Of a stretch of DNA of 64,000 bases, positions 1-64,000 are shown in pieces. Source of the DNA: Thermophilibacter immobilis (lineage in GTDB: Bacteria; Actinomycetota; Coriobacteriia; Coriobacteriales; Atopobiaceae); contig NZ_CP063767.1 of the NCBI RefSeq assembly GCF_015277515.1, positions 1,674,001 to 1,738,000 on the forward strand, given 5' to 3'. The position numbers and the translations under genes are program-made. Every line of letters begins with the position of its first letter. Position 1 is the first letter of the stretch. Below the pieces are notes generated by a model. It had not been told where the DNA came from. It made no database searches and saw only the letters and a program-made list of their open reading frames with translations.

Positions 1-1055
1 ACGACGACGGACGTGAGGCCCGTGCGACCCCCCTCGGAGATGCCTGCGGTGCACTCGACCGCGGTGGCCGTCGAGGAGGTGCCAACGGCACCAGCGATGA
101 GCGTGCCAAAGGACTCGGCAAGGAGGGCGCCCTTCACGTTGGGAAGCTGGCCGTCCTCGTCGAGCAGGTCAGCCTTGGCGGCCGCTCCGATGAGCGTTCC
201 AATGGTGTCGAAGAGGTTCGTGAACAGAAACGCACAGACGACGACGACAAACCCGACCGAGAGCACGTTGGAGAAGTCCATCTTGAACAGGGTCGGCTGC
301 AGCGAGGGGATCGAGATGCCGTGAGAGAAGTCCGGCAGCAAGCTGTTGAAGCCTGCGGAAGAGTCGGGGACATACCAGCCGAGCAGCTGGCAGACGATAC
401 CCATCCCCCAGGTGATGAGGATGCCCAGCAAGATATTGCCCTTCACGTTGCGGCACACGAGAATCGCGGTGACGAGGATTCCTATGAGGGCGAGGAGAGC
501 CGTGATCCCCTGCGTGGCCCAGGTTCCCTGGGCCACGCTCCCATGGAACGAGAACATTGCGACGAGCGTCGACGGCGACGACACCACGAGGCCCGAGCCC
601 TTAAGACCGATGATGGTGATGAATAGGCCCACACCGGACGTGATGGCAAACTTGAGGTTGAGGGGTATGGCCTCGAATATCTTCTCGCGAACGTTCGTAA
701 GGGAGAGGATCACGAAGAGGATGCCCTCGACGAAGATGGCCGCGAGCGCGACCTGCCAGGTGTACCCCATGCCAAGGCACACCGTATAGGCGAAGTACGC
801 GTTGATGCCCATGCCCGGGGCGAGGATGAACGGATAGTTGGTGAGCGCCGCCATGATGAGGGTCCCGATGAAGGAGACGACCGCGGTCGCCGTGAACACT
901 GACCCCTGGTCCATGCCCGTCACGGAGAGGACCGACGGGTTGACGGCGAGGATGTACGCGATGGTCACAAAGGTCGTGAGGCCGGCCACCACTTCCGTGT
1001 GGACGTCCGTATGGTTCTCCGATAGGTGGAAGAACCTCTCAAGCACATCTTTCAT
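1..1055 (-). CDS. AzgA/PbuG-type purine permease (NCS2 superfamily), 3' end outside window
   Basis: Integral membrane proton symporter, most likely for hypoxanthine, guanine or adenine. About 351 N-terminal residues are visible. The family is usually about 430-460 aa, so the C-terminus lies beyond base 1. Visible family landmarks are the opening MKDVLERFFHLSE, then FILAPGMGINAYFAYTV, the motif FTNLFDTIGTLIGAAAKAD, and near the cut end GTSSTATAVE followed by GISEGGRTGLTSV. These place it in the AzgA branch rather than the xanthine/uracil branch. The ATG at 1055 follows TAGGGAG. It sits downstream of a nucleoside ABC transporter but has its own strong promoter. Exact substrate is inferred from family. 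Confidence 0.93.
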   Translation of the reverse strand, partial: MKDVLERFFHLSENHTDVHTEVVAGLTTFVTIAYILAVNPSVLSVTGMDQGSVFTATAVVSFIGTLIMAALTNYPFILAPGMGINAYFAYTVCLGMGYTWQVALAAIFVEGILFVILSLTNVREKIFEAIPLNLKFAITSGVGLFITIIGLKGSGLVVSSPSTLVAMFSFHGSVAQGTWATQGITALLALIGILVTAILVCRNVKGNILLGILITWGMGIVCQLLGWYVPDSSAGFNSLLPDFSHGISIPSLQPTLFKMDFSNVLSVGFVVVVCAFLFTNLFDTIGTLIGAAAKADLLDEDGQLPNVKGALLAESFGTLIAGAVGTSSTATAVECTAGISEGGRTGLTSVV

Positions 1056-1078
1056 AGTACGTGTATCTCCCTAATGTT

Positions 1079-1107
1079 TATATAATATAATTAATTATAT
1101 TAGTCAA
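1079..1107 (-). promoter_or_regulatory. Promoter with palindromic operator for the AzgA-type permease
   Basis: On the minus strand a -35 box TTGACT (1102-1107) is followed after exactly 17 nt by a -10 box TATATA (1079-1084). The spacer is filled by a 20-bp perfect palindrome, TAATATAATTAATTATATTA (1083-1102). A palindrome between the two boxes is the classic layout of a repressor operator. The short distance to the ATG at 1055 leaves no room for a riboswitch, so control is probably by a protein. The regulator is unknown. Confidence 0.7.
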
Positions 1108-1140
1108 AAGAGCCCCGGTGGGACAACTAGGGGCATAGGT

Positions 1141-1170
1141 GACGGGCTGGGGCGGACGCCCCAGCCCGTC
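1141..1170 (-). terminator. Intergenic GC-rich hairpin after the BMP lipoprotein gene
   Basis: GACGGGCTGGGGC and its exact complement GCCCCAGCCCGTC are separated by 4 nt, 22 nt past the lipoprotein stop codon. No U-tract follows on the minus strand, so it may be a weak terminator or a 3'-end-stabilising hairpin. Confidence 0.55.
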
Positions 1171-1191
1171 GGTTGCGAGCGCGACGGCGCC

Positions 1192-2310
1192 CTACCCCAG
1201 AGTCCCCATGATGTCACTGATGTCCTCGTCTGCCAGAAGCGAGCCAGACTTGATCTGGTCCGAGTAGTCCGCAATCTTGGCCTGGATGTCAGCAGAAACC
1301 TTGTCGGAAAACGAGCCGAGCATGATGCCACCGTTCTCCATATTGGCCTCTATGACCTTGCCGTCTCCGAACGAGCCCGCCTCGACCTCGTCCATCGCCT
1401 GGCCGATCATCCAGTCAATAACGGTAGACGTCACGACGGTCGGCTGATCGGGGCCAACGATGTCAATTGGCTGGGCGATATCGAAGTGCGTGTCCTCTCC
1501 GGCATGCTCGAGCGCCTGGCGAGCGCCGTCATCGACCACAGAGGCATCCCCCCACATAACGTCAACGTCGTTCGTGCTAATCCACTGCTCGGTCAGCTTG
1601 GTTCCCAGCGACGCATCCGTGAAGCCGGCCTCGAAGTTGTACTGCCCCTCGATGGATGGGTCAATCTTCCTAGCTGCGGCAAGATACGCAGAGAACTTCT
1701 TGAGGGATGACGGGAGCTTCATCCCGCTGATAAACCCAATGTTCTTGGTCTGGGTCATGAGACCAGCGACCACACCGGCAAGAGCTCCGGTCTGCGTGAA
1801 ATCGGGGAGCACCGTCTCGACGTTGGCAAGGCTCTCATAGTCTGTCATCTCGGTGACAGGATCGGTGTTGGTAATCAGGAAGTGAACATTGGGATGACTC
1901 TCAAGAGCGTCAGCCACGACCTCCATCCAGTCCGAGGCGAATTGGTTACCGTTGCCGATGATGAGGTCAACGTCCTGGTCGACATAGGACTGCGCGGCGG
2001 TGGCGGCATCCGCATTGGCCGTGCTCTCCTTGGGCTCGAGCATCTCCCAACCCGAATGACTGTCGATGGCCCTCTTGAGAGATTCGTAGTGGCCTTGATC
2101 CCATCCGCCGTCGGTGACGGTGCCGCTCATGATCATGGCAACCTTATGGCCCGAGGTTTCAGAGCCGGATTCCGAGGATGATGAGTCCCCTCCTGAAGAG
2201 GACCCGCTGCATCCAGCCAGGAAGAGCGCGGCGGCACTGCCAACGCCAAGGCCTACAGCTTGGCGCCTGTCGAGCATGGCATTCGAGAAAAATCTTCTTG
2301 TTCCACTCAT
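1192..2310 (-). CDS. BMP/PnrA-like nucleoside-binding lipoprotein of an ABC transporter
   Basis: Extracellular substrate-binding lipoprotein, 372 aa, that feeds the permeases and ATPase encoded just upstream. The N-terminus has RRQAVGLGVGSAAALF followed by the lipobox LAGC, then a Ser/Gly linker typical of Gram-positive lipoproteins. The mature part starts HKVAMIMSGTVTDGGWDQGHYE, the usual opening of the Bmp family (purine nucleoside receptors such as PnrA). The start was chosen at the ATG at 2310 because AAAGGG lies at good distance. An in-frame ATG 15 nt upstream has no ribosome site. It is the last gene of the ABC set, whereas the binding protein often comes first. Confidence 0.9.
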   Translation of the reverse strand: MSGTRRFFSNAMLDRRQAVGLGVGSAAALFLAGCSGSSSGGDSSSSESGSETSGHKVAMIMSGTVTDGGWDQGHYESLKRAIDSHSGWEMLEPKESTANADAATAAQSYVDQDVDLIIGNGNQFASDWMEVVADALESHPNVHFLITNTDPVTEMTDYESLANVETVLPDFTQTGALAGVVAGLMTQTKNIGFISGMKLPSSLKKFSAYLAAARKIDPSIEGQYNFEAGFTDASLGTKLTEQWISTNDVDVMWGDASVVDDGARQALEHAGEDTHFDIAQPIDIVGPDQPTVVTSTVIDWMIGQAMDEVEAGSFGDGKVIEANMENGGIMLGSFSDKVSADIQAKIADYSDQIKSGSLLADEDISDIMGTLG

Positions 2311-2336
2311 GCTAATCCCTTTCATTCCACGTTTTA

Positions 2337-2409
2337 GAGCATGATTATGTCATGCTCCCGTTACCAAACCTGAAAGAACAACTCACCTCATGCCAGGTGC
2401 CCCCACCTG
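2337..2409 (-). promoter_or_regulatory. Two hairpins between the permease gene and the BMP lipoprotein gene
   Basis: The 145-nt gap holds two perfect stems: CAGGTG/CACCTG with a 4-nt loop (2394-2409) and GAGCATGA/TCATGCTC with a 5-nt loop (2337-2357), the latter about 27 nt before the lipoprotein start. They may separate expression of the binding protein from the permeases, or protect its mRNA. No convincing -35/-10 pair was found. Confidence 0.4.
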
Positions 2410-2455
2410 TACCGAAACGCCACCCATGAGGCCCCCAGCTTCGATCTTCATCGCC

Positions 2456-3388
2456 CTAGCGCTGCTCGCGAAGATAAGGCTGGCCATTGGCCTTGGGGCC
2501 TGCATGCTTGGAGCCGAAGAAAATCAGCGCGATGATGGTGACCAGATAGGGAATCATCTTGAAGAACATCACGGGGGCTGCCTGGAACTGGGCCTGCAGC
2601 GCCACGTTAAGACCATCAAAGAAGCCGAACAATAGGCTGGCACCAAGTGCTCCCACAGCACTCCAGCGGCCAAAGATCACCGTAGCGAGCGCGATGAAAC
2701 CACGTCCCATAACGATGCCATCGGTATAGATCGGCGTGTAGCAGAGCGTGAGAAATGCTCCGCCGGCAGCAGCGAGGGCGCCGCACACGATGCACGCAGC
2801 ATACTTGACTCGAACGACGTTGATACCCAGCGTCTCCGAAGCGTGGGGGTTCTCCCCAACGGAGCGAAATGAGAGGCCCAACCGAAAACGCTTGAAGAAG
2901 AGCGACACCAGGGGCACCATAATGAAGGCGAGGTACGCAAGGGGAGTCTGGGCAAAGAATGCGTCACCCACATAGGGCATAGAGGCGAGACCCGGAATCG
3001 ACAGGCTCGCCATCTGCTCCCCCGTAGCATTGGCCGAGTTCGACCCCACAAAGAGGTTGTATCCGAACAGGGCGATGGCAGGGACAAGAACGTTAATGGC
3101 CATGCCTGTGACAACCTGATCAGCGCAGAGCGTAACCGTGCAGAACGCATAGAGCAAGTTAACGAGCATGCCCGCGAGCATGCCCGCGAGGAGCCCAAGC
3201 CACAGATTGCCGGTAAGCTTTCCCACGGCAAACGCCACGAAGGCTCCGATACCCATGATGCCCTCGAGGCCAATGTTCACAAGACCGGCGCGCTCAGAGA
3301 AGACCTCGCCCAGCGCGGCGAGCAGGATGGGCACCGCGCCCATGGTCGTTGCCCTCAAAATAGTTGGAAGGGTAGCAAAAAAGTCCAT
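2456..3388 (-). CDS. Nucleoside ABC transporter permease (YufQ/NupQ-like)
   Basis: Inner-membrane permease of the BPD_transp_2 (RbsC-like) family, 310 aa. It starts MDFFATLPTILRATTMGAVP and carries the conserved block ERAGLVNIGLEGIMGIGAF, the usual cytoplasmic-loop signature of guanosine/nucleoside uptake systems. A second conserved stretch is SVGENPHASETLGI. Its ATG lies at the stop codon of the other permease gene, so the two are translationally coupled. With the ATPase and the BMP lipoprotein it forms a complete purine-nucleoside importer. Substrate is inferred from family and from the purine gene context. Confidence 0.9.
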   Translation of the reverse strand: MDFFATLPTILRATTMGAVPILLAALGEVFSERAGLVNIGLEGIMGIGAFVAFAVGKLTGNLWLGLLAGMLAGMLVNLLYAFCTVTLCADQVVTGMAINVLVPAIALFGYNLFVGSNSANATGEQMASLSIPGLASMPYVGDAFFAQTPLAYLAFIMVPLVSLFFKRFRLGLSFRSVGENPHASETLGINVVRVKYAACIVCGALAAAGGAFLTLCYTPIYTDGIVMGRGFIALATVIFGRWSAVGALGASLLFGFFDGLNVALQAQFQAAPVMFFKMIPYLVTIIALIFFGSKHAGPKANGQPYLREQR

Positions 3389-4479
3389 TATGCGCTCGCC
3401 TCAGCTTTCTTGAACTTAGGACCTAAGTTTGCTAGATACGCCTTGATCTTGGGCAGCTTGACCATAGCCATGCCAGCCACTGCAAAGATGATGATGAGCC
3501 CACGAATGATGTCCACTATAGCCGTGGGAACCCCGATGACGCTCTGCATCATCGTGCCACCTGTGGAGAGGACGCCAAACAGCAGCGCCACCACGATGGA
3601 TGCAAGGGGATTGAGCTGGGCTATCAACGCAATAGCGACCCCGTCGAAACCAAAACCCGACCCGAAGCCATCGGCGAGCCTGAAGGGAGTCTTGCCCAGA
3701 AACTCAACAGCCCCACCGAGACCGGCGATGACTCCCGACAGGATGAACGCAAGGAGCACAAGGCGCTTGACGGAAAAGCCGTTAACACGGGAGGCTATGG
3801 GATTCATGCCCACGGCGCGAATCTTGAAGCCAAAGGATGTGCGGAAGATTACATACCAGAGAAACACGCCCAGGAGGACCGCCAGGACGACGCCGACGTG
3901 GGTGCCCAGCACCTCGGGCAACCGAGCAGACTGAGGAACGGCAACGGTCTTGGGAAGCCCCTGGTCGGAATAGGCGTTCTTGAAAATGTACTCCATGAAG
4001 TACAGGGCGATGTAATTGAGCATGATGGTCGTGATCATCTCATTGAGACCACGCGTTATCTTCATGACACCCGGTATGAGCCCCCAGATCCCACCGGCGA
4101 CAATGCCGGCGACCAAGCCTAGAGAGAGCGCTCCCGGCCCCTCGACGCCCAATCCCAAAATGACGGCTGCAGACGCACAGCCCCCCATGATGAACTGGCC
4201 CTCCCCGCCGAGGTTGTAGACGCCACACTTATACGCAAATACCGCGCAGAGGCTTGTGAATATAAGTGGGCACGCTCGCTCAAGTGTCTTGCCAATCTTG
4301 GAAACGTCAGAGAGCGAACCTTGAAGCATGGCCCCGTAGCCCACGAGCGGGTTCTTCCCCAGACAGGCGATTATAATTGCTCCCACGAGCAAGGCGAGGA
4401 ATACAGAAACGATGGGCGTGAGAACCGCAAGTCGCCGTTCGTTTCTTTCCTCCAAGCTAAGCGCTTCTTTCTTGGACAC
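3388..4479 (-). CDS. Nucleoside ABC transporter permease (YufP/NupP-like)
   Basis: Second permease of the same importer, 363 aa. After a charged N-terminus (MSKKEALSLEERNERR) come hydrophobic membrane segments and the motif YKCGVYNLGGEGQFIMGGC, the counterpart of the VNIGLEG block in its partner. GLNEMITTIMLNYIALY is also typical of this subfamily. It follows the ATPase gene by 13 nt and overlaps the next permease start. Confidence 0.9.
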   Translation of the reverse strand: MSKKEALSLEERNERRLAVLTPIVSVFLALLVGAIIIACLGKNPLVGYGAMLQGSLSDVSKIGKTLERACPLIFTSLCAVFAYKCGVYNLGGEGQFIMGGCASAAVILGLGVEGPGALSLGLVAGIVAGGIWGLIPGVMKITRGLNEMITTIMLNYIALYFMEYIFKNAYSDQGLPKTVAVPQSARLPEVLGTHVGVVLAVLLGVFLWYVIFRTSFGFKIRAVGMNPIASRVNGFSVKRLVLLAFILSGVIAGLGGAVEFLGKTPFRLADGFGSGFGFDGVAIALIAQLNPLASIVVALLFGVLSTGGTMMQSVIGVPTAIVDIIRGLIIIFAVAGMAMVKLPKIKAYLANLGPKFKKAEASA

Positions 4480-4492
4480 TGCTCATTCCCTT

Positions 4493-5983
4493 CTATTTTC
4501 CTGCCATGGCAAGCGAGATCTCCTTGATGGGAGGGTTCTCGCCCCGATACGTCCCCATAATCTGACCCTCGAACAGAACCGCGATACGATCAGAGAGCTT
4601 GAGAACCTCATCAAAGTCTGCGGAAATCAGTAGTACGGCGCAGCCAGCGTCGCGCTGCGCCACAATCTGATTGTGAATGAACTCGGTGGCTCCGATATCC
4701 AGACCACGCGTAGGGTACACGGCTACGAGAAGTTTGGGATGAGCAGCGAGCTCGCGGGCGAGAATGACCTTCTGCTGGTTGCCGCCCGAGAGACTCCGTG
4801 CCGTCTGGTTGACCGACGTGCAACGGATGTCGTTTTCATCCTTGAGGACCTCGGCGTACTCCTTGATGGAACTCGTCTTAAGCCACGCACCGTGACCGTA
4901 CGAGAACCGGTCGCTCTGCGTCTGCTTGAGAACGAGGTTCTCCGCGATGGTCATGTCTCCGACGAGACCCATCTTGTTGCGGTCCTCGGGAATGTTGCCC
5001 AATCCAGCACCGATAAAAGCGCTCGGCGAGAACAATGCGATCTCTGAGCCGTCGGGGCCCACAACCCGACCGGTCTCGGGCTTGATAAGACCGGTCACCA
5101 GTTCGGCAAGGGGCGTTTGGCCATTTCCGTCGATTCCCGCCACGCCCAAAATTTCTCCCTCATGGATGGCAAGGGAGACGTCCTTGAGCCCACCATGCTT
5201 TACCTCAGGTCGATAAGAGACGCTCTTGAGCTCAAGAGCAGTCTTGTCCGTCGTCGAGACCTTCTCGTAGATGCTCTCAGTGAACTTCTGCCCGATCATG
5301 AGGTCAGCGAGCTCTTGTTCAGTGGTGTCAGCCAGATCTAGCGTCTCAATCGACTCGCCACGGCGCAGTACGGTCACCCGGTTGGATATTCTCATGACTT
5401 CGCGCATCTTGTGGGAGATGAAGATGATCGCCTTGCCCTCTGCGATGAGGGCACTCATGATATCGAAGAGCCCCTCGACCTCGAGGTCCGTGAGAACGGC
5501 CGTGGGCTCGTCGAGAATGAGCAAATCGGCACCGCGGAAGAGGACCTTCATGATCTCGACCCTCTGCTGCATGCCTATTGACATGTCTGCGACACGCTTG
5601 TCCAGATCGATCTCAAGGCCGTAGCGGTCCATTATCTCTTTGATGGAGGCTCGGTCATCCGCCTCCTTGAGCAGCGGCGAGGCGTGGCGCTTGTCGCCGA
5701 GGATGATGTTCTCGAGGCCCGTCATGTCCTCTATAAGCATGAAGTGCTGGTGCACCATGCCGATGCCATGCTGCACGGCAACCCTGGGCGAAACGATCTG
5801 GACCTCCTGGCCGTTCATGACTATCTTTCCGCCATCCGGCTGGTACAGCCCGATGAGAACGTTCATGAGCGTCGACTTGCCCGCTCCGTTCTCGCCCAAG
5901 AGCGTATGGACCTCGCCACGTCTGACATCAATGTTCACGTTCCGGTTCGCATAGAACGAACCAAAGCATTTGCTGATGTTCTC
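4493..5983 (-). CDS. Nucleoside ABC transporter ATP-binding protein (double cassette)
   Basis: Cytoplasmic ATPase with two ABC cassettes in one chain, as in sugar and nucleoside importers. Cassette 1 has Walker A GENGAGKST, signature MSIGMQQRVEI and Walker B LLILDEPTAVL. Cassette 2 has a degenerate Walker A (GIDGNGQTPL) and signature LSGGNQQKVILARE, as usual for this family. The start is uncertain. The ATG at 5983 gives the family-typical MENISKCFGSFYANRN (496 aa). The reading frame stays open to a GTG at 6046, which would add 21 residues, and neither has a clearly better ribosome site. It lies about 100 nt after xdhD on the same strand, so it is probably read from the purine-oxidation operon. 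Confidence 0.9.
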   Translation of the reverse strand, partial: ENISKCFGSFYANRNVNIDVRRGEVHTLLGENGAGKSTLMNVLIGLYQPDGGKIVMNGQEVQIVSPRVAVQHGIGMVHQHFMLIEDMTGLENIILGDKRHASPLLKEADDRASIKEIMDRYGLEIDLDKRVADMSIGMQQRVEIMKVLFRGADLLILDEPTAVLTDLEVEGLFDIMSALIAEGKAIIFISHKMREVMRISNRVTVLRRGESIETLDLADTTEQELADLMIGQKFTESIYEKVSTTDKTALELKSVSYRPEVKHGGLKDVSLAIHEGEILGVAGIDGNGQTPLAELVTGLIKPETGRVVGPDGSEIALFSPSAFIGAGLGNIPEDRNKMGLVGDMTIAENLVLKQTQSDRFSYGHGAWLKTSSIKEYAEVLKDENDIRCTSVNQTARSLSGGNQQKVILARELAAHPKLLVAVYPTRGLDIGATEFIHNQIVAQRDAGCAVLLISADFDEVLKLSDRIAVLFEGQIMGTYRGENPPIKEISLAMAGK

Positions 5984-6087
5984 CATCTCCAGCAACTCGC
6001 CCACATCTACCACCTTCCATGCGTGAATCCGTCCGAATGAGCTCACACTTACCAGTTCACGGCCTCTGGGGCCACCTCCCCAGGACC

Positions 6088-8814
6088 CTAGCGCCTGCGG
6101 TAGTACGTGTCCTCAAGCGGGAGCTTGGTGCGCAGCCGCCCGTCCAGGGCGCGATAGGCGTTCTGGATGGCCGGCGCCGTTGGGATGGTGGCGATCTCGC
6201 CGATGCCCTTGCCGCCGTAGGCCACGAGCAGGGGGTTGTCCTTCTCGACGTAGATCGCGTGGATGTTGGGGGTGTCCGGCGCGCGGAAGAGCCCGAGCGT
6301 GCCGTACTTGACCTTGGGCACGCTCTTCTCGAGCGGGAAGTCCTCGGTGAGCGCGTAGCCCATGCCCATGAGCACGCCACCCTCAATCTGGCCCTGGATG
6401 GCAATCGGGTTGATCACCTTGCCAGAGTCGTGAGCCGCATAGATCTCCTTGACGCTGCCGTCGTCGTTGAGGATGACGAGGTGGGTGGCGTAGGCGTAGG
6501 CGATGTGGCTCTTGGGGTTGGGGACGTCGGCGCCCAGCTTGTCGGTAAGCTCGAGGTACTCGTAGGAGAAGGAGCAGCCCTCGAGGACCGCAAGCGCCGA
6601 GACGGGATCCTTGGCGTGCACCGAGGCATCCGGGCCCTCATAGGGGGTCCCGTCGTCGTAGCTGATCTTGAAGCCGTCGCCGCGGGCGACCACGGGCGCT
6701 ATGGAGGGTTCCTTGCCCGCCTCCACGTCGAGCATTGCGTCGCGCAGCAGAAACGCCGCGCCGCGCACGGCCTCGCCAGTGACGAGGGTCTGACGCGAGC
6801 CAGAGGTGGTGCCGGAGTCGGGCGCGCTCTCGGTGGAGCACTCGCCGTTGACCACATAGGTGCGGGTGAGGCCCGTGGCCTCGCAGACGTCCTGGATGAA
6901 GACCGTGTTGCAGCCCTGGCCGATGTCGGAGGTGGCAGAGTAGACCACGGCGCGCCCGCCCTCCACGACAATCTTGCAGCGGCCTGCGTCGGGCAGGCCC
7001 ACGCCCACGCCGGCGTTCTTGAGCGCGCAGGCGAGGCCCGCGTGGCCGGGGTTGGCGTCGTAGGGCTCCTTGACGGCGAGCAGGGTCTCCTTGAGGGCCG
7101 TGGACTGGTCGGCGATCTGCCCGTTGGGCAGGACGTCGCCCGGCTCGATGGCGTTTCTGAACCGGATCTCCCATGGGCTGATGCCCACCTTGTCGGCGAG
7201 AAGGTCGATGAGGCTCTCGAGCGCGAACTCGGTCTGGCACACGCCAAAGCCGCGGAAGGCGCCGCCGGGGACGTTGTTGGTGTAGTAGCCAACGCCGCGG
7301 ATGTCCGTGTTCTGGTACTTGTAGGGACCCACCGAGTGCGTGCAGGCGCGCTCGAGAACGGGGCCGGTTAACGAGGCGTAGGCACCGCCGTCAAAGTAGA
7401 CGTCGCAGTCCAGGCCCGTGAACATGCCGTCCTCGTCACAGCCCAGGGTGAAGGTGCCCTCCATCGCGTGGCGCTTGGGATGGAAGTTAATCGACTCCTG
7501 GCGCGTGAGCTTGACCTTGACGGTGCGCCCGAGCTTGTAGGCAGCCAGGCAGGCGAGGTGCTGAACGGAGACGTCCTCCTTGCCGCCAAAGCCGCCGCCC
7601 ACGAGCATGGTCTCCACGACCACGCGATCGGGGGTCTTGTCCCACCCGAACATATGGGCGACCTCCTTGCGGGTGTCGTAGGCGCCCTGGTCGGTTGAGC
7701 AGACCTTGACACCGTCCTTGTAGGGGAAGGCGACCGCGCACTCGGGCTCCAGGAAGGCATGCTCCGTAAAGGGCGTCGAGAAGGACTCCGTGACGGTGTA
7801 GGCGGAGCTAGCGAGGGCCTCGGCGGGGTTGCCGCGCACGATGTGACGGCTCTGACAGATGTTGCCGGCGGCCTCGGCGTGCACGAGCGGGGCACCCTCG
7901 GCACGGGCCGCGGCGATGCTGCTGACGGGTTCAAGCACCTCATACTCCACCCTGACAAGCTTCTTGGCCTTCTCCAGGACCTCGGGCGTCTCGGCAACCA
8001 CGAGGCACAGGGCGTCACCCATGTCGCGCGTGATGCCACCCCCGGCGATGAAAACGTCCCAGTCCTGTTGAATGTGGCCCACCTTGTTAACGGGAACGTC
8101 CTCGGCGAGAAGGACCCCCACGACGCCGGGCAGCGCACGTGCCTTCTCGACATCGATAGAGAGCACGCGGGCGCGCGGGTAACGCGAGCGCACCGCCGAG
8201 CCGTAAGCCATGTCAGGGAAGTCGCGCTCGTCGAGGTCATCAGGGTACTTTCCGTAGCCCAGGACCTTCGGGCGCACGTCCACCCGAAAGGCATGGGCAC
8301 CCACGCCGTAGTCATCACCTCGCTCGAGCTTGGGGTCGATCTGGGCCTCGCCGCGTAGAATCCTGGCGACCAGGAGAACCCCCTCGATGATCTTCTTGTA
8401 GCCGGTGCAGCGGCAGATGTTGCCGCGAATGGCCTTCTTGATCTGGTCCTCTGTGGGGTCGGGGTTACGATGGAGAAGGGCGGCCGCGCTCATGACCATG
8501 CCCGGGGTGCAAAATCCGCACTGGACCGCACCCACCGAGCCGAAGGCGTAGACGAAGGCCTCCTGCTCGTCCTTGGGCAGGCCCTCGACGGTCACTACGT
8601 CACGACCGTTCGCGAGCTTGGTCGTGAGGACGCACGACTTGATGGCGCGCCCGTCCACGATTACGGTACAGGTGCCACAGGCGCCCTCGGAGCAGCCGTC
8701 CTTGACGCTCAGGAGCTTGAGGTCGTCGCGCAGGTAGCGCAAAAGCGGCTTGCTCTCAGATGTGACGCACTCCTCGCCGTTCACGATGAAGCGATATTCC
8801 TCGGTTGCTGCCAT
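6088..8814 (-). CDS. xdhD: XdhD-type molybdenum hydroxylase (purine/hypoxanthine dehydrogenase), FeS and Mo domains fused
   Basis: Oxidises a purine ring by hydroxylation at a molybdopterin centre, 908 aa. Residues about 1-160 are the two [2Fe-2S] domains, with Cys41, 46, 49 and 61 (plant-type) and Cys99, 102, 134 and 136 (CGFC...CRC). The rest is the molybdopterin-binding large subunit, with VGGGFGGKED, GGAFRGFGVCQ and, near the end, GGKGIGEIATIPTAPA, which holds the catalytic Glu. There is no FAD domain and no separate FAD-subunit gene next to it. This matches E. coli XdhD/YgfN and the proteins annotated as selenium-dependent xanthine dehydrogenase. No in-frame UGA is present, so any selenium would be a labile cofactor. 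GGGAGAGGGC precedes the ATG. Confidence 0.9.
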   Translation of the reverse strand: MAATEEYRFIVNGEECVTSESKPLLRYLRDDLKLLSVKDGCSEGACGTCTVIVDGRAIKSCVLTTKLANGRDVVTVEGLPKDEQEAFVYAFGSVGAVQCGFCTPGMVMSAAALLHRNPDPTEDQIKKAIRGNICRCTGYKKIIEGVLLVARILRGEAQIDPKLERGDDYGVGAHAFRVDVRPKVLGYGKYPDDLDERDFPDMAYGSAVRSRYPRARVLSIDVEKARALPGVVGVLLAEDVPVNKVGHIQQDWDVFIAGGGITRDMGDALCLVVAETPEVLEKAKKLVRVEYEVLEPVSSIAAARAEGAPLVHAEAAGNICQSRHIVRGNPAEALASSAYTVTESFSTPFTEHAFLEPECAVAFPYKDGVKVCSTDQGAYDTRKEVAHMFGWDKTPDRVVVETMLVGGGFGGKEDVSVQHLACLAAYKLGRTVKVKLTRQESINFHPKRHAMEGTFTLGCDEDGMFTGLDCDVYFDGGAYASLTGPVLERACTHSVGPYKYQNTDIRGVGYYTNNVPGGAFRGFGVCQTEFALESLIDLLADKVGISPWEIRFRNAIEPGDVLPNGQIADQSTALKETLLAVKEPYDANPGHAGLACALKNAGVGVGLPDAGRCKIVVEGGRAVVYSATSDIGQGCNTVFIQDVCEATGLTRTYVVNGECSTESAPDSGTTSGSRQTLVTGEAVRGAAFLLRDAMLDVEAGKEPSIAPVVARGDGFKISYDDGTPYEGPDASVHAKDPVSALAVLEGCSFSYEYLELTDKLGADVPNPKSHIAYAYATHLVILNDDGSVKEIYAAHDSGKVINPIAIQGQIEGGVLMGMGYALTEDFPLEKSVPKVKYGTLGLFRAPDTPNIHAIYVEKDNPLLVAYGGKGIGEIATIPTAPAIQNAYRALDGRLRTKLPLEDTYYRRR

Positions 8815-8823
8815 GCCCTCTCC

Positions 8824-9348
8824 CTAGTTCTGCGCGACGATGCCGAACACGTCTGATATGGCACCACGCGGGCATTTGGTCGCGCACATCCCGCAGGCGA
8901 TACAGGCGTCGTAGTCCACGTGGGCGTGGTTGTTCTCGAGGCGCATGGCGTCAGCAGGGCACACGCGCACGCAGATGCCGCAGTTGATGCAGCTCGTCGT
9001 GCACTTCTGCCGCGACTCCTTGGCCACGGACGTATTCGCGCAGCGCACGCGGATGGTACGATCGGGCGTGACCATCTCAATTATGCCCTGCGGACACTGT
9101 CGGGCGCACAGGCCGCAACCCGCACACGCGTCGCGGTCAACAAAGGCCACGCCGGTCTTCGTGTTCATATGTATGGCGTCGAAGCGGCACGCCTCGACGC
9201 AGGCGCCACAAGCCGTGCACCCGTCTTCGCACACGATTCCGCCCTCGCAGGCGGGGCTGCCCCCGCCGCAGCGCACGAAGGCGCTCGGGCGGGGCGTGCG
9301 CCGCCGCGCACCCATGTTTTTCTTGCTTATGCCTTGAGCCTTGCTCAT
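8824..9348 (-). CDS. Polyferredoxin (RnfB-like 4Fe-4S protein)
   Basis: Small electron carrier, 174 aa, encoded between ygfK and xdhD. It has four Cys-rich motifs: CTACGACVEAC, CAGCGLCARQCP, CINCGICVRVCP and CIACGMCATKCP, enough for up to four [4Fe-4S] clusters. An N-terminal CGGGSPACEGG resembles the segment before the ferredoxin part of RnfB-like proteins. No signal peptide or membrane span is visible, so it is probably cytoplasmic. Strong ribosome site AAGGGGAGACC. Its stop is 9 nt before xdhD. Context suggests it carries electrons from the molybdenum enzyme to YgfK; that is inference. Confidence 0.88.
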   Translation of the reverse strand: MSKAQGISKKNMGARRRTPRPSAFVRCGGGSPACEGGIVCEDGCTACGACVEACRFDAIHMNTKTGVAFVDRDACAGCGLCARQCPQGIIEMVTPDRTIRVRCANTSVAKESRQKCTTSCINCGICVRVCPADAMRLENNHAHVDYDACIACGMCATKCPRGAISDVFGIVAQN

Positions 9349-9390
9349 GGTCTCCCCTTGTATGACGCTGAGTACAACGCCTGTATATTG

Positions 9391-9423
9391 GCATGGGCAG
9401 ATCCAGCGCAGATCTGCCCATGC
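9391..9423 (-). other. Intercistronic 13-bp hairpin between ygfK and the polyferredoxin gene
   Basis: GCATGGGCAGATC (9391-9403) and its exact complement (9411-9423) with a 7-nt loop, in the 130-nt gap between the ygfK stop and the ferredoxin start. No U-run follows on the minus strand, so it looks more like an mRNA-processing or stability hairpin than a terminator. Confidence 0.5.
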
Positions 9424-9478
9424 TCTCCACGCCTCCTTCCCCCTCGGGAGAAGACGCCCTTACCGTGTGAGTCGATCG

Positions 9479-12400
9479 CTAGGCAACCTCAGGGGCAGTC
9501 ACATCCTTGAGCAGGTAGGCATAGGAGTCGCGCACCGCGACGATCGTGAGCCGCACGTCGTCGGGCAGGCCGCACGACGCGTCGCTCACGTCGTAGGTGC
9601 CCTCGGAGCCTGCCAGGCGCACGCGGAAGGTTCCGCCAGCAAGCGGCAGGAAGCCGCGGTTCTCGCTCGCGTCCATGTCCTCGGCGCTCCAGAAGACCGT
9701 GAGCTTATCCTTGTAGGGACGCCCCGACCACGGGCAGAACACGGCGCAGTTGCCGCACTCGTTGCACATGCCGTCAATGTGGACGATCTGCTCCTGTGCG
9801 AGGCCGTCCACCTTGACCGACACGTTGGCGCGGTTGGGGCAGACGTCGCAGCAGACCTCGCAAATCGTGGCGCATCCCAGGCAGCGCGAGGTGCTGCAGG
9901 CGGCCACGTCCAGGCAGACGTCACCCTTGCGGGCCTTGACGGCGTCCTCCTTGCCGTGACGGACGTTCTGGTCCACGACGTCCTCGAAGTCGGCGCCCAC
10001 CATGGCCCGCGCGACGGCCTGCGCGTCGGCAACGGCCTCGACGAAGGTCGCGGGCCCGCGGTGGCAGTCGCCGGCAGCCCAGACGCCGTCCACGCCGGTG
10101 GCGCAGCCCGCCGCGGGACGGCCGCGGTGGTCGAGCTCGACACCGGCCTGCTTGTAGAGACCGTCCTTGATGCGCTCGCCCACGGCACAGATCACGGCGG
10201 TGGCGGGCAGCTCGACCCTCTCGCCGATGGCGACAACGCTGCGGCGGCCGGTCGCGTCGGGCTCGCCGAGCTCCATGCGCTCGCAGCTCAGGACGCCGTC
10301 GGCCAGGCCCTTGGGGGCCAAGAGCTCGCAGAACTCGACGCCCTCGGCGAGCGCCTCGTCGAGCTCGTACTCCTCGGCGGGCATGTAGCGGCGCGTGCGG
10401 CGATAGGCGATGCGGACGCTCTCGACGCCCGGCAGGCGCTCTGCGACGCGGGCGCAGTCCATGGCGGTGTTGCCGCCGCCGATGACCACGATGTCTGAGC
10501 CGAGCGAGGAGAGGTCGTCGCCGCGCTTGGCCGCGCACAGGAACTCGAGCGCGTCGAGCTCGTCGCCGTACTCCAGGGCCTTGCGGCCGGGTGCCCAGGC
10601 GCCGATGCACATGACGACGTCGGTGTAGCCTGCGGCCTTGAGCTCGGCAACGTCGGTGACCTCGTGGTTGTACTCCACCTTGGCGCCGTACGACAGGCAC
10701 AGGTCGATGTCGGCCTGGATGTCGGCGTCGGGGATGCGGAACTCCGGAATGGTCTGGCGCGGAACGCCGCCGAGCTTGTTGGTTGCCTCGAAGATCGTGG
10801 CCTCGGCGCCGGCGCGCGTCAGGAAGAACGCCGTGGACAGGCCCGCCGCTCCGCCGCCCACGATGGCGACCTTCTTGCCGCGGGCGCCGGCGATGGGTGC
10901 CGGCGTGGCGGCCTTGATCTGCGCGAGAACCTCGTCGAAGCCGCCCTTGGCCGCGATGAGCTTGGACTCGCGGATGCGCGCGCCCTCGGGCTCGTAGAAG
11001 GAGCGCTCGCAGTTGACGCCGCAGGGGTGCGGGCAGAGGTTGCCCGTGATGTGCGGCAGGGCGTTGCGCTCCATGACGATGTTGAGCGCGTCAACGAGGC
11101 GACCCTCGTCAACGGCAGAAAGGTAGGCGGGGATGTCCTGCTGGATCGGGCAGCCGGTGCGGCAGGGAGCCGTGAAGCAGCTCATGAGCGGCAGCTCGGC
11201 ATCGATCTTGTGGGACTTGGCGGGCTTGATGGGCTTGTGGTAGATCGGGTTGGCCGTGATGGCCTCCTCGAGCGCGGCCAGGGCGGCCGCGTCCACCTTC
11301 TCGACGCGCTCGGAGCCGGCGAGAAGACCCGCGATCTGGCTGAAGCGCTCGTAGCCGCCAGGCTTCAGGACGTTGGTGGCCATGGTGATCGGCCAGATGC
11401 CCGCGGCGTAGAGCTCGCGGATGTTATGGGCGTCGGCGCCGCCCGAGTAGGAGATGCGCAGCGTGCCCTCGAACTCGGCGGCCACGCGACGGGCCAGCTC
11501 GACGGAGAGCGGCAGGAGCGAGCGGCCGGACATGTACATCTCCTCGCTCGGCAGCTCCTCGCGCGTCACGTCGACGGGGAAGGTGTTGGTGAGCTTGATG
11601 CCAAAGGAGAGGCCCTTCTGCGCGCACAGCTCGCTCAGGCGATGGAACATCGGCACGGCGTCGGCCCACTGGAGGTCCTCGAGGAAGTGCTTGTCGTCAA
11701 AGACGATGTAGTCAAAGCCGAGCTCGTCCAGGCGCGCTCGGGCGTAGTCATAGCCCAGAAGCGTCGGGTTGCACTTGACATAGGTGTTGACGTGCTTCTC
11801 GGTGATGAGGTAGGTGGCGATGCGTTCGATCTCGTCGGGCGGGCAGCCGTGAAGCGTGGACTCGGTGACCGACGAGGACACCTGGGGCGAGACCGACTCC
11901 ACGAAGGCCCTGTCCACGTTCTGGAAGCGGTCGAGGTTGGCGAGCGCCCAGCTGCGGCACTCGGCCCAGACCTCGGTGCCCGAGGCGTCCTTCATGCCCT
12001 CGATGTAGGCGTCCACCTTGGGGCTCTGGATGCCCTCGAGGCTATAGCCCACGCTCATGTTGAAGACGAAGCCGTCTGGGTCGCCCAGGCCGAGCTCGCG
12101 GGCGAGCAGCTTGCAGGCCCACCAGGCCTTGACGTACTCGGCGTGCGCCTGGGGAACCGTGAGCTCGGTGGACCACTCGCAGTTGTAGCACTCGTCCTCA
12201 GAGGCGATGCACGGCTTGTTGACGCAGGCGGCGAGCTCCGCGCCATCCATGATCTGGACGGTCTTGAGCTCGAAGAAGCGCGAGCCCGAGACGTACGACG
12301 CAATGATGTTCTGCGCGAGCTGCGTGTTGGGGCCAGCAGCTGGGCCAAACGGGGCCTCGATGCGCCCGTCGAAGATGGGGTCGGAGCCGCCCTCGTGGCG

Positions 12401-12502
12401 CACGAGCTTGCGCACGCCAAAGACGGACCCGTGCTGGGCGTCCTCGGTCAGGCTCCAATCCATGATCTGGGCGAACGGAATCGGTCGCATGATGTCGCTC
12501 AT
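9479..12502 (-). CDS. ygfK: YgfK, putative selenate-reductase-like FeS flavoprotein of the purine cluster
   Basis: Large cytoplasmic iron-sulfur flavoprotein, 1007 aa, close to the length of E. coli YgfK. The N-terminal part (to about 430) is a barrel-like region related to dihydropyrimidine/dihydroorotate dehydrogenases. From about 439 comes the glutamate-synthase small-subunit module: CFTAPCRTGCPIQQD and NLCPHPCGVNCE for FeS clusters, KVAIVGGGAAG (about 541) for FAD and DIVVIGGGNTAMDCARVAE (about 669) for NAD(P)H. The C-terminus has two ferredoxin motifs, CLGCATICEVCCDVCP (about 873) and CNECGNCAVFCP (about 911). The ATG at 12502 follows GAGAGGAG; an upstream in-frame start lacks one. Despite its name, its true reaction is not settled. 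Linkage to xdhD and ssnA points to anaerobic purine degradation. Confidence 0.92.
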   Translation of the reverse strand: MSDIMRPIPFAQIMDWSLTEDAQHGSVFGVRKLVRHEGGSDPIFDGRIEAPFGPAAGPNTQLAQNIIASYVSGSRFFELKTVQIMDGAELAACVNKPCIASEDECYNCEWSTELTVPQAHAEYVKAWWACKLLARELGLGDPDGFVFNMSVGYSLEGIQSPKVDAYIEGMKDASGTEVWAECRSWALANLDRFQNVDRAFVESVSPQVSSSVTESTLHGCPPDEIERIATYLITEKHVNTYVKCNPTLLGYDYARARLDELGFDYIVFDDKHFLEDLQWADAVPMFHRLSELCAQKGLSFGIKLTNTFPVDVTREELPSEEMYMSGRSLLPLSVELARRVAAEFEGTLRISYSGGADAHNIRELYAAGIWPITMATNVLKPGGYERFSQIAGLLAGSERVEKVDAAALAALEEAITANPIYHKPIKPAKSHKIDAELPLMSCFTAPCRTGCPIQQDIPAYLSAVDEGRLVDALNIVMERNALPHITGNLCPHPCGVNCERSFYEPEGARIRESKLIAAKGGFDEVLAQIKAATPAPIAGARGKKVAIVGGGAAGLSTAFFLTRAGAEATIFEATNKLGGVPRQTIPEFRIPDADIQADIDLCLSYGAKVEYNHEVTDVAELKAAGYTDVVMCIGAWAPGRKALEYGDELDALEFLCAAKRGDDLSSLGSDIVVIGGGNTAMDCARVAERLPGVESVRIAYRRTRRYMPAEEYELDEALAEGVEFCELLAPKGLADGVLSCERMELGEPDATGRRSVVAIGERVELPATAVICAVGERIKDGLYKQAGVELDHRGRPAAGCATGVDGVWAAGDCHRGPATFVEAVADAQAVARAMVGADFEDVVDQNVRHGKEDAVKARKGDVCLDVAACSTSRCLGCATICEVCCDVCPNRANVSVKVDGLAQEQIVHIDGMCNECGNCAVFCPWSGRPYKDKLTVFWSAEDMDASENRGFLPLAGGTFRVRLAGSEGTYDVSDASCGLPDDVRLTIVAVRDSYAYLLKDVTAPEVA

Positions 12503-12520
12503 TGTTGCTCCTCTCGCAAT

Positions 12521-12593
12521 GTCCCCGAGACCGCGCGGGGACACCTTTGTGGAAGCGCGCGCAAGGCGCCCTGCGGCCCCGCGGAGGCCGCGT
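12521..12593 (-). other. Two GC-rich hairpins between ssnA and ygfK
   Basis: The 131-nt gap holds GTCCCCG/CGGGGAC (12521-12542, 8-nt loop) and GCGGCC/GGCCGC (12575-12593, 7-nt loop). No U-tracts. The first lies just upstream of the ygfK ribosome site and could affect its translation. Confidence 0.35.
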
Positions 12594-12633
12594 CCAATCG
12601 TGGGGCTCCCCCGAACCCCGCGGCCAGCCTAGC

Positions 12634-13986
12634 TTAGTAGGTCCTGTCGTTGAGCGTGCCCCAGAGCTTCTTTGCCTGCTCGAGGGTCCACGCGTCGATG
12701 CGCTCCTCGTCGAAGGCAACGAACTCGCGGTCCCGGTAGAGGACCTTGCCGTTGACGATGGTGGTACGGCAGTCCCTGCCCTCCATGCCAAAGAGCATGT
12801 GGCCGTCAATGTTCTCGTCGGAGAACGGCGTGAAGGCCGGGTAGTCCATGACGATGACGTCGGCGGCGTCACCGGGCTTGAGCGCGCCGATGCTGCGCCC
12901 GAAGAAGTGCGTGGCAATCTCGGGGTTGTTCTTGAACAGCATCGTCATGTCCTCGCCCCAGGCCACGTTGGGCATCGCGGCGTTGTGGCGCTGCATGACG
13001 ATGAAGGTCTTGAGGCTCTCCAGGATGTCATGGGTGTAGGCGTCGGTGCCCATGCCCACCTCGATGCCGCGACGGAAGAACTCGAGCACGGGGGCGCAGC
13101 CCACGGCGTTGTTCATGTTGGACTGCGGGTTGTTGATGACGCGTGTGCCCGTCTCCTTGATCATCTCCATCTCGGCCGGCGAGGCGTGGATGCAGTGGAC
13201 GAGCAGCGTGTCCGGGCCGAGGAGGCCGTGCTGCAGCAGACGCTCGACCGGGGCGATGCCGCCGCGGTTCTGACGGCTGTCCATGAGGTCGTTCAGGCCC
13301 TCGTGCACGTGGATGTGGTAGCCCGTGAGGCCGTTGTTGGCCTCGGCCATCTTGTCCATCGTCTCGTCGGACATGGTGAAGGTGGCATGACCCCCGAACA
13401 GACCGGAGATCATGTGGTTGCCCCGCTCGTTCTGCTCGTGGGCCCAGCGGGCGAAGTCCGCGTTCTCCTGGATGGCCTGGTCGCACTTCTCCTGGCCGTC
13501 ACGGTCGCTGACCTCGTAGCACAGGCTCGCACGGATGCCCGTCTCCTCCACGACGTCCCTGATGGCGAAGAGGCTGCCCGGGACCTCCTTGTAGCTCGCG
13601 TGATGGTCGAAGATCGTGGTGACGCCGTTGCGCAGAGACTCGAGAATCGTGGGGTAGGCCGAGGCGCGCGTGCCATCGAGCGTGAGGTTGCGGTCGATCT
13701 TCCACCACTGCTGCTCGAGGTTCTCGAGGAAGTTGGTGGGGTTGCAGCCCTTGATGGACAGGCCGCGCGCCAGGCCCGAGTAGATGTGGGTGTGGCAGTT
13801 CACCAGGCCGGGCATGATAACGCCGCCGTGGGCGTCGACGCGCTCGGCGTCCGCATACTTCTCGCGCAGCACGGCCGCCGGGCCGACCTCCTTGATCGTG
13901 TCGCCGTCAAGGGCGACGGAACCGTCGGCAAGGTAGGGGTTGTTGGGGTCTCGCGTGATGACGTGGCCGTTCTCGACGAGCAGCAT
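12634..13986 (-). CDS. ssnA: SsnA, putative amidohydrolase/chlorohydrolase
   Basis: Metal-dependent hydrolase of the amidohydrolase superfamily, 450 aa, close to guanine deaminase and related ring deaminases. Visible metal ligands and motifs are GGVIMPGLVNCHTHIYSG (HxH), FDHHASYKE, HIHVHEG, LVHCIHAS and, near residue 310, MGTDAYTHDI with the metal-binding Asp. In E. coli and in gut anaerobes ssnA sits beside ygfK and xdhD. It probably hydrolyses a purine ring or a ring-opening product, but the substrate is not proven. The ATG follows GGGAGCC. It is separated from the upstream permease by 325 nt, so it may have its own promoter. Confidence 0.9.
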   Translation of the reverse strand: MLLVENGHVITRDPNNPYLADGSVALDGDTIKEVGPAAVLREKYADAERVDAHGGVIMPGLVNCHTHIYSGLARGLSIKGCNPTNFLENLEQQWWKIDRNLTLDGTRASAYPTILESLRNGVTTIFDHHASYKEVPGSLFAIRDVVEETGIRASLCYEVSDRDGQEKCDQAIQENADFARWAHEQNERGNHMISGLFGGHATFTMSDETMDKMAEANNGLTGYHIHVHEGLNDLMDSRQNRGGIAPVERLLQHGLLGPDTLLVHCIHASPAEMEMIKETGTRVINNPQSNMNNAVGCAPVLEFFRRGIEVGMGTDAYTHDILESLKTFIVMQRHNAAMPNVAWGEDMTMLFKNNPEIATHFFGRSIGALKPGDAADVIVMDYPAFTPFSDENIDGHMLFGMEGRDCRTTIVNGKVLYRDREFVAFDEERIDAWTLEQAKKLWGTLNDRTY

Positions 13987-14311
13987 GCTGGCTCCCTTGA
14001 TCGTCGTGGGCGGGGTTTAGCACCTTTGACGGATTGCTTAATATCGTATTGCTAGACGTATGATCTAGCGAGGCGGGCACCTCCCCCGCACATACACATT
14101 CCTAATGCCGTACGACTAGCTGTCTCTCAATGATCGAAATGGAGCAAAATATGAACTTTCTCTTTCGATGTCTAACCAATAATCAAACAAAGTGACATTA
14201 CACCTAACAATTTTTCTGCACACCTATAGTGGACTCACTCTGTATTGACATCAGACGTCGATTCGGTGAACGGCATGTTTCGCGGGCGAACGGAAAATCA
14301 GACTCATTTGG
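13987..14311. other. Intergenic region between the NCS2 permease and ssnA, with inverted repeat
   Basis: A noncoding stretch of 325 nt, AT-richer than its neighbours. It contains GCTAGA-7 nt-TCTAGC (14051-14069), a candidate operator about 65 nt upstream of the ssnA start on the minus strand. No convincing riboswitch fold or consensus promoter could be fixed by eye. Confidence 0.4.
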
Positions 14312-15805
14312 CTACTGGTTTCCCTGTGATTGCCCCTCTGACTGAATCTTATGAGTTTCGCTGTCCGCTGATGCCGACGAGTCATTTCCCGCTGAGGCGC
14401 CCGCACTCTCTGCCTCAACGCCATTCTCAATTTCTTCAGCTTCCGTAGAGCCCGTACCCCTTCGAAGATCAACATTGGTATACGGATTCTCAGGTGGGAG
14501 TACGTTATTCAGGATGATGGCCATTATGGCACAGGGTGTAATGGCGCTCGTCCCAAAGATGGTGTTGATCCAATCGGGCATGCCCGGACCCATAAGAGAA
14601 CCACTCACCTCTGCGATACCCAATCCAAAAGCCACCGAGATGCCAAAAACCGTACATGCGCGCGGGGTAAGGCCGTCCTTAACAAGGATGCGAATACCAT
14701 TCAGAGTAATGGTACCAAACACACTGATGGTGGCACCACCAATGACCGGCTGAGGAATCATGGTGAGGACTGCGGAGAGCTTGGGCATGAGACCCGCCGC
14801 AGCAAACACAAGGCTGGCTGTGGCAAACACCCAGCGGTTAATGACGCGTGTGGAGACAATAATGCCCACATTCTGACCAAAGGCGGAGGTGGGAAGACCC
14901 CCGAACACCGATGAGAGCATGCTTACCAGCCCCTGGGCCTTCAAGGCTCCACCCAGTTCCTTCTCAGTTGGCATGCGGTTCATGCTGCCCATCGTGGCTG
15001 CTGACAAATCTCCAATAAGCTGCACGTTCACCATGACGTACACGACCGCGAGTGTGAGACAGGCCGCTGGATTGAACACAATCTTGAAGGGGAAAAGCTC
15101 TGGAGGCGCGAACCACCCCGCAGAAACTACCCCAGAGGCGTTGACCATGCCGAAGGGCAGCGAAATGAGTACCCCGACAAGCATGCCGAAGAAGATGCCC
15201 CCTAGCTTGAGAATCCCATGGCCAAAGTTCGAAAAGCCAAAAACCACGGCAAACGTGATGAGGCCTACGATCCAGTTTTGGACACTGCCAAAGTTTTCTG
15301 TTCCCTGCCCGCCCGCGAGATACTTAATCGCCGTCGGATATAGGGAAACGCCAATGGTAAAGATTACGGTACCGGTAACAAGAGAGGGAAAGAGCCACTT
15401 TACCTTTGGGTAGAGCATGCCAAACAAAATAGCCACAGCGCCTCCGACAAGCTCTGCGCCCAGAAGCGTCTCAAATCCAAATTCTATTCCCACGGCCTGA
15501 AACGCCGGCAGAAAGGCAAAAGACACCCCTGTAAGAATAGGCAAGCCGCTGCCGATTTTTCCGAAAAGGGGGAACTGCTGAAGAATCGTGTCGATGGCCG
15601 AGAGAATGAGCGCCACCTGAATAATGGCCGTCTCCTGCTCCTCGGTAAAGTTACATACGCCCGCAATGATGATGGCTGGAGCGATAACGCCTGCAAATGA
15701 GGCCAATACGTGCTGCAACGCACAGGGTAGTATCTCGGCGAGGCGAGGCATCCCCCTTCGTGTGAATAAAAGTGAAGAAGCTCTCCCGGAGTCCATCTCT
15801 GCCAT
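14312..15805 (-). CDS. NCS2 family xanthine/urate-type permease
   Basis: Membrane transporter for an oxidised purine, 497 aa, nucleobase:cation symporter-2 family. Typical features are ALQHVLASFAGVIAPAII near the N-terminus, the conserved GLPTSAFGQNVGIIVSTRVI, and FGTITLNGIRILVKDG towards the end. It ends in a long hydrophilic Ser/Glu/Gln-rich tail. Resemblance is to the UacT/PbuX branch, so xanthine or urate is the likely substrate, which fits the xdhD-ssnA-ygfK genes downstream. The ATG at 15805 was preferred because GAGAGG lies 6-7 nt before it; an ATG at 15826 has no such site. Codon use looks less GC-rich than in the neighbouring housekeeping genes. Confidence 0.9.
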   Translation of the reverse strand: MAEMDSGRASSLLFTRRGMPRLAEILPCALQHVLASFAGVIAPAIIIAGVCNFTEEQETAIIQVALILSAIDTILQQFPLFGKIGSGLPILTGVSFAFLPAFQAVGIEFGFETLLGAELVGGAVAILFGMLYPKVKWLFPSLVTGTVIFTIGVSLYPTAIKYLAGGQGTENFGSVQNWIVGLITFAVVFGFSNFGHGILKLGGIFFGMLVGVLISLPFGMVNASGVVSAGWFAPPELFPFKIVFNPAACLTLAVVYVMVNVQLIGDLSAATMGSMNRMPTEKELGGALKAQGLVSMLSSVFGGLPTSAFGQNVGIIVSTRVINRWVFATASLVFAAAGLMPKLSAVLTMIPQPVIGGATISVFGTITLNGIRILVKDGLTPRACTVFGISVAFGLGIAEVSGSLMGPGMPDWINTIFGTSAITPCAIMAIILNNVLPPENPYTNVDLRRGTGSTEAEEIENGVEAESAGASAGNDSSASADSETHKIQSEGQSQGNQ

Positions 15806-16090
15806 GCGTATCCTCTCCGCAACCATACCGTGATGTTACTATCTTACGTTTAAATCAAACTAATTGTATGGACGAAAAAAAATCTGTTAGACGGTCGTTT
15901 CTCAGGGGTGAGCGGCAGCGTCAACAAATCGATCATGGAGATCTTTTTATTGCACATTTTTATTTTATAGTCATGTCAAAGGCATCGCTTTTCTCGATTA
16001 AAACGCTTTAGATCACATTTTTACGAAAAATCGTCTCTCCTTGGTGTCCTAACAAAAAGTATGAGGGAGTTTATACTGTGAGATTACGCG

Positions 16091-16801
16091 GTGGCGCTCA
16101 TGCGCCCCTTGGCCCCAGGGGAGGCACTTGTGCAAGCAGAACAGCTCGACTTCTACACGAGGCTCGCACACGCGCTCGCCCTCCAGTTCGGGCGCGGGTG
16201 CGAGGTGGTCGTCCATGACCTCGAGGCCGCCGACCCCGGTCACTCCATCGTGGCCATCGAGAACGGCCACGTGACCGGCCGCAAGGTTGGAGATGGACCG
16301 AGCCACGTGGTGCTCGAGGCCCTCCATGCCGATGGGGCTCCCCTCGCTGACCGCCTCGCCTACCTCACCAAGACCTCCGACGGCAAGATTCTCAAGTCCT
16401 CGACGGTCTTCATCCGCGACTGCGAGGGTCGTGCCGTGGGCATCTTCGCCCTCAACTTCGACATCACCATGCTGCGCGCCGTACAGAGCACCATCGCCGG
16501 CATCGTGGGCACCGAGCCAAGCGCCCCGCGTGACCCCGAACCCATCGTCCGCAGCGTGGCCGACCTGCTCGACGATCTCATCGAGCAGAGCGTCGAGCTC
16601 GTGGGGACCCCCGTCGCGCTCATGACCAAGGACGAGAAGGTCCGCGCGATCCGCTACCTCAACGACACGGGGGCCTTTCTCATCACGAAGTCCGGGCCCA
16701 AGGTCTGCAAGTACTTTGGCATCTCCAAGTACACGCTCTACAGCTACCTCGACGAGGCCAAGAACTCCCCAGCGGACACGGACGCGAGCGCGACCTCCTA
16801 G
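16091..16801 (+). CDS. YheO/DauR-like transcriptional regulator (PAS-like sensor plus HTH)
   Basis: DNA-binding regulator, 236 aa. Residues about 15-130 match the YheO-like PAS domain (CEVVVHDLEAADPGHSIVAI, SSTVFIRDCEGRAVGIFALN). The last 60 residues hold a helix-turn-helix (DEKVRAIRYLNDTGAFLITK, CKYFGISKYTLYSYLDEAK). It is divergent from the purine permease/ssnA/ygfK/xdhD cluster across a 285-nt AT-rich gap, the usual position of a local regulator. The small-molecule signal is unknown; a purine or urate is the obvious guess. The start is either GTG 16091 or ATG 16100. Confidence 0.85.
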   Translation: MALMRPLAPGEALVQAEQLDFYTRLAHALALQFGRGCEVVVHDLEAADPGHSIVAIENGHVTGRKVGDGPSHVVLEALHADGAPLADRLAYLTKTSDGKILKSSTVFIRDCEGRAVGIFALNFDITMLRAVQSTIAGIVGTEPSAPRDPEPIVRSVADLLDDLIEQSVELVGTPVALMTKDEKVRAIRYLNDTGAFLITKSGPKVCKYFGISKYTLYSYLDEAKNSPADTDASATS

Positions 16802-16834
16802 CCGCGGCGCCGCGTTCCTGAGGCCTGCCCGCAG

Positions 16835-17824
16835 CTAGCTCACGCCGCGAAAGCCCCGCCCGATGATCTCCGAGCTGCTCGTGATCGTGATGAAGGCGTC
16901 CGGGTCCACGCTGTGCACGAAGAGGCGCAGCTTCATGGCTTCGCGGCGCGTGAGGACGCTCGTAAGGATGACCACGCGCCTGCCCGAGAAGGCCCCCCGG
17001 CCGTACTCGACCGTCATGGTGCGCTCCAGCTCGCGCACCACGTACTCCTCCACCTTACGCGGGCAGGAGCAGATCACGCGGCACACCTTGCGCTGGCGGA
17101 CGCTCTCGATGAAGCTGTCCACCACGAAGGTCTTGGCGATGAGCCCGAGCATGCAGTACAGGCCCACCCGCGCGCCGTACAGCCCGATCGCGGAGCAGAC
17201 GATGCCCACGTCGACGGCAAAGAGCGCCTTGCCGATCTCTATGTCGGTGTGCTTGCGCAAGATCATGGCAACGATGTCCGTGCCGCCCGTCGACGCGCCG
17301 ATGTCGAACACGATTGCGCTCCCCACGGCCGGCAGAAGCACGGCGAAGCAGACGTCGAGCCACAGGTCCCCCGTGATCGACTCTTGGATGGGGGCGACCC
17401 ACTCAAAGAGCGAGGTGTAGGCCGAAAGTGCGAACGACGCGTAGGCGCTCCAGAACACCGCCTTGCGGTCCAGGAAGACAAAGCCCAGCGCCACGAGGAT
17501 CACGTTGAGGATCCACATGAAGACAGAGACCGGCAGGGTGGGAAACGCGGTCGCAAGAAGGATGGCGAGGCCCGAGGTGCCCCCGAAGGCGAGGTGGTTG
17601 GGCGTCTTGAAGAGCACGATCGCAGCCGCGGTGAGGATGAGCCCCACGTTGAGCAGCGAGAAGAAGGCAACCGGACGGTAGCCGGCGCTGCGGCGCTGCG
17701 ACAGGCGCGCGCCACGCAGGACCTCCTCGTCGCTCACCAGCTCGCGCACAGGCTCCACGGCATCGCCCCCGTAAGCGATACCGCGACTCAGTGCCTCGTC
17801 TGATGCGTCAACCCGCTCCCCCAT
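16835..17824 (-). CDS. YitT family membrane protein (DUF161 plus DUF2179)
   Basis: Multi-pass membrane protein, 329 aa. After a hydrophilic N-terminus of about 50 residues come the hydrophobic segments of the YitT_membrane domain (FGGTSGLAILLATAFPTLPV, DIGASTGGTDIVAMILRKHT). The cytoplasmic DUF2179 domain forms the last 90 residues (TVEYGRGAFSGRRVVILTSV, VDPDAFITITSSSEIIGRGF). The molecular function of the family is not established. It converges with the YheO-like gene. Confidence 0.88.
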   Translation of the reverse strand: MGERVDASDEALSRGIAYGGDAVEPVRELVSDEEVLRGARLSQRRSAGYRPVAFFSLLNVGLILTAAAIVLFKTPNHLAFGGTSGLAILLATAFPTLPVSVFMWILNVILVALGFVFLDRKAVFWSAYASFALSAYTSLFEWVAPIQESITGDLWLDVCFAVLLPAVGSAIVFDIGASTGGTDIVAMILRKHTDIEIGKALFAVDVGIVCSAIGLYGARVGLYCMLGLIAKTFVVDSFIESVRQRKVCRVICSCPRKVEEYVVRELERTMTVEYGRGAFSGRRVVILTSVLTRREAMKLRLFVHSVDPDAFITITSSSEIIGRGFRGVS

Positions 17825-18043
17825 GACCCGCGCCCCCTGCCGTTTGCCCTCGTTGCCGCGAGTCTAGCATGCACGGGAGTGGAGGGAACACGCCGTGCCC
17901 AAGACCACCTTTCCGGGTTTGGGTTCGGGGGGAGTCGCCTGTGCGGCAGATGTGACCACTGAGCTGCGCGGACGCACGGAGTGACCCTCAAGGGGCCACC
18001 CCGCGCGAACCCAAGCTCGGAAAAGGGCCCGGAAAAGAAGGCG

Positions 18044-19552
18044 CTAGGCCTCGAGTCGCTCGGTCAGAAGCTGGTTGAAGGCCTTGGGATTGCCCGAGCC
18101 CCTGGCCGCCCTCATGCATTGCCCCACGAGAAACCCGACAACCTTCGTGTTGCCGTCGCGATACTGCTGGGCCTGGTCGGCGCAGCGGCCCAGGACCTCG
18201 TCCACGATGGCCGCAAGGGCCCCGGCGTCCGTGGACTGGCGCATGCCGCGGGCGTCCACGACAGCCTCGGGGTCGTCATCGGTGCCGTCCACCGCATCCA
18301 GGACCTCACGAGCCTGCGCGAACGTGATCGCGTCGGCGGCGAGAAGGCCCGCCAGGGAGGCGACCTGCGCGGGCGTGAGCGCGTCGTGGCCCGGGATGAG
18401 GTTGACCATCACCTTGGCGATGGTGGGCACGACCTTCTCGCCCGCGCTCGCGACGGCGCGCTCAAAGAGGGCGCTCGTGGCAGGGTCACCGGCGAGACGG
18501 GCCGCATCGGCGCGCTTGAGGCCAAAATCGGCCATGTAGCGGTCGCGCTTGGCGCGCGGCAGCTCGGGTATGCGCGCGCGGCAGCGCTCAATGAACTCGT
18601 CGGAGAGGTCGAACGGGGCGAGGTCGGGGTCCGGGAAGAGCCGGTAGTCGTCGGCCGTCTCCTTGACGCGCATCACCACGGTGCGCCTGCGCGAGGGCTC
18701 CCAGTGCCGCGTCTCCTGGTAGACGATGCCGCCCTCCTCGAGCGCCTCGGCCTGGCGGCAGATCTCGTACTCGAGGCCATCGTGGAGGCTCTTGAAGGAG
18801 TTGATGTTCTTGAGCTCGGTCTTGGTGCCCAGGCGGGTCTCGCCACGGCGACGCAGGCTCACGTTTCCGTCGCAGCGCATGGAGCCCGACTCGAGCGAGC
18901 AGTCGGAGATGCCGAGCGTGAGGAAGGTCTGGCGCAGCTCCTCCATGAACAGGCGCGCCTCCTCGGGAGTGCGCAGGTCGGGCTCGGTGACGAGCTCGAT
19001 GAGGGGCGTGCCGCAGCGGTTGTAGTCGATGAGGGACTCGGTGGCCTCGGTGATGCGGCCCTCCTCGCCGCCCACGTGCACCATCTTGGCGGCGTCCTCC
19101 TCCATGTGGATGCGCAGGATGCGAATGGGCGCTACGTAGGAGCCGTCGGCGGCCTTCTGGATCGTGGTGTCGGGGCGCTCGCGGGCGCCCTCGCCGTCGA
19201 CCTCCAGGTCCAGCTGGCCGTACATGCAGAAGGCGACCGGGCCCTGGGTGGTCTGGAAGTTCTTGGCCATGTCCGGATAGAAGTAGTGCTTGCGATAGAA
19301 CATCGAGTGGCGCTGGATCTGACAGCCGCAGGCCAGGCCCGCCATGACGATCGACTCGATGGCCTTCTCGTTGGGCACGGGCAGGGCTCCCGGCATGCCC
19401 AGGCAGACCGGGCAGACGTTGGTGTTGGGGGGGTCGTCGTGAGAGAGGCGGCAGTCGCAGAACATCTTGGTCTCGAGCGCGGTGAGCTCGGTGTGGACCT
19501 CGAGGCCGATGACGGCCTCCCAGTCCTGCAGCACCTCGGCGAGCTTCTTCAT
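18044..19552 (-). CDS. gatB: Asp-tRNA(Asn)/Glu-tRNA(Gln) amidotransferase subunit B
   Basis: 502 aa. GatB binds misacylated Glu-tRNA(Gln) or Asp-tRNA(Asn) and performs the kinase and transamidation steps with ammonia from GatA. It has the diagnostic start WEAVIGLEVHTEL, the zinc-site pattern CDCRLSHDDPPNTNVCPVCLG, then YRKHYFYPDMAKNFQTTQ and RCGTPLIELVTEPDLRTPEE. The C-terminus has the YqeY-like tRNA-binding tail (AARGSGNPKAFNQLL). It overlaps gatA at its start, so gatC-gatA-gatB form a tight operon. Confidence 0.97.
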   Translation of the reverse strand: MKKLAEVLQDWEAVIGLEVHTELTALETKMFCDCRLSHDDPPNTNVCPVCLGMPGALPVPNEKAIESIVMAGLACGCQIQRHSMFYRKHYFYPDMAKNFQTTQGPVAFCMYGQLDLEVDGEGARERPDTTIQKAADGSYVAPIRILRIHMEEDAAKMVHVGGEEGRITEATESLIDYNRCGTPLIELVTEPDLRTPEEARLFMEELRQTFLTLGISDCSLESGSMRCDGNVSLRRRGETRLGTKTELKNINSFKSLHDGLEYEICRQAEALEEGGIVYQETRHWEPSRRRTVVMRVKETADDYRLFPDPDLAPFDLSDEFIERCRARIPELPRAKRDRYMADFGLKRADAARLAGDPATSALFERAVASAGEKVVPTIAKVMVNLIPGHDALTPAQVASLAGLLAADAITFAQAREVLDAVDGTDDDPEAVVDARGMRQSTDAGALAAIVDEVLGRCADQAQQYRDGNTKVVGFLVGQCMRAARGSGNPKAFNQLLTERLEA

Positions 19553-21045
19553 CTGAGCTCACCCCCCCTCCCGGTGAAGTCGGGCGCCACGAGGCCCTGG
19601 GCGTCAAAGGACCGCTCGATCGCACGGGCAAAGGTGAGCAGCGTGCGGTCCTTGAACGCCGGCCCCTGGAGCTGCGCCGAGACGGGCAGGTGCGTGGCGT
19701 CGCCCAGGCCCAGGGGCACGGAGACGGCGCCGTTGCCCGCGATGTTGGCCGAGATCGTGAACAGGTCGGACGCGTACATCTGGGTGGGGTCGGAGATCTC
19801 GCCGAGCTTGAAGGCCGTGCGCGGCGAGGCCGGCATGAGGATGACGTCGCAGCGCTCCCAGGCACGCTCGTAGTCCTGGGTGATGAGGGTGCGCACCTGC
19901 TGGGCCGGGTAGTAGTAGCGCTCGTAGACGCCCGAGGAGAGCAGGTAGGCGCCCAGGAGCTGGCGGCGCTTGGCCTCCTCGCCAAAGCCGCGGGCGCGCG
20001 AGAGCGACGTCTGCTCGGCGAGCGTCGCGCATCCCGGCTCCTGATAGCCGTAGCGCACGCCGTCGAAGCGGGCCAGGTTGGAGAAGGCCTCGCAGGGCGC
20101 GATCACGTAGTAGGCCGCGATGGCCGAGGCGACGTGGGGAAGCTCAACCTCCACGAGCTCGGCCCCCTGGTCCACGAGGGCGCGCCCGGCGCGCTCGACG
20201 GCGCGGCGCACCTCGTCGGTGAGGCCGGCGGCCTCCATGAGCTCGGGCACCACGCCCACGCAACGTCCGCCCACGGGGTCTTCGAGGTGCGCGAGAAAGT
20301 CCACGGGGCAGTCCTGCGACGTGGAGTCATAGGGGTCACGGCCGCCGGACACGAGCGCGTTCATGGCCAGGGCAACGTCCTCGACGCGTCGGCCGAAGGG
20401 GCCCACCTGGTCGAGCGAGGACCCAAAGGCCACCACGCCATAGCGACTGACCGCGCCGTAGGTGGGCTTCATGCCCACCACGCCACACAGGGATGCCGGC
20501 TGGCGGATGGAACCGCCCGTGTCGGAGCCCAGGGCGACCGTGACCTCACCGGACGCGACGGACGCGGCCGAACCACCCGAGGAGCCGCCCGGCACGCGCT
20601 CAGTGTCCCAGGGGTTGAGCGTGGGGTGGAAGGCCGAGGACTCGGTGGAGGACCCAAAGGCGAACTCGTCCATGTTGGCCTTGCCCACGGGCGTGGCCCC
20701 GGCGTCGATGAGGCGCTGCACGCAGGTGGCCGTGAAGGTGGACTCGTAGCGCTCGAGCATGTGGGAGGCGCAGGTCGTGCGCGTGCCCACGAGGTGCATG
20801 TTGTCCTTCACCGCCACGGGCACGCCGGCGAGCGGCCCCAGGGGCGCCCCGGCCGCGCGTGCGGCGTCAGTCGCGGCGGCACGCTCGAGAGCGAGGTCGG
20901 CCGAGACCTGGAGCAGCGCCTGGACGTCCTGCTCGCGGGTCTCGACGGCGTCGAGAGCGGCGCGCGCGACCTCGACCGCCGAGAAGTCCCCCGCCCGGAC
21001 GCCCGCCGCGATGCGTGCGGCGGAGAGCTCGTCGACGTTGGCCAT
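19549..21045 (-). CDS. gatA: Asp-tRNA(Asn)/Glu-tRNA(Gln) amidotransferase subunit A
   Basis: Glutamine amidase subunit, 498 aa, of the amidase signature family. The Ser-cisSer-Lys triad is visible: the Lys in VPVAVKDNMHLVG, and the two Ser in PGGSSGGSAASVASGE with GSDTGGSIRQPASLCG. It releases ammonia from Gln for transfer by GatB. Coupled to gatC upstream (TGATG) and to gatB downstream. Confidence 0.97.
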   Translation of the reverse strand: MANVDELSAARIAAGVRAGDFSAVEVARAALDAVETREQDVQALLQVSADLALERAAATDAARAAGAPLGPLAGVPVAVKDNMHLVGTRTTCASHMLERYESTFTATCVQRLIDAGATPVGKANMDEFAFGSSTESSAFHPTLNPWDTERVPGGSSGGSAASVASGEVTVALGSDTGGSIRQPASLCGVVGMKPTYGAVSRYGVVAFGSSLDQVGPFGRRVEDVALAMNALVSGGRDPYDSTSQDCPVDFLAHLEDPVGGRCVGVVPELMEAAGLTDEVRRAVERAGRALVDQGAELVEVELPHVASAIAAYYVIAPCEAFSNLARFDGVRYGYQEPGCATLAEQTSLSRARGFGEEAKRRQLLGAYLLSSGVYERYYYPAQQVRTLITQDYERAWERCDVILMPASPRTAFKLGEISDPTQMYASDLFTISANIAGNGAVSVPLGLGDATHLPVSAQLQGPAFKDRTLLTFARAIERSFDAQGLVAPDFTGRGGELR

Positions 21046-21362
21046 CAGCGATCGCCCCCCTCGGCGCCCAGGATGGAGGGGACGCGGAAGCTGCGGTCGC
21101 GCGTCGAGCCCGCGTTGGAGAGCGCCACGTCAAGGGGCAGCGCGCGCTCGGTCGTATCGGGCACGTCGTCTGCCATCACGTTCGAGAGGTCACCGATGGG
21201 GTGGAAGGTGGGCTCGACGCCTGCGAGGTCGTACTCGCGTATGGGCTCGAGCAGCCCGACGGCCTCGTTCAAGTAGGTGGTCATCTCGTCGAGCTCCGCA
21301 TCCGTGAGGGCGATGCGCGCGTAGTCCGCGATGTCCGCCACGTCTTCTCTGGAAAGCGCCAT
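21045..21362 (-). CDS. gatC: Asp-tRNA(Asn)/Glu-tRNA(Gln) amidotransferase subunit C
   Basis: 105 aa. It wraps around GatA and stabilises the complex. MALSREDVADIADYARIALT and the later REYDLAGVEPTFHP are typical of GatC. The ATG at 21362 has a near-perfect ribosome site, AGGAGG, 5 nt upstream; an in-frame start 15 nt further up was rejected. First gene of the gatCAB operon. Confidence 0.95.
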   Translation of the reverse strand: MALSREDVADIADYARIALTDAELDEMTTYLNEAVGLLEPIREYDLAGVEPTFHPIGDLSNVMADDVPDTTERALPLDVALSNAGSTRDRSFRVPSILGAEGGDR

Positions 21363-21611
21363 GAATCCTCCTGTCACACATTCGTCTTCTCATCTTACGA
21401 CAAGGTGGGACGGGGTCCGCACACGCCAGACGGACCGAGACGCGCAGGCAACAATGGAAGAGGGAGCGGGCGGAAGAGGGCGGCCCGCGCACCCAACCTT
21501 ACGAAAGCGCAAGCCACAGACTAGGCACTTCGATGGCGTGCGGGCAGCGCCCATGAGACGCTGAGAACGTCAAGGGCCCGTCGGCCCCAGCCCACCCTGC
21601 GGAGGTTAGTC

Positions 21612-21704
21612 ATGAAGAAGGTCGCCCTTATCGCGTTCGTCGTCCTTGTCGGCCTTGCGGTCATTCTCGATGACGGCAGGCCGCACACGCGGCACACGCG
21701 GTAA
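21612..21704 (+). CDS. Possible 30-aa membrane microprotein
   Basis: A short ORF with a strong, well-spaced ribosome site (GGAGG, 6 nt before the ATG). The peptide begins MKKVALIAFVVLVGLAVILD, a positively charged N-terminus plus a single hydrophobic stretch, and ends in a basic tail (RPHTRHTR). This could be a small membrane protein, or the start of a degraded secreted protein. No homology is claimed. Confidence 0.35.
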   Translation: MKKVALIAFVVLVGLAVILDDGRPHTRHTR

Positions 21705-21722
21705 CGCACAGGAAACGCCGTC

Positions 21723-21893
21723 CTACCCTTCGTAGCCCGGCGCGTACCAGCAGGCCACGAAGTGTCCCGGCGACGCCTCGCGCAGCTCTGGCTCACCCTG
21801 GGCGCACGCGTCTTGGGCGTAGCGGCACCTCGTCCGGAACCGACATCCCTCAGGAACGTCCAGGGGGCTCGGAATCTCTCCTGAAAGGGCCGC
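21723..21893 (-). pseudogene. 3' remnant of an oligopeptide/dipeptide ABC transporter ATPase (OppF/DppF-like)
   Basis: The last 50 or so codons in this frame encode [20 protein letters not shown], then [16 protein letters not shown] and [10 protein letters not shown], followed by TAG. This is the C-terminal oligopeptide-binding extension (oligo_HPY, with its conserved cysteines) found only at the end of Opp/Dpp ATPases. No ABC cassette lies upstream. Similarity stops just before a 28-bp palindrome at 21897-21924, so the rest of the gene has been lost. Confidence 0.75.
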
Positions 21894-21896
21894 GCG

Positions 21897-21924
21897 CTCC
21901 CACAGGGTACGTACCCTGTGGGAG
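21897..21924. repeat. 28-bp perfect palindrome
   Basis: Each half is CTCCCACAGGGTAC or its exact complement, with no loop. It lies exactly at the upstream edge of the OppF/DppF remnant. It could be a recombination scar or a protein-binding site, or it could form a cruciform or terminator stem, although no U-tract follows. Confidence 0.7.
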
Positions 21925-22022
21925 AGACGGCGACGGGACCGGGTACTTGGGCAGTGTCGCCGCTCAAATGCCACTACGAAAAGAGCAATTGTTGTCTCAC
22001 CCTGTTTTTTGCCTCTCTCGGC

Positions 22023-22050
22023 TTGCCTTTAATTCCCTACTGATTAGTAT
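22023..22050 (+). promoter_or_regulatory. Candidate suf operon promoter with possible Rrf2 operator
   Basis: TTGCCT (22023-22028), 16 nt, TAGTAT (22045-22050). The core overlaps an imperfect dyad, AATTCCCT-ACTGATTAGT-ATGAATT (22031-22055), a candidate operator for the Rrf2 regulator encoded at the end of this operon. The operator role is inference. Confidence 0.5.
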
Positions 22051-22123
22051 GAATTGAGCCACCTTCGGGCGGTCGCAAGCAGCAGAAGTGCGCGGCGCGC
22101 GCACGCCCAGCAGAGGAGAGACA

Positions 22124-22903
22124 ATGGCAACGCAGCTACTCAACATAAGCTCCCTGTCCGCGGGGATCGAGGACAGGCCCATCCTGCACGGCGTCGACCT
22201 CACGGTCGGCGAGGGCGAGAGCCACGTGCTCATGGGTCCCAACGGGGCCGGCAAGTCCACGCTCGGCCACGTCATCATGGGTGACCCCGTCTATCAGGTC
22301 AGCTCCGGCACCATCACCTTCAACGGAGAGGACGTCACGGAGCTCTCCCCCGACAAGCGCTCGCTTGCCGGCATCTTCCTCTCCTACCAGGCTCCCGTCG
22401 AGGTTCCGGGCGTGCCCCTCTACAGCTTCCTGCGCACGATCTGTCAGATGCGCCCCGAGCTCAAGAGCACCGCACGCGAGTTCCGCAAGCGCGTGGGAGA
22501 GATCGCCGACCAGCTCGACCTCGAACAGAGCTTCCTCATGCGCGAGCTCAACGTAGGCTTCTCGGGCGGCGAGAAGAAGAAGATCGAGATGCTGCAGCTC
22601 CTGCTCCTGCGCCCCAAGCTCGCCATTCTCGACGAGACCGACTCGGGCCTGGACGTGGACGCCCTCGGCGTGGTCTCGCGCGGCATCGAGGCCTACCGCG
22701 AGCAGTGCGACGGCGCCCTCATCGTGATCACGCACAACACGCGCATCCTCGAGCGCATCGCCGTCGACCGCACGCACGTCATGGTCAAGGGCCGCATGGT
22801 GGCCGAGGGCCCGGCCGGCCTCATCGACGAAATCGACAAGACCGGCTTCGAGCGCTACGAGAGCGCCCTCGAGACCGAGGCTCTGGCGGGTGATGCCAAG
22901 TGA
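22124..22903 (+). CDS. sufC: FeS cluster assembly ATPase SufC
   Basis: Cytoplasmic ABC-type ATPase, 259 aa, that drives the SufBCD scaffold. Walker A is GPNGAGKSTLGHVIMG, the SufC-type signature is NVGFSGGEKKKIEMLQ and Walker B LAILDETDSGLDVDALGVV. The start ATG 22124 follows GGAGAG; an upstream in-frame start at 22088 was rejected. First gene of a six-gene block, overlapping sufB by four bases (GTGA). Confidence 0.96.
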   Translation: MATQLLNISSLSAGIEDRPILHGVDLTVGEGESHVLMGPNGAGKSTLGHVIMGDPVYQVSSGTITFNGEDVTELSPDKRSLAGIFLSYQAPVEVPGVPLYSFLRTICQMRPELKSTAREFRKRVGEIADQLDLEQSFLMRELNVGFSGGEKKKIEMLQLLLLRPKLAILDETDSGLDVDALGVVSRGIEAYREQCDGALIVITHNTRILERIAVDRTHVMVKGRMVAEGPAGLIDEIDKTGFERYESALETEALAGDAK

Positions 22904-24315
22904 GCAAGAAGCGCACCGAGGTCGCCGACGTCGATCGCTCCCTCTACGACTTCGTCATGCCCGAGGAGGGCTACGAGCGCTACAGCGACGGCCTCACCCC
23001 CGAGATAGTCCGGTCCATCTCGGCCAAGAAGGACGAGCCCGACTGGATGCTCCAGATGCGCCTCGACGCGCTGGAGACCTACCACGACCGTCAGATGGCC
23101 CCCAACTGGGGTCCGTCGATCGCCGGGCTCGACCTCGACCACATCTCGACCTACGTGGCCCCCAAGACCAAGCAGGCCAAGAGCTGGGACGACGTCCCGA
23201 CCGACATCAAGAACACCTTCGAGCGCCTGGGCATCCCGGCCGCCGAGCGCGAGAGCCTGGCCGGCGTGGGCGCCCAGTACGACTCCGAAATCGTCTATCA
23301 CAACATGCGCGATGAGGTCGCCAAGCAGGGCGTCGTCTACACCACCATCGAGGACGCGCTGCACGACCCCGAGCTCGAGCCCATGGTCCACGAGTACTTT
23401 GGCACGCTCATCCCGCCCTCGGACCACAAGTTCGCGGCCCTACACTACGCCGTGTGGTCCGGCGGCTCGTTCGTCTACGTGCCGGCCGGCGTCACTCTGG
23501 ACTACCCGCTGCAGAGCTACTTCCGCCTGAACGCCGCCGGCGCGGGCCAGTTCGAGCACACGCTCATCATCGTGGAGAAGGGTGCCGACCTGCACTTCAT
23601 CGAGGGTTGCTCGGCACCCAAGTACTACGAGGCCAATCTGCACGCCGGTGCGGTGGAGCTCTTCGTGAAGGACGGCGCACGCCTGCGCTACTCCACGATC
23701 GAGAACTGGTCCAAGAACATGTACAACCTCAACACCAAGCGCGCCAGCATCGGGGCGGACGCCAAGATGGAGTGGGTCTCGGGCAGCTTTGGCAGCCACG
23801 TCTCCTACCTCTACCCCACCACCATCCTGGCAGGCGATCGCTCGAGCTGCGAGTTCACCGGCATCACCTTCGCCGGTGCCACGCAGGACCTCGACACCGG
23901 CTGCAAGGTCATCCTGAACGGCGCCGACACCACGACCTCGGTGGACACCAAGTCCATCTCCAAGGACGGCGGCATCAACACCTTCCGGAGCTCCATCGTG
24001 GTGGGCAGGCACGCCGACCGCGCGCGCTGCACCGTGAGCTGCCAGTCGCTCATGCTCGACAACATCAGCCGCTCAGACACCATTCCCGCCATGGACGTGC
24101 GCAACGCGACCGCCCAGGTGGGCCATGAGGCCACGATCGGCCGCATCTCCGACGACACGATCCTCTACCTCATGAGCCGTGGCTGCTCGGAGGGCGAGGC
24201 TCGCACGCTCGTGGTCAACGGATTCGCCAATCCCGTCTCCAAGGAGCTCCCTATGGAGTACGCCGTGGAGATGAACAATCTCATTAAGCTCGAGATGGAA
24301 GGGGCCATCGGATAA
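22900..24315 (+). CDS. sufB: FeS cluster scaffold SufB
   Basis: 471 aa. SufB receives sulfur and builds the nascent FeS cluster in complex with SufC and SufD. Family landmarks are WMLQMRLDALETY, VVYTTIEDALHDPE, YVPAGVTLDYPLQSYFRLN, ILNGADTTTSVDTKSISKDG and DRARCTVSCQSLMLD. It uses a GTG start overlapping the sufC stop and ends where sufD begins (TAATG). Confidence 0.96.
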   Translation: MSKKRTEVADVDRSLYDFVMPEEGYERYSDGLTPEIVRSISAKKDEPDWMLQMRLDALETYHDRQMAPNWGPSIAGLDLDHISTYVAPKTKQAKSWDDVPTDIKNTFERLGIPAAERESLAGVGAQYDSEIVYHNMRDEVAKQGVVYTTIEDALHDPELEPMVHEYFGTLIPPSDHKFAALHYAVWSGGSFVYVPAGVTLDYPLQSYFRLNAAGAGQFEHTLIIVEKGADLHFIEGCSAPKYYEANLHAGAVELFVKDGARLRYSTIENWSKNMYNLNTKRASIGADAKMEWVSGSFGSHVSYLYPTTILAGDRSSCEFTGITFAGATQDLDTGCKVILNGADTTTSVDTKSISKDGGINTFRSSIVVGRHADRARCTVSCQSLMLDNISRSDTIPAMDVRNATAQVGHEATIGRISDDTILYLMSRGCSEGEARTLVVNGFANPVSKELPMEYAVEMNNLIKLEMEGAIG

Positions 24316-25445
24316 TGCTTACCAAGAACAGCCCCACGCCGCCCGAGGCGGGCGCGCAGGGAACCCTCACCCTCGAGCGCGTGAACACCGCCCCCGAGCA
24401 GACTTGGAACCGCCTGAACACCAACGACATCACGCTCAGCGTGCCCGTACGCTCCCGCAAGGGCAGCGTCTACTTCGCCCTGCCGCGCCTGTTCGACCGC
24501 GTCGAGTGCGGCATGGGCGAGCGCGTGCGCGACTGGGCCGTCTCCCAGGCTGCCGACGCGCGCTACGTGGAGGTCCCGGCGCGTACGGTGCGCGAGGAGC
24601 CCATCGTCGTGAGCATCAACGCCGATGCTGGCGAGGTCGCGGACACCGGCGTCATAGTCCGCGAGGGCGCCGAGGCCACGATCGTCGTGGCCGTCACGGG
24701 AGGGGCCGACCCCGCAGCCGCACACGCCACGTCCGGCTCGCTTCTGCGCGTCTTCGCCGAGGCCAAGTCCCATGTGAGCATCATCGAGATCATCGGCGTG
24801 GGCGAGGCTCAGCAGCACCTTGACAACGTGGGGATTTCCGCCGACGCTAACGCCCACGTCGAGGTGAGCCAGTTCGCGCTCGGCGGCGGAACGGTCGCGC
24901 TCGGCCTGGCCTGCGACCTCGCGGGCGCTCACGCGCGCATCGATCTCTCCTGCCGCTACCACGTCAACGGCGCGCAGGTGCTCGACGTCAACCACGTCGT
25001 GCGCCAGCGTGGTCGCATGACGCGCGCCGAGATCTCCGAGTCCGGCGTCCTGGAGGACGCTGCCAAGAAGAGCCTGCGCACCACGATCGACCTCATCCAC
25101 GGCGCCAAGGGTGCCAAGGGCAACGAGGCCGACACCGTCTTCGTGCTCGGTGACGACGTCGTCAACAAGACGGTCCCCGTCATCCTCTGTGACGAGGACG
25201 ACGTCTTGGGCAACCACGGCGCCACAATCGGTTCGGTGAGCCCCGAGCAGCTTGTCTATATCCAGAACCGCGGACTCTCCCTCAAGGAGGCCGAGCGGCT
25301 CTTCGTGCGCGCCCTGTTCGAGGACGCCATCATGAACGCCCCCGAGCCGGCCTCCCACGCCGCCGCGCTCGCCCAGGCCGAGCGCGTCCTCGGCGACGAG
25401 GTGGCCCACGACTTCGACGACGCGCGCACCACGAGCGAGGAGTAA
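24315..25445 (+). CDS. sufD: FeS cluster assembly protein SufD
   Basis: 376 aa, partner of SufB. The N-terminal part is diverged, but the beta-helix core typical of SufBD (LDNVGISADANAHVEVSQFA, HVNGAQVLDVNHVVRQRGRM) and the C-terminal GATIGSVSPEQLVYIQNRGL plus LKEAERLFVRALFEDAI are clear. Its start overlaps the sufB stop; sufS follows after 2 nt. Confidence 0.94.
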   Translation: MLTKNSPTPPEAGAQGTLTLERVNTAPEQTWNRLNTNDITLSVPVRSRKGSVYFALPRLFDRVECGMGERVRDWAVSQAADARYVEVPARTVREEPIVVSINADAGEVADTGVIVREGAEATIVVAVTGGADPAAAHATSGSLLRVFAEAKSHVSIIEIIGVGEAQQHLDNVGISADANAHVEVSQFALGGGTVALGLACDLAGAHARIDLSCRYHVNGAQVLDVNHVVRQRGRMTRAEISESGVLEDAAKKSLRTTIDLIHGAKGAKGNEADTVFVLGDDVVNKTVPVILCDEDDVLGNHGATIGSVSPEQLVYIQNRGLSLKEAERLFVRALFEDAIMNAPEPASHAAALAQAERVLGDEVAHDFDDARTTSEE

Positions 25446-25447
25446 TC

Positions 25448-26725
25448 ATGTCCATCTTTGGCCCCGACGCCCCTGACATCAGGAAGAACCCGTTCAAGGC
25501 GGACTTCCCGCTCCTGGCCTCCCACCCTGACCTCGCGTTTCTCGACAGCGCGGCCACAGCTCAGCGCCCCTCGTGCGTCCTCGACGCCCAGAGGCGATTC
25601 TACGAGACCATGAACGCCAATCCGCTGCGCGGCCTCTACAGCCTGTCCGTTGAGGCGACCGCCGCGATCGCGGACGTGCGTGCCCAGGTCGCGCAGCTCA
25701 TCGGCGCCATGGACGCCGACGGCCGCCCGGACGCCACCGACGTGATTTTCACGCGCAACACGAGCGAGTCGCTCAACCTCGTGGCCAAGTCCTTTGGCCC
25801 CTTCGTGCTCGGAGCCGGCGATGAGGTGGTCGTCACCATCATGGAGCACCACTCCAACCTCATCCCCTGGCAGCAGGCCTGTCACGCGTCGGGTGCCACC
25901 CTCGTCTACCTCTACCCGTCCGTCGACGGGACGCTCTCGGACGAGGAGATCGCCGCCAAGATCGGGTCGCGCACCAAGATCGTGGCCGTGGCGGAGGTCT
26001 CCAACATCATGGGGTGCCGCCTGCCCGTCGAGAAGATCGCGGCCGCCGCGCACGCCCAGGGCGCCTACGTGGTGGTCGACGGCGCGCAGTCCGTGCCGCA
26101 CCTGCCCATCGACGTGCGCGAGCTGGGTGCGGACTTCTTCGCGTTCTCGGCCCACAAGGCGCTCGGCCCCATGGGCGTCGGCGCGCTCTGGGGCAAGCAC
26201 GAGCTTCTCGACGCCATGGAGCCCATGCTCACGGGCGGCGAGATGATTGACTCCGTCACCGAGCAGGATGCCGTGTGGGCCCCTGTCCCCGAGAAGTTCG
26301 AGGCCGGCACGCAGGACGCCGCTGGCATCTACGCCACCGGCACGGCCCTGGGCTACCTCACGCAGGCTGTGGGCTACAAGACCGTATCCGCACGTGAGGC
26401 GGCGCTCGTCTCCTACGCGATGGGACGCCTCGGCGAGCTCGACTTCGTTGACCTCATCGGGTCCGCGGACCCTTCTCGCCATCATGGCGTCATCAGCTTC
26501 AACGTGCGCGACGTGCACCCGCACGACGTAGCGAGCATCCTTGACATGTCGGGCGTCTGCATCCGGGCGGGTCACCACTGCGCCGAGCCCCTTCTCTCCT
26601 GGCTCAAGGTGGAGAACCTCGCCAGCTGCCGCGCGAGCGTGGCCTTCTACAACGACGCAGCGGACGTCGACCGTCTGATCGACGCCCTCAACCAGGTTTG
26701 GCAGGTCTTCCATGGCAGTAACTGA
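25448..26725 (+). CDS. sufS: Cysteine desulfurase SufS
   Basis: PLP-dependent enzyme, 425 aa, that takes sulfur from cysteine for cluster assembly. The PLP lysine is Lys237 in FAFSAHKALGPMGVGALWG, and the catalytic Cys378 is in RAGHHCAEPLLSWL, the class II (SufS) pattern. FLDSAATAQRPSCVL near the N-terminus is also typical. Its 3' end overlaps sufU by 14 nt. Confidence 0.96.
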   Translation: MSIFGPDAPDIRKNPFKADFPLLASHPDLAFLDSAATAQRPSCVLDAQRRFYETMNANPLRGLYSLSVEATAAIADVRAQVAQLIGAMDADGRPDATDVIFTRNTSESLNLVAKSFGPFVLGAGDEVVVTIMEHHSNLIPWQQACHASGATLVYLYPSVDGTLSDEEIAAKIGSRTKIVAVAEVSNIMGCRLPVEKIAAAAHAQGAYVVVDGAQSVPHLPIDVRELGADFFAFSAHKALGPMGVGALWGKHELLDAMEPMLTGGEMIDSVTEQDAVWAPVPEKFEAGTQDAAGIYATGTALGYLTQAVGYKTVSAREAALVSYAMGRLGELDFVDLIGSADPSRHHGVISFNVRDVHPHDVASILDMSGVCIRAGHHCAEPLLSWLKVENLASCRASVAFYNDAADVDRLIDALNQVWQVFHGSN

Positions 26726-27149
26726 TCTCTATAACGCCGAGTTCATGGACCACGTGGCCCACCCGGACTACAAGTACGAGCTCGAGGACGCCACCTGCAC
26801 CCACGAGGGCGTGAACCCCTCGTGCGGCGACGAGCTGACCTTCTCGGTGCGCCTGGGAGACGACGGCACCATCGCCGAGGCCGCCTTCACGGGACACGGC
26901 TGCGCCATCAGCCAGGCGAGCGCCGACATCATGAGCGACCTCGTGACGGGCAAGACCCCCGAGGAAGCCATCGGGCTCTGCAAGCTCTTCAGGCAGATGC
27001 TCACCGGCGAGGTCACCGACGAGGCGGCGCTCGAGCCCCTCGAGGGCGGCGTGCTTCTGCGCGACATCGCCCACATGCCCGCCCGCGTCAAGTGCGCCGA
27101 GCTCGCCTGGCGCACGCTCGAGGAGATGCTCGAGGCACGCGAGGGGTAG
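26712..27149 (+). CDS. sufU: SufU sulfur acceptor/scaffold protein
   Basis: 145 aa, IscU/NifU-N fold. It opens LYNAEFMDHVAHPDYKYELE. The three conserved cysteines of SufU are in NPSCGDEL, GHGCAISQASADIMSDL and RVKCAELAWRTLEEML. SufU binds zinc and takes persulfide from SufS. It overlaps sufS, so translation is coupled. Confidence 0.94.
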   Translation: MAVTDLYNAEFMDHVAHPDYKYELEDATCTHEGVNPSCGDELTFSVRLGDDGTIAEAAFTGHGCAISQASADIMSDLVTGKTPEEAIGLCKLFRQMLTGEVTDEAALEPLEGGVLLRDIAHMPARVKCAELAWRTLEEMLEAREG

Positions 27150-27185
27150 GCGAGCGGATCCATCCACCAACTGGAAGGAGGCACC

Positions 27186-27629
27186 ATGGCAGCAATGTTC
27201 TCCACGAAGGGCATGTACGCCCTGCGCGCTATGGCCGACCTGGCCGTCCATGACGGCTGGGTGTCTCTTGGCGACGTCGCGCGACGTCAGAACATCTCGC
27301 GCAAGTATCTTGAGCAGGTCATCTCGCTCATGCACAAGGCTGGCTTCGTGAAGAGCCAGCGCGGCAAGGGGGGCGGCTACCAGCTCACGCGCGCACCCGA
27401 GGACTACACCCTGGGCGAGCTCCTGCGCGCCGCTGAGGGCAGCCTCGCGCCCGTGGACTGCCTCGACTGCACGAACGGGGAGTTCTGCCCTCAACTCGAG
27501 ACCTGCACGACCGTGGGCATCTGGCGCGACCTCGGCCGCGTGACGTCGTCCTATCTTGACGGCAAGACTCTCGCCGACCTCGCCCAGCCCGGTGCGGCAG
27601 AGGGCGTCTGCACGGCCCGGCCGAACTAG
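27186..27629 (+). CDS. Rrf2/IscR-family transcriptional regulator
   Basis: 147 aa. The winged helix has MFSTKGMYALRAMADLAVHD, ISRKYLEQVISLMHKAGFVK and SQRGKGGGYQL, the conserved Rrf2 recognition part. The C-terminal half holds CLDCTNGEFCPQLETC, four cysteines that could bind an FeS cluster as in IscR. Excellent ribosome site (AAGGAGG). Placed last in the suf block, whereas many Rrf2 suf/isc regulators come first. Likely senses FeS status and controls suf; inferred. Confidence 0.92.
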   Translation: MAAMFSTKGMYALRAMADLAVHDGWVSLGDVARRQNISRKYLEQVISLMHKAGFVKSQRGKGGGYQLTRAPEDYTLGELLRAAEGSLAPVDCLDCTNGEFCPQLETCTTVGIWRDLGRVTSSYLDGKTLADLAQPGAAEGVCTARPN

Positions 27630-27863
27630 GGCTGCCCACGCGGGTGCGTGCGGCATGCGTGCGGATTGGTGCGAGTTTTTGATGCAAACGGGGCCGTGGC
27701 GCCTTTCTCGCCCCGCATCATGTGGGCAAACGTCGCAGAGGGTCACAACGAGAAGCCCCTAGCATCAAGGCCTTGCCCCAATCCGCGTTGCGGCAGCCGA
27801 CCAAGGTGAAAGGTTCACCACCCAAGGTCGGGACACCTCGCAGCCTCCCGCAACCCCAGAGGG

Positions 27864-27988
27864 GACTTGTCAATAGATTTTCGCCGGCATCCCTTGTATC
27901 AAGGCCCTTGGCTCCAGAAGAAGCTCAGGTCAGAAGCTTGCCACTTTTTGGGATAGAAGGGGTCTACTCTAAAATCTATTGACAAGTC
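27864..27988. repeat. 125-nt terminal-inverted-repeat element, copy 1
   Basis: Bounded by GACTTGTCAATAGATTTT (27864-27881) and its exact complement (27971-27988). The interior differs from copy 2 (41173-41297) except for a conserved centre, CNCAGGTCANAAG at positions 61-73 of 125. Each end carries an outward-facing TTGACA (-35-like). It overlaps the last codons of the serine hydrolase gene. No ORF inside. Looks like a MITE-type or structured noncoding element. Confidence 0.75.
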
Positions 27989-29534
27989 TCCTTTGCCGCC
28001 TCGCGCACAGCCACAGGGCCAGTTTCAGCGCCCCCGCAGCCGCGAGCAGCGCCGTACCTGCCACGAGCACGACAGCCTGATCCGGATAAAAGTCCGCAAA
28101 GTCCTCAAAGCGCATGCCGAGCGCACCCGGAAGTCCAAGCAGGTAGGAAGGCAAAAGAACGTGCAGACCCACAGAGAGAATCCCCCGGGCCACGCCCGTC
28201 CGTCTAGGACGCCTTCCCTTGAGCGTGCGCGCCACCGTCAGCACGAGCGGAGCTGCCGCCGCCGCGAGCGCCAGCGCGTACGCCACGTCATAGGCTACGT
28301 GAGACTCCACGTGCTCGGCCGCGTCGATTCCCTGCGGCTCGCCGCCGATGGCCATCGTGAGCACGTCATCTCCCATCGAGAAGAACGTGTCGTTGCCCCC
28401 GAACTCGTCGTTTGCGTCCGCGAGCATGACGACGGCAAGGTCGCGCCCCGGCAGCACGCACATGCGTGCCGCGTAGTTCTCGACCTGCCCGTCATGGGAA
28501 AGCACGAGCTCGCCGTCGTCCCAGGTGTAGGTCGTCCATCCCATGCCGTAGTACGTGTCGCCCCCGTCGCTCACGCGATCGAAGACCATGCGATGGATGC
28601 CGGCCGCCGAGAGCGCGCCCGCGCCGCTGTTCAGATACATCTGCAGGTAGGAGACCATGTCGGACAAGCTCGCACGCACGTAGCCGGAGGCCGACCCGCC
28701 CCAGGCATCATCGCCCTGCTCGTGGATAAAGCCATCGGCTACGTACGCCCCGAACCAGCTGCGGTGACCGACGGCCTCGGGTGCGCGCTCCAGCTCCCCC
28801 GGCACGGACGCGTCGGCCATCCCCAGGGGACCGAAGACGTTTTTGCGCAGATAGGACCCATACGTAAGGCCGCTCACGTTCTCGACGATGCGCCCGAGCA
28901 GGTCGTAGTTCGCGTTCGCGTACGAGAAGCTCCCCAGGGTGTCCCCCACCTGCGCGTCGGCCAGAGACTCGTAGTAGCCAAAGCCGCTCGTCTGATTGAG
29001 CAGGTCACGCACGGACACGACGGACGACACGTCGTAGCCAGGCGCATAGGTCACCGCCGGCGCGTCGAGGTCCACGAGTCCCCGCTCGACGAGCTGCATG
29101 ATCGAGAGAGCCGTGAGCGACTTGGACAGCGAGCCGACCAGGAAGGTGTCGTCCACGCTCTCCACGTCACCGAAGGTGGCCTCGTAGCGAACCTCGTCGG
29201 AGCTTACGACGGCCACGGCAATCCCGGGAAGCCCGGATGCCGAGAAGTTCCGCGCGAAGTATGCGTCGAGCTCCTCGTCGAGCGTCAGACCCTCCGGCTC
29301 CGCGCCGATCGGGGCCTCGTGGCCCTGGTCCGTGGGGTCGACGGGCTCATCGATCTCGGACTCGTCGGGCTCGACCGAGAGGCCCTGCTGCTCGAGGTCG
29401 TCTGGCGACGGCAGGAGCGCCTCGTCGGCGCGTGCGAGCGCGGGTGCGACCGCACAGACGAGCGCGAGTGCCGCCATGAAAACGCCCGCGAGCGCCCCGA
29501 CCGACGCCCGCCTCTGCCCCCTAGAAGCCGTCAT
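27969..29534 (-). CDS. Secreted/membrane serine hydrolase, beta-lactamase fold; candidate D-alanyl esterase of the dlt operon
   Basis: 521 aa. Signal peptide or anchor at residues about 12-36 (GALAGVFMAALALVCAVAPA), an acidic linker, then the serine beta-lactamase-like domain. The catalytic motif is S135-L-S-K138 in GSLSKSL, the YxN motif is in SYANANYD, and the third motif is LSHDGQ. The C-terminal 120 residues contain hydrophobic membrane segments. It starts inside dltX and has a weak ribosome site, so it is coupled to the dlt operon. DltE of Lactiplantibacillus plantarum and FmtA of Staphylococcus aureus are related-fold D-alanyl esterases acting on teichoic acids; a similar role is inferred. 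The last six codons (RLVNRF) and stop lie inside the 125-nt repeat element. Confidence 0.85.
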   Translation of the reverse strand: MTASRGQRRASVGALAGVFMAALALVCAVAPALARADEALLPSPDDLEQQGLSVEPDESEIDEPVDPTDQGHEAPIGAEPEGLTLDEELDAYFARNFSASGLPGIAVAVVSSDEVRYEATFGDVESVDDTFLVGSLSKSLTALSIMQLVERGLVDLDAPAVTYAPGYDVSSVVSVRDLLNQTSGFGYYESLADAQVGDTLGSFSYANANYDLLGRIVENVSGLTYGSYLRKNVFGPLGMADASVPGELERAPEAVGHRSWFGAYVADGFIHEQGDDAWGGSASGYVRASLSDMVSYLQMYLNSGAGALSAAGIHRMVFDRVSDGGDTYYGMGWTTYTWDDGELVLSHDGQVENYAARMCVLPGRDLAVVMLADANDEFGGNDTFFSMGDDVLTMAIGGEPQGIDAAEHVESHVAYDVAYALALAAAAAPLVLTVARTLKGRRPRRTGVARGILSVGLHVLLPSYLLGLPGALGMRFEDFADFYPDQAVVLVAGTALLAAAGALKLALWLCARRQRRLVNRF

Positions 29535-29712
29535 AGATGAAGGGCACCGGCTCGTTCAGACCGGAGAAGACGAGAAACCACACGAGCAGCGCGCCCATGC
29601 CCAGGGCGGCCACGCCCGCGAGCGCGGCCACGAGGCCGGGGCGGGCGTCGGCGAGGGAGCGCAGGCGCCGGTCGGCCTCCTTGAGCGGGTGCCTCGCTTT
29701 CCCGGAGCTCAT
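29521..29712 (-). CDS. dltX: DltX-like small membrane protein
   Basis: 63 aa. A basic N-terminus, one transmembrane segment (LVAALAGVAALGMGALLVWF) and the C-terminal motif PFIYDGF. The family-defining end of DltX is a short extracellular F-I-Y-x-x-F peptide, and this matches. DltX is needed to move D-Ala across the membrane with DltB and DltD. In Firmicutes the gene usually precedes dltA; here it follows dltD and overlaps it by 4 nt. Confidence 0.82.
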   Translation of the reverse strand: MSSGKARHPLKEADRRLRSLADARPGLVAALAGVAALGMGALLVWFLVFSGLNEPVPFIYDGF

Positions 29713-31010
29713 TGGGGCTCCCCTCCCGCGCCCGTCGCAGCGGCGGCAAGACCCTCGGCGTCACCGTATCCGCCCCCACCTAGAAACGCATCGTCACGCC
29801 CGTTCACGAAGTCGTAGAACGACTGCTCGATCCTCACCCAGCCGACCCAGCCGGGGTGCACGGTGTCACAGAGGAAGTACTTCTCGTACTCGCAGCTCGA
29901 GAAGTCGGCGTAGGCCACGTCGGCGTCGTCGCAGATGCCGCGCACGCGCGCGTAGTATGCGCTGCGCTCGTCCGCGGTGACGTCGGAGACGTCGTACCAC
30001 GCACCGTTCACGGGCAGGATGCACACGAGCGGCTCCAGGCCGACCTCGCGGCAGACCTGCAGAAACAGGGCAAGGTCGTCGTACTCCGCATCGGCCTCTG
30101 AGAAGTCCTGGAACAGCTCGGGGTCGAAGCCATGGTTCTTCTCCCAGAACGCGTCATAGATCCCGTAGTCGTTCGAGGTGGTCGCGGCCGCGCCCTCCGA
30201 GCGGGCCTCGCCGAGAAGCGCGTCCCAGTCCGGCTCTCCCGTCGACGTCCCCGCCTGGCGTGTCAGGCTTTTCGAGGGCGCGATCTGCACGATGTTGTTC
30301 AGGTCCGAGCGCAGCCGCCAGGCGTCCGTCACCGCGTAGGCCACGTCGTTCAGGGCGTCGAGGGGTGTGTCGCGCGCGCCGGCCGCCAGCGTGGCGTCAT
30401 CGATTCCCAGCGCGGCGCAGCGGGCGCGCACGGCTGCCTTGGTGTCGTCGGAGACGTCCGGGTTCCGCATGAGGGTCCGATAGAGCGAGTAGGAGAACTT
30501 CGTGTAGAACTTGCGCTGTTCCCCGTCGCCCCTGAAGAACCACTGCGGAGAGACGATGAGCATGACCTTCTTGTTGGGCACGCGGCTGCCGTAGGCGCCC
30601 GCCGCGATGGCCTGCCACAGGCTCTGGTCGTAGCCCTCGCCGATGAACGTCATATCCACGCCCGTGTTGTTCTCGCCAAAGACGGCCTGGGGCACCATGG
30701 AGACAAGGCTCTTGGAGATGTAGAACTCGGACGAGCCAAAGCAGAGGTAGCCCTCCGCGCTCATGTTGTTGAGCACGAAGTCGGCGTTCTCGGACTTGCC
30801 GCTCGCGTAAACGTAGTCGTAGAGCTTCGAGGGGTCGGCGGCACCGTTGGCGGGCAGCGCCCACGTGGCAAAGGCCGCCACGCCCAGACCGAGCGCCACC
30901 AGCCCCGCCGCCACGCAGGCGAGCAGGCGCATCCCCGGCCCGAGGTGGCCGCGAGGCCCCGGCCCCTCGGGCGCGTCGCACTCGCCCCGCATGTCCTTCT
31001 CGCACGCCAT
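29709..31010 (-). CDS. dltD: D-alanyl transfer protein DltD
   Basis: 433 aa. An N-terminal membrane anchor (LLACVAAGLVALGLGVAAFA) is followed by an extracellular SGNH-like esterase/transferase domain. The nucleophile motif is CFGSSEFYIS, and YDVSDVTADERSAYY and FLCDTVHPGWVGWVRIE carry the later conserved residues including the catalytic Asp and His (DxxHP). It transfers D-Ala to teichoic acid on the outside. Located between dltC and dltX. Confidence 0.93.
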   Translation of the reverse strand: MACEKDMRGECDAPEGPGPRGHLGPGMRLLACVAAGLVALGLGVAAFATWALPANGAADPSKLYDYVYASGKSENADFVLNNMSAEGYLCFGSSEFYISKSLVSMVPQAVFGENNTGVDMTFIGEGYDQSLWQAIAAGAYGSRVPNKKVMLIVSPQWFFRGDGEQRKFYTKFSYSLYRTLMRNPDVSDDTKAAVRARCAALGIDDATLAAGARDTPLDALNDVAYAVTDAWRLRSDLNNIVQIAPSKSLTRQAGTSTGEPDWDALLGEARSEGAAATTSNDYGIYDAFWEKNHGFDPELFQDFSEADAEYDDLALFLQVCREVGLEPLVCILPVNGAWYDVSDVTADERSAYYARVRGICDDADVAYADFSSCEYEKYFLCDTVHPGWVGWVRIEQSFYDFVNGRDDAFLGGGGYGDAEGLAAAATGAGGEPQ

Positions 31011-31262
31011 CTAGAGCCTGCGTGCCACCTGGGACACGATCTTGTTCACCGTGTTCATCTGGGAGCGCTCAACCTCGGTCGGGGCAATCGAGACGCCGAA
31101 CTCCTCCTCTATGCCCACGAGCAGTTCGATTGCCGCCATCGAGTCCAGAAAGCCGAGCTCGAACAGGTCCTCGTCGGGGTGGGCACGCACCTCCTCGTCG
31201 TCGCAGACGCTTTCGAGCAGGCCAAGCATCTTGTCTTTGACCTCGTCATCCGAGCTAGCCAT
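31011..31262 (-). CDS. dltC: D-alanyl carrier protein DltC
   Basis: 83-aa acyl-carrier-type protein. The phosphopantetheine attachment site is Ser41 in FELGFLDSMAAIELLVGIE. DltA loads D-Ala onto it. The ATG at 31262 follows GGAAGGGG and lies inside the end of dltB; an upstream in-frame start was rejected. Confidence 0.94.
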   Translation of the reverse strand: MASSDDEVKDKMLGLLESVCDDEEVRAHPDEDLFELGFLDSMAAIELLVGIEEEFGVSIAPTEVERSQMNTVNKIVSQVARRL

Positions 31263-32433
31263 TGAGTGCCCCTTCCACGAGCATGCCAATCTGTCCCGAG
31301 AACAGCGCAAAACCAAGTATCACGAGCTGAAGCGTCACGAACCACGAAACCAGCGTAAACCACACCTGGCCGCGATGCGCCCGGTAGAACTTCGAGCGCT
31401 TCTGAATCCCATACGTCGCCGCGAGCAGGACCCCGTGATAGAGGCCGTAGCCCACGTAGCCGGGCGAGACCCCATGCCAGAACCCCATGACGAGCATGTC
31501 CACCACAAAGCTCGCCTGAGCCACGCTCACCCGGTCGCGGATGAGCCTGCGACGCATGATCAGACGCGTGAAGCGCATAAAGACGAAGTCGCGAAACCAG
31601 GTAGACAGCGTGATGTGCCAGCGGTTCCAGAAGTCCACCATGTCCGTGGCAAGAAACGGCGCACGGAAGTTGCGCGGGCAGCGAATCCCCAGGCAAAAGC
31701 TCGCCCCCATGGCCATGAGGCTGTAGCCGGCGAAGTCGAAGAACAGGTAGAGCCCGTAGAGGTAGGCGGTCTTGACCTGGGCGAGGAGCTCCGTGCCCAC
31801 GTCGGAGGACCCCCAGGCGGCGGGCGCGTAGAAGCGGTGCGCGAGCTCGGCGAGGACCATCTTGTAGACGGCGCCGATCAGGAGCAGCAGGATGCCGCGG
31901 GCGAGAAGCCCCGCGTACTCGTCGCGCGTGGGCGTGGCGTGGGCGTCGGCCGCAAAGCGCCTGCTCCGATCGATGGGGCCCTCGGTGAACTGCGGAAAGA
32001 ACAGCAGGAAGCTGAGCCAGTCCTCGAGGCCCAGCTCGTCTTGGGAGATAAGCCCGTCGTGGACCTCGATCACGACCTGCGTGGCCTTGAACGTCACGTA
32101 CGAGATCCCCACGAACCCCCAGAGGCTCTGGTCGAAGACGGCCGAGACCTTGTAGAGCGCGAGCGGCGCGACGGTGAGGCCCACGGCCGCGTAGAAGCGC
32201 CGCGCGTGGGTGGGAGCCGCCGCGCACCACAGCGTCGCCCCGCGGGAGACCACGAGAAACGCCCCCAGGGCCGCGAGCTCGACCGGCGTCCTGAAGAAGA
32301 GGCAGCCCAGGAACACGACCGAGACCGCGAGCGCGTAGTGGCGCAGCGGCCGCTCGGTAAGGCCGAGCGCGGCCGCGCCCGCGAGCGCGACGGCGAGCAG
32401 GGCGAAGAAGCTGGGATCCGAGAAGAACTCCAT
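31255..32433 (-). CDS. dltB: D-alanyl transport acyltransferase DltB (MBOAT family)
   Basis: 392-aa multi-pass membrane O-acyltransferase that accepts D-Ala from DltC. The conserved regions FFPQFTEGPIDRSRRF, FFDFAGYSLMAMG and FWNRWHITLSTWFRDFVFMR are visible, and the catalytic His is in MGFWHGVSPGYVGYGLYHG. It starts 4 nt after the dltA stop. Confidence 0.95.
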   Translation of the reverse strand: MEFFSDPSFFALLAVALAGAAALGLTERPLRHYALAVSVVFLGCLFFRTPVELAALGAFLVVSRGATLWCAAAPTHARRFYAAVGLTVAPLALYKVSAVFDQSLWGFVGISYVTFKATQVVIEVHDGLISQDELGLEDWLSFLLFFPQFTEGPIDRSRRFAADAHATPTRDEYAGLLARGILLLLIGAVYKMVLAELAHRFYAPAAWGSSDVGTELLAQVKTAYLYGLYLFFDFAGYSLMAMGASFCLGIRCPRNFRAPFLATDMVDFWNRWHITLSTWFRDFVFMRFTRLIMRRRLIRDRVSVAQASFVVDMLVMGFWHGVSPGYVGYGLYHGVLLAATYGIQKRSKFYRAHRGQVWFTLVSWFVTLQLVILGFALFSGQIGMLVEGALNG

Positions 32434-32437
32434 GCGC

Positions 32438-34036
32438 TTACCTGCGCCGGACGACGCTCGCGGCGAGCGCCGCGCGGTCGACCTTCTCGTTGGCGGTCAG
32501 GGGAAGGGCGTCGACCACGCGTATGCGGCGCGGCACCATGTAGGCCGGCAGCGTGGCCGCGAGGAGCTCCTTGAGGGCACGCGCCACCTCGAACTCGCTG
32601 GGCTCGGCCGTGCCCGCAAGGGCCGCGGCTCCCCCCGGCTCGCAGGTGACAAACGCGACGAGGCTGTCCGTGCGCCCGGCACGGACGCGCGGCACCACGG
32701 CCGCCTGGGCGACGCCCTCCACGGCCTCCAGGGCGCCCTCGACCTCGCCGGGCTCGATCCGATAGCCGTTGAGCTTCACGAGCGCGTCGAGTCTCCCCTC
32801 GCAGTAGAGCATGCCCCGCTCGTCCAGGTGACCGAGGTCGCCCGTCCGATAGGCGCGCGTCGGGGTGCCGTCGACGAGCGTGGCGTCGAAGAACGCCGCC
32901 GCAGTCTTCTGGGGGCTCTCGTAGTAGCCGCGCGCCACGGTGTCCCCGCAGATGACGATCTCACCGGTGGCGCCCTCCGGCACGGGCGCGCCGGTCTGGG
33001 GATCCGTGATGCGAAGCTCGGTGCCCGGGCGCGGACGCCCCACGCTCAGGGGCGTCGGATCGGCAAGCTCGGCATCGGTGACCGGGGCGTAGGTGACCGC
33101 GACCGTGGACTCCGTCGGACCGTACGTGTTGGTCACGAGGGCCTCGGGGAAGCGCTCGCGCAGGGCGCGGACGGTCGTGTGGTGCAGGACCTCGCCGCAG
33201 AACAGGAACAGCCGCGCGCGGGGCAGGAGACGCGCGTCGAAGCTCTTGTCGGCGAGGCAGAGGTCGACGAAGGACGGCGTAGAGACCCAGACCTCGATTC
33301 CGGAGGTCGCCAGGTCCGAGAAGAGCGCGGGGAAGTCCCCTGCGAGGTCGGGGCCCACGGCGTGCAGGCACCCACCCGTGGCGAGCGCGCCCGCGAGCTC
33401 GTAGACCGAGAGGTCAAACGAGTAGTGCGCCTGGTCGAGAAAGACGCGCCCGCCATCCGCGACCACGGGGAACGTCGTGAGCCAGCTCGTGAAGTTGGCC
33501 ACGTTCGCCGCCGTGACCTCGATGCCCTTGGGGCGGCCCGTCGAGCCGGACGTGAAGATCACGTACTGCGTCTGGTCGCCCGTGACCCACCGCTCACGGG
33601 GACAGGGCACCAGGGGAGCCTCCTGCGACGCTGCGGCGCGCACGAGGGCGCGGGCGTCGAGCAGGCGGGCCGTGGGCAGAAGATCCGCGAGGCCCCTCGG
33701 AACGTCGCAGGTTGCAAGCAGCGTGGCGTGGGGAATCTGGCTCGCGATGTCACGGACGCGTGCGGTCGGGAGCTCCACATCAACGGGCGCGTAGGCGTGC
33801 CCGCTCATGAGGCAGCCGAGAAACGCTGCGACGGTGAGCGCCTCCTTGTGCCCCAGGACGATCACGGGACCCTGGCCAGGCACGCGGTCCGCGAGGGCAC
33901 TCGCGAGCGCGGTCGCCTGAGACCACAGCGTGCCATACGTCGTGGGGGCCGCTCCGCGCGCGCGATAGCACACGGTCTCGGGCCGCTCGCGCGCGGTCTT
34001 CTCGATAGCTGCGAGCAGGGCGTTCTTCTCGCTCAT
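32438..34036 (-). CDS. dltA: D-alanine:carrier protein ligase DltA
   Basis: Adenylate-forming enzyme, 532 aa, that activates D-Ala with ATP and loads it on DltC. Core motifs are YVIFTSGSTGRPKGIEVTA, NTYGPTESTVAV, YRTGDLGHLDERGMLYCEGR and, near the C-terminus, PLTANEKVDRAAL with the catalytic Lys. The ATG at 34036 follows GGAGGGG. First gene of dltABCDX plus the serine hydrolase. Confidence 0.95.
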   Translation of the reverse strand: MSEKNALLAAIEKTARERPETVCYRARGAAPTTYGTLWSQATALASALADRVPGQGPVIVLGHKEALTVAAFLGCLMSGHAYAPVDVELPTARVRDIASQIPHATLLATCDVPRGLADLLPTARLLDARALVRAAASQEAPLVPCPRERWVTGDQTQYVIFTSGSTGRPKGIEVTAANVANFTSWLTTFPVVADGGRVFLDQAHYSFDLSVYELAGALATGGCLHAVGPDLAGDFPALFSDLATSGIEVWVSTPSFVDLCLADKSFDARLLPRARLFLFCGEVLHHTTVRALRERFPEALVTNTYGPTESTVAVTYAPVTDAELADPTPLSVGRPRPGTELRITDPQTGAPVPEGATGEIVICGDTVARGYYESPQKTAAAFFDATLVDGTPTRAYRTGDLGHLDERGMLYCEGRLDALVKLNGYRIEPGEVEGALEAVEGVAQAAVVPRVRAGRTDSLVAFVTCEPGGAAALAGTAEPSEFEVARALKELLAATLPAYMVPRRIRVVDALPLTANEKVDRAALAASVVRRR

Positions 34037-34165
34037 ACGTGCCCCTCCGAAGCCCTCGAATTCATTTCCAGAAGCCACCTTAGGCACTCGCGCGACTCAG
34101 GGGTCGCTCGCGTTCGGACGGCACAAAAGTTGAAGATAGGTAAAAGTCGGCTGAAAAAACTACCG

Positions 34166-34198
34166 AAAAAAGGCGGCCCGACGAGAAGTCGAGGCCAC
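34166..34198 (-). terminator. Rho-independent terminator of fba
   Basis: Just past the fba stop, a GGTGGCCTCGAC/GTCGGGCCGCC stem (one bulge, one G-U pair) is followed by six U on the minus strand. It separates fba from the dlt operon. Confidence 0.85.
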
Positions 34199-34224
34199 CC
34201 CCAAGAAACGATGCCACGCAGGCG

Positions 34225-35097
34225 CTAGTCCCAGCCCTTGCCGTCGGAGCCGAACTCCACCATAAGCTCCTTGGTGTGCGCGCAGATGGCGTCACGGCCG
34301 GGCTTGAGGAGCTTGCGGGGATCGTAGCCCTTGCCGTCCTGGTCCTTGCCCGCCTCGATGTAGGCGCGCGTGGCCTCGGCGAAGACGAGCTGGAGATCCG
34401 TGTTGATGTTGAGCTTGCAGATGCCCTGGGAGATGGCCTTCTTGATTTGGTCGACGGGGATGCCGGTGCCACCATGCAAGACGAGCGGCAGGTCCCCGGT
34501 CTTGGCCGTGATTGCGGAGAGCCGGTCGAAGGACAGGCCCTCCCAGTTGGCGGGATAGATGCCGTGGATGTTGCCGATGCCGCAGGCGAGGAAGTCGACG
34601 CCCAGCTCGGCGATGGCGAGGCACTGCGCGGGGTCTGCAAGCTCGCCCTGCGACGTCACGCCGTCCTCGGTGCCACCGATGCCACCGACCTCGGCCTCGA
34701 CCGAGATTCCCTTTGCGTGGGCGGCCTTGACGACCTCAGCCGTGTGTGCGAGGTTGACGTCGAAGCTCTCCTCGTGGGAGCCGTCGTACATGACGGAGGT
34801 GAAGCCGGCGTCGATGCACTTGAAGACGTCCTCGTAGGTGCCGTGGTCGAGGTGCAGGGCCACCGGCACGGTGATGTTCTTGTCCTCCACGAGGTCACGC
34901 ACGAGGTCCGCCACGATGCGAAAGCTCGTCTGCCACTTGGCGGCACCGCTCGTGCACTGGATGATAACCGGTGACTGGAGCTCCTCGGCGGCGTCGAGGA
35001 TCGCCGACGCCCACTCGAGGTTGTTCGTGTTGAAGGCGCCAATGGCATAGTGGCCCCTCTGTGCGCTCTGAAGCATGGCAGTAGCATTTACGAGCAT
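34225..35097 (-). CDS. fba: Class II fructose-bisphosphate aldolase
   Basis: Zinc-dependent glycolytic aldolase, 290 aa, fructose-1,6-bisphosphate to dihydroxyacetone phosphate and glyceraldehyde-3-phosphate. It starts MLVNATAMLQSAQRGHYAIG. Zinc and substrate motifs are PVALHLDHGTYED, VMYDGSHEESFDVNLA, EAEVGGIGGTEDG and VLHGGTGIPVDQIKKAI. The ATG at 35097 has GGAGG just upstream; the frame stays open far upstream, but that part is noncoding. Single-gene unit with its own terminator. Confidence 0.96.
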   Translation of the reverse strand: MLVNATAMLQSAQRGHYAIGAFNTNNLEWASAILDAAEELQSPVIIQCTSGAAKWQTSFRIVADLVRDLVEDKNITVPVALHLDHGTYEDVFKCIDAGFTSVMYDGSHEESFDVNLAHTAEVVKAAHAKGISVEAEVGGIGGTEDGVTSQGELADPAQCLAIAELGVDFLACGIGNIHGIYPANWEGLSFDRLSAITAKTGDLPLVLHGGTGIPVDQIKKAISQGICKLNINTDLQLVFAEATRAYIEAGKDQDGKGYDPRKLLKPGRDAICAHTKELMVEFGSDGKGWD

Positions 35098-35299
35098 GAT
35101 GACCTCCATATGTTGAAGCTCCGGAAGAACGCGGCGGCCCCATGATACCCCGACAGGGGCATAAAAAACGCTGCGATTTCCCTTTTTAGGAAGCCTTGTG
35201 GTTGTCTGCTCTTCGTGAGGTTCACCCTGCGGTAGCGGCACTCGGATACGCTCATGGGTACCGTGGGAGAAGAGGCATGCGGGAGAGGAAGGGATCGTC

Positions 35300-36328
35300 T
35301 TGTCGTCTACCAACGAGACCAAGGTACAGGAGCGGCCCAGAGAGCAGGCCGAGGGAAAGACCGCGGTGCAAGCCGAGGGCTCCTCAGCGAAGCAGAGCGT
35401 CCTCGGGGACTTCTCGGTGTCCCAGATCGTCGCGAGCGGGCTGGCCGCCGCCACGTCCTTCGCCCTCTCGTCGCAGATCGGCCTCGCGGGGTCCGTCATC
35501 GGCGTGGTCATAGGCGCGGTGGCGTCCGCCGCCGCCTCGCAGATCTACCGGAGCATCCTGTCCTCCTCCGCCGAGAAGCTACGCGCGTTCGGCTCGGACG
35601 ACGATGACGATGCGGATGGTGCGGACGTGGGCGCCGACGTGACGGCCGTCGGAGACGTCGCGACCAACGACGGCCGCACGAGCCAACGAGAGCCCTGGCA
35701 ACCCACGTCCGTCTCGGGCCGCACGCAGGTCCAGCAGGTGTCGGACTCGGGCACGCCCATCGCCCCGCACGAGGTGCGCCACGCCGCCCACGCGCGCCGA
35801 CAGGCCCTCATTCGCCGACGCGTCACGATCGTGACGGCATGTGTGGGCGTGGTAGCGGTCCTTGTCTTCGCCCTCGTGGTGAACGTGGCCACCCAGGGGA
35901 CCGGCATCGGGACGACCTCCACCTCCTCCTCGCAGACGCAGGATGTGACGGGCACCACGGCGCAGACGACCGGCGAGCAGCAGGCCGAGCCCCGGGAGCC
36001 CTCCGCGGGCACGCCCGACGCGGCCCCGACCGACGACAAGACGACCGGCACCGCCCCCACGGGCACGACCACGACCGATGACTCCGCGACCTCGGGCGAC
36101 GCGTCGGGAGACACCACCTCCGACACCTCCACGGACGCGGGCACGGGCTCGAGCGACCCGTCGGACACCACGACCTCGGGCGACGACGCCTCGGGTGACA
36201 CGAGCTCCACGACGGGCACGACAACGGGAACCACCGGCACGACCTCGAGCGGGACCACGTCGAGCACGACCGGCTCCTCCACGAGCACCAAGAAGGGCAC
36301 CACGACGACCTCGAGCACGACGGCGTAG
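35300..36328 (+). CDS. Unrecognised membrane protein with Ser/Thr/Asp-rich extracellular tail
   Basis: 342 aa, no family recognised. Layout: a hydrophilic N-terminus (1-35), a Gly/Ala-rich hydrophobic stretch (about 40-80: ASGLAAATSFALSSQIGLAG), an acidic and polar cytoplasmic-like part (about 95-165), a basic patch (RRQALIRRRVT), a clear transmembrane helix (about 177-197), then 140 residues made almost only of Thr, Ser, Gly, Asp and Pro. The tail has no LPXTG. The architecture suggests a wall-spanning or mucin-like extracellular stalk. The start is TTG with AAGGG upstream. It is divergent from fba. Confidence 0.75.
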   Translation: MSSTNETKVQERPREQAEGKTAVQAEGSSAKQSVLGDFSVSQIVASGLAAATSFALSSQIGLAGSVIGVVIGAVASAAASQIYRSILSSSAEKLRAFGSDDDDDADGADVGADVTAVGDVATNDGRTSQREPWQPTSVSGRTQVQQVSDSGTPIAPHEVRHAAHARRQALIRRRVTIVTACVGVVAVLVFALVVNVATQGTGIGTTSTSSSQTQDVTGTTAQTTGEQQAEPREPSAGTPDAAPTDDKTTGTAPTGTTTTDDSATSGDASGDTTSDTSTDAGTGSSDPSDTTTSGDDASGDTSSTTGTTTGTTGTTSSGTTSSTTGSSTSTKKGTTTTSSTTA

Positions 36329-36364
36329 CCGCCCGTGGCCCACAAAAGGCCACCTGCTAGAAAC

Positions 36365-36431
36365 CCCACCATACCCGAACGCCTGATTCCGGCGAAAAAA
36401 GGCACCGTAATTGGCGTTCGGGTATGGTGGG
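36365..36431. terminator. 19-bp perfect inverted repeat between convergent genes
   Basis: CCCACCATACCCGAACGCC (36365-36383) and its exact complement (36413-36431), with a 29-nt loop. It sits between two convergent genes (stops at 36328 and 36485), so a bidirectional terminator is likely. The long loop and long perfect arms are unusual, and there is no clear U-tract. Confidence 0.5.
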
Positions 36432-36484
36432 AAAAGTAGCCTTGGTCGCAGCTCGAGTCGGAGGCCGTCGAACGCGAGTGATTC

Positions 36485-38911
36485 CTAGAGCGTCTGCTCG
36501 GTGCGCTCGATGATGTCATCCTGGGTGGCGCGGGAGAGCACGTTGAAGAATGCGGAGTAGCCGGCCACGCGCACGATGAGGTCGCGGTGCTTCTCGGGGT
36601 GGGCCTGTGCGTCGCGCAGAACGTCGCGGCTCACGACGTTATACTGCACGTGATAGCCGTGAAGCTGGTCGAAGAAGGCCCGCGTGAGCTGGGCGAGCTT
36701 GACACGGTTCTCGGCCTTGGCCAGGACCTGGGGCACCATCTTCTGGTTGAGCAGCACGCCGCCCGTGATCTGGTCGGTGGGAAGCTTGGCGACGCTCTTG
36801 AAGACCGCCGTGGGCCCCAGACGGTCTGCGCCGTGACTGGGACTGCAACCCTCGGCGAGCGCCTCGCCGGCGCAGCGGCCGTCGGGCGTAGCGAGGGTGC
36901 CCGCCCCCTGCGGCACGTTCGCGGAGATCGAGCTCGTGCCGGCGTAGTAGGTACCACCGATGGGCCCTCGGCCGTAGCGCGTGTTGTGGTACTTCTTCAT
37001 CTCGTCGATGTAGCAGTCGTAGGCGGCGCGGATGAGACCGTCCACGTAGTCGTCATCGTTGCCGTACTTGGGGGCGTCGAGCATGAGCCGGCGAATCCGC
37101 TGGTTCTTCTCACCGGCCCAATTGGCCTCCAGGGCGTCTCGAAGCTCGGCGGGCGTCACGGCATGGTCCTCGAAGACGACCCTCTTCATGGCCGCGAGCG
37201 AGTCGGCAAGGTTGGCGATGCCCACCTGCAGGTCGGAGATGAAGTCGTAGTGGGCGCCGCCCTCCTTCATGTTGAGGCCGCGCTCGATGCAGTCGTCGGT
37301 GAGCGCCGAGCACAGGACGTCGGCGGTGTCCTCTTCGAGGACCATGTCGCAGGTCGCATCGATGATCACGCACTGGCGGCACATCTCGCGCACGGTCTTG
37401 TCCCAGCAGGCCATGACGTCATCGAAGCTCGTGAAGTCCTCGAGCAGGCCCGTGTGGTCGAGCAGGCGCGTCCCACTTGCGGGGTCGACCCCGTCGTTCA
37501 TGCCGATGAGCAGGGCCTTGGGGAAGTTGAGAAAGCTCATGCCCGTGCAGCGGTAGCCCCACTTGCCGGGGACGGCCGTCTCCACGCAGCCGATGGCCGA
37601 GTAGTTGTACGCGTCCTCGTGTGCAACGCCCCTCTCGATGAAGCTCGGGATGATGACCTCGTCGTCGTTGAAGGCGGGCATGCCAAAGCCGCAGCGCACG
37701 ACCTCGATGCACTCGGCCATGAAGTCGTCGGGCAGCCCCTTGTGGTAGCGGACGGTCAGGTTGGGCTGGGTGAGGTGGCACTGCGCCACGGACTTCAGGA
37801 TGAGCCAGCTCATGGGGTTGGTCGCGTCGACGGCCTTCCCGTCGACGAGCCTCTGGCCACCCACGGTAACGTTCTGGTAGAGCGGCGAGCCCGCCGAGAA
37901 CTGCGTGTGGCTCCACGAGCGGATCTTGTTGATGGTGTAGGTCTTGAGCCAGAGGTTGCCCATGAGCTCGCAGGCCTCGGGCTCCGCGATGCGCCCGGCC
38001 TCGAGATCGGCCTCGTAGAAGGGCCAGAGGTACTGGTCCATGCGCCCGTAGGAGAGGCTGTGGCCGTTGGACTCGATCTGCAGCGCCAGGTGGACGAGCC
38101 AGGTGGACTGCACGGCCTCGCGCAGGGTTCGTGCCGGCTCGAAGGGGACGCGGTCGAGGGCGGCGGCCATGTCGCGCAGCTCGTGGGCGCGAGGCACGTC
38201 CCCGAGCTCGTCGGCCTTGGCCGCCTCCTCGCGGGCGAGCGCCGCATAGCGGGCGGCGAACGCCCTCATGGCGTCGACGACGATGATAACGGCCCGGTAG
38301 AAGTGGCTCTTGTGGATGTTGCGGTAGTCGGTGAGGTCGAGCTCCTCGAGCTTCTCCGCAGCGCGGCGCTGGAAGTCCTTGAGCCCCAGACGCAGGACCG
38401 CGCCGTAGTCGACCGCACAGTGGGCGTCACCCGAGGTGATGTTGCCCTCGCTCTTGATGATGCCCAGGTCGTAGAAGAGCTTGGAATGGGGCGGGAAGGC
38501 TGCCAGGCCGCGGTCGAGCAGGGTGTTGTGCTCCCAGAACGGCGCGATGTCGCGGAGCTTCTGCTTGTTCTCCTCGCTGATGTAGAAGCGGTCGCCGTCG
38601 CGCTGGTCGAACTTGTCCAGCTCGTCGATGACCCAGCTCATCGCATACTCCGGGAAGATCGGGGCCGAGCGGTTGGACGAGGCCTGGTTGCCCGCGATCA
38701 GCGTCTCGGGCTCGATGAAGATGGTCATCTCCTCGAGGACGCGCTTGAGCATGAGGGCGCGCTTGAGGGCCAGGGGCTGATCGGCATTCTCCCGGTAGAC
38801 CTCTGTGGTGATGACCGCCCGCTCGACGTCTACCTGAGGCTTTGCGTCAAGCAGCTCGTCTCTGAACTGGCTCATGCGCGCGGTGGGCTCCCCGAAGTGA
38901 TTATCGACCAT
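36485..38911 (-). CDS. Glycyl radical enzyme, pyruvate formate-lyase-like (PflD/dehydratase group), substrate unknown
   Basis: 808 aa, oxygen-sensitive radical enzyme. The active-site loop is SAIGCVETAVPGKWGY with Cys442 and Glu444. The glycyl radical site is RVAGYSAFFNVL with Gly784. One Cys followed by V-E, rather than the Cys-Cys of true pyruvate formate-lyase, places it with the dehydratases, lyases and decarboxylases such as glycerol/diol dehydratase, CutC and YbiW/PflD. The substrate cannot be read from the motifs. The ATG at 38911 follows GAGAGG. It is divergent from its activase (39047) and next to a DeoR regulator. Confidence 0.92.
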   Translation of the reverse strand: MVDNHFGEPTARMSQFRDELLDAKPQVDVERAVITTEVYRENADQPLALKRALMLKRVLEEMTIFIEPETLIAGNQASSNRSAPIFPEYAMSWVIDELDKFDQRDGDRFYISEENKQKLRDIAPFWEHNTLLDRGLAAFPPHSKLFYDLGIIKSEGNITSGDAHCAVDYGAVLRLGLKDFQRRAAEKLEELDLTDYRNIHKSHFYRAVIIVVDAMRAFAARYAALAREEAAKADELGDVPRAHELRDMAAALDRVPFEPARTLREAVQSTWLVHLALQIESNGHSLSYGRMDQYLWPFYEADLEAGRIAEPEACELMGNLWLKTYTINKIRSWSHTQFSAGSPLYQNVTVGGQRLVDGKAVDATNPMSWLILKSVAQCHLTQPNLTVRYHKGLPDDFMAECIEVVRCGFGMPAFNDDEVIIPSFIERGVAHEDAYNYSAIGCVETAVPGKWGYRCTGMSFLNFPKALLIGMNDGVDPASGTRLLDHTGLLEDFTSFDDVMACWDKTVREMCRQCVIIDATCDMVLEEDTADVLCSALTDDCIERGLNMKEGGAHYDFISDLQVGIANLADSLAAMKRVVFEDHAVTPAELRDALEANWAGEKNQRIRRLMLDAPKYGNDDDYVDGLIRAAYDCYIDEMKKYHNTRYGRGPIGGTYYAGTSSISANVPQGAGTLATPDGRCAGEALAEGCSPSHGADRLGPTAVFKSVAKLPTDQITGGVLLNQKMVPQVLAKAENRVKLAQLTRAFFDQLHGYHVQYNVVSRDVLRDAQAHPEKHRDLIVRVAGYSAFFNVLSRATQDDIIERTEQTL

Positions 38912-38989
38912 GGTGGTTCCTCTCTCTCGCATCCCCTGCCACTCGGGTATACCAAGAATCTCGAGTACTGTCAATGTTCGTAACTTAAT

Positions 38990-39005
38990 TTACTTTCATT
39001 CAAAA
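38990..39005. promoter_or_regulatory. Candidate DeoR operator, site 1
   Basis: TTACTTTCATTCAAAA in the divergent promoter region between the glycyl radical enzyme and its activase. It matches site 2 at 39958-39973 (TTACTTTCGTTCGAAA) at 14 of 16 positions. Likely bound by the DeoR protein encoded at 40021; inferred from repetition and position. Confidence 0.5.
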
Positions 39006-39046
39006 ATTCACTACCCTATTCATAGGGCGGATATCAAGGAGAGGCC

Positions 39047-39955
39047 ATGCAGACGGCGACCGTGTTCAACATTCAGAAGTTTAGCCTCAACGACGGGCCG
39101 GGGATCCGGACCGTGGTCTTTCTCAAGGGCTGCCCCCTGCGCTGCTACTGGTGCTCGAACCCCGAGAGCCAGGTGCGCGAGCCCCAGGTCGAGTGGAACG
39201 AGAGGGCGTGCATCGGGTGCGGGAGGTGCCTCGAGGAGCTGCCCGGAGCGCGAGCGATCAAGACGGGCAGCAGGCGCCACGTCGACGTCGGCACACTCGA
39301 CGCAAGAGACGAGCACGTCAGAAGAGCCGTCCAGGCATGCCCCATGCGAGCGCTCTCGGTCGTGGGAGAGACCAAGGACGTCGAGGAAGTTCTCGAGGAG
39401 TGCCTGAAGGACCTCCCCTTCTACCGTCAGAGCGGCGGGGGCGTCACGATCTCGGGCGGCGAGCCGCTCGTGTGGCCGGACTTCTGCCGAGAGCTCGTTG
39501 AGCGCCTGCACGAAGAGGGGGTCGACACCAACATGGAGACCACCGCCCACGTGAATCCCGCGGCCTTCGACGCCGTGACGAGACTCCTCGACCACGTCTA
39601 CATAGACATGAAGCACGGCGACGCGCGCGCGCATCGCGCGGGCACCGGAGTGGAGAACGACCTCATCCTCGCCAACACGGCGCGCGCGATTGCCGCAGGC
39701 ACGGACGTCCTCGTGCGAATCCCCGTCATACCGGGGTTCAACGACTCCGTGCAGGTGGCAGGCATGATGGCAGCGCGCCTTGCGGAGGTCGGCGCCACCC
39801 GCGTCCAGCTCCTCCCCTTCCACAACTTTGGAGAGAGCAAGTACGACCTCTTGGGACGCGACTACCGGCTGCGCGGCAGAAAGGGTCTCCAGCCCGAGGA
39901 CCTCGAGGCGTATCAAAAGGTGTTCTCAGACGCAGGAATTGACACATTCTTCTAA
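39047..39955 (+). CDS. Glycyl-radical enzyme activating enzyme (radical SAM)
   Basis: 302 aa. It makes the glycyl radical on the neighbouring enzyme using S-adenosylmethionine. The radical SAM motif is GCPLRCYWCSNPES (CxxxCxxC), preceded by FSLNDGPGIRTVVFLKG. A ferredoxin-like insert follows: CIGCGRCLEELPG then ACPMRAL. It holds only four cysteines, where many relatives have two full CxxCxxCxxxC motifs. The SAM-binding part continues with VTISGGEPLVWPDF and later LLPFHNFGESKYDLLGRDY. Strong ribosome site AAGGAGAGG. Confidence 0.92.
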   Translation: MQTATVFNIQKFSLNDGPGIRTVVFLKGCPLRCYWCSNPESQVREPQVEWNERACIGCGRCLEELPGARAIKTGSRRHVDVGTLDARDEHVRRAVQACPMRALSVVGETKDVEEVLEECLKDLPFYRQSGGGVTISGGEPLVWPDFCRELVERLHEEGVDTNMETTAHVNPAAFDAVTRLLDHVYIDMKHGDARAHRAGTGVENDLILANTARAIAAGTDVLVRIPVIPGFNDSVQVAGMMAARLAEVGATRVQLLPFHNFGESKYDLLGRDYRLRGRKGLQPEDLEAYQKVFSDAGIDTFF

Positions 39956-39957
39956 AA

Positions 39958-39973
39958 TTACTTTCGTTCGAAA
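39958..39973. promoter_or_regulatory. Candidate DeoR operator, site 2
   Basis: TTACTTTCGTTCGAAA between the activase stop and the deoR-type gene, a near copy of site 1 at 38990-39005. Suggests autoregulation of the DeoR gene. Confidence 0.5.
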
Positions 39974-40020
39974 CTCATTGGGCCTATACTTCCTTACGTC
40001 ACCTACGTCAGGGGAGGACC

Positions 40021-40767
40021 ATGCCCGCACGAGCGAACCGCATTCTCGAGATCCTCACCGAGCGCACCCGCGTCGAGGTGGCCGAGCTCGCCGCGCGGCT
40101 CGGGGTCTCCCAGGTAACGATGCGCAAGGACCTCGCCGACCTTGAGTCGCGCGGCCTCATCAAGCGCGAGCACGGCCTTGCATTCCTACAGAGCACCGAC
40201 AACGTCGAGGGCCGGCTTGCCTACCACTACGAGGAGAAGCTCAAAATCGCACGGCGCGCCATCGAGTACGTGCACGACGGCGACACCATCATGATAGAAA
40301 GCGGAAGCTGTTGCGCGCTTCTCGCCGCGCAGCTCGCCGATGCGTTCCATAACGTCACGATCATCACCAATAGCGCCTTCATCGCTGGCTACGTGCGCAA
40401 GAGCAACAACGTTCAGACGATTCTGCTCGGTGGCATCTATCAGAAGGACTCGCAGGTCATGGTGGGTCCCTTGGTATCTCACTGCGTCGAGGGATTCTAC
40501 GTGGACCTGCTCTTCGTGGGAACGGACGGACACTCGGAGCGCACCGGCTTCACCAACAGCGATCAGATGCGCGCCCAGGCGGTCCACGACATGGCGATCC
40601 ACGCCGAGCGCGTGATGGTGCTCACCGAGAGCGAGAAGTTCAGCCGGCGCGGCACGGTTCCCCTCGACTTAGGCGAGAGACCGGTCACGGCCATCACGGA
40701 CAACCGCATACCCAAGGATGCTCGCGCCAAGCTTGCCCGCAAGGGCATCGAGCTCGTCACGGCATAG
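40021..40767 (+). CDS. DeoR/GlpR-family transcriptional regulator
   Basis: 248 aa. The N-terminal HTH (RILEILTERTRVEVAELAAR, VSQVTMRKDLADLESRGLIK) is followed by the DeoR sugar-phosphate-sensing domain (IMIESGSCCALLAAQLAD, LLGGIYQKDSQVMVGP, LLFVGTDGHSERTGFTN). Such proteins usually repress a local catabolic operon until a phosphorylated sugar or polyol binds. With the enzyme and activase next to it, the signal may be the substrate pathway of the glycyl radical enzyme. Confidence 0.92.
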   Translation: MPARANRILEILTERTRVEVAELAARLGVSQVTMRKDLADLESRGLIKREHGLAFLQSTDNVEGRLAYHYEEKLKIARRAIEYVHDGDTIMIESGSCCALLAAQLADAFHNVTIITNSAFIAGYVRKSNNVQTILLGGIYQKDSQVMVGPLVSHCVEGFYVDLLFVGTDGHSERTGFTNSDQMRAQAVHDMAIHAERVMVLTESEKFSRRGTVPLDLGERPVTAITDNRIPKDARAKLARKGIELVTA

Positions 40768-40786
40768 TTGCCTGGAACCGCAGGCG

Positions 40787-41089
40787 TCACGCACCCGTTT
40801 CGTCGTAGCTCCCACCTCGACGCTTGACGAACCAGCGCCCCGCCTCCCACCACAGCTCCCGGTAAACCTTCCGAGGCAGCTCCACGTCCCAGCAAAAGAC
40901 GAGGTTGCCGCGTTCCCTTCGGCCATACGTCGCCGCAAGCGTCGAGACAATCACCGGGTAGACACGACCTCTGTCCCACCGAATGCGCGTTGGACGAAAG
41001 CGGCCGTCGCGCGCCGTCACCGACTCAACGCAGAGATAGACGCGGTCGTCGTAGGCTGGTATGCCACAAGTGCCCCCAAGTCTTCCCAT
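40787..41089 (-). CDS. Hypothetical protein, 100 aa
   Basis: No family recognised. A compact, basic protein rich in Arg, Trp and Tyr (FRPTRIRWDRGRVYPVIVS, KVYRELWWEAGRWFVKRR), with no signal peptide or membrane segment. Composition and codon use look like real coding sequence. The ATG at 41089 follows AGGGGGTGG. It converges with the deoR-type gene with only 19 nt between the stops. Confidence 0.6.
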   Translation of the reverse strand: MGRLGGTCGIPAYDDRVYLCVESVTARDGRFRPTRIRWDRGRVYPVIVSTLAATYGRRERGNLVFCWDVELPRKVYRELWWEAGRWFVKRRGGSYDETGA

Positions 41090-41172
41090 AGCCCCCACCC
41101 CCTCATACGAACGTACGTACGTATACTAGCTAGGTAGGGGGACAAAAATGGAGCCTCTCAAGGCTAAACAGG

Positions 41173-41297
41173 GACTTGTCAATAGTTTTTACCGGTCGCG
41201 GCGAGTAGCGAGCGTATTACGTTTCTCAAACGCGCAGGTCATAAGGGTGAGGAAATTCACGCTGCTCGAGGGTCGGCGATAAAACTATTGACAAGTC
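41173..41297. repeat. 125-nt terminal-inverted-repeat element, copy 2
   Basis: Ends GACTTGTCAATAGTTTT (from 41173) and its complement (to 41297). Span identical to copy 1 (125 nt). The ends are nearly identical, the interior is different, and the centre CNCAGGTCANAAG is shared. The imperfect flank GGCAAAGAG outside the repeat (right end here and in copy 1) may belong to the element. No ORF. Confidence 0.75.
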
Positions 41298-41339
41298 CTC
41301 TTTGCCTCCGGGCCCATCGCTTCTGTATGCACAAAATTG

Positions 41340-41380
41340 TAAAAAGTGGCAGGTCTATACGGTTTTTGTATAGACCTGCC
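41340..41380 (-). terminator. Rho-independent terminator of the thiamine-type ABC operon
   Basis: A perfect 13-bp stem, GGCAGGTCTATAC and complement (41348-41380), with a 7-nt loop, followed on the minus strand by ACTTTTTACA. It lies 35 nt past the ATPase stop. Confidence 0.9.
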
Positions 41381-41415
41381 ATCAGCCTCAAGCAAGCCGA
41401 AAGCCCGATCGTTTC

Positions 41416-42207
41416 CTACCCCAGAAGTGCCATCACCCGGCGCTTGGCGATCAGAAACTCGTCGGTGAGCTCGAAGGCCTCCTCGCTGGACATACCCGCG
41501 CGATCCACGGCGACCTCGCCGGACACGTGGCTCGCCTCGCCCGCCGAGGGCGCTCCTGCGAGCACGTAGACGCGGCTCGCCATGAAGACGGCCTCGTCGA
41601 CGTCGTGGGTGATCACGAGCGCGGAGAGCCCCAGCTCGCCCACCATCCCAACAAACCAACGGCGCATGTCCACGCGGGTGAGGGCGTCAAGCGCGGAGAA
41701 CGGCTCGTCCAGGAGCGTCACGTCGGTACCCATGAGGTACGTGCGCAAAAAGGCGGCGCGCTGCCGCATGCCACCCGAGAGCTCGCTGGGCCACAGCCGC
41801 TGCGTGCCCGCCAAGCCGAAGCGCCCAAAGAGGGGCTCAGCCCTGGCATGGGCCTCCGCGCGGCCCATGCCAGACACAACGAGCGGCAGGCAGACGTTGT
41901 CGATGATGCGGCGGCTTGGCAGCAGGAGGTCTTTCTGCAGCATGTAGCTCACCCGGCCCGGCTGTCCGGTCACGTCCTGACCGTGCAGAAGAACGCGACC
42001 GGCCAGGGGAGTCGTGAGCCCTGCCAGGGCATGCAGGATGGTGGTCTTACCGCAGCCCGAGCGCCCAACGAGGCAGCATATCTCGCCGGCGCCCACCTCC
42101 AGGCTTACGTCCCCGACCACGACCTCCACGCCGTTCCAGGACAGCGTCAGCCCCTGGGCCGCAAGGGCCGGGACCGTGGCGCGCGCGCCCTTCTCACCCG
42201 TAGCCAT
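41416..42207 (-). CDS. ABC transporter ATP-binding protein, thiamine/precursor uptake (ThiZ-like)
   Basis: 263 aa, NitT/TauT/ThiZ-type importer ATPase. Walker A GRSGCGKTTILHALAG, signature [16 protein letters not shown] and Walker B VTLLDEPFSALDALTR. It is the last gene of an operon led by a TPP riboswitch, so the substrate is thiamine or its pyrimidine precursor rather than nitrate or taurine. The ATG at 42207 follows the upstream stop directly. Confidence 0.9.
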   Translation of the reverse strand: MATGEKGARATVPALAAQGLTLSWNGVEVVVGDVSLEVGAGEICCLVGRSGCGKTTILHALAGLTTPLAGRVLLHGQDVTGQPGRVSYMLQKDLLLPSRRIIDNVCLPLVVSGMGRAEAHARAEPLFGRFGLAGTQRLWPSELSGGMRQRAAFLRTYLMGTDVTLLDEPFSALDALTRVDMRRWFVGMVGELGLSALVITHDVDEAVFMASRVYVLAGAPSAGEASHVSGEVAVDRAGMSSEEAFELTDEFLIAKRRVMALLG

Positions 42208-42208
42208 G

Positions 42209-43282
42209 CTAGGCAAGGAAGGAGAGGTCGTAGCCGGCGGACGTTTCGAGCTTGTTCTCCACGAGGTCATTGTCGTTCAGCCACTGATAGAAGGCGGCCC
42301 AGCGCTCGGGGTCGATGACGCCCCAGCTCGCAGCGTCGGCGACGTATTGGCCGGCCAGGTAGGTCTGGCTTTGGTGCACGAGCGCGGAGTCGAGCTCGGG
42401 CACGGCGGCGCACAGGATGTCAGCCGCGGCGTCGGGATTGTCGACGGCGTACTCGTATCCCCTCTTTGCCGCGCGCAGAAACGCCTTCACAACCTCGGGA
42501 CTGTTTTGGGCGAAGTCGTCGTTGACGGCGATGACCGGCGTGTAGAAGTCAAAGACCGGGTCGACCGACATGAACGAGAAGTAGTTATAGTCGAAGTCCT
42601 GGACCACGGCGTTCTGACAGGCCCAGCCCTCGAAGACCCACACGCTGTCGAACAGGTTAGCTTTGAGGCCGCTCACCTCGTCGTCCACGTCGTAGGGCAC
42701 GAGCTCGACCTGGGAGTAGTCTCCGCCGTCGGTCTCCACGATGTCCTTGATCGTGGCCTGCTCGACGGGCATGTTCCACGTCGCATAGCGGTGGCCCATC
42801 ATGGCCGCCGGATGCGTAATGGCATCCTCGGCGCGGCTCATGATGCCCGAGGTGTTGTGCTGGATGATGGCGGCCACCGCCGTGTAGGGCATGGCCTGGT
42901 CGGAGGCCAGGTTGTTGGCCATAACGTCCTGGTAGGAGACACCCATCTGCGCTCCACCCGCACCCAAAAGGGCGTCCGCGCCGTCCTCGGGAGGCTGTAC
43001 GATCTCGACCTCGAGGCCCTCCTCGGCGAAGTAGCCCTGGTCGACGGCGACATAGATGCCTGTGTGGTTGGTGTTGGGGGCGTAGTCGAGCACGAAGGAG
43101 ACCTCGGTTGTCGCGGAGGCGTCGCCGACCGCGGCATCAGAGCTGGCACCGGAGCCTGACCCCGAGCCCGTGCTGCAGCCAACGAGCGCGAGGCCCGCCG
43201 CCACGGCCGAGGCGCGAACGAGCTGGCGACGGCTGAGCGTCGCCCGCGTGAGCGTGCGAGAAGTGTGGGAGCTGCGGTTCAT
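42209..43282 (-). CDS. ABC transporter substrate-binding lipoprotein, NMT1/ThiY-like
   Basis: 357 aa. Arg-rich signal (LSRRQLVRASAVAAGLALVG) with lipobox LVGC, then a Ser/Gly linker. The NMT1/ThiY-like domain begins TEVSFVLDYAPNTNHTGIYV, a match to formylaminopyrimidine/HMP-binding proteins. The ATG at 43282 has AGAGAGGA upstream and overlaps the permease stop. With the riboswitch upstream, a thiamine pyrimidine precursor is the likely ligand. Confidence 0.9.
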   Translation of the reverse strand: MNRSSHTSRTLTRATLSRRQLVRASAVAAGLALVGCSTGSGSGSGASSDAAVGDASATTEVSFVLDYAPNTNHTGIYVAVDQGYFAEEGLEVEIVQPPEDGADALLGAGGAQMGVSYQDVMANNLASDQAMPYTAVAAIIQHNTSGIMSRAEDAITHPAAMMGHRYATWNMPVEQATIKDIVETDGGDYSQVELVPYDVDDEVSGLKANLFDSVWVFEGWACQNAVVQDFDYNYFSFMSVDPVFDFYTPVIAVNDDFAQNSPEVVKAFLRAAKRGYEYAVDNPDAAADILCAAVPELDSALVHQSQTYLAGQYVADAASWGVIDPERWAAFYQWLNDNDLVENKLETSAGYDLSFLA

Positions 43283-44085
43283 TGGTACTTCCTCTCTGCC
43301 CTCTTCCAGGGCATGCACGCGCGCTGGAGCAAGTCGACGAGCTTCATGAGCCCCAGCGAGAGCGCGGATATGATGATAATCACCGCGAACATGCGGTCAT
43401 ACGAGAAGGACTTGCGCACGCGCGTCATGTAGACGCCCAGGCCCGCCGAGCCGCCGAGCCACTCGGCGATGACCGCGCCCACGATTGCGTAGGTGGCCGA
43501 GATCTTGAGGCCGCTGAAGAACTGCTCGGCCGCGGCCGGCAGCTTGGCGTACCAGAAGACCTGCCAGCGCGAGGCGCTCATCGTGCGCATGAGGTCGACC
43601 ACGTCGGGATCGACGGACCGAAACCCGCTCACGAGCGAGACCGTGATCGGAAAGAACGTGCTGACCACGATGAGAATGACCTTGGGTGCCAGCCCGTAGC
43701 CGAACCACAGCACCAGAAGCGGCGCGATGGCCACCGTGGGAATGGTCTGCGAGATGGTCATGAGCGGCTCGAAGGCCAGGTAGAAGGTCTCGAACCTATC
43801 CATGAGCAGCGCAAAGGCAAAGCCCAGGGCCACACCCAGCACAAGGCCGAGCGCCGCTTCCACGAGTGTGGAGAGGGCATGGCTCGCAAGGAGCCCCAGG
43901 TCGCCCACGAGCGCGGACACGACCTGCACCGGCGTGGGCAACAGAAAGTTGGGGACCACGCCAAAATTGACGAGAGCCTCCCAGCCCACGAGCAGAAGGG
44001 CAACGGTGGCGAGCGGAATCAGGACGCGACGCGTGCGCAAAGAGACGTGTCCTGCGCGCGCGGGGCCATGCGGCGGGCGTGCCAT
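43279..44085 (-). CDS. ABC transporter permease, thiamine/precursor uptake (ThiX-like)
   Basis: 268-aa inner-membrane permease of the BPD_transp_1 type. The EAA-like loop is visible around FRSVDPDVVDLMRTMSASRW and FWYAKLPAAAEQFFSGLKIS, and AEWLGGSAGLGVYM is typical of SsuC/ThiX-like permeases. It sits between the thiamine-binding protein gene and the lipoprotein gene. Confidence 0.9.
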   Translation of the reverse strand: MARPPHGPARAGHVSLRTRRVLIPLATVALLLVGWEALVNFGVVPNFLLPTPVQVVSALVGDLGLLASHALSTLVEAALGLVLGVALGFAFALLMDRFETFYLAFEPLMTISQTIPTVAIAPLLVLWFGYGLAPKVILIVVSTFFPITVSLVSGFRSVDPDVVDLMRTMSASRWQVFWYAKLPAAAEQFFSGLKISATYAIVGAVIAEWLGGSAGLGVYMTRVRKSFSYDRMFAVIIIISALSLGLMKLVDLLQRACMPWKRAERKYQ

Positions 44086-44086
44086 C

Positions 44087-44431
44087 CTAGGCAGCCGGGC
44101 TCTCTGAGGAGGCCTTGGAGAACTCGGGGTCGCCCTGATGGTACTTGCCGACCTTGCGGTCCGTGCTCATGACGTCGCCCTTGGGGCGATAGCTGATCTT
44201 GGCGTAGGTCATGATCTCCCTGCAGCCCGCCTTGGCACCCACGAGCTGGCAGTTCTTGAGAATTTCCATGCAGGTCTCGTAGTCGCCCTCGATGGCCGTC
44301 TCGAACGGCCCCACGAAGTAGTCGACCCCCGTCGAGTCGATGTAGGCGATGACGGCGTCCACCGCGTCGCACGTGGCATCGTCCGTCGTGGCGTCCATGG
44401 GCAGAAATTGAATCGCTATCGAACAGTTCAT
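44087..44431 (-). CDS. Thiamine-binding protein, MTH1187/YkoF-type
   Basis: 114 aa, ferredoxin-like fold family (DUF77). MNCSIAIQFLPMDATTDDAT, then AYIDSTGVDYFVGPFETAIE, match the family, which binds thiamine or its pyrimidine moiety. The ATG at 44431 follows GGAAGGGAAC. First gene behind the TPP riboswitch; it may be a cytoplasmic partner of the transporter. Confidence 0.88.
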   Translation of the reverse strand: MNCSIAIQFLPMDATTDDATCDAVDAVIAYIDSTGVDYFVGPFETAIEGDYETCMEILKNCQLVGAKAGCREIMTYAKISYRPKGDVMSTDRKVGKYHQGDPEFSKASSESPAA

Positions 44432-44474
44432 GGCTGTTCCCTTCCGCGCGGTTCTCGATCGCGCTTCGGGCACC

Positions 44475-44506
44475 AAAAAGGCACCCACGTCGTTTTCGTA
44501 GGTGCC
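44475..44506 (-). terminator. Expression-platform terminator of the TPP riboswitch
   Basis: GGCACCTACG/CGTGGGTGCC stem (44480-44506) followed by UUUUU on the minus strand, located between the aptamer and the first gene. Expected to form when TPP is bound. Confidence 0.85.
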
Positions 44507-44520
44507 CCTAGATGGAGCTT

Positions 44521-44608
44521 CAGGTCCCTACGCCGGCATTGCCCGGATCAGGTTCTGGGTCAGGGTCGCCATGGACCCAATCTCAGCCGGCGTGCGCCAG
44601 CCCCCCGT
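44521..44608 (-). promoter_or_regulatory. TPP (THI-element) riboswitch
   Basis: On the minus strand the aptamer shows the conserved GGCTGAGATT, then CCTGATCCGG, and GCCGGCGTAGGGA at the 3' side, the standard TPP-binding core. It directly precedes the terminator at 44475 and the thiamine transporter operon, so the operon is switched off when thiamine pyrophosphate is plentiful. Confidence 0.95.
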
Positions 44609-44616
44609 TAGCGGTC

Positions 44617-44644
44617 ATTATAGCGCGCTGCTCGCAGGGCGCAA
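44617..44644 (-). promoter_or_regulatory. Promoter of the TPP-riboswitch operon
   Basis: TTGCGC (44639-44644), 16-nt spacer, perfect -10 box TATAAT (44617-44622), placing the start of transcription just before the aptamer. Confidence 0.75.
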
Positions 44645-44654
44645 GCAGACGCGC

Positions 44655-45599
44655 CTAGTCAATCCAGCTGTCCGCGAGCGCGCGATTCTCGGCCACGTCG
44701 AGCCACCTCCGCACGCCCTCGTCCTCGTGGCCGATCCCCGCGTCCTCCACGGCGACCTTCTGAAGGTCGGAGAACTGCGCGTCGGTGAGCTCGAAGTTGT
44801 TGAGCCAGCGCGCGACGTCCGGGTAGTCCTGCGTAAATCCCAGGCGCACGAACGGTATGAGCGACTCCGCGAACCCGAGCGAGCCCTTGGGGTCCGCGAG
44901 GTCCTTGAGGTCGTAGGTCGCGTAGGCCCAGTGGGGATGCCAGAGCGTGACCACGATGGGCTCCTCGCGGCTGATGGAGCGGTCGAGCTCGGAGAGCATA
45001 GCCGTCGTCGACGCGTCCACGAAGTCCATGTCCTCGAGGCCGTAGTCCGGAATCACCTGGTTTCGTGAGGTGTCAGTCAGGCCGGCCCCCGGCTCTATGC
45101 CCACGATGCGGTTGCCAAAGAGCCCAGCGTTCTCCGCAATCTGGTCAATCGAGTCGATGGGCACGTAGGAGGGAACCGTCCAGTTGAGGGTCGCCGTGCG
45201 ATACCAGGGGTCGAGCAGGTCGAAGTCGTCCTGGTACTTCTCGAGATAGGCCTTGTGGGTGAGGGGAGACCACGCGTCCAGGGCGAAGTCGAGGCTCGCG
45301 CCGGCCACTCCTTCGAAGACGGGACCCTGGTCAGCGAAGATCATCTCGACTTCGTAGCCCCGCTCCGAGAGGAGTTGGCTCCAGAGATAGGACGGCGCGA
45401 TGCTGTCGGTCTGGGCCCACCAGCCCATGCGCAGCTTGTTCGAGCGGTCCGCGCAGCCGCCCAGCGTGGTGGCACCCAGAAGCGCGGCGCCCGCGAAGGC
45501 GCACGACTTCAGGAAGCCGCGGCGGCTGAGGGGCCTGGCGCCGCGAGGTCCCACAGAGCCGCACGGGACGACCGACCGATTTCTTGAGCTGTAGAGCAT
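44655..45599 (-). CDS. Glycine betaine/choline-type ABC transporter substrate-binding lipoprotein (OpuAC/ProX-like)
   Basis: 314 aa. The signal has a twin-arginine-like motif (LSRRGFLKSCAFAGAALL) and ends in the lipobox LGGC. The OpuAC domain follows: KLRMGWWAQTDSIAPSYLWS, VFEGVAGASLDFALDAWSP and VVTLWHPHWAYATYDLKDLA, with Trp and Tyr residues of the aromatic ligand cage. The ATG at 45599 has AGGGGG upstream. Third gene of an ATPase-permease-binding protein operon for compatible solutes. Confidence 0.88.
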   Translation of the reverse strand: MLYSSRNRSVVPCGSVGPRGARPLSRRGFLKSCAFAGAALLGATTLGGCADRSNKLRMGWWAQTDSIAPSYLWSQLLSERGYEVEMIFADQGPVFEGVAGASLDFALDAWSPLTHKAYLEKYQDDFDLLDPWYRTATLNWTVPSYVPIDSIDQIAENAGLFGNRIVGIEPGAGLTDTSRNQVIPDYGLEDMDFVDASTTAMLSELDRSISREEPIVVTLWHPHWAYATYDLKDLADPKGSLGFAESLIPFVRLGFTQDYPDVARWLNNFELTDAQFSDLQKVAVEDAGIGHEDEGVRRWLDVAENRALADSWID

Positions 45600-45609
45600 T
45601 CCAAACCCC

Positions 45610-46476
45610 CTATCCCCTGCTGATTCTGTGGTTTGCACGCTCGCCTAGGGCCGACGTCAGCCGATCAAGGAACACGGCCACGATGACGACGGCGATGCCG
45701 CCCTCAAACCCCAGGCCTATCTCCAGGCGCGTCACGCCCTGATAGACGATCGACCCCAGGCCGCCCGAGCCCACGATGCCCGCCGTCACGACCATGGAGA
45801 GCGAGAGCATGATGACCTGGTTGATTCCGCTCATGATCGTGGGCAGCGCAAGGGGGACCTTGATGTCCCACAGGATGCGCCAGCTCGACGCGCCAAAGGC
45901 CTCACCGGCCTCGATGACCTCTGCATCGACGTTTCTCAGGCCGAGCTCCGTGAGGCGCGCGGCGGGAGGCAGCGAGAAGATGATGGTCGCTATGGCACCG
46001 GGCACGAAGCCGATGCCAAAGAAGACGATGGCCGGGATGAGGTAGACGAACGACGGCAGCGTCTGCATGAAGTCCAGGATTGGCTTGAGCACCTTGGAGA
46101 AGCCGTCGTGCGCCGCCGCGAGCATGCCCAGAAGCACCCCGACGACCAGCGAGACGAGCGTCGAGATGAGGACCAGGGAGAGCGTGGACATGGCGGCGCT
46201 CCACAGGTCCATCGACTCGATGAGCAGGAAGGAGAGGACCGTGTAGAGGGCGAACTTCCCGTTTCTCACATACCAGGCGAGCGCGGCGAGAAGCACGATG
46301 AGCACGAAGTACGGCGGTGCCGAGAGGAGCGCGTCAAGCCCCTCGACCAGGGCGGTAATGCCATCTGCCATCCCGTCGAAGAAGGCCGCCCAGCTGACGC
46401 CCATCCACTCGACGCCGGCCTCGACCCAGTCTCCCAGAGGAATCCTGGCGAGCGAGAAAGCATCCGCACCCATCAT
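45610..46476 (-). CDS. Glycine betaine-type ABC transporter permease (OpuAB-like)
   Basis: 288-aa multi-pass permease. It has [20 protein letters not shown] and [20 protein letters not shown], typical of ProW/OpuAB, and the EAA loop [20 protein letters not shown]. It overlaps the ATPase gene stop by 4 nt. Confidence 0.93.
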
Positions 46477-47810
46477 CGTCCACCCTCCTTCTCGCTCGTC
46501 TCTTCTTCTCCTCGCGCCTCGGGGTCGCCCGGGGCAATGCCATCGGACACCTGACGGCTCCTGGTCGCAGCCGCCTCGACGGCCCTGGCCGAGAACTCAC
46601 CGGTGCGCCCCATGGCATCGACCTCGACGTGCTCGCTCGAGTCGAGCGCTGCTAGGATTGCCGTCTTGGGAATGACCCCCCTGAGCCTTCCGCGAGCGGA
46701 GGTGACCGCGAGCGGGATGGGAGACTCGACGGCCGAAGAGAGCGCGTCGCCGATTGTGACCTCCGGGCGAACCGCCGCGAAGTCCTTTCTGATCCGCCCC
46801 TCGAGTGTCCGCTCTCCGGCGCGCGCAGCCGCGACGGCGTCGCCCACGAGCACGTAGCCGAGCAGTCTCTGGTCGCGATTGACGACGTAGAGGTAGTCGA
46901 CGGCCATCCGCCTCATGCAGTGCAGGGCGACGAGAGGGCCCTCCGAGACGAGCATGCGGCTGTCGGGGGCGATCATGGCGCTCTCCACGGTAAGGATGCG
47001 CGAGCGGTCGACGTTCTCCACGAACGACTCGATGTACTCGTTGGCGGGGTTCTGGAGGATGTCCTCGGGCGTCCCTATCTGCACGATGCGGCCGTCGCGC
47101 ATGACGGCGATGCGGTCGCCCAGGTACATGGCCTCGTTGAGGTCGTGCGTGATGAACACGATGGTCTTGTTGAGCTCCTCCTGAATCGAGAGCAGCTGGT
47201 CTTGCATCTCCGAGCGGATGAGCGGGTCGAGCGCCGAGAAGGCCTCGTCCATGAGGATGATCTCGGTCTCGGAGGCGAGCGCGCGGGCAAGGCCGACGCG
47301 CTGCCTCATGCCGCCGGACAGCTCGTCGGGATACTTGTCCTCCCATCCCTTGAGTCCCACCAGCTCGATTGCCCTCTTGGACTTCTTGTCCGCAGCGCCC
47401 TTATCGACGTCCTTCACGAGCAGTCCCCAGCGCACGTTCTCAAGGGCCGTCAGGTGAGGCAGGAGGCCGAAGCTCTGGAACACCATGGAGACCTTCTCCG
47501 CGCGAAGGCCCCGCAGCTCCTTCGACGAGAGCCCCATGATGTCCTGGCCGAACACCTTGATGCTGCCGCTCGTGGGCTTGTGGAGGAGGTTGAGACAGCG
47601 CACGAAGGTCGACTTGCCCGAGCCGGACAGCCCCATGAGCACGAAGAGCTCGCCCGGGTTCACGTCAAGCGAGATGTCGATCACCGCTGCCGTCGTGTCG
47701 TACCTCTCCTCGACCTCCTCGCGCGAGGCACCGTTCCTGAGCGCCGCAAGCGCCCTAGCGGGATGGTCCCCGAAGAGCTTGTACACGTGACTCGCTTCGA
47801 TAGCTTCCAT
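46473..47810 (-). CDS. Glycine betaine-type ABC transporter ATPase with CBS domains (OpuAA-like)
   Basis: 445 aa. The ABC part has Walker [21 protein letters not shown], signature [18 protein letters not shown] and Walker [21 protein letters not shown]. Residues about 280-400 form two CBS modules ([40 protein letters not shown]), which sense ionic strength in OpuA. A short charged tail follows. First gene of the operon. Confidence 0.94.
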
Positions 47811-48267
47811 AGGTCTCCTCTCTGATCCGCACGGATGCGAACCGATGGGGCGCAGAGATGCATAGCTTTGTTATTCGCCACACAAATACGTGCGTTTACC
47901 ACGTGACAGACGGCCTTCCGCCTCGTGCGCTCACCGTACGCGAGGCATCGAGAACCACCCAGCGCTTATACCGGAGTTTTGCGAAAGGCACCTTAAAAAC
48001 TATAGCATCACTGTAATTTTTTACGATTTGTTGATTATACTCTATTCATATATGCTGTTATACGACATTAAGTTTTATTATTTAATTTCAATAATATAAT
48101 CGTACATACGATATCAATATATGACTATATAATGGTACCGAGAAGGATCCACCTCGCAGCAAAAGACGGGTCCGGCACCGCCACAGAGCACGTCATATCA
48201 TGGCATGAGTGGAAGTCATTCCCGTGATACAACGGTACCGAGAAGAGAAGACCCAAGGGAGCATTCC
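47811..48267. other. Intergenic region with AT-rich island and spaced direct repeats
   Basis: 457 nt between divergent genes. 47995-48130 is strikingly AT-rich, with an ATCGTA-CA-TACGAT dyad (48099-48112) and several -10-like boxes on both strands. GGTACCGAGAAG occurs twice, at 48134-48145 and 48234-48245, exactly 100 bp apart. No coding signal. Confidence 0.6.
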
Positions 48268-49251
48268 ATGAAGCTGTTTGCCTACGCGCTGCGCAAAGAA
48301 GACGAGCTCGTCTATCTTGACGCGCTCAGCCACGAGCTGGGCTTCGAGTACGCCTGGACGCCCGGCTACCCCACCCTCGAAAACGCCGGCCTCGTCGAGG
48401 GCCACGACGCCGTGAGCGTCATCACCAACCCCGTGGGCCCCGGGCTGCTCGACGCCTACCACGAGCGGGGCGTGCGTGGCATCGCCACGCGCTCGATAGG
48501 CTACGAGCACATCGACCTCACCCACGCGCGAAAGCTTGGGGTACGCGTGGCTCACGCGGCCTACCCGCCCGAGGGCGTGGCCAACTACGCGATCATGCTC
48601 ATGATGATGGCGCTGCGCAAGGCCAAGTTCGTCCTGGGACAGGAGGCCACGCAGGACTTCAGCCTGCGGGGCAAGCTCGGACGCGACCTCTCGTCGTGCA
48701 CCGTGGGCGTGGTGGGCACGGGCGCGATCGGCACCTGCGTCGTGCGCCACCTCTCCGGCTTTGGCTGCCGCATCCTGGCGTTCGACCCCGTGGAGAAGGA
48801 CGAGGCCAAGCGGTACGCGACCTACGTCGACCTGGATCAGCTGCTCTCCGAGTCGGACGTGGTCACGCTGCACGCCCCCGGCTTCGCCTCCAACCACCAC
48901 ATGATCGGGGCTGCCGAGCTCGCCCGCATGCGTAAGGGAGCCGTCCTCGTGAACGCGGCGCGCGGCTCGCTCGTGGACACGCCCGCACTCGTCGACGCCC
49001 TCGAGAGTGGTCGCTTGGGTGGGGCCGCGCTCGACACCATCGAGCACGAAGCAGGCCTCTACTACCTCGACCGGAGCGGAGACGTCCTTTCCAACCACGG
49101 CCGTGCGATCCTCTCGTCGCTTCCCAACGTAATCGTCTCGCCGCACGTGGCGTTCTACACCGCCGAGGACGTCGAAGGCATGGTCAGGAGCACCACGAGC
49201 GCGCTTCTGGCCTTCTCGCGCGGAGAGGGCTCCCCATACGAGGTGCGGTAG
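48268..49251 (+). CDS. D-lactate dehydrogenase-like 2-hydroxyacid dehydrogenase
   Basis: 327 aa, NAD-dependent D-2-hydroxyacid dehydrogenase family. Catalytic Arg lies before the NAD domain pattern IATRSIGYEHIDL and VNAARGSLVD. The NAD motif is VGVVGTGAIGTCVV, with the catalytic Glu in DTIEHEAGLYY and His in VSPHVAFYT. Similar to D-LDH and VanH-type enzymes. Likely converts pyruvate to D-lactate in fermentation. No D-Ala-D-Lac ligase is nearby, so a vancomycin-resistance role is not supported. The ATG at 48268 follows AAGGGAG. Confidence 0.9.
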   Translation: MKLFAYALRKEDELVYLDALSHELGFEYAWTPGYPTLENAGLVEGHDAVSVITNPVGPGLLDAYHERGVRGIATRSIGYEHIDLTHARKLGVRVAHAAYPPEGVANYAIMLMMMALRKAKFVLGQEATQDFSLRGKLGRDLSSCTVGVVGTGAIGTCVVRHLSGFGCRILAFDPVEKDEAKRYATYVDLDQLLSESDVVTLHAPGFASNHHMIGAAELARMRKGAVLVNAARGSLVDTPALVDALESGRLGGAALDTIEHEAGLYYLDRSGDVLSNHGRAILSSLPNVIVSPHVAFYTAEDVEGMVRSTTSALLAFSRGEGSPYEVR

Positions 49252-49578
49252 CGTCGAGCGCTCTGGCCGCGCCGCGCTATCGCGGGGCTACCAGAACCTA
49301 CGTTTTTCTCGCCAGAGGATAGGCTTGCGTAGCTTCTGCGTCAGCTGTCTTTTCCCCCTGTGAGTCGATACCGCGCGAGCTGTTTACCAAAGCCGGCTGA
49401 GACCATCTCGCCGACGCATGCTACGGGACTCACGAGGTGGTTTCGAGGTCTTACCGCCACGCGCGCGCGAGGAAGGCCGTCCAATGCACGACTTCCATCG
49501 AGGAAGCCGGCCCAAAGAACGCAGGGGACGCACGCCCTCGCGAGAGGGCACCGGGTACCCTGCTCGCCGTCGGGCACC
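49252..49578. other. Intergenic region, structured but without a recognised gene
   Basis: 327 nt between convergent genes. A CTCTGGC/GCCAGAG stem (49261-49317) encloses a CCGCG-CTAT-CGCGG hairpin and may act as a terminator. GCCCTC-GCGA-GAGGGC (49534-49549) is a second hairpin, with a GNRA-type loop, past the asp23-type gene. No known RNA family was recognised. Confidence 0.4.
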
Positions 49579-50148
49579 CTACTCGGCGCCCACGACGTCC
49601 CCGGGCTTCTCGTCCTCCCCGCCCTGCTTGGAGCGGTCAAACTCCTCGGAGGTGAGGACGTCCTCGATGCGCAGGTTCACACCGGCGACCTCGAGACCCG
49701 TCATGCCCGTGACCTGCTTGACCACGACCCGCTTGACGTCCTCGAAGACCTGCGGCGCGTAGGCCCCGTACTCGATGAGCACGCTGATGTTCACGCGCAC
49801 GGCGCTCTCGGGGGTCACCTCCACGCTCACGCCCTTGGTGGTGTCGGCCGCGCCGAAGGCGTCCTGCACGCGGTTGAACCAGCTGCCCTTCATGCCCACC
49901 ACGCCGGGGACCTCGCGCATGGCGAGTGCCACGATCTTCTCGATGACGCCATTGGAGAAGGTCAGCGAGTCCTCGGAATCCTCGTCCTCGTCGCTTTCCG
50001 GCACGAGGTCGATGCCCTGGCTCGCGTCGAGAAGCTCGTCAGAGGACGGGGAAGAGCCCTCACCCAGCACCTGCCCCGCAGCATCCACGAGCCGGGAGTC
50101 CTCGGGAGGCTCGGTCGCCTGCGCGTCCATAATCTCATCTGTGCTCAT
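49579..50148 (-). CDS. Asp23/Gls24 family envelope stress protein
   Basis: 189 aa. An acidic, low-complexity N-terminus (about 1-60) precedes the Asp23 domain: LTFSNGVIEKIVALAMREVP, GVSVEVTPESAVRVNISVLI and VEEVKR-like VFEDVKRVVVKQVTGMTGLE. Such proteins attach to the membrane through AmaP and respond to envelope stress. The ATG at 50148 follows GAGGAG. Last gene of an amaP-DUF2273-asp23 set. Confidence 0.92.
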   Translation of the reverse strand: MSTDEIMDAQATEPPEDSRLVDAAGQVLGEGSSPSSDELLDASQGIDLVPESDEDEDSEDSLTFSNGVIEKIVALAMREVPGVVGMKGSWFNRVQDAFGAADTTKGVSVEVTPESAVRVNISVLIEYGAYAPQVFEDVKRVVVKQVTGMTGLEVAGVNLRIEDVLTSEEFDRSKQGGEDEKPGDVVGAE

Positions 50149-50202
50149 GTTCGCTCCTCGCTGCCGGGGCGGCACGTGACCGCCCGAGGTCCGTTGTCCG
50201 TC

Positions 50203-50574
50203 CTACTGATTTCTGGAAAAGAGGCGACGCAGCGCGTCGATCAGCCGGGGGTCCCCGTCGAGCAGCTGGCCCACGGCCACGCCCACCAAGACCAGGACGC
50301 CGATAAGCACCGTGCGCCAGAACCCAATCGCAAAGAACACGAGCGCGCTGACGAGGCCGCACACGCCTCCCCAGAAGGCATTCTCGTGACCAGGGAAGGT
50401 CCGGCTCACCCACGCGGAGACGCGACTCGCCCCCATGCGAAACCCGTCCGAGCCGTCTGTGGGCTGATCGCCCGTGTCTTGTGCGCTCGCTGGCGTCGGC
50501 TCGGGCGCAGACGAGGCCGCATCGTCGAGCACGACCTTGGGCTTGGGAGTCTTCTCGTCGGCCATGGCGCTCAC
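50203..50574 (-). CDS. DUF2273 small membrane protein
   Basis: 123 aa. About 60 hydrophilic residues rich in Pro, Ala and Asp, then two close membrane segments (WGVCGLVSALVFFAIGFWRT, VLIGVLVLVGVAVGQLLDGD) and a basic end. DUF2273 proteins regularly sit between amaP and asp23. The GTG start overlaps the amaP stop; ATG 50565 is an alternative. Confidence 0.85.
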   Translation of the reverse strand: MSAMADEKTPKPKVVLDDAASSAPEPTPASAQDTGDQPTDGSDGFRMGASRVSAWVSRTFPGHENAFWGGVCGLVSALVFFAIGFWRTVLIGVLVLVGVAVGQLLDGDPRLIDALRRLFSRNQ

Positions 50575-51233
50575 GCCCCCCTCTGCTCGTCGTGCGCGGT
50601 GCCCATGGACACCGTGATCTCGCTCGTGGAGTCGGGAGACTGCGCGGCTGCATTCGATGCCAAGGCCTCGGGGGCATCCGCGACGGCCTCGTCGTCAGCC
50701 GCAACGGCTGCGGCGAGCGTCACGGACTCTGGCTCGACGAACTCCAGGCTCACGTCCTCGACCGTGTCTCCGCAGACGGCGGCGAGCCCGCTCAGAAGCT
50801 CCTCGTGGAGCTCGGCCCCCTTGAGGACCACGTCCACCGTCTCACGTGGGAGCACTCGCACGTGGACGCGCACGCGCCCGCGAGGCTTGGCGTCCACGCG
50901 AACGCGCGAGGCGGTGCAGGTGCCGTCAGCCTCGACGATGTGGGAGGCCTGCGCGGCGATGGCGTCGCGCGTGACCGAGATCGTGCCCCCGTCCACCGTG
51001 GCGACCTCGACCGTGCGGACCTTGCGCACGAAGAGGGCCCGCGCGAGCAGGATCACGAGCCCGAGGACGCTCACCGCAAGGCAGACGAGCACCGCCAGCG
51101 CGTAGCCTCCCACGTTGAGGAGGGCCGACGCAACGCCGGTCCAGGGGCCATACCACGTGAGGGCGAGGGCCGCGAGGGCGCAGAGGTCCGCCAGCACGAA
51201 GACGACCATGCAGAGACGCTTGAATCCACTCAT
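50571..51233 (-). CDS. amaP: AmaP-like alkaline shock membrane anchor protein
   Basis: 220 aa. Two N-terminal transmembrane segments (LCMVVFVLADLCALAALALT and LAVLVCLAVSVLGLVILLAR) are followed by an Asp23-like domain (GTISVTRDAIAAQASHIVEA, GRVRVHVRVLPRETVDVVLK) and an acidic tail. AmaP anchors Asp23 to the membrane in staphylococci. First gene of the three-gene set. Confidence 0.88.
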   Translation of the reverse strand: MSGFKRLCMVVFVLADLCALAALALTWYGPWTGVASALLNVGGYALAVLVCLAVSVLGLVILLARALFVRKVRTVEVATVDGGTISVTRDAIAAQASHIVEADGTCTASRVRVDAKPRGRVRVHVRVLPRETVDVVLKGAELHEELLSGLAAVCGDTVEDVSLEFVEPESVTLAAAVAADDEAVADAPEALASNAAAQSPDSTSEITVSMGTAHDEQRGA

Positions 51234-51285
51234 GCGAGTCTCCCGTCAGACTGCGCCCGCGAGGCCGGGCGCGTGCACCTAGATT

Positions 51286-52701
51286 CTAGGATACCCCTTG
51301 GCCCGGACGTGATTCGCGTGCGCCCACAGCCGTCCTTCCACGGCGAATGCGCCTCCTTCGTGGGGCGCCCCTCCGGGTTGCGAGCCTCACGAAGACCATG
51401 CCAAGGATTGCCGAGGTCACGGAGCCCAGAAGAATCGCGCACTTCGCGGCGATGACGTCCTCCTGGCCGTCGAAGGCAAGCCCCGAGATGAGAATCGACA
51501 TCGTAAACCCAAGCCCTCCCATGATGCCCACCGCGATGACCTGCACCCAGTCCATGTTCCGGGGCAGGCGGGCAAAGCCAATCTTGACCAGCACGTACGT
51601 CACCAGGATGATTCCCAGAGGCTTTCCCATGACGGCCCCAAGGTAGACGCCGCGTGCCACGGGGCTCGTGAGAATAGACCCGAGGTTCGCTCCCACCAGG
51701 TGCAGCTCCGCATTCACGAAGGCGAACAGCGGCAGCACGAGGAAGTTCACGAAGGTCGAGACGTGATGCTCCATGCGCTGCAGGGGCGGGGTCACGTGGT
51801 GCATCACGCGCTCGACGCCAAGCGCCCCCTCGGTGAAGTCGTGCTGGCCCAGGACGTGGTGGGCATCGTCATAGGTGTCCTCGAGGTCGCGGGCGCGCTC
51901 GGAGAGCCAGCCTCCCAGGTGGGACAGGCGCACGTCGGAGCGGCTCGGCAGCGCGAAGGCAAGGATGACGCCCGCGAGCGTGGCGTGGATGCCCGAGTTG
52001 TACATGCAGACCCACAGCACCAGCCCCACAATCACGTAGGGACGCAGGGAGTAGATGCGCGCCCGATTGAGCAGGGCGAGAGCGACGGTCGAGAGCGCCG
52101 CCGCGACGCACCAGAGGGGGTCGGGCACCTGACCGTAGAACAGGGCGATCACGACGATGGCAAGAATGTCGTCCGCAATCGCAAGCGTCTGAAAGAAGAC
52201 CTTGGTCTCGGGAGAGATGCGGTCCCCGAGCAGAGAGATCACCCCGAGCGCGAAGGCGATGTCCGTGGCGATGGGCACGGCCCAGCCCGAGGCGGTGGGC
52301 CTGCCCCCGTTGACGGCCAGGTAGATGAGGGCCGGGGCGCAGACTCCTCCCACGGCGGCCAGCATGGGCAACAGAGCCTGCCGCGGACGACGCAGCTGCC
52401 CCACGGTCATCTCATACTTGAGCTCGATGCCCACGAGCAGGAAGAAGACCGCCATCAGGAAGTCGTTCACGAAGGACTCGGTCGTCAGCGAGACAATCGT
52501 CTCCCCGAACCCAATTTCCAGGCTCGTCTTGAGGAGTCGCTCGATCGCGTCATAGGCGGGCGTGTTCGCGATCACGAGGGCGAGAAGCGCCGCCGCCACC
52601 ATTGCCGCCGAAGCGACCACGCCGCTTGTCGTGGCCCGAGAGAGAGCCCCTCTGCGCTCAATGCGCCTAATGACCGCAGGCTCGCTGTAGATGCTTGCCA
52701 T
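51286..52701 (-). CDS. nhaA: Na+/H+ antiporter NhaA
   Basis: 471-aa multi-pass membrane protein that exports Na+ in exchange for protons. The ion-binding region is VPIATDIAFALGVISLLGDR and AIADDILAIVVIALFYGQ, with the conserved Asp pair. FLMAVFFLLVGIELKYEMTV near the N-terminus is typical of NhaA. The C-terminal 30 residues are Arg-rich. Single gene. Confidence 0.95.
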   Translation of the reverse strand: MASIYSEPAVIRRIERRGALSRATTSGVVASAAMVAAALLALVIANTPAYDAIERLLKTSLEIGFGETIVSLTTESFVNDFLMAVFFLLVGIELKYEMTVGQLRRPRQALLPMLAAVGGVCAPALIYLAVNGGRPTASGWAVPIATDIAFALGVISLLGDRISPETKVFFQTLAIADDILAIVVIALFYGQVPDPLWCVAAALSTVALALLNRARIYSLRPYVIVGLVLWVCMYNSGIHATLAGVILAFALPSRSDVRLSHLGGWLSERARDLEDTYDDAHHVLGQHDFTEGALGVERVMHHVTPPLQRMEHHVSTFVNFLVLPLFAFVNAELHLVGANLGSILTSPVARGVYLGAVMGKPLGIILVTYVLVKIGFARLPRNMDWVQVIAVGIMGGLGFTMSILISGLAFDGQEDVIAAKCAILLGSVTSAILGMVFVRLATRRGAPRRRRIRRGRTAVGARESRPGQGVS

Positions 52702-52749
52702 GTTCCTCTTTCTTCGTAAGCCCAGTAGGGGTCTTGTGCCTCAGGTGGC

Positions 52750-53373
52750 CTAGACGCGCCGGTCGGCCGTCCCCCGCGCGCGTTCGGCCACGTCGAGGGT
52801 CTTCTCGACGTAGACCTTGGCCGCGAGCGCCGCCACGGCGGAATCGAGCAGACGCGCGAGACCAGGTGCCACCGGGTCGCCCTTCTCGTCGACGACGCGT
52901 ATGCCCCGCTCGGGTTCGCGCGCCCCCTCAGACGAGAAGCGCGCAGCCAGGGCGCGCTCGAGCGCGGCACACGCCTCGTCGTAGAGCAGCGCAAGATCGG
53001 CGCCGGACGCGTAGACCAGGCCCATGAGCTCGGCGACCTGCGCGATGGAGAAGACGCGCTTGAAGGCGCAGACGAACAGGAGCGTGGCCACGTGGCGCCG
53101 CGTGTAGCGCTTTTTGTGCGGCGCGGGGACGACCCCCTGCTTGACGTAGTTGTTGACCATGGAGCCCGTGACAAGGGTCTCCCCCGGGACGCACATGAAG
53201 CCGAGCTCCATCGAGACGAGCGCGAGCAGCTGGTCAAGATAGAGCTCGATGCGCGGCAGCTCGGAGAGGCGCGAGAGATGAACGGAGCGCATGCGCTGCG
53301 TGAGCTCGGCATAAGCTGCCTCGGTGTTGTCAGCGGCCACTTCCTCGTTCTCGTACGACGGTTCCTGTGCCAT
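52750..53373 (-). CDS. DUF1836 domain protein
   Basis: 207 aa. The DUF1836 region (about 30-150) contains LPRIELYLDQLLALVSMELG, TGSMVNNYVKQGVVPAPHKK and KRYTRRHVATLLFVCAFKRV. The MerR-like helix arrangement (NNYVKQGVVP, YTRRHVA) suggests DNA binding, but the function is not known. The ATG at 53373 follows AAGGGAG; the frame stays open upstream without a ribosome site. Divergent from degV. Confidence 0.85.
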   Translation of the reverse strand: MAQEPSYENEEVAADNTEAAYAELTQRMRSVHLSRLSELPRIELYLDQLLALVSMELGFMCVPGETLVTGSMVNNYVKQGVVPAPHKKRYTRRHVATLLFVCAFKRVFSIAQVAELMGLVYASGADLALLYDEACAALERALAARFSSEGAREPERGIRVVDEKGDPVAPGLARLLDSAVAALAAKVYVEKTLDVAERARGTADRRV

Positions 53374-53509
53374 GGTCGTCTCCCTTCTGGTTCGCTTCGC
53401 GTTAATTCTAATGAATGGGAAATCTAGTATCCAGAACCATATCGAATGGCTATAGTTCTCCCTAGGCCGATCGATTGCTCCGCGCCACGGGGCCTCAGGG
53501 GGAGAGACC

Positions 53510-54370
53510 ATGAACGACCAGCGCATCGCCGTCATCACCGACTCCGGCACCGACACGCCCGCTGACTTTGTCGCCGCGCACGATGTGCGGGTGGTTCCCC
53601 TGCGCATCAGCTACGCAGACGGCTCCTCCTACGAGAGTGGCGTTGACATTACCCCTTGCGAGCTGGTCGGACGCCTTGACGAGGAGATTCCCAAGACCTC
53701 TTTGCCCTCCCCCGAGCGCATTCGCGCGGCCTTCGAGCAGGCACGCGCGGACGGCTACGTCGCGGCGGTCTTCGTGACCATCTCATCCGGGCTCTCCGCG
53801 ACCTACGAGACGGTGCGCCTCATGGCCGAGGAGCTCGAGGACTTCCCGGCGCTCGTCGTGGACACCAAGAGCATCGGCGTGGCGGCGGGCCTCGTGGTCA
53901 TGGAGGCTGTGCACAAGATCGAGACGGGGGTTCCCTTCGGGCTTTTAGACCGGGAGCTCAGGGCCACCTCGGAGCGCACCCACGTGTTCTTCTCGGTGCA
54001 GACGCTCGAGTTTCTGCGCAAGGGCGGACGCATCAGCGAGGCGATCTATCGCATTGGGTCGGTGCTCAACATCAAGCCCGTCATGACCTGCAGCGAGAAG
54101 GACGGCCACTACGTGATCGCCAAGAAGGCGCGCGGCTGGCAGAGCGCGCTCGACACGGAGGTCAGGCTCGCCGAGGAGCAGGCCCGGCGCTGGCCCCACG
54201 TGCGCCTTGCCGTCTGCTGCTTCGAGAACGAGGAGCTCGCCGACAGGCTCGAGGCGGCATTGCTGCGGCAAATCGACAACGCAATCGAGGTCGTGCGGGC
54301 GGGCGTCTCGTCCGACCTTCTCGTGCACACCGGGCCGAGCCTCGTGGGCGTGGCCGTTCTGGGGCTGTAG
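53510..54370 (+). CDS. DegV family fatty-acid-binding protein
   Basis: 286 aa. Opens RIAVITDSGTDTPADFV, has TSLPSPERIRAAFEQARADG, FVTISSGLSATYETVRLMAE and TLEFLRKGGRISEAIYRIGS, all DegV hallmarks. These proteins bind fatty acids and, as FakB, present them to a FakA kinase; no fakA is seen here. Ends before a strong terminator. Confidence 0.94.
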   Translation: MNDQRIAVITDSGTDTPADFVAAHDVRVVPLRISYADGSSYESGVDITPCELVGRLDEEIPKTSLPSPERIRAAFEQARADGYVAAVFVTISSGLSATYETVRLMAEELEDFPALVVDTKSIGVAAGLVVMEAVHKIETGVPFGLLDRELRATSERTHVFFSVQTLEFLRKGGRISEAIYRIGSVLNIKPVMTCSEKDGHYVIAKKARGWQSALDTEVRLAEEQARRWPHVRLAVCCFENEELADRLEAALLRQIDNAIEVVRAGVSSDLLVHTGPSLVGVAVLGL

Positions 54371-54426
54371 GACCTCGAGGTCTTCGGCGTCCGTTGACCG
54401 TCATGCCTCCCGACGCCCCACCCTAA

Positions 54427-54608
54427 GGATCGATTGCCCCAGCCTCAGGACTGGGGCAATTTTTTGATGCCAGACGCCTCTCAGGCAGCGCTCGGCGGGT
54501 ACTTTTTCTCGTTTCCTGCGCCTTTGTGGATTCTCGTGTCGCGAGACGAGAAAGTCCATCAAAAACTTGCCAAAATTCTGCGCTGACAGGCAGCGGGGCA
54601 ATCGATCC
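54427..54608. repeat. Nested inverted repeats between degV and mtnN
   Basis: GGATCGATTGCCCC (54427-54440) pairs exactly with GGGGCAATCGATCC (54595-54608). Inside are TTTTTGATG/CATCAAAAA (54461-54469; 54557-54565) and ACTTTTTCTCGT/ACGAGAAAGT (54501-54512; 54546-54555). The outer left arm overlaps the 5' arm of the degV terminator, so the two pairings exclude each other. Noncoding. Confidence 0.55.
54433..54465 (+). terminator. Rho-independent terminator of degV
   Basis: ATTGCCCCAG-CCTCAGGA-CTGGGGCAAT, a perfect 10-bp stem followed by TTTTTG, 62 nt past the degV stop. Confidence 0.95.
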
Positions 54609-54632
54609 GTGCCGAGAAGAACGCCCACGTGC

Positions 54633-55331
54633 CTACAGCGACGCCACCATGTGGGAGACGATCTTCGCGCAGTGCAGCGCGGCCGCGGACTCGAACGTCG
54701 CGTAGTCCGCAGCCTGCCCCTCGGTTCCGGGCTTGTCCGAGATCGCTCGCACCACGACGAACGGCACGCCGTTCAACCAGGCCGTCTGGGCAATCGCCGC
54801 GCCCTCCATCTCGCAGCACGCCCCTCCGAACGTCTCAACGAGGCGTCGCTTCTGTGCAGCGTCCGAGACGAACTGGTCGCCTGAGACCACGCGCCCCTCG
54901 TGGGCGCGAACCTCGGGCGCCACGACGCGAGCCGCCGCGAGGGCCGCCGCGCGCAGCTCCGCGCTCGCGGGAAAGCCAACGGTGCCCAGGCCCGGGACCT
55001 CGCCCGGCCCATAGCCGAGCCCGCTCGCGTCGAAGTCATGATGAACGCAGTCGGTGGAGACCACGAGGTCTCCGATGTCCAGCTCGTCATCGAGGGAGCC
55101 GGCGATCCCCGTGTTGACGATGGCCGTAACCGCGAAGTGGTCCACGAGCACCTGCGCGCAGACGGCCGCGTCGACCTTGCCTATGCCGGAGCGCACCACG
55201 ACGACGTCGACGCCGCCCAACGAGCCCGCGCAGAACCCCATGCCAGCAACAATGGTGAGCTGGATGTCCTTGAGCTGCTGCTTCAGGAGCTCCACCTCGA
55301 CGTCCATGGCCCCGATGATTCCTATGCGCAT
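54633..55331 (-). CDS. mtnN: 5'-methylthioadenosine/S-adenosylhomocysteine nucleosidase
   Basis: 232 aa. Hydrolyses S-adenosylhomocysteine and methylthioadenosine to adenine plus the thioribose product. MRIGIIGAMDVEVELLKQQL, AIVNTGIAGSLDDELDIGDL, DQFVSDAAQKRRLVETF, CEMEGAAIAQTAWLNGVPFV and RAISDKPGTEGQAADY contain the active-site Glu and Asp. Followed upstream on the same strand by luxS, so both steps of SAH detoxification are encoded together. Confidence 0.95.
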   Translation of the reverse strand: MRIGIIGAMDVEVELLKQQLKDIQLTIVAGMGFCAGSLGGVDVVVVRSGIGKVDAAVCAQVLVDHFAVTAIVNTGIAGSLDDELDIGDLVVSTDCVHHDFDASGLGYGPGEVPGLGTVGFPASAELRAAALAAARVVAPEVRAHEGRVVSGDQFVSDAAQKRRLVETFGGACCEMEGAAIAQTAWLNGVPFVVVRAISDKPGTEGQAADYATFESAAALHCAKIVSHMVASL

Positions 55332-55391
55332 CGAACTTCCTCCCTCGCCCGTCTCTTCTGTGCCCTGCCGACTTCCACCCAGCTCTGCCTC

Positions 55392-55880
55392 CTAGCCGCG
55401 CGGGTAGACGAGGTGGGCCTCGTCGATGCCGTCGAGCGTCTCCTCCATGTATCTTCTCGCCCACCAGCGCGCGCCGACAAGGTCGGAGTCGTGCCAGTTG
55501 CCGCACTCCTCGGGACGCGCTCCGGGAACCTCGCCCGTGAAGTCACGCACGAACTCGAAGGTGGCCCGCACCAGCGGTACCACCTCGGCGGAGGTGGTAC
55601 CACCGAAGAGGATGAGGTAGAAGCCCGTGCGGCAACCCATGGGCCCGAAGTAGACCACCTGGTCGCGCCAGGTGGGGTCGCTCCTGAGGTAGGTGGCCCC
55701 CAGGTGCTCGATGGCGTGGACGGCGGCCGTGTCCATGACGGGCTCGCGGTTGGGGGCGCACATCCTGAGGTCGAACGTCGTGAGCGCGGCCCCGGTGGCC
55801 GGGTCACGATCGACGCGACTCACGTAGACGCCCGGCTCGAGCAGCAGGTGGTTGACGGTGAAGCTGGCAATCTTTTCCAT
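55392..55880 (-). CDS. luxS: S-ribosylhomocysteine lyase LuxS
   Basis: 162 aa. Cleaves S-ribosylhomocysteine to homocysteine and DPD, the precursor of autoinducer 2. The metal site is HAIEHLGATYLR (H55xxE58H59), and the third ligand region is EECGNWHDSDL. YFGPMGCRTGFYLILFGG is also diagnostic. The ATG at 55880 gives the family-typical start MEKIASFTVNHLLLEPGVYV; the frame is open far upstream, but that part is noncoding in this frame. Confidence 0.96.
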   Translation of the reverse strand: MEKIASFTVNHLLLEPGVYVSRVDRDPATGAALTTFDLRMCAPNREPVMDTAAVHAIEHLGATYLRSDPTWRDQVVYFGPMGCRTGFYLILFGGTTSAEVVPLVRATFEFVRDFTGEVPGARPEECGNWHDSDLVGARWWARRYMEETLDGIDEAHLVYPRG

Positions 55881-55969
55881 GGTGGCTCCCAGGTCTAAAA
55901 ACGGGGTCCTCTCGGCGTCCCAGTGTAGCGCGCCGTCACAAGCTGCGCCGCGCCCGGCGTCGAGCCTGC

Positions 55970-56737
55970 TCACGCACCCGCAATCCAGGGGCGCCCCTGG
56001 AGCGCACGGACCACGCGATCGGCCGCCTCCGACAGGGCCACCCCGTCGCGAACGTGCGCGCGCACCGCGCCCTCGGTCCCCGTGGACGCGAGCGCCGAGA
56101 AGACCACGTCGACCCCCAGCTCGGGATCGAGCAGGCCGTCCAGGGCATCGGCGGCCAGCCCTCGGGCCTCGGCAGCCACAAGGTCGAGGTCGGCGGCGGG
56201 CAACGCGACGAAGGGGACCTCGCACAGGGTCTGGGACCAGCGGGTCACGTGCGTGAGCGAGGTCTTGTTGAGCAGCGCGTTGGGGATGACCTCGAGGTCG
56301 CCTCCGCGCGTGCGCACGGTCGTGCTGCGCCACGTGACGTCGACCACGCGCCCGCTGGTCGAGCCCACCGTCACGTCGTCTCCGGGCTTCACGACCTTGG
56401 CGAGCATGAGCCCGAAGCCGCTCACGACGTTCGAGATCGTGTCCTGCAGGCCCAGGGACACGGCGACCGAGACGATGCCAATCGTGGTCACGAGCCAGGT
56501 GGGGTCTATGCCAAAGACCGGCTTGAGCACGGCGAGCAGCGTGACGGACCAGATGAGCGCGCGCAGCAGGTTGACGAAGATGGACGCGCTCGGAACGTTC
56601 GAGGCCTCGAGCGCCCTGCTCGCAATGCGTACCAAAACGCGCTGGACCACGAGAGCGATCACCACGACCACCACGAACATGAGGGCCCTGCCGCCGAGCT
56701 CCTCGACCGACAGGCCCAGGATCGTCACCTCGTCCAC
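55970..56737 (-). CDS. MscS-family mechanosensitive channel
   Basis: 255 aa. Three membrane segments up to about 100, with the pore-lining TM3 and beta-domain start QDTISNVVSGFGLMLAKVVK, then PGDDVTVGSTSGRVVDVTWR and DLEVIPNALLNKTSLTHVTR, all typical of small-conductance channels. Releases solutes on osmotic downshock. Its job fits with the opuA operon, but the two are not linked. Confidence 0.93.
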   Translation of the reverse strand: MDEVTILGLSVEELGGRALMFVVVVVIALVVQRVLVRIASRALEASNVPSASIFVNLLRALIWSVTLLAVLKPVFGIDPTWLVTTIGIVSVAVSLGLQDTISNVVSGFGLMLAKVVKPGDDVTVGSTSGRVVDVTWRSTTVRTRGGDLEVIPNALLNKTSLTHVTRWSQTLCEVPFVALPAADLDLVAAEARGLAADALDGLLDPELGVDVVFSALASTGTEGAVRAHVRDGVALSEAADRVVRALQGRPWIAGA

Positions 56738-56766
56738 GCTCCACCTTCCCGCCGAGTCTGGTCTGG

Positions 56767-59337
56767 CTATCCCTCGATCTTCACGAGCGGCGCGAAGCCC
56801 TTGAGGAGCTTCTTGGTCTTGTTCGTGCGCGTGAACTTGACCTCGATGGTGTCGCCGGAGGTCGCAAGCACCACGCCCGGGCCGAACGTCTTGTGCGAGA
56901 CGCGGTCCCCGACTGCGAAGGCCGATGCCTCCTGAGACGCCCCGGGGCGCGGCGAGCCGGCCACCCGCGCCCGCGGCGCGATCGGTGCTGCGTCCTGGGT
57001 GCGCGGCGCACCGCCCGTGGAGCGCGTCCTGGACCCGAAGACGTGGCCCCCGTAGACCTCGGAGCCGCGCCCGCTGCCAAAGGTCCCGCGCCGGTCGCCG
57101 CGTTTCTCCCAGCCCACGCCCGTGAAGCCCGACGAGCCCACGCCCACCGGCTCGAGGTCGGCGTCAGGAATCTCGTTGACGAAGCGGCTGCGCGGGTTGG
57201 CCTGGACCGCACCGTAGGTACGCCGTGTGGCGGCGTGGGTGAGGTAGAGCTTCTCGCGGGCACGGGTGATGGCCACGTAGGCCAGGCGGCGCTCCTCCTC
57301 CACGAGCGCGCCGTCCTCGCCGTGGGAGGTGTGCGGGAAGATGCCCTCCTCCATGCCGGAGACGAAGACCACGGGGAACTCCAGCCCCTTGGCCGAGTGA
57401 ATCGTCATCATGGTGATGGCGTGCGTCTGACCCGCGAGCGAATCGAGGTCGCTGCGCAAGGCGAGCCACTCCATGAGGGCAGGGAGCTTGTCGGAGGCTA
57501 CGGAGGGCCGTGCCGCTTCGCCCGCTGGCTCATGCTGCGCAAAGTCGCCTGCGGGCGGAGCGGCACGGCCTGCGGAGGTCGGAGAGCTCGCGCTCTGGGC
57601 CGGCTCGCCTGCGTACGGGTCCGTCGTGCTCGCGGGGGCAGAGCTCGGGCCGGCTAGGGGAGAAGAGCTGTCGAGAGCTCCGGCGGCGCGGAGTTGGGCG
57701 AGGCTCTCGAGGGTCTCGGCGGCATCGTCGTGGGTCTCGTCGAACTCGGCCGCCACGCCCAAAAACTCCTTGATGTTCTCGATGCGGCCGTCGGCCTCCA
57801 CGGAGTGCTCGGCCTCGAGGGCCTTTATGAGGCCCGCCTTGTCCACGATGGCCTCGACCACGTCCGCGAGCTCCCCCGAGAAGTGCCGACCCGCCTCTAT
57901 GGCGCCGGTGAACTCCGCGAGCGCCCCACGCACCTTGGCACCGAGCAGGCCCTCCTCGCCGATCGCCTCCTCGCACGCCGAGAAGAACGAGATGCCCTCG
58001 TCGGAGGCCAGCTGGGAGATCTTGGCGATGGAGGTAGAGCCGATGCCGCGCCGGGGGGTGTTGACCACGCGCTGGGCCGCCACGTCGTCGTCCGGGTTCA
58101 CGACGACCTTGAGATAGGCCATGACGTCGCGCACCTCGGCGCGGTCGAAGAAGCGCGTGCCGCCCACGATCTTGTACGGCACGCCGGCGCGCAGGAACAT
58201 GTCCTCGAGGATGCGCGACTGCGCGTTGGTGCGGTAGAAGACGGCCACGTCGTCGTAGCTCGCGCCCGCGTCGTGGAGCTTCTCGATCTCCGAGCCGATC
58301 CAGCGCCCCTCGTCACGCTCGTCGGACGCCTGGAAGAGCTTGATGCGGTCACCGTCGCCGGAGTCGGTGAACAGGTGCTTGGGCTTGCGGCGCGCGTTGT
58401 GGGCCACCACGGCGTTGGCGGCGGCCAGGATGTGACCGCACGAGCGGTAGTTCTGCTCGAGGCGCACGGTATGAGCGTCCGGGTAGTCCTTCTCGAAGTC
58501 GAGGATGTTCTGGATGTCGGCACCGCGCCAGCTGTAGATGGACTGGTCGTCGTCGCCCACGACCATGAGGTTTCTGTACTTGGCGGCCAGAAGGTTGGTA
58601 ATCGCGTACTGGACGTGGTTGGTGTCCTGGTACTCGTCCACGCTGATCTGGCGGAAGCGCTCCTGGTAGCGCTCGAGCACGACCGGGTTCTTGGACAGGA
58701 GCTCGAAGGTCTTGACGAGAAGGTCGTCGAAGTCCATCGCGTTGGCACGCTCGAGACGACGCGTGAGGGCGTGATAGACCCGCGCGGCGGCGCGGTCGGG
58801 GGGGTTCGACGAGCTCTCCATCTCGTCCGGACCCACGAGCGCGTTCTTGGCCGCCGAGATCTTGGAGCGGATGGCGTTGAGCGGAAACTGCTTGGGATCT
58901 ATGTCGAGGTCGCCCATGATCGACTTGACGAGGCGCCTGGAGTCATCATCGTCGTAGATGGTGAAGTTGGGAGCATAGCCCACGAGCTCGGGGTCCTCGC
59001 GCAGCATGCGCACGCACATGGCGTGAAACGTGCAGACCCACATGCCGCGCGTGCCCGTCGGCAGAAGCGCTCCCAGGCGCTCGCGCATCTCGGCGGCCGC
59101 CTTGTTGGTGAACGTGATGGCCAGGACCTGCCAGGGGCGCGCACCCTCGTCGGCGATCATGTGCGCGATGCGATAGGTGAGCACGCGCGTCTTGCCCGAG
59201 CCGGCGCCGGCGAGCACGAGCAGCGGGCCCGTCGTGCATTCGGCTGCCTCACGCTGGGCGGGATTGAGGCTGTCAAGGTCAACGGAGGGCGCCGACGTCA
59301 TCGTCGGCGCACCGGACGAGCGCTGCGCTGGGTTCAT
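56767..59337 (-). CDS. pcrA: UvrD/PcrA-type DNA helicase
   Basis: 856-aa SF1 helicase for repair and replication restart. LNPAQREAAECTTGPLLVLA (Q motif), Walker A GAGSGKTRVLTYRI, VDEYQDTNHVQY (motif II), VGDDDQSIYSWRGADIQNIL (motif III), TIHSAKGLEFPVVFVSGMEE (motif V) and LAYVAITRAREKLYL (motif VI) are all present. A Ser/Ala/Pro-rich insert of about 60 residues lies before motif V. The C-terminus has the PcrA tail DRVSHKTFGPGVVLATSGDT. The start at 59337 (MNPAQRSSG) is the best of several; an ATG at 59301 is possible. Confidence 0.94.
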   Translation of the reverse strand: MNPAQRSSGAPTMTSAPSVDLDSLNPAQREAAECTTGPLLVLAGAGSGKTRVLTYRIAHMIADEGARPWQVLAITFTNKAAAEMRERLGALLPTGTRGMWVCTFHAMCVRMLREDPELVGYAPNFTIYDDDDSRRLVKSIMGDLDIDPKQFPLNAIRSKISAAKNALVGPDEMESSSNPPDRAAARVYHALTRRLERANAMDFDDLLVKTFELLSKNPVVLERYQERFRQISVDEYQDTNHVQYAITNLLAAKYRNLMVVGDDDQSIYSWRGADIQNILDFEKDYPDAHTVRLEQNYRSCGHILAAANAVVAHNARRKPKHLFTDSGDGDRIKLFQASDERDEGRWIGSEIEKLHDAGASYDDVAVFYRTNAQSRILEDMFLRAGVPYKIVGGTRFFDRAEVRDVMAYLKVVVNPDDDVAAQRVVNTPRRGIGSTSIAKISQLASDEGISFFSACEEAIGEEGLLGAKVRGALAEFTGAIEAGRHFSGELADVVEAIVDKAGLIKALEAEHSVEADGRIENIKEFLGVAAEFDETHDDAAETLESLAQLRAAGALDSSSPLAGPSSAPASTTDPYAGEPAQSASSPTSAGRAAPPAGDFAQHEPAGEAARPSVASDKLPALMEWLALRSDLDSLAGQTHAITMMTIHSAKGLEFPVVFVSGMEEGIFPHTSHGEDGALVEEERRLAYVAITRAREKLYLTHAATRRTYGAVQANPRSRFVNEIPDADLEPVGVGSSGFTGVGWEKRGDRRGTFGSGRGSEVYGGHVFGSRTRSTGGAPRTQDAAPIAPRARVAGSPRPGASQEASAFAVGDRVSHKTFGPGVVLATSGDTIEVKFTRTNKTKKLLKGFAPLVKIEG

Positions 59338-59440
59338 GGAGCATCCAAGTTCTTCTCGCGAGGTCTTCTTCCCTACGAGTGTAGCCGCCCATCCGGACCA
59401 AAATCCGGCTGGCCGAGAAACCACATGCCCCGCGCGGCGC

Positions 59441-60661
59441 TCACGCGAAGCGCTCCGCGAACGAGAGAACGTGCGTGAAATAGGCCTCAGGATCAGCAAT
59501 GGCCCCCAGGCAGTGGCCCGCCGATTCGACAACGAGAAGCTCATGGTCTGCGGCAGCCGCAGCGTCGAGCTTGCGTGCCATGTGGGCCGGTACCGTCTGG
59601 TCACGGGCATCCTGGATAAGAAGGACCGGGACGCGCGCATGGGCAATCGCGTCCACCGGACGGGAGAGGGTCAGGTCGTAGCCGTCCGGCTTGGACTTGA
59701 GCAGCAGGCGCTCAACGTCGAGGAAGGGGTGGGGCGAGCTGCGCCGCACGGTGCCCGGGTTCGTGTGAGTCCGAGTAAACCTGTTGAGCGCAAGGTTCCA
59801 CCAGTCTGCATAGGAGGCCTCCGAGACGCAGGCGACGACCTGGGGTGCAAGGTCCTCCTCGGCCGAGGCCATGAGGACGGCGGCGGCCCCCATGGACTGT
59901 CCCATGAGCACCACCCGTGCGTCCGAGCCCGCGCGCCGCACGACCCACTGGCTCCAGGCCACCAGGTCGCGACGGTCGAGCCATCCGGTGCCCACCCAGG
60001 CACCGCCGGAGGAGCCATGGGCGCGAAGCTCAACGAAGAGCAGGTTGAAGCCCTTCTCGGCAAAGCTGCGGGCAAAGGTCATGCCCGCGCGCCAGGTGCC
60101 GTCGAGACCATGCGCGAAGACGAGCCAGCGCGCGGAGCCGGGGGCGCAGGCGAGGGCGTGGCCCACCAGGCGGGTCCTGTCATCCGAGGTGGCCTCGACC
60201 GTCTCGAAGGCGACGTCGTCAGGCAGGGCTTCGAGCCAGGAGCGCGTGGAGGCGGCCTCGCGAGTGCGCGCCTCCTCGAGCTTGGCGAGCTCAGGTCCTA
60301 GGAGCGACCCGGACAGGGAGCGCACGAGCTCGTCGCCCGTGTCACCAAGGAGGTCGCCAAGCTCGTCAGCGCCGTCTGGGACGGGGCGTGGGCCAAGGTC
60401 CCGGGTGAGCTGCGCGTTGGCCGCGACCACGGTCAGAACGGATGGCAGGACGCCGACCAGAAGAAAGCCCACGCCCAGAAGCGGCTGGGCGTAGAGGAAG
60501 AAGGCCGCGCTCGCGCCAACCATGAGCAGCGTGAATGCCACGAGCGTGGCGATTGGCCGCCACGAGGCCGCCTTGAGCTCCGGGTCGGCGGGGCGCATCA
60601 TGTCCTCGTACAGGCGCGAGCTCTTGGGTCCGCGGGGCTTCTTGGTCTTGGGCCACGCCAT
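59441..60661 (-). CDS. Membrane-anchored alpha/beta hydrolase
   Basis: 406 aa. Two hydrophobic segments at about 35-85 (PIATLVAFTLLMVGASAAFF, LLGVGFLLVGVLPSVLTVVA) anchor it. The alpha/beta-hydrolase fold follows: WLVFAHGLDGTWRAGM (oxyanion region), the nucleophile elbow VVLMGQSMGAAAVLMAS, the acid in LLIQDARDQTVPAHM and the His in VVESAGHCLGAIADPEAY. Related to the YqkD/FrsA-like serine hydrolases. Substrate unknown. Confidence 0.85.
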   Translation of the reverse strand: MAWPKTKKPRGPKSSRLYEDMMRPADPELKAASWRPIATLVAFTLLMVGASAAFFLYAQPLLGVGFLLVGVLPSVLTVVAANAQLTRDLGPRPVPDGADELGDLLGDTGDELVRSLSGSLLGPELAKLEEARTREAASTRSWLEALPDDVAFETVEATSDDRTRLVGHALACAPGSARWLVFAHGLDGTWRAGMTFARSFAEKGFNLLFVELRAHGSSGGAWVGTGWLDRRDLVAWSQWVVRRAGSDARVVLMGQSMGAAAVLMASAEEDLAPQVVACVSEASYADWWNLALNRFTRTHTNPGTVRRSSPHPFLDVERLLLKSKPDGYDLTLSRPVDAIAHARVPVLLIQDARDQTVPAHMARKLDAAAAADHELLVVESAGHCLGAIADPEAYFTHVLSFAERFA

Positions 60662-60746
60662 GGCACGTCCTCTCGTCGGATCACGTCTGACTCACTATAC
60701 CGTCTCTCGTGGCGATTACGGAGACAGGAGGGGGCCTCGTCAGCGC

Positions 60747-62195
60747 CTAGCGCCTGCTGTGCTTGCCGGCGTGTCTGCCGCCGCGCCGCTCAGATGACGT
60801 CGGTGGCCTGAGGCGCTGGCCGCCCACGCCCGGTGCCACGCTCCGCCGCTCGCCGACCGCGATCTGGTAGGGCGAGCGGTGACGTCTGATGCGGGAGCTG
60901 GCGATCCCGATCGCCAGCATCACGGTCACGAACACGAACACAGCGAGCACCAGGTGAATCGGGTCCGAGAGCCAGTCGATCACGAAGTCCACGACCGAGA
61001 GCCTCATGTCATATGCAGCGGACGCCCCCGTGGTCCCGAGCACGCGGTCTCCCAGAAGCACCGTCGCCTCCCCGAGCTCCTGACCCGCCTCGACCGGCGC
61101 GCGCAGGGGCTCGTCCCATGAGGGCTGGACCGTGAGGTCGGCCAGGGTGGTTCCCTTGGGCACGGTGGCCAGGACGGATCCAGTGGACACGGCGTCGACG
61201 GCGTCTCCGTCGCGCGAAAGCCTGACGTCAGCGGAGGTGAGAGCGTCTCCCCCGCTCACCACGTTGCCGGTCGTCCAGGCGCCGAAGCCCCACTCGAACA
61301 TCGTGCGCATGTCGTAGAAGTTCTGCGTCACACCGCTCGCATCGGCCACGGACGAGGCATCCATCACGACGCCCACGAGGCGCATCTCGTCGCTTTGGGC
61401 AGACGCGACCAGGCACTTGCCTGCCTCGAGGGTGTAGCCGGTCTTTGCGGCCACCACCAGGCCCCCCATGTACACGGGGCTTGACGGGTCAGCGAGCAGG
61501 TCGGTTGTCTCGAGCGTCCGCGCGCTGTTCTCGTTGGTGGCGGGGAGGTCCCAGGTGCCGCTGCCGGCTATCTCCACGAACGCGTCGTGCGTGAGGGCGG
61601 CCTCGAAGATGAGCGCGAGGTCGTGGGCCGTGGTGTAGTGGTCGTCGTCGTGCAGGCCGCAGGGGTTGGCAAAGTGGGTGCCCGTGCACCCCAGCTCGGC
61701 GGCGCGCGCGTTCATGAGGTCGACGAATGTCTGCCAGTCCCCCGAGACGTGGCGCGCGAGCGCGTAAGCGGCCTCGTTTCCCGAGGGTAGAAGCAGACAG
61801 GCGAGAAGGTCGCGCACCGTGAGCGTCTCGCCGACCTTGAGGCCGGCCGTGGAGCTGTCTGAGGTGAGCTCGTCGAAGTCGGCCTGCTCCATGGTGAGCG
61901 TGTCGTCCAGGCTGGCGTTCTCCAGGACGAGCAGCGCGGTCATGACCTTGGTGGTGGAAGCGGGATAGTGCGTCTCGTCGGCGTTTTTGGAGAGCAGCAC
62001 CGTACCCGTGTCGCGATCGATGAGAAACGCGGCGGGAGAACTCACCGTGGGCTCCTCGTCGGCCGACCAGGTAGCATCGACGTCGTCGTCGGCACGGGCG
62101 AGGCTTGGGAGCGCACAGGTGCCCAAAACGCAGAGCGCGCAGGCCAGCGTCAGGACCAGGGCGCGCAGACGCCCCCTCATCAGGTACTTCTCCAT
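60747..62195 (-). CDS. D-alanyl-D-alanine carboxypeptidase (PBP5/DacF-like)
   Basis: 482 aa, trims the pentapeptide stem of peptidoglycan outside the membrane. Signal peptide at about 8-34 ending ALA-like PSLARA. Catalytic motifs: S-T-T-K in YPASTTKVMTALL, SGN in LLPSGNEAAYALARH and KTG in VVAAKTGYTLEAGK. A PBP5-type C-terminal domain (VPKGTTLADLTVQP), a membrane segment (DPIHLVLAVFVFVTVMLAIG) and a basic Arg/His tail follow. 9 nt from uppP on the same strand. Confidence 0.94.
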   Translation of the reverse strand: MEKYLMRGRLRALVLTLACALCVLGTCALPSLARADDDVDATWSADEEPTVSSPAAFLIDRDTGTVLLSKNADETHYPASTTKVMTALLVLENASLDDTLTMEQADFDELTSDSSTAGLKVGETLTVRDLLACLLLPSGNEAAYALARHVSGDWQTFVDLMNARAAELGCTGTHFANPCGLHDDDHYTTAHDLALIFEAALTHDAFVEIAGSGTWDLPATNENSARTLETTDLLADPSSPVYMGGLVVAAKTGYTLEAGKCLVASAQSDEMRLVGVVMDASSVADASGVTQNFYDMRTMFEWGFGAWTTGNVVSGGDALTSADVRLSRDGDAVDAVSTGSVLATVPKGTTLADLTVQPSWDEPLRAPVEAGQELGEATVLLGDRVLGTTGASAAYDMRLSVVDFVIDWLSDPIHLVLAVFVFVTVMLAIGIASSRIRRHRSPYQIAVGERRSVAPGVGGQRLRPPTSSERRGGRHAGKHSRR

Positions 62196-62204
62196 CCCCG
62201 CCCC

Positions 62205-63146
62205 CTAGCGCAGCCCGAACCAGATGATGACGGACACGCCCAGGACGATGCGGTACCAGCCGAACGGCTTGAAGTCGTGCTTGCGCACGAAGCCCATGAG
62301 AAAGCGAATGGCCGCAAGCGAGACCGCGAAGGCGACCACGCAGCCCGTGAGCAGAATCGCCGCCTCCATGCCCGTGAAGCCGTTGCCGGCCAGGAGGTAC
62401 TTGCCCAGGCGCAGGGCGCTGGCGCCAAACATGACCGGGATGGCCAGGAAGAACGTGAACTCGGCGACCGCCGTGCGCGAACAGCCCAGGATGAGGCCAC
62501 CGATAATCGTGGAGCCGGAGCGAGAGGTGCCCGGCACGATCGAGAGCACCTGGAACGCCCCGATGCCGAGGGCCGTCTTCCAGTCGATATCGTCGACCGT
62601 CTGGATGCGCGCCTGGGCGTCGGCGAGCTCGGAGGACGTGGGGGACGTGTCGCCAGACGGCGCGGCAAAATGCCTGCCCGCCTTCCGGGACGCGGGCGCG
62701 GCGCCATGCGACCCCCCATCCGCCACACGTCGCTCGCGCAGGGTCTCGATCACGATGAACGCGACGCCGTAGACGATGAGCGCCGCCGCGATGACGAACG
62801 GGCCGCCCAGGTGCTTCTCCATCCAGTCATCGAGGGGAATGCCAATAAGGGCGGCTGGCAGGCAGGCCACGATGGTCTTGGCCCACAGCGTCCAGGTGGA
62901 GCGGCGCTCGGGAGCGCTCTTGCGCCTCGAGAATGGGTTGAGCTTGCCGAAGAAGATCACGCACACAGCCAGGATCGCGCCCAGCTGGATGACGACGAGA
63001 AACATGTTCCAGAAGTCATCCGAGACGCTCATGGTCAGAAACTGATTGAGTAGCAGCATGTGGCCGGTCGACGAGATGGGAATCCACTCGGTGACGCCCT
63101 CCACGATGCCGAACACGGCTGCCTTGACAAGCTCGATAAAGTTCAA
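62205..63146 (-). CDS. uppP: Undecaprenyl-diphosphatase UppP (BacA)
   Basis: 313 aa, recycles undecaprenyl pyrophosphate to the monophosphate lipid carrier. Motif 1 is EGVTEWIPISSTGHMLL, motif 2 PGTSRSGSTIIGGLILG. A hydrophilic insert of about 50 residues (RRVADGGSHGAAP...SGDTSPTSSELAD) sits between the halves. The start was chosen at a TTG (63146) with GGGAGGTAGCG just before it, giving the family-typical start (M)NFIELVKAAVFGIVEG. Same unit as the carboxypeptidase. Confidence 0.95.
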   Translation of the reverse strand: MNFIELVKAAVFGIVEGVTEWIPISSTGHMLLLNQFLTMSVSDDFWNMFLVVIQLGAILAVCVIFFGKLNPFSRRKSAPERRSTWTLWAKTIVACLPAALIGIPLDDWMEKHLGGPFVIAAALIVYGVAFIVIETLRERRVADGGSHGAAPASRKAGRHFAAPSGDTSPTSSELADAQARIQTVDDIDWKTALGIGAFQVLSIVPGTSRSGSTIIGGLILGCSRTAVAEFTFFLAIPVMFGASALRLGKYLLAGNGFTGMEAAILLTGCVVAFAVSLAAIRFLMGFVRKHDFKPFGWYRIVLGVSVIIWFGLR

Positions 63147-63331
63147 CGCTACCTCCCACGCACCTAGCAAACCGTCCCATCATCGCCGCTTCGCGCATGC
63201 CCTTCACCTGCAAGGAGCCGCCGCCACCGAAAAACTATGCCGTCTGTCGAGAAGAGGGGCCCGCTCGCCGGATTTAGGGCATAAGCAGAGCAAGCCGCAG
63301 GAAAGCCCCGCGGAGGACGAAGGGAGCCCTC

Positions 63332-63796
63332 ATGGCTGACCATGTCACCCAAACCTATCAGGACCTCGGCTACGACAGGATCTTTGTCTCCCTGGACGGC
63401 TCGGACGAGCAGAACCGCATACTCGACCGTGCCGTTCTCATGGCTGCCAACGACAACTCCGAGCTCTACATCGGCCACGTCATCGACTCCACGGCACTCG
63501 AGGCCGCGGGGACCTTCCCCGTCGACGTCATCCCTGCCCTGGAGAAGAGCTTCCGCGAGTCAATCGCGGGCAGGGTCAAGGCAGCTGAGGCCACCCCCGA
63601 AATCAAGAAGGTCGAGGTGCTCGTGCGCGCCGGGCGCATCCGCGAGACCCTCAAGGACGAGATGCTCGACGTCATCGAGCCGGATCTGGTGATTTGCGGG
63701 GCGCGCGGCCTTTCCTCCATCAAGTACGCAATTCTCGGCTCTATCTCCACCTTCCTCACGCGTAACACAACCTGCGACACGCTCGTCATCAAGTAG
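63332..63796 (+). CDS. Universal stress protein
   Basis: 154 aa, UspA fold. Begins DRIFVSLDGSDEQNRILDRA and ends with the ATP-binding pattern G-2x-G-9x-G-S (ICGARGLSSIKYAILGSIS) and TCDTLVIK. Ribosome site AAGGGAG. Single gene, followed by a hairpin. Confidence 0.94.
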   Translation: MADHVTQTYQDLGYDRIFVSLDGSDEQNRILDRAVLMAANDNSELYIGHVIDSTALEAAGTFPVDVIPALEKSFRESIAGRVKAAEATPEIKKVEVLVRAGRIRETLKDEMLDVIEPDLVICGARGLSSIKYAILGSISTFLTRNTTCDTLVIK

Positions 63797-63822
63797 GGTC
63801 CTGAACAGTACATCTTCTCGCG

Positions 63823-63855
63823 GCACCTCCCCCCTTTCTGAGCGGGGGGAGGTGC
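63823..63855 (+). terminator. Hairpin after the universal stress protein gene
   Basis: GCACCTCCCCCC (63823-63834) and GGGGGGAGGTGC (63844-63855) with a 9-nt loop, 27 nt past the stop. Very stable stem, only a weak T-tract (TTGCAG). Confidence 0.65.
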
Positions 63856-64000
63856 TTGCAGTCGTGAAGGAACCGTGAGCAGGCTCCGCACGCAGTAGAA
63901 TCCGGTAGCTTGCACGATTGCACGCCCGCCTGACGGGACCCAGATCGCGGAGGTTGTCGATACCCGTGTGTGACACATCAGGTCAACGATCGTTCAGAGC

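Follow-up and report, generated by a model that had tools for sequence, protein, structure and literature searches.

Three adjacent genes of Thermophilibacter immobilis, coding for a molybdenum hydroxylase without FAD domain, a ferredoxin and YgfK, probably provide both reductions in the anaerobic breakdown of uric acid, together with their electron carrier. The ferredoxin is a good candidate for the protein feeding electrons into this breakdown. It would act as electron donor to the hydroxylase, i.e. in the direction opposite to the one proposed in an earlier note on this DNA. The chemistry attributed to each step is taken by analogy from relatives described in the literature.

Organization of the locus

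The window (the whole stretch analysed, 64,000 nucleotides) carries the following features:

6088..8814, minus strand: FAD-less molybdenum hydroxylase of the selenium-dependent xanthine dehydrogenase (XDH) family, 908 aa (TIGR03311, 1154 bits; Pfam domains)
8824..9348, minus strand: dedicated ferredoxin, 174 aa, with four [4Fe-4S] motifs (motifs and family linkage to the hydroxylase)
8839..8853, minus strand: C-terminal ferredoxin tail D-V-F-G-I (residues 166-170; held-out tail test)
9479..12502, minus strand: YgfK, with N-terminal FMN barrel, GltD-like FAD/NAD(P)H module and C-terminal 4Fe-4S domain (TIGR03315)
12634..13986, minus strand: SsnA amidohydrolase, next pathway step (NF005540, 606 bits, cut-off 444)
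14312..15826, minus strand: NCS2 permease of the xanthine/urate type (Pfam Xan_ur_permease)

The genes follow the order ssnA-ygfK-ferredoxin-hydroxylase, with successive gaps of 131, 130 and 9 bp. The longest ygfK ORF begins upstream, at 12544 (GTG), and the start at 12502 (MSDIMRP) agrees with relatives. The permease was matched by E. coli xanQ and uacT at 30-31%. The set of the reductive uric acid cluster is complete in this one neighbourhood, where hyuA, yqeA, ygeW, ygeY, ygeX, ssnA and ygfK occur together with the permease.

Domains and family of the hydroxylase

A Pfam scan of the 908-aa protein displayed domains Fer2_2, Ald_Xan_dh_C, MoCoBD_1 and MoCoBD_2 and no FAD domain (PF00941); the first [2Fe-2S] domain was visible in NCBIfam matches, from residue 7. 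This layout of two [2Fe-2S] domains and a Mo domain had been correctly read in the earlier note, as had the position of a four-motif ferredoxin between hydroxylase and ygfK, recovered here from ORFs and a motif scan. Its XdhD label had to be abandoned: the protein passed model TIGR03311 (cut-off 830.45) and remained far under the cut-off of TIGR03313, the XdhD model (211 bits vs 1101.9). Molybdopterin aldehyde oxidoreductase NF045668 was also rejected (416 bits, cut-off 1100). Identity with E. coli XdhD was 27%, with a gap where XdhD has Glu606. Residues E413 and R489 aligned with bovine XDH E802 and R880, positions occupied by Gln and Asn in E. coli XdhD; both counterparts presumably belong to the active site of animal XDH. 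Because family, the Glu606 gap and E413/R489 all differ from XdhD, the reaction of the latter is not simply transferable. We propose the hydroxylase as a candidate urate reductase.

The genome contains selD (G000:C1:1632024-1632947, 375.7 bits), for which the cut-off was passed in 42 of the 44 genomes tested. Its neighbours include selA, selB and betaine reductase genes, so it need not serve the hydroxylase. E. coli YqeB and YqeC, used as queries, had no match in the window or in the searched stretches L218, L115, L002 and L116.

The tree, obtained by a quick method, comprised 64 rows after removal of 13 listed duplicates or near-duplicates; L050, L053, L118, L136 and L149 were missed by the ORF filter. 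The presence of an insertion some 45 residues long (around 704-745) was discarded as a correlate of the ferredoxin, since L014 and L021 carry it without ferredoxin and the ferredoxin-linked hydroxylases L042 and L132 are short (852 and 859 aa). A search for a fused ferredoxin in L049 and L051, both long proteins, found none.

Distribution of FAD-subunit genes

The sole PF00941 gene of the genome (G000:C1:1669405-1669908) is the xdhB of a complete xdhABC and precedes the window by 4.1 kb. Neither an orphan ygfM/xdhB nor a YgfM-type partner for the hydroxylase was thus found in the genome. The earlier statement that no FAD-subunit gene is nearby is correct inside the window and fails just beyond its edge.

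Among Coriobacteriia, PF00941 occurred within 5 kb on the same contig at none of the 68 ferredoxin loci vs seven of the 14 loci without ferredoxin (Fisher p = 9e-7, kinship ignored; distances refer to same-contig genes and some contigs are short). Inspection covered five of these seven, G178 and the second G099 locus being left out, and the FAD genes at these five were rejected as dedicated partners, each accompanying the Mo/Fe-S genes of another hydroxylase.

Could the hydroxylase borrow XdhB from the neighbouring XdhABC and function as a normal NAD-linked XDH, the ferredoxin being accessory? The gene for XdhB is about 10 kb from that for the hydroxylase on the same strand, and in G113 and G099 an FAD gene comes within about 0.45 kb of a TIGR03311-type hydroxylase, though it sits beside its own Mo/Fe-S genes. 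We find such borrowing highly doubtful since hydroxylase and YgfK occurred without any PF00941 gene in three of the 80 genomes of the class, a Vagococcus genome likewise has none, and the FAD genes had Mo/Fe-S partners of their own in all five cases inspected. Lacking an FAD subunit, the hydroxylase would not itself be able to draw electrons from NAD(P)H.

A ferredoxin linked to the hydroxylase

The ferredoxin contains four C-x2-C-x2-C-x3-C motifs (residues 44, 75, 120 and 149), and our results support a linkage to the hydroxylase conserved far beyond chance. In the class, a same-strand ferredoxin was located directly upstream of the hydroxylase at 68 of the 82 loci, from 80 genomes. Spacing between matches was 27-91 bp at 67 of these loci, the 68th being G242. 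The 80 genomes correspond to 79 over the cut-off plus G279 (match split over contigs), out of 85 candidates; G173, G204, G211 (partial matches), G191 and G230 stand outside the tally. Across 296 genomes, all 43 ferredoxin matches above 100 bits adjoined a hydroxylase, in ORFs of up to 248 aa. The remaining 13 (90.9-99.5 bits) fell in ORFs of 271-417 aa not beside a hydroxylase; the 100-bit line was drawn after inspection of the list, and ORF length discriminates better. Co-occurrence of ferredoxin and FAD-less hydroxylase across genomes, suggested in the earlier note, was borne out by both counts. Linked ferredoxins were either long (41, with three or four strict motifs) or short (27), a split that takes in G242, match span being used where the ORF was unread; G147 was long by match span, but its ORF has two motifs. 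Both forms share gene position and tail.

An adjacent ferredoxin was absent at 14 of the 82 loci, among them those of the three genomes devoid of PF00941 genes; 12 of the 14 were also scanned for Cys motifs, while at G156 and the other G099 locus the YgfK-hydroxylase gap alone (about 100 and 170 bases) was judged. Among the matches listed, 17 of the 21 named relatives had no ferredoxin by the hydroxylase, and the short flanks of the Clostridia loci contained none in 18 of 20 cases. A dedicated ferredoxin is therefore not essential to the enzyme family generally.

Two Lachnospiraceae loci, L046 and L047, had the ferredoxin downstream of the hydroxylase (among the matches listed; L046 and L133 are one gene of one genome), and in L042 and L047 it adjoined the hydroxylase with no close YgfK in the stretch examined. 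It follows that the ferredoxin goes with the hydroxylase. This makes it quite improbable that it mainly feeds the FMN barrel of YgfK and owes its place to operon order only, as do the 9 bp separating it from the hydroxylase vs 130 bp from YgfK in the window, and the 27-91 bp in the class. Such a role would suit G018 and G242, whose YgfK is devoid of the FAD/NAD(P)H module and would need an Fe-S donor, and Li et al. proposed a ferredoxin for clostridial UacX (PMC12507026).

Tail and affiliation of the ferredoxin

All 45 linked ferredoxins examined ended with a D-x-x-G-[ILV] tail, which none of the 28 unlinked relatives displayed (L201 among them being cut by a contig end). The initial pattern, D-x-x-G-I, was found in 14 of 18 long forms and in seven of seven short ones and was widened to [ILV] from the same tails (25/25) before a held-out test, in which 20 of 20 linked ferredoxins and none of 20 unlinked relatives displayed it; held-out rows were relatives of the first set and not independent of it. 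The tail may be a docking site on the hydroxylase.

At the family level, the ferredoxin passed TIGR02179 (PorD/KorD delta; 64.7 bits, cut-off 60.05), a general two-cluster ferredoxin model of 78 positions; the best stretch was residues 118-165, and no single stretch passed 1e-10. No 2-oxoacid oxidoreductase genes were found beside it, its neighbours being ygfK and the hydroxylase gene, and the pyruvate:ferredoxin oxidoreductase (PFOR) of the genome is of the fused type (TIGR02176) and far away. Affiliations to RnfB and VhuB polyferredoxins were rejected (TIGR01944, 47.9 bits, cut-off 68.7; NF041836, 91.2, cut-off 445; VhuB, 65.5, cut-off 600). The same applied to YgfS as E. coli counterpart, its phmmer match (E 0.0019, 22-protein set) being weaker than that of YgfT (7.6e-6).

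A maturation or general redox protein making no direct contact with the hydroxylase might also be envisaged, and the absence of the ferredoxin at 14/82 class and 18/20 Clostridia loci would agree with it. However, the long form occurred only beside this hydroxylase (43/43), two gene orders exist and the tail is shared, so that such a role appears very improbable.

YgfK and its shortened forms

YgfK matched TIGR03315 over its full length (1247 bits, cut-off 835.3; positions 1-1012 of 1012). Pfam domains Fer4_20 and Pyr_redox_2 and a Cys-rich C-terminal domain agree with the FAD, NAD(P)H and FeS modules reported earlier; residues 1-450 had no Pfam hit at 1e-5. The FAD module matched structures of Nfn (top), glutamate synthase and DPD; the model of full YgfK was mediocre (pLDDT 68). 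With the model of a shortened YgfK (pLDDT 78), the best 50 Foldseek rows were mostly DHODH, in agreement with the barrel (TM-score by target about 0.5; E from 2e-6), and the single DPD match among them was a poor fit (rmsd 22.9). We propose YgfK as a substrate reductase, with yanthine (2,8-dioxopurine) as its substrate. A role other than selenate reductase had already been advocated, in agreement with the E. coli relative, which was assayed, coupled to SsnA, as a yanthine reductase according to PMC12507026.

YgfK without the FAD/NAD(P)H module, with ferredoxin and hydroxylase retained, was found in G018 and G242, i.e. in two genera and at least two of the 80 genomes (partial matches in G279, G089 and G144 are outside this count). 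As the ferredoxin is kept there, YgfK cannot be its gate to NAD(P)H in these genomes.

Direction of electron flow

The earlier note had electrons run from Mo through ferredoxin and YgfK to a nicotinamide or a substrate. Its FAD-less hydroxylase with a conserved linked ferredoxin stands; the oxidative direction through YgfK is not supported, since the published chemistry of the cluster is reductive, from urate to yanthine and on to dihydroyanthine (PMC12507026), and this step consumes electrons. Purine oxidation by the hydroxylase, with transfer from Mo via [2Fe-2S] and ferredoxin to YgfK and then to NAD(P) or the YgfK substrate, is unlikely, despite several points that would accommodate it. 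YgfK carries FAD, NAD(P)H and Fe-S modules and lies within the 1.5-kb hydroxylase flank at 26 of the 30 loci of the class examined, and two animal XDH active-site residues are retained in the hydroxylase. Coupling the oxidation with reduction of yanthine by YgfK would be economical in redox terms, and EF2570 is cited as a xanthine dehydrogenase in PMC11448449. Against it stand the reductive reaction published for this place in the cluster (PMC12507026; PMC12990295), the presence of XdhABC, a distinct enzyme with an FAD subunit, for xanthine oxidation, and the retention of the ferredoxin where YgfK has no NAD(P)H module or no close YgfK was seen.

In the reductive reading, the FAD-less hydroxylase would convert uric acid into yanthine. 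The ferredoxin would dock on it, perhaps via its conserved C-terminal tail, and low-potential electrons would pass from the ferredoxin through the two [2Fe-2S] clusters to Mo. Yanthine would then be reduced at the FMN barrel of YgfK, which would draw on NAD(P)H via its own FAD module and possibly also on the same ferredoxin. The latter may be charged by cell enzymes such as PFOR, which is present in the genome, or by YgfK. In Vagococcus (L036), whose genome has no PF00941 gene and no match to this ferredoxin, an Nfn-like pair and PFOR lie downstream.

A more daring and distinctly unlikely extension makes the ferredoxin a hub docking on both reductases, with breakdown largely driven by ferredoxin; genera with module-less YgfK would then be a purely ferredoxin-driven end state. 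In its boldest form, which rests on electron-bifurcating Nfn enzymes being the top structure matches of the YgfK FAD module, YgfK would split NADPH electrons within one complex, so that one would reach its FMN for yanthine reduction while the other would go to the ferredoxin for urate reduction.

A linked ferredoxin family with its signature, and genomes with and without it, make the electron-donor question directly testable. Gut bacterial uric acid breakdown bears on gout, and engineered uricolytic bacteria (PMC12507026) need each enzyme matched with its electron donor.

Comparison with known systems

The best structure matches of the hydroxylase were FAD-less aldehyde oxidoreductases (1sij and 1dgj; 907 aa, the alignment spanning the [2Fe-2S] and Mo parts), which we take to be those of Desulfovibrio. 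The FAD-less aldehyde oxidoreductase has a flavodoxin partner. It differs in oxidising aldehydes and in displaying Phe and Leu at the positions of E413 and R489 (1sij alignment).

EF2570 of E. faecalis is presumably a TIGR03311 member. Likewise a single [2Fe-2S]+Mo chain, it has ygfK, ssnA and ygeWXY nearby, and its listed neighbours include a flavodoxin, GltD, a dihydroorotate-dehydrogenase electron transfer subunit and PFOR instead of a polyferredoxin (PMC2432076, PMC11448449 and PMC2276186); table 1 of PMC2276186 has no xdhB or ygfM entry for the cluster. The flavodoxin expected from the E. faecalis table at L036:13354-13815 had no Pfam hit and was dropped; in L133 and L156, stretches related to it overlap with matches to E. 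coli YqeB.

4-Hydroxybenzoyl-CoA reductase has an FAD subunit. It is an XDH-family reductase that accepts reduced ferredoxin, as stated in PMC12771579, and its substrate differs.

In C. difficile, XdhD and UacX occur without YgfM and ferredoxin was proposed as donor for both, with no linked ferredoxin gene named in the passages concerned (PMC12507026). These passages give UacX, assigned to DHO_dh (PF01180), FMN and no FAD domain, as in the shortened YgfK of G018 and G242; the likeness to YgfK is one of domain content.

The E. coli XdhD-YgfM-YgfK-SsnA system shares with the present locus its pathway neighbours and a fused [2Fe-2S]+Mo chain (YgfK 41% and SsnA 32% identical), but its description in PMC12507026 involves FAD subunit YgfM and NADH, whereas a linked ferredoxin, no dedicated FAD subunit and another hydroxylase family are found here.

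XdhAC of C. sporogenes (Liu et al. 2025), as summarised in PMC12990295, is an FAD-less reducer of urate to 2,8-dioxopurine with an artificial donor, and is likened to our hydroxylase by this described activity. Its physiological donor is yet to be discovered according to Percudani 2025 (PMC12990295), a commentary that mentions no linked ferredoxin, whereas one is linked to the hydroxylase here.

Gene order and enzyme identity

The window covers positions 1674001-1738000 of a single contig (2.16 Mb). Intergenic gaps were 131 bases between ssnA and ygfK, 130 between ygfK and the ferredoxin gene, and 9 between the latter and the hydroxylase gene. The relevant features are:

14312-15826, minus strand: permease, first in transcription order, followed by ssnA
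9479-12502, minus strand: ygfK
8824-9348, minus strand: ferredoxin (174 aa)
6088-8814, minus strand: Mo hydroxylase (908 aa)
1192-6046: ABC transporter genes, one of them for a PnrA-like binding protein, downstream of the hydroxylase
G000:C1:1632024-1632947 (stretch L218 of the same genome, outside the window): selD, whose reading frame contains a TGA

Domain and gene analysis confirmed the earlier observation of a hydroxylase with two [2Fe-2S] domains and a Mo domain, devoid of an FAD domain and linked to a ferredoxin and YgfK. In the family scan, this protein belonged to TIGR03311, the selenium-dependent xanthine dehydrogenases (1154 bits versus a cut-off of 830); identity with XdhD (TIGR03313) was rejected at 211 bits versus 1102. 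The nearest solved structures were the 907-aa aldehyde oxidoreductases 1sij and 1dgj, FAD-less Desulfovibrio enzymes. Although selD is present, its neighbours are selA, selB and genes for betaine/glycine reductase, so it need not serve the hydroxylase, whose dependence on selenium is putative; SelD may itself be a selenocysteine protein.

Several further traits were recorded. The hydroxylase of the window shares an insertion of about 45 residues (around 704-745) with close relatives in its class (Coriobacteriia); L004, L006 and L009 lack it. The hydroxylases of L049 and L051 (961 and 978 aa) carry additional sequence between the [2Fe-2S] domain and the core of the Mo domain, and in both proteins one of the added stretches contains a CxxC; the six relatives aligned did not show these stretches. 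The xdhABC and hydroxylase genes are flanked, on the same strand, by two sets of ABC transporter genes (window 1192-6046 and L002 2757-6519) that resemble each other in their ATPase and permease components, the PnrA-like binding protein occurring in the first. In five related genomes (G021, G024, G115, G147 and G041), a second XDH-like paralogue contains one in-frame TAG or TAA each, which may reflect pseudogenes or another cause.

The genome holds one PF00941 (FAD subunit) gene, located 4.1 kb ahead of the window, within a complete xdhCBA set whose subunits all exceeded their cut-offs; a guanine-deaminase-like gene, under its own cut-off, adjoins it. The statement that no FAD-subunit gene lies nearby was correct within the window and essentially so across the whole genome. 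Matches to E. coli proteins of the uric acid cluster located ygeX, ygeY, ygeW, yqeA, hyuA, xdhABC, guaD, ssnA, ygfK and permeases at about 1653.7-1689.8 kb of the same contig.

Association of the ferredoxin with the hydroxylase

TIGR03311 exceeded its cut-off in 82 of the 296 genomes of the class. Searches for the ferredoxin, PF00941 and YgfK covered 80 of 85 candidate genomes and 82 hydroxylase loci, two genomes having two each. A ferredoxin match lay 27-91 bases upstream of the hydroxylase, on the same strand, at 67 loci; with G242, whose short ferredoxin was missed by the search threshold, the ferredoxin was found at 68/82. PF00941 within 5 kb on the same contig was recorded at none of these 68 loci and at 7 of the 14 others. 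YgfK was present in all 80 genomes searched (over cut-off in 77). Three genomes (G077, G156 and G164) had no PF00941 anywhere and no ferredoxin beside the hydroxylase; they speak against the ferredoxin being needed throughout.

The window ferredoxin gave 56 matches at 1e-25 or better in the 296 genomes. All 43 above 100 bits adjoin a hydroxylase (ORFs up to 248 aa), and the 13 of 90.9-99.5 bits are ORFs of 271-417 aa, none beside one; the 100-bit line was chosen after inspection of the list, and ORF length is the better separator. In the class of the Lachnospiraceae genome G308, 92 of 391 genomes matched at 1e-28, in 93 places, of which 90 had ORFs of at least 263 aa. Short ORFs adjoined the hydroxylase only in G561 and G308, and G549 had a short, partly readable one near genes resembling rnf by eye. 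In that class, the hydroxylase exceeded its cut-off in 20/391 genomes, with an adjacent ferredoxin, judged in flanks no longer than 1.5 kb, at 2/20 loci.

In a sample of 21 named relatives (L034-L053 and L063; identity at least 48% except L050 and L053), L042 and L051 had the ferredoxin upstream of the hydroxylase, L046 and L047 had it downstream, and the other 17 showed none; L042 and L047 showed no close YgfK within the stretch examined. The downstream pair separated from the upstream group in a quick tree of 64 hydroxylases. In a first set of 25 linked ferredoxins, short and long forms alike, every one ended in D-x-x-G-[ILV] soon after the last cluster, as did none of eight RnfB-type relatives; once fixed, the pattern was found in 20/20 further linked and 0/20 further unlinked ferredoxins.

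Proposed electron flow and relation to known pathways

Two genera (G018 and G242; L147 and L148) displayed a YgfK that lacks its FAD and NAD(P)H module (residues 451-860) by an in-frame absence, so that the FMN barrel is joined directly to the 4Fe-4S domain at the C terminus. Its structure model (pLDDT 78) matched DHODH structures, and a short two-motif ferredoxin and FAD-less hydroxylase are retained beside it. With no flavin module for NAD(P)H in either reductase, these two genomes fit a pathway driven by ferredoxin. Vagococcus acidifermentans (L036, 14518-20329) carries PyrK-like and GltD-like genes (an Nfn-like pair) and a pyruvate:ferredoxin oxidoreductase downstream of its hydroxylase, a selenium-dependent XDH, and a genome search gave no match to PF00941 or the ferredoxin. 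Near EF2570 of E. faecalis, PMC2432076 places a flavodoxin, PFOR, GltD and an electron transfer subunit of dihydroorotate dehydrogenase. Both cases point to one-electron donors of low potential serving FAD-less relatives.

In the reading that fits best, electrons would pass from the ferredoxin to the hydroxylase, which would reduce urate, and YgfK would then reduce the product. The earlier note suggested that electrons may run oppositely, from purine oxidation through the ferredoxin to YgfK. For that direction speak hydroxylase residues E413 and R489, which align with E802 and R880 of bovine XDH, positions taken by Gln and Asn in E. coli XdhD, and the citation of EF2570 as a xanthine dehydrogenase in PMC11448449. 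It is nevertheless less likely than urate reduction; the note's interpretation is supported in part, as regards the tie between FAD-less hydroxylase and ferredoxin.

Among the papers listed in literature searches that took in only a minority of subscription journals, none was seen to describe this link, judged by titles, opening lines of abstracts and passages. Li et al. 2025 (PMC12507026) report that E. coli XdhD-YgfM converts urate to yanthine (2,8-dioxopurine) with NADH, that YgfK and SsnA dearomatise yanthine and open its ring, and that a ferredoxin was proposed as donor for FAD-less C. difficile enzymes. The present ferredoxin is a well-supported candidate for the electron donor in this variant of the known uric acid pathway. 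The reductases of G018 and G242, lacking the flavin module, recall C. difficile UacX as described in PMC12507026.
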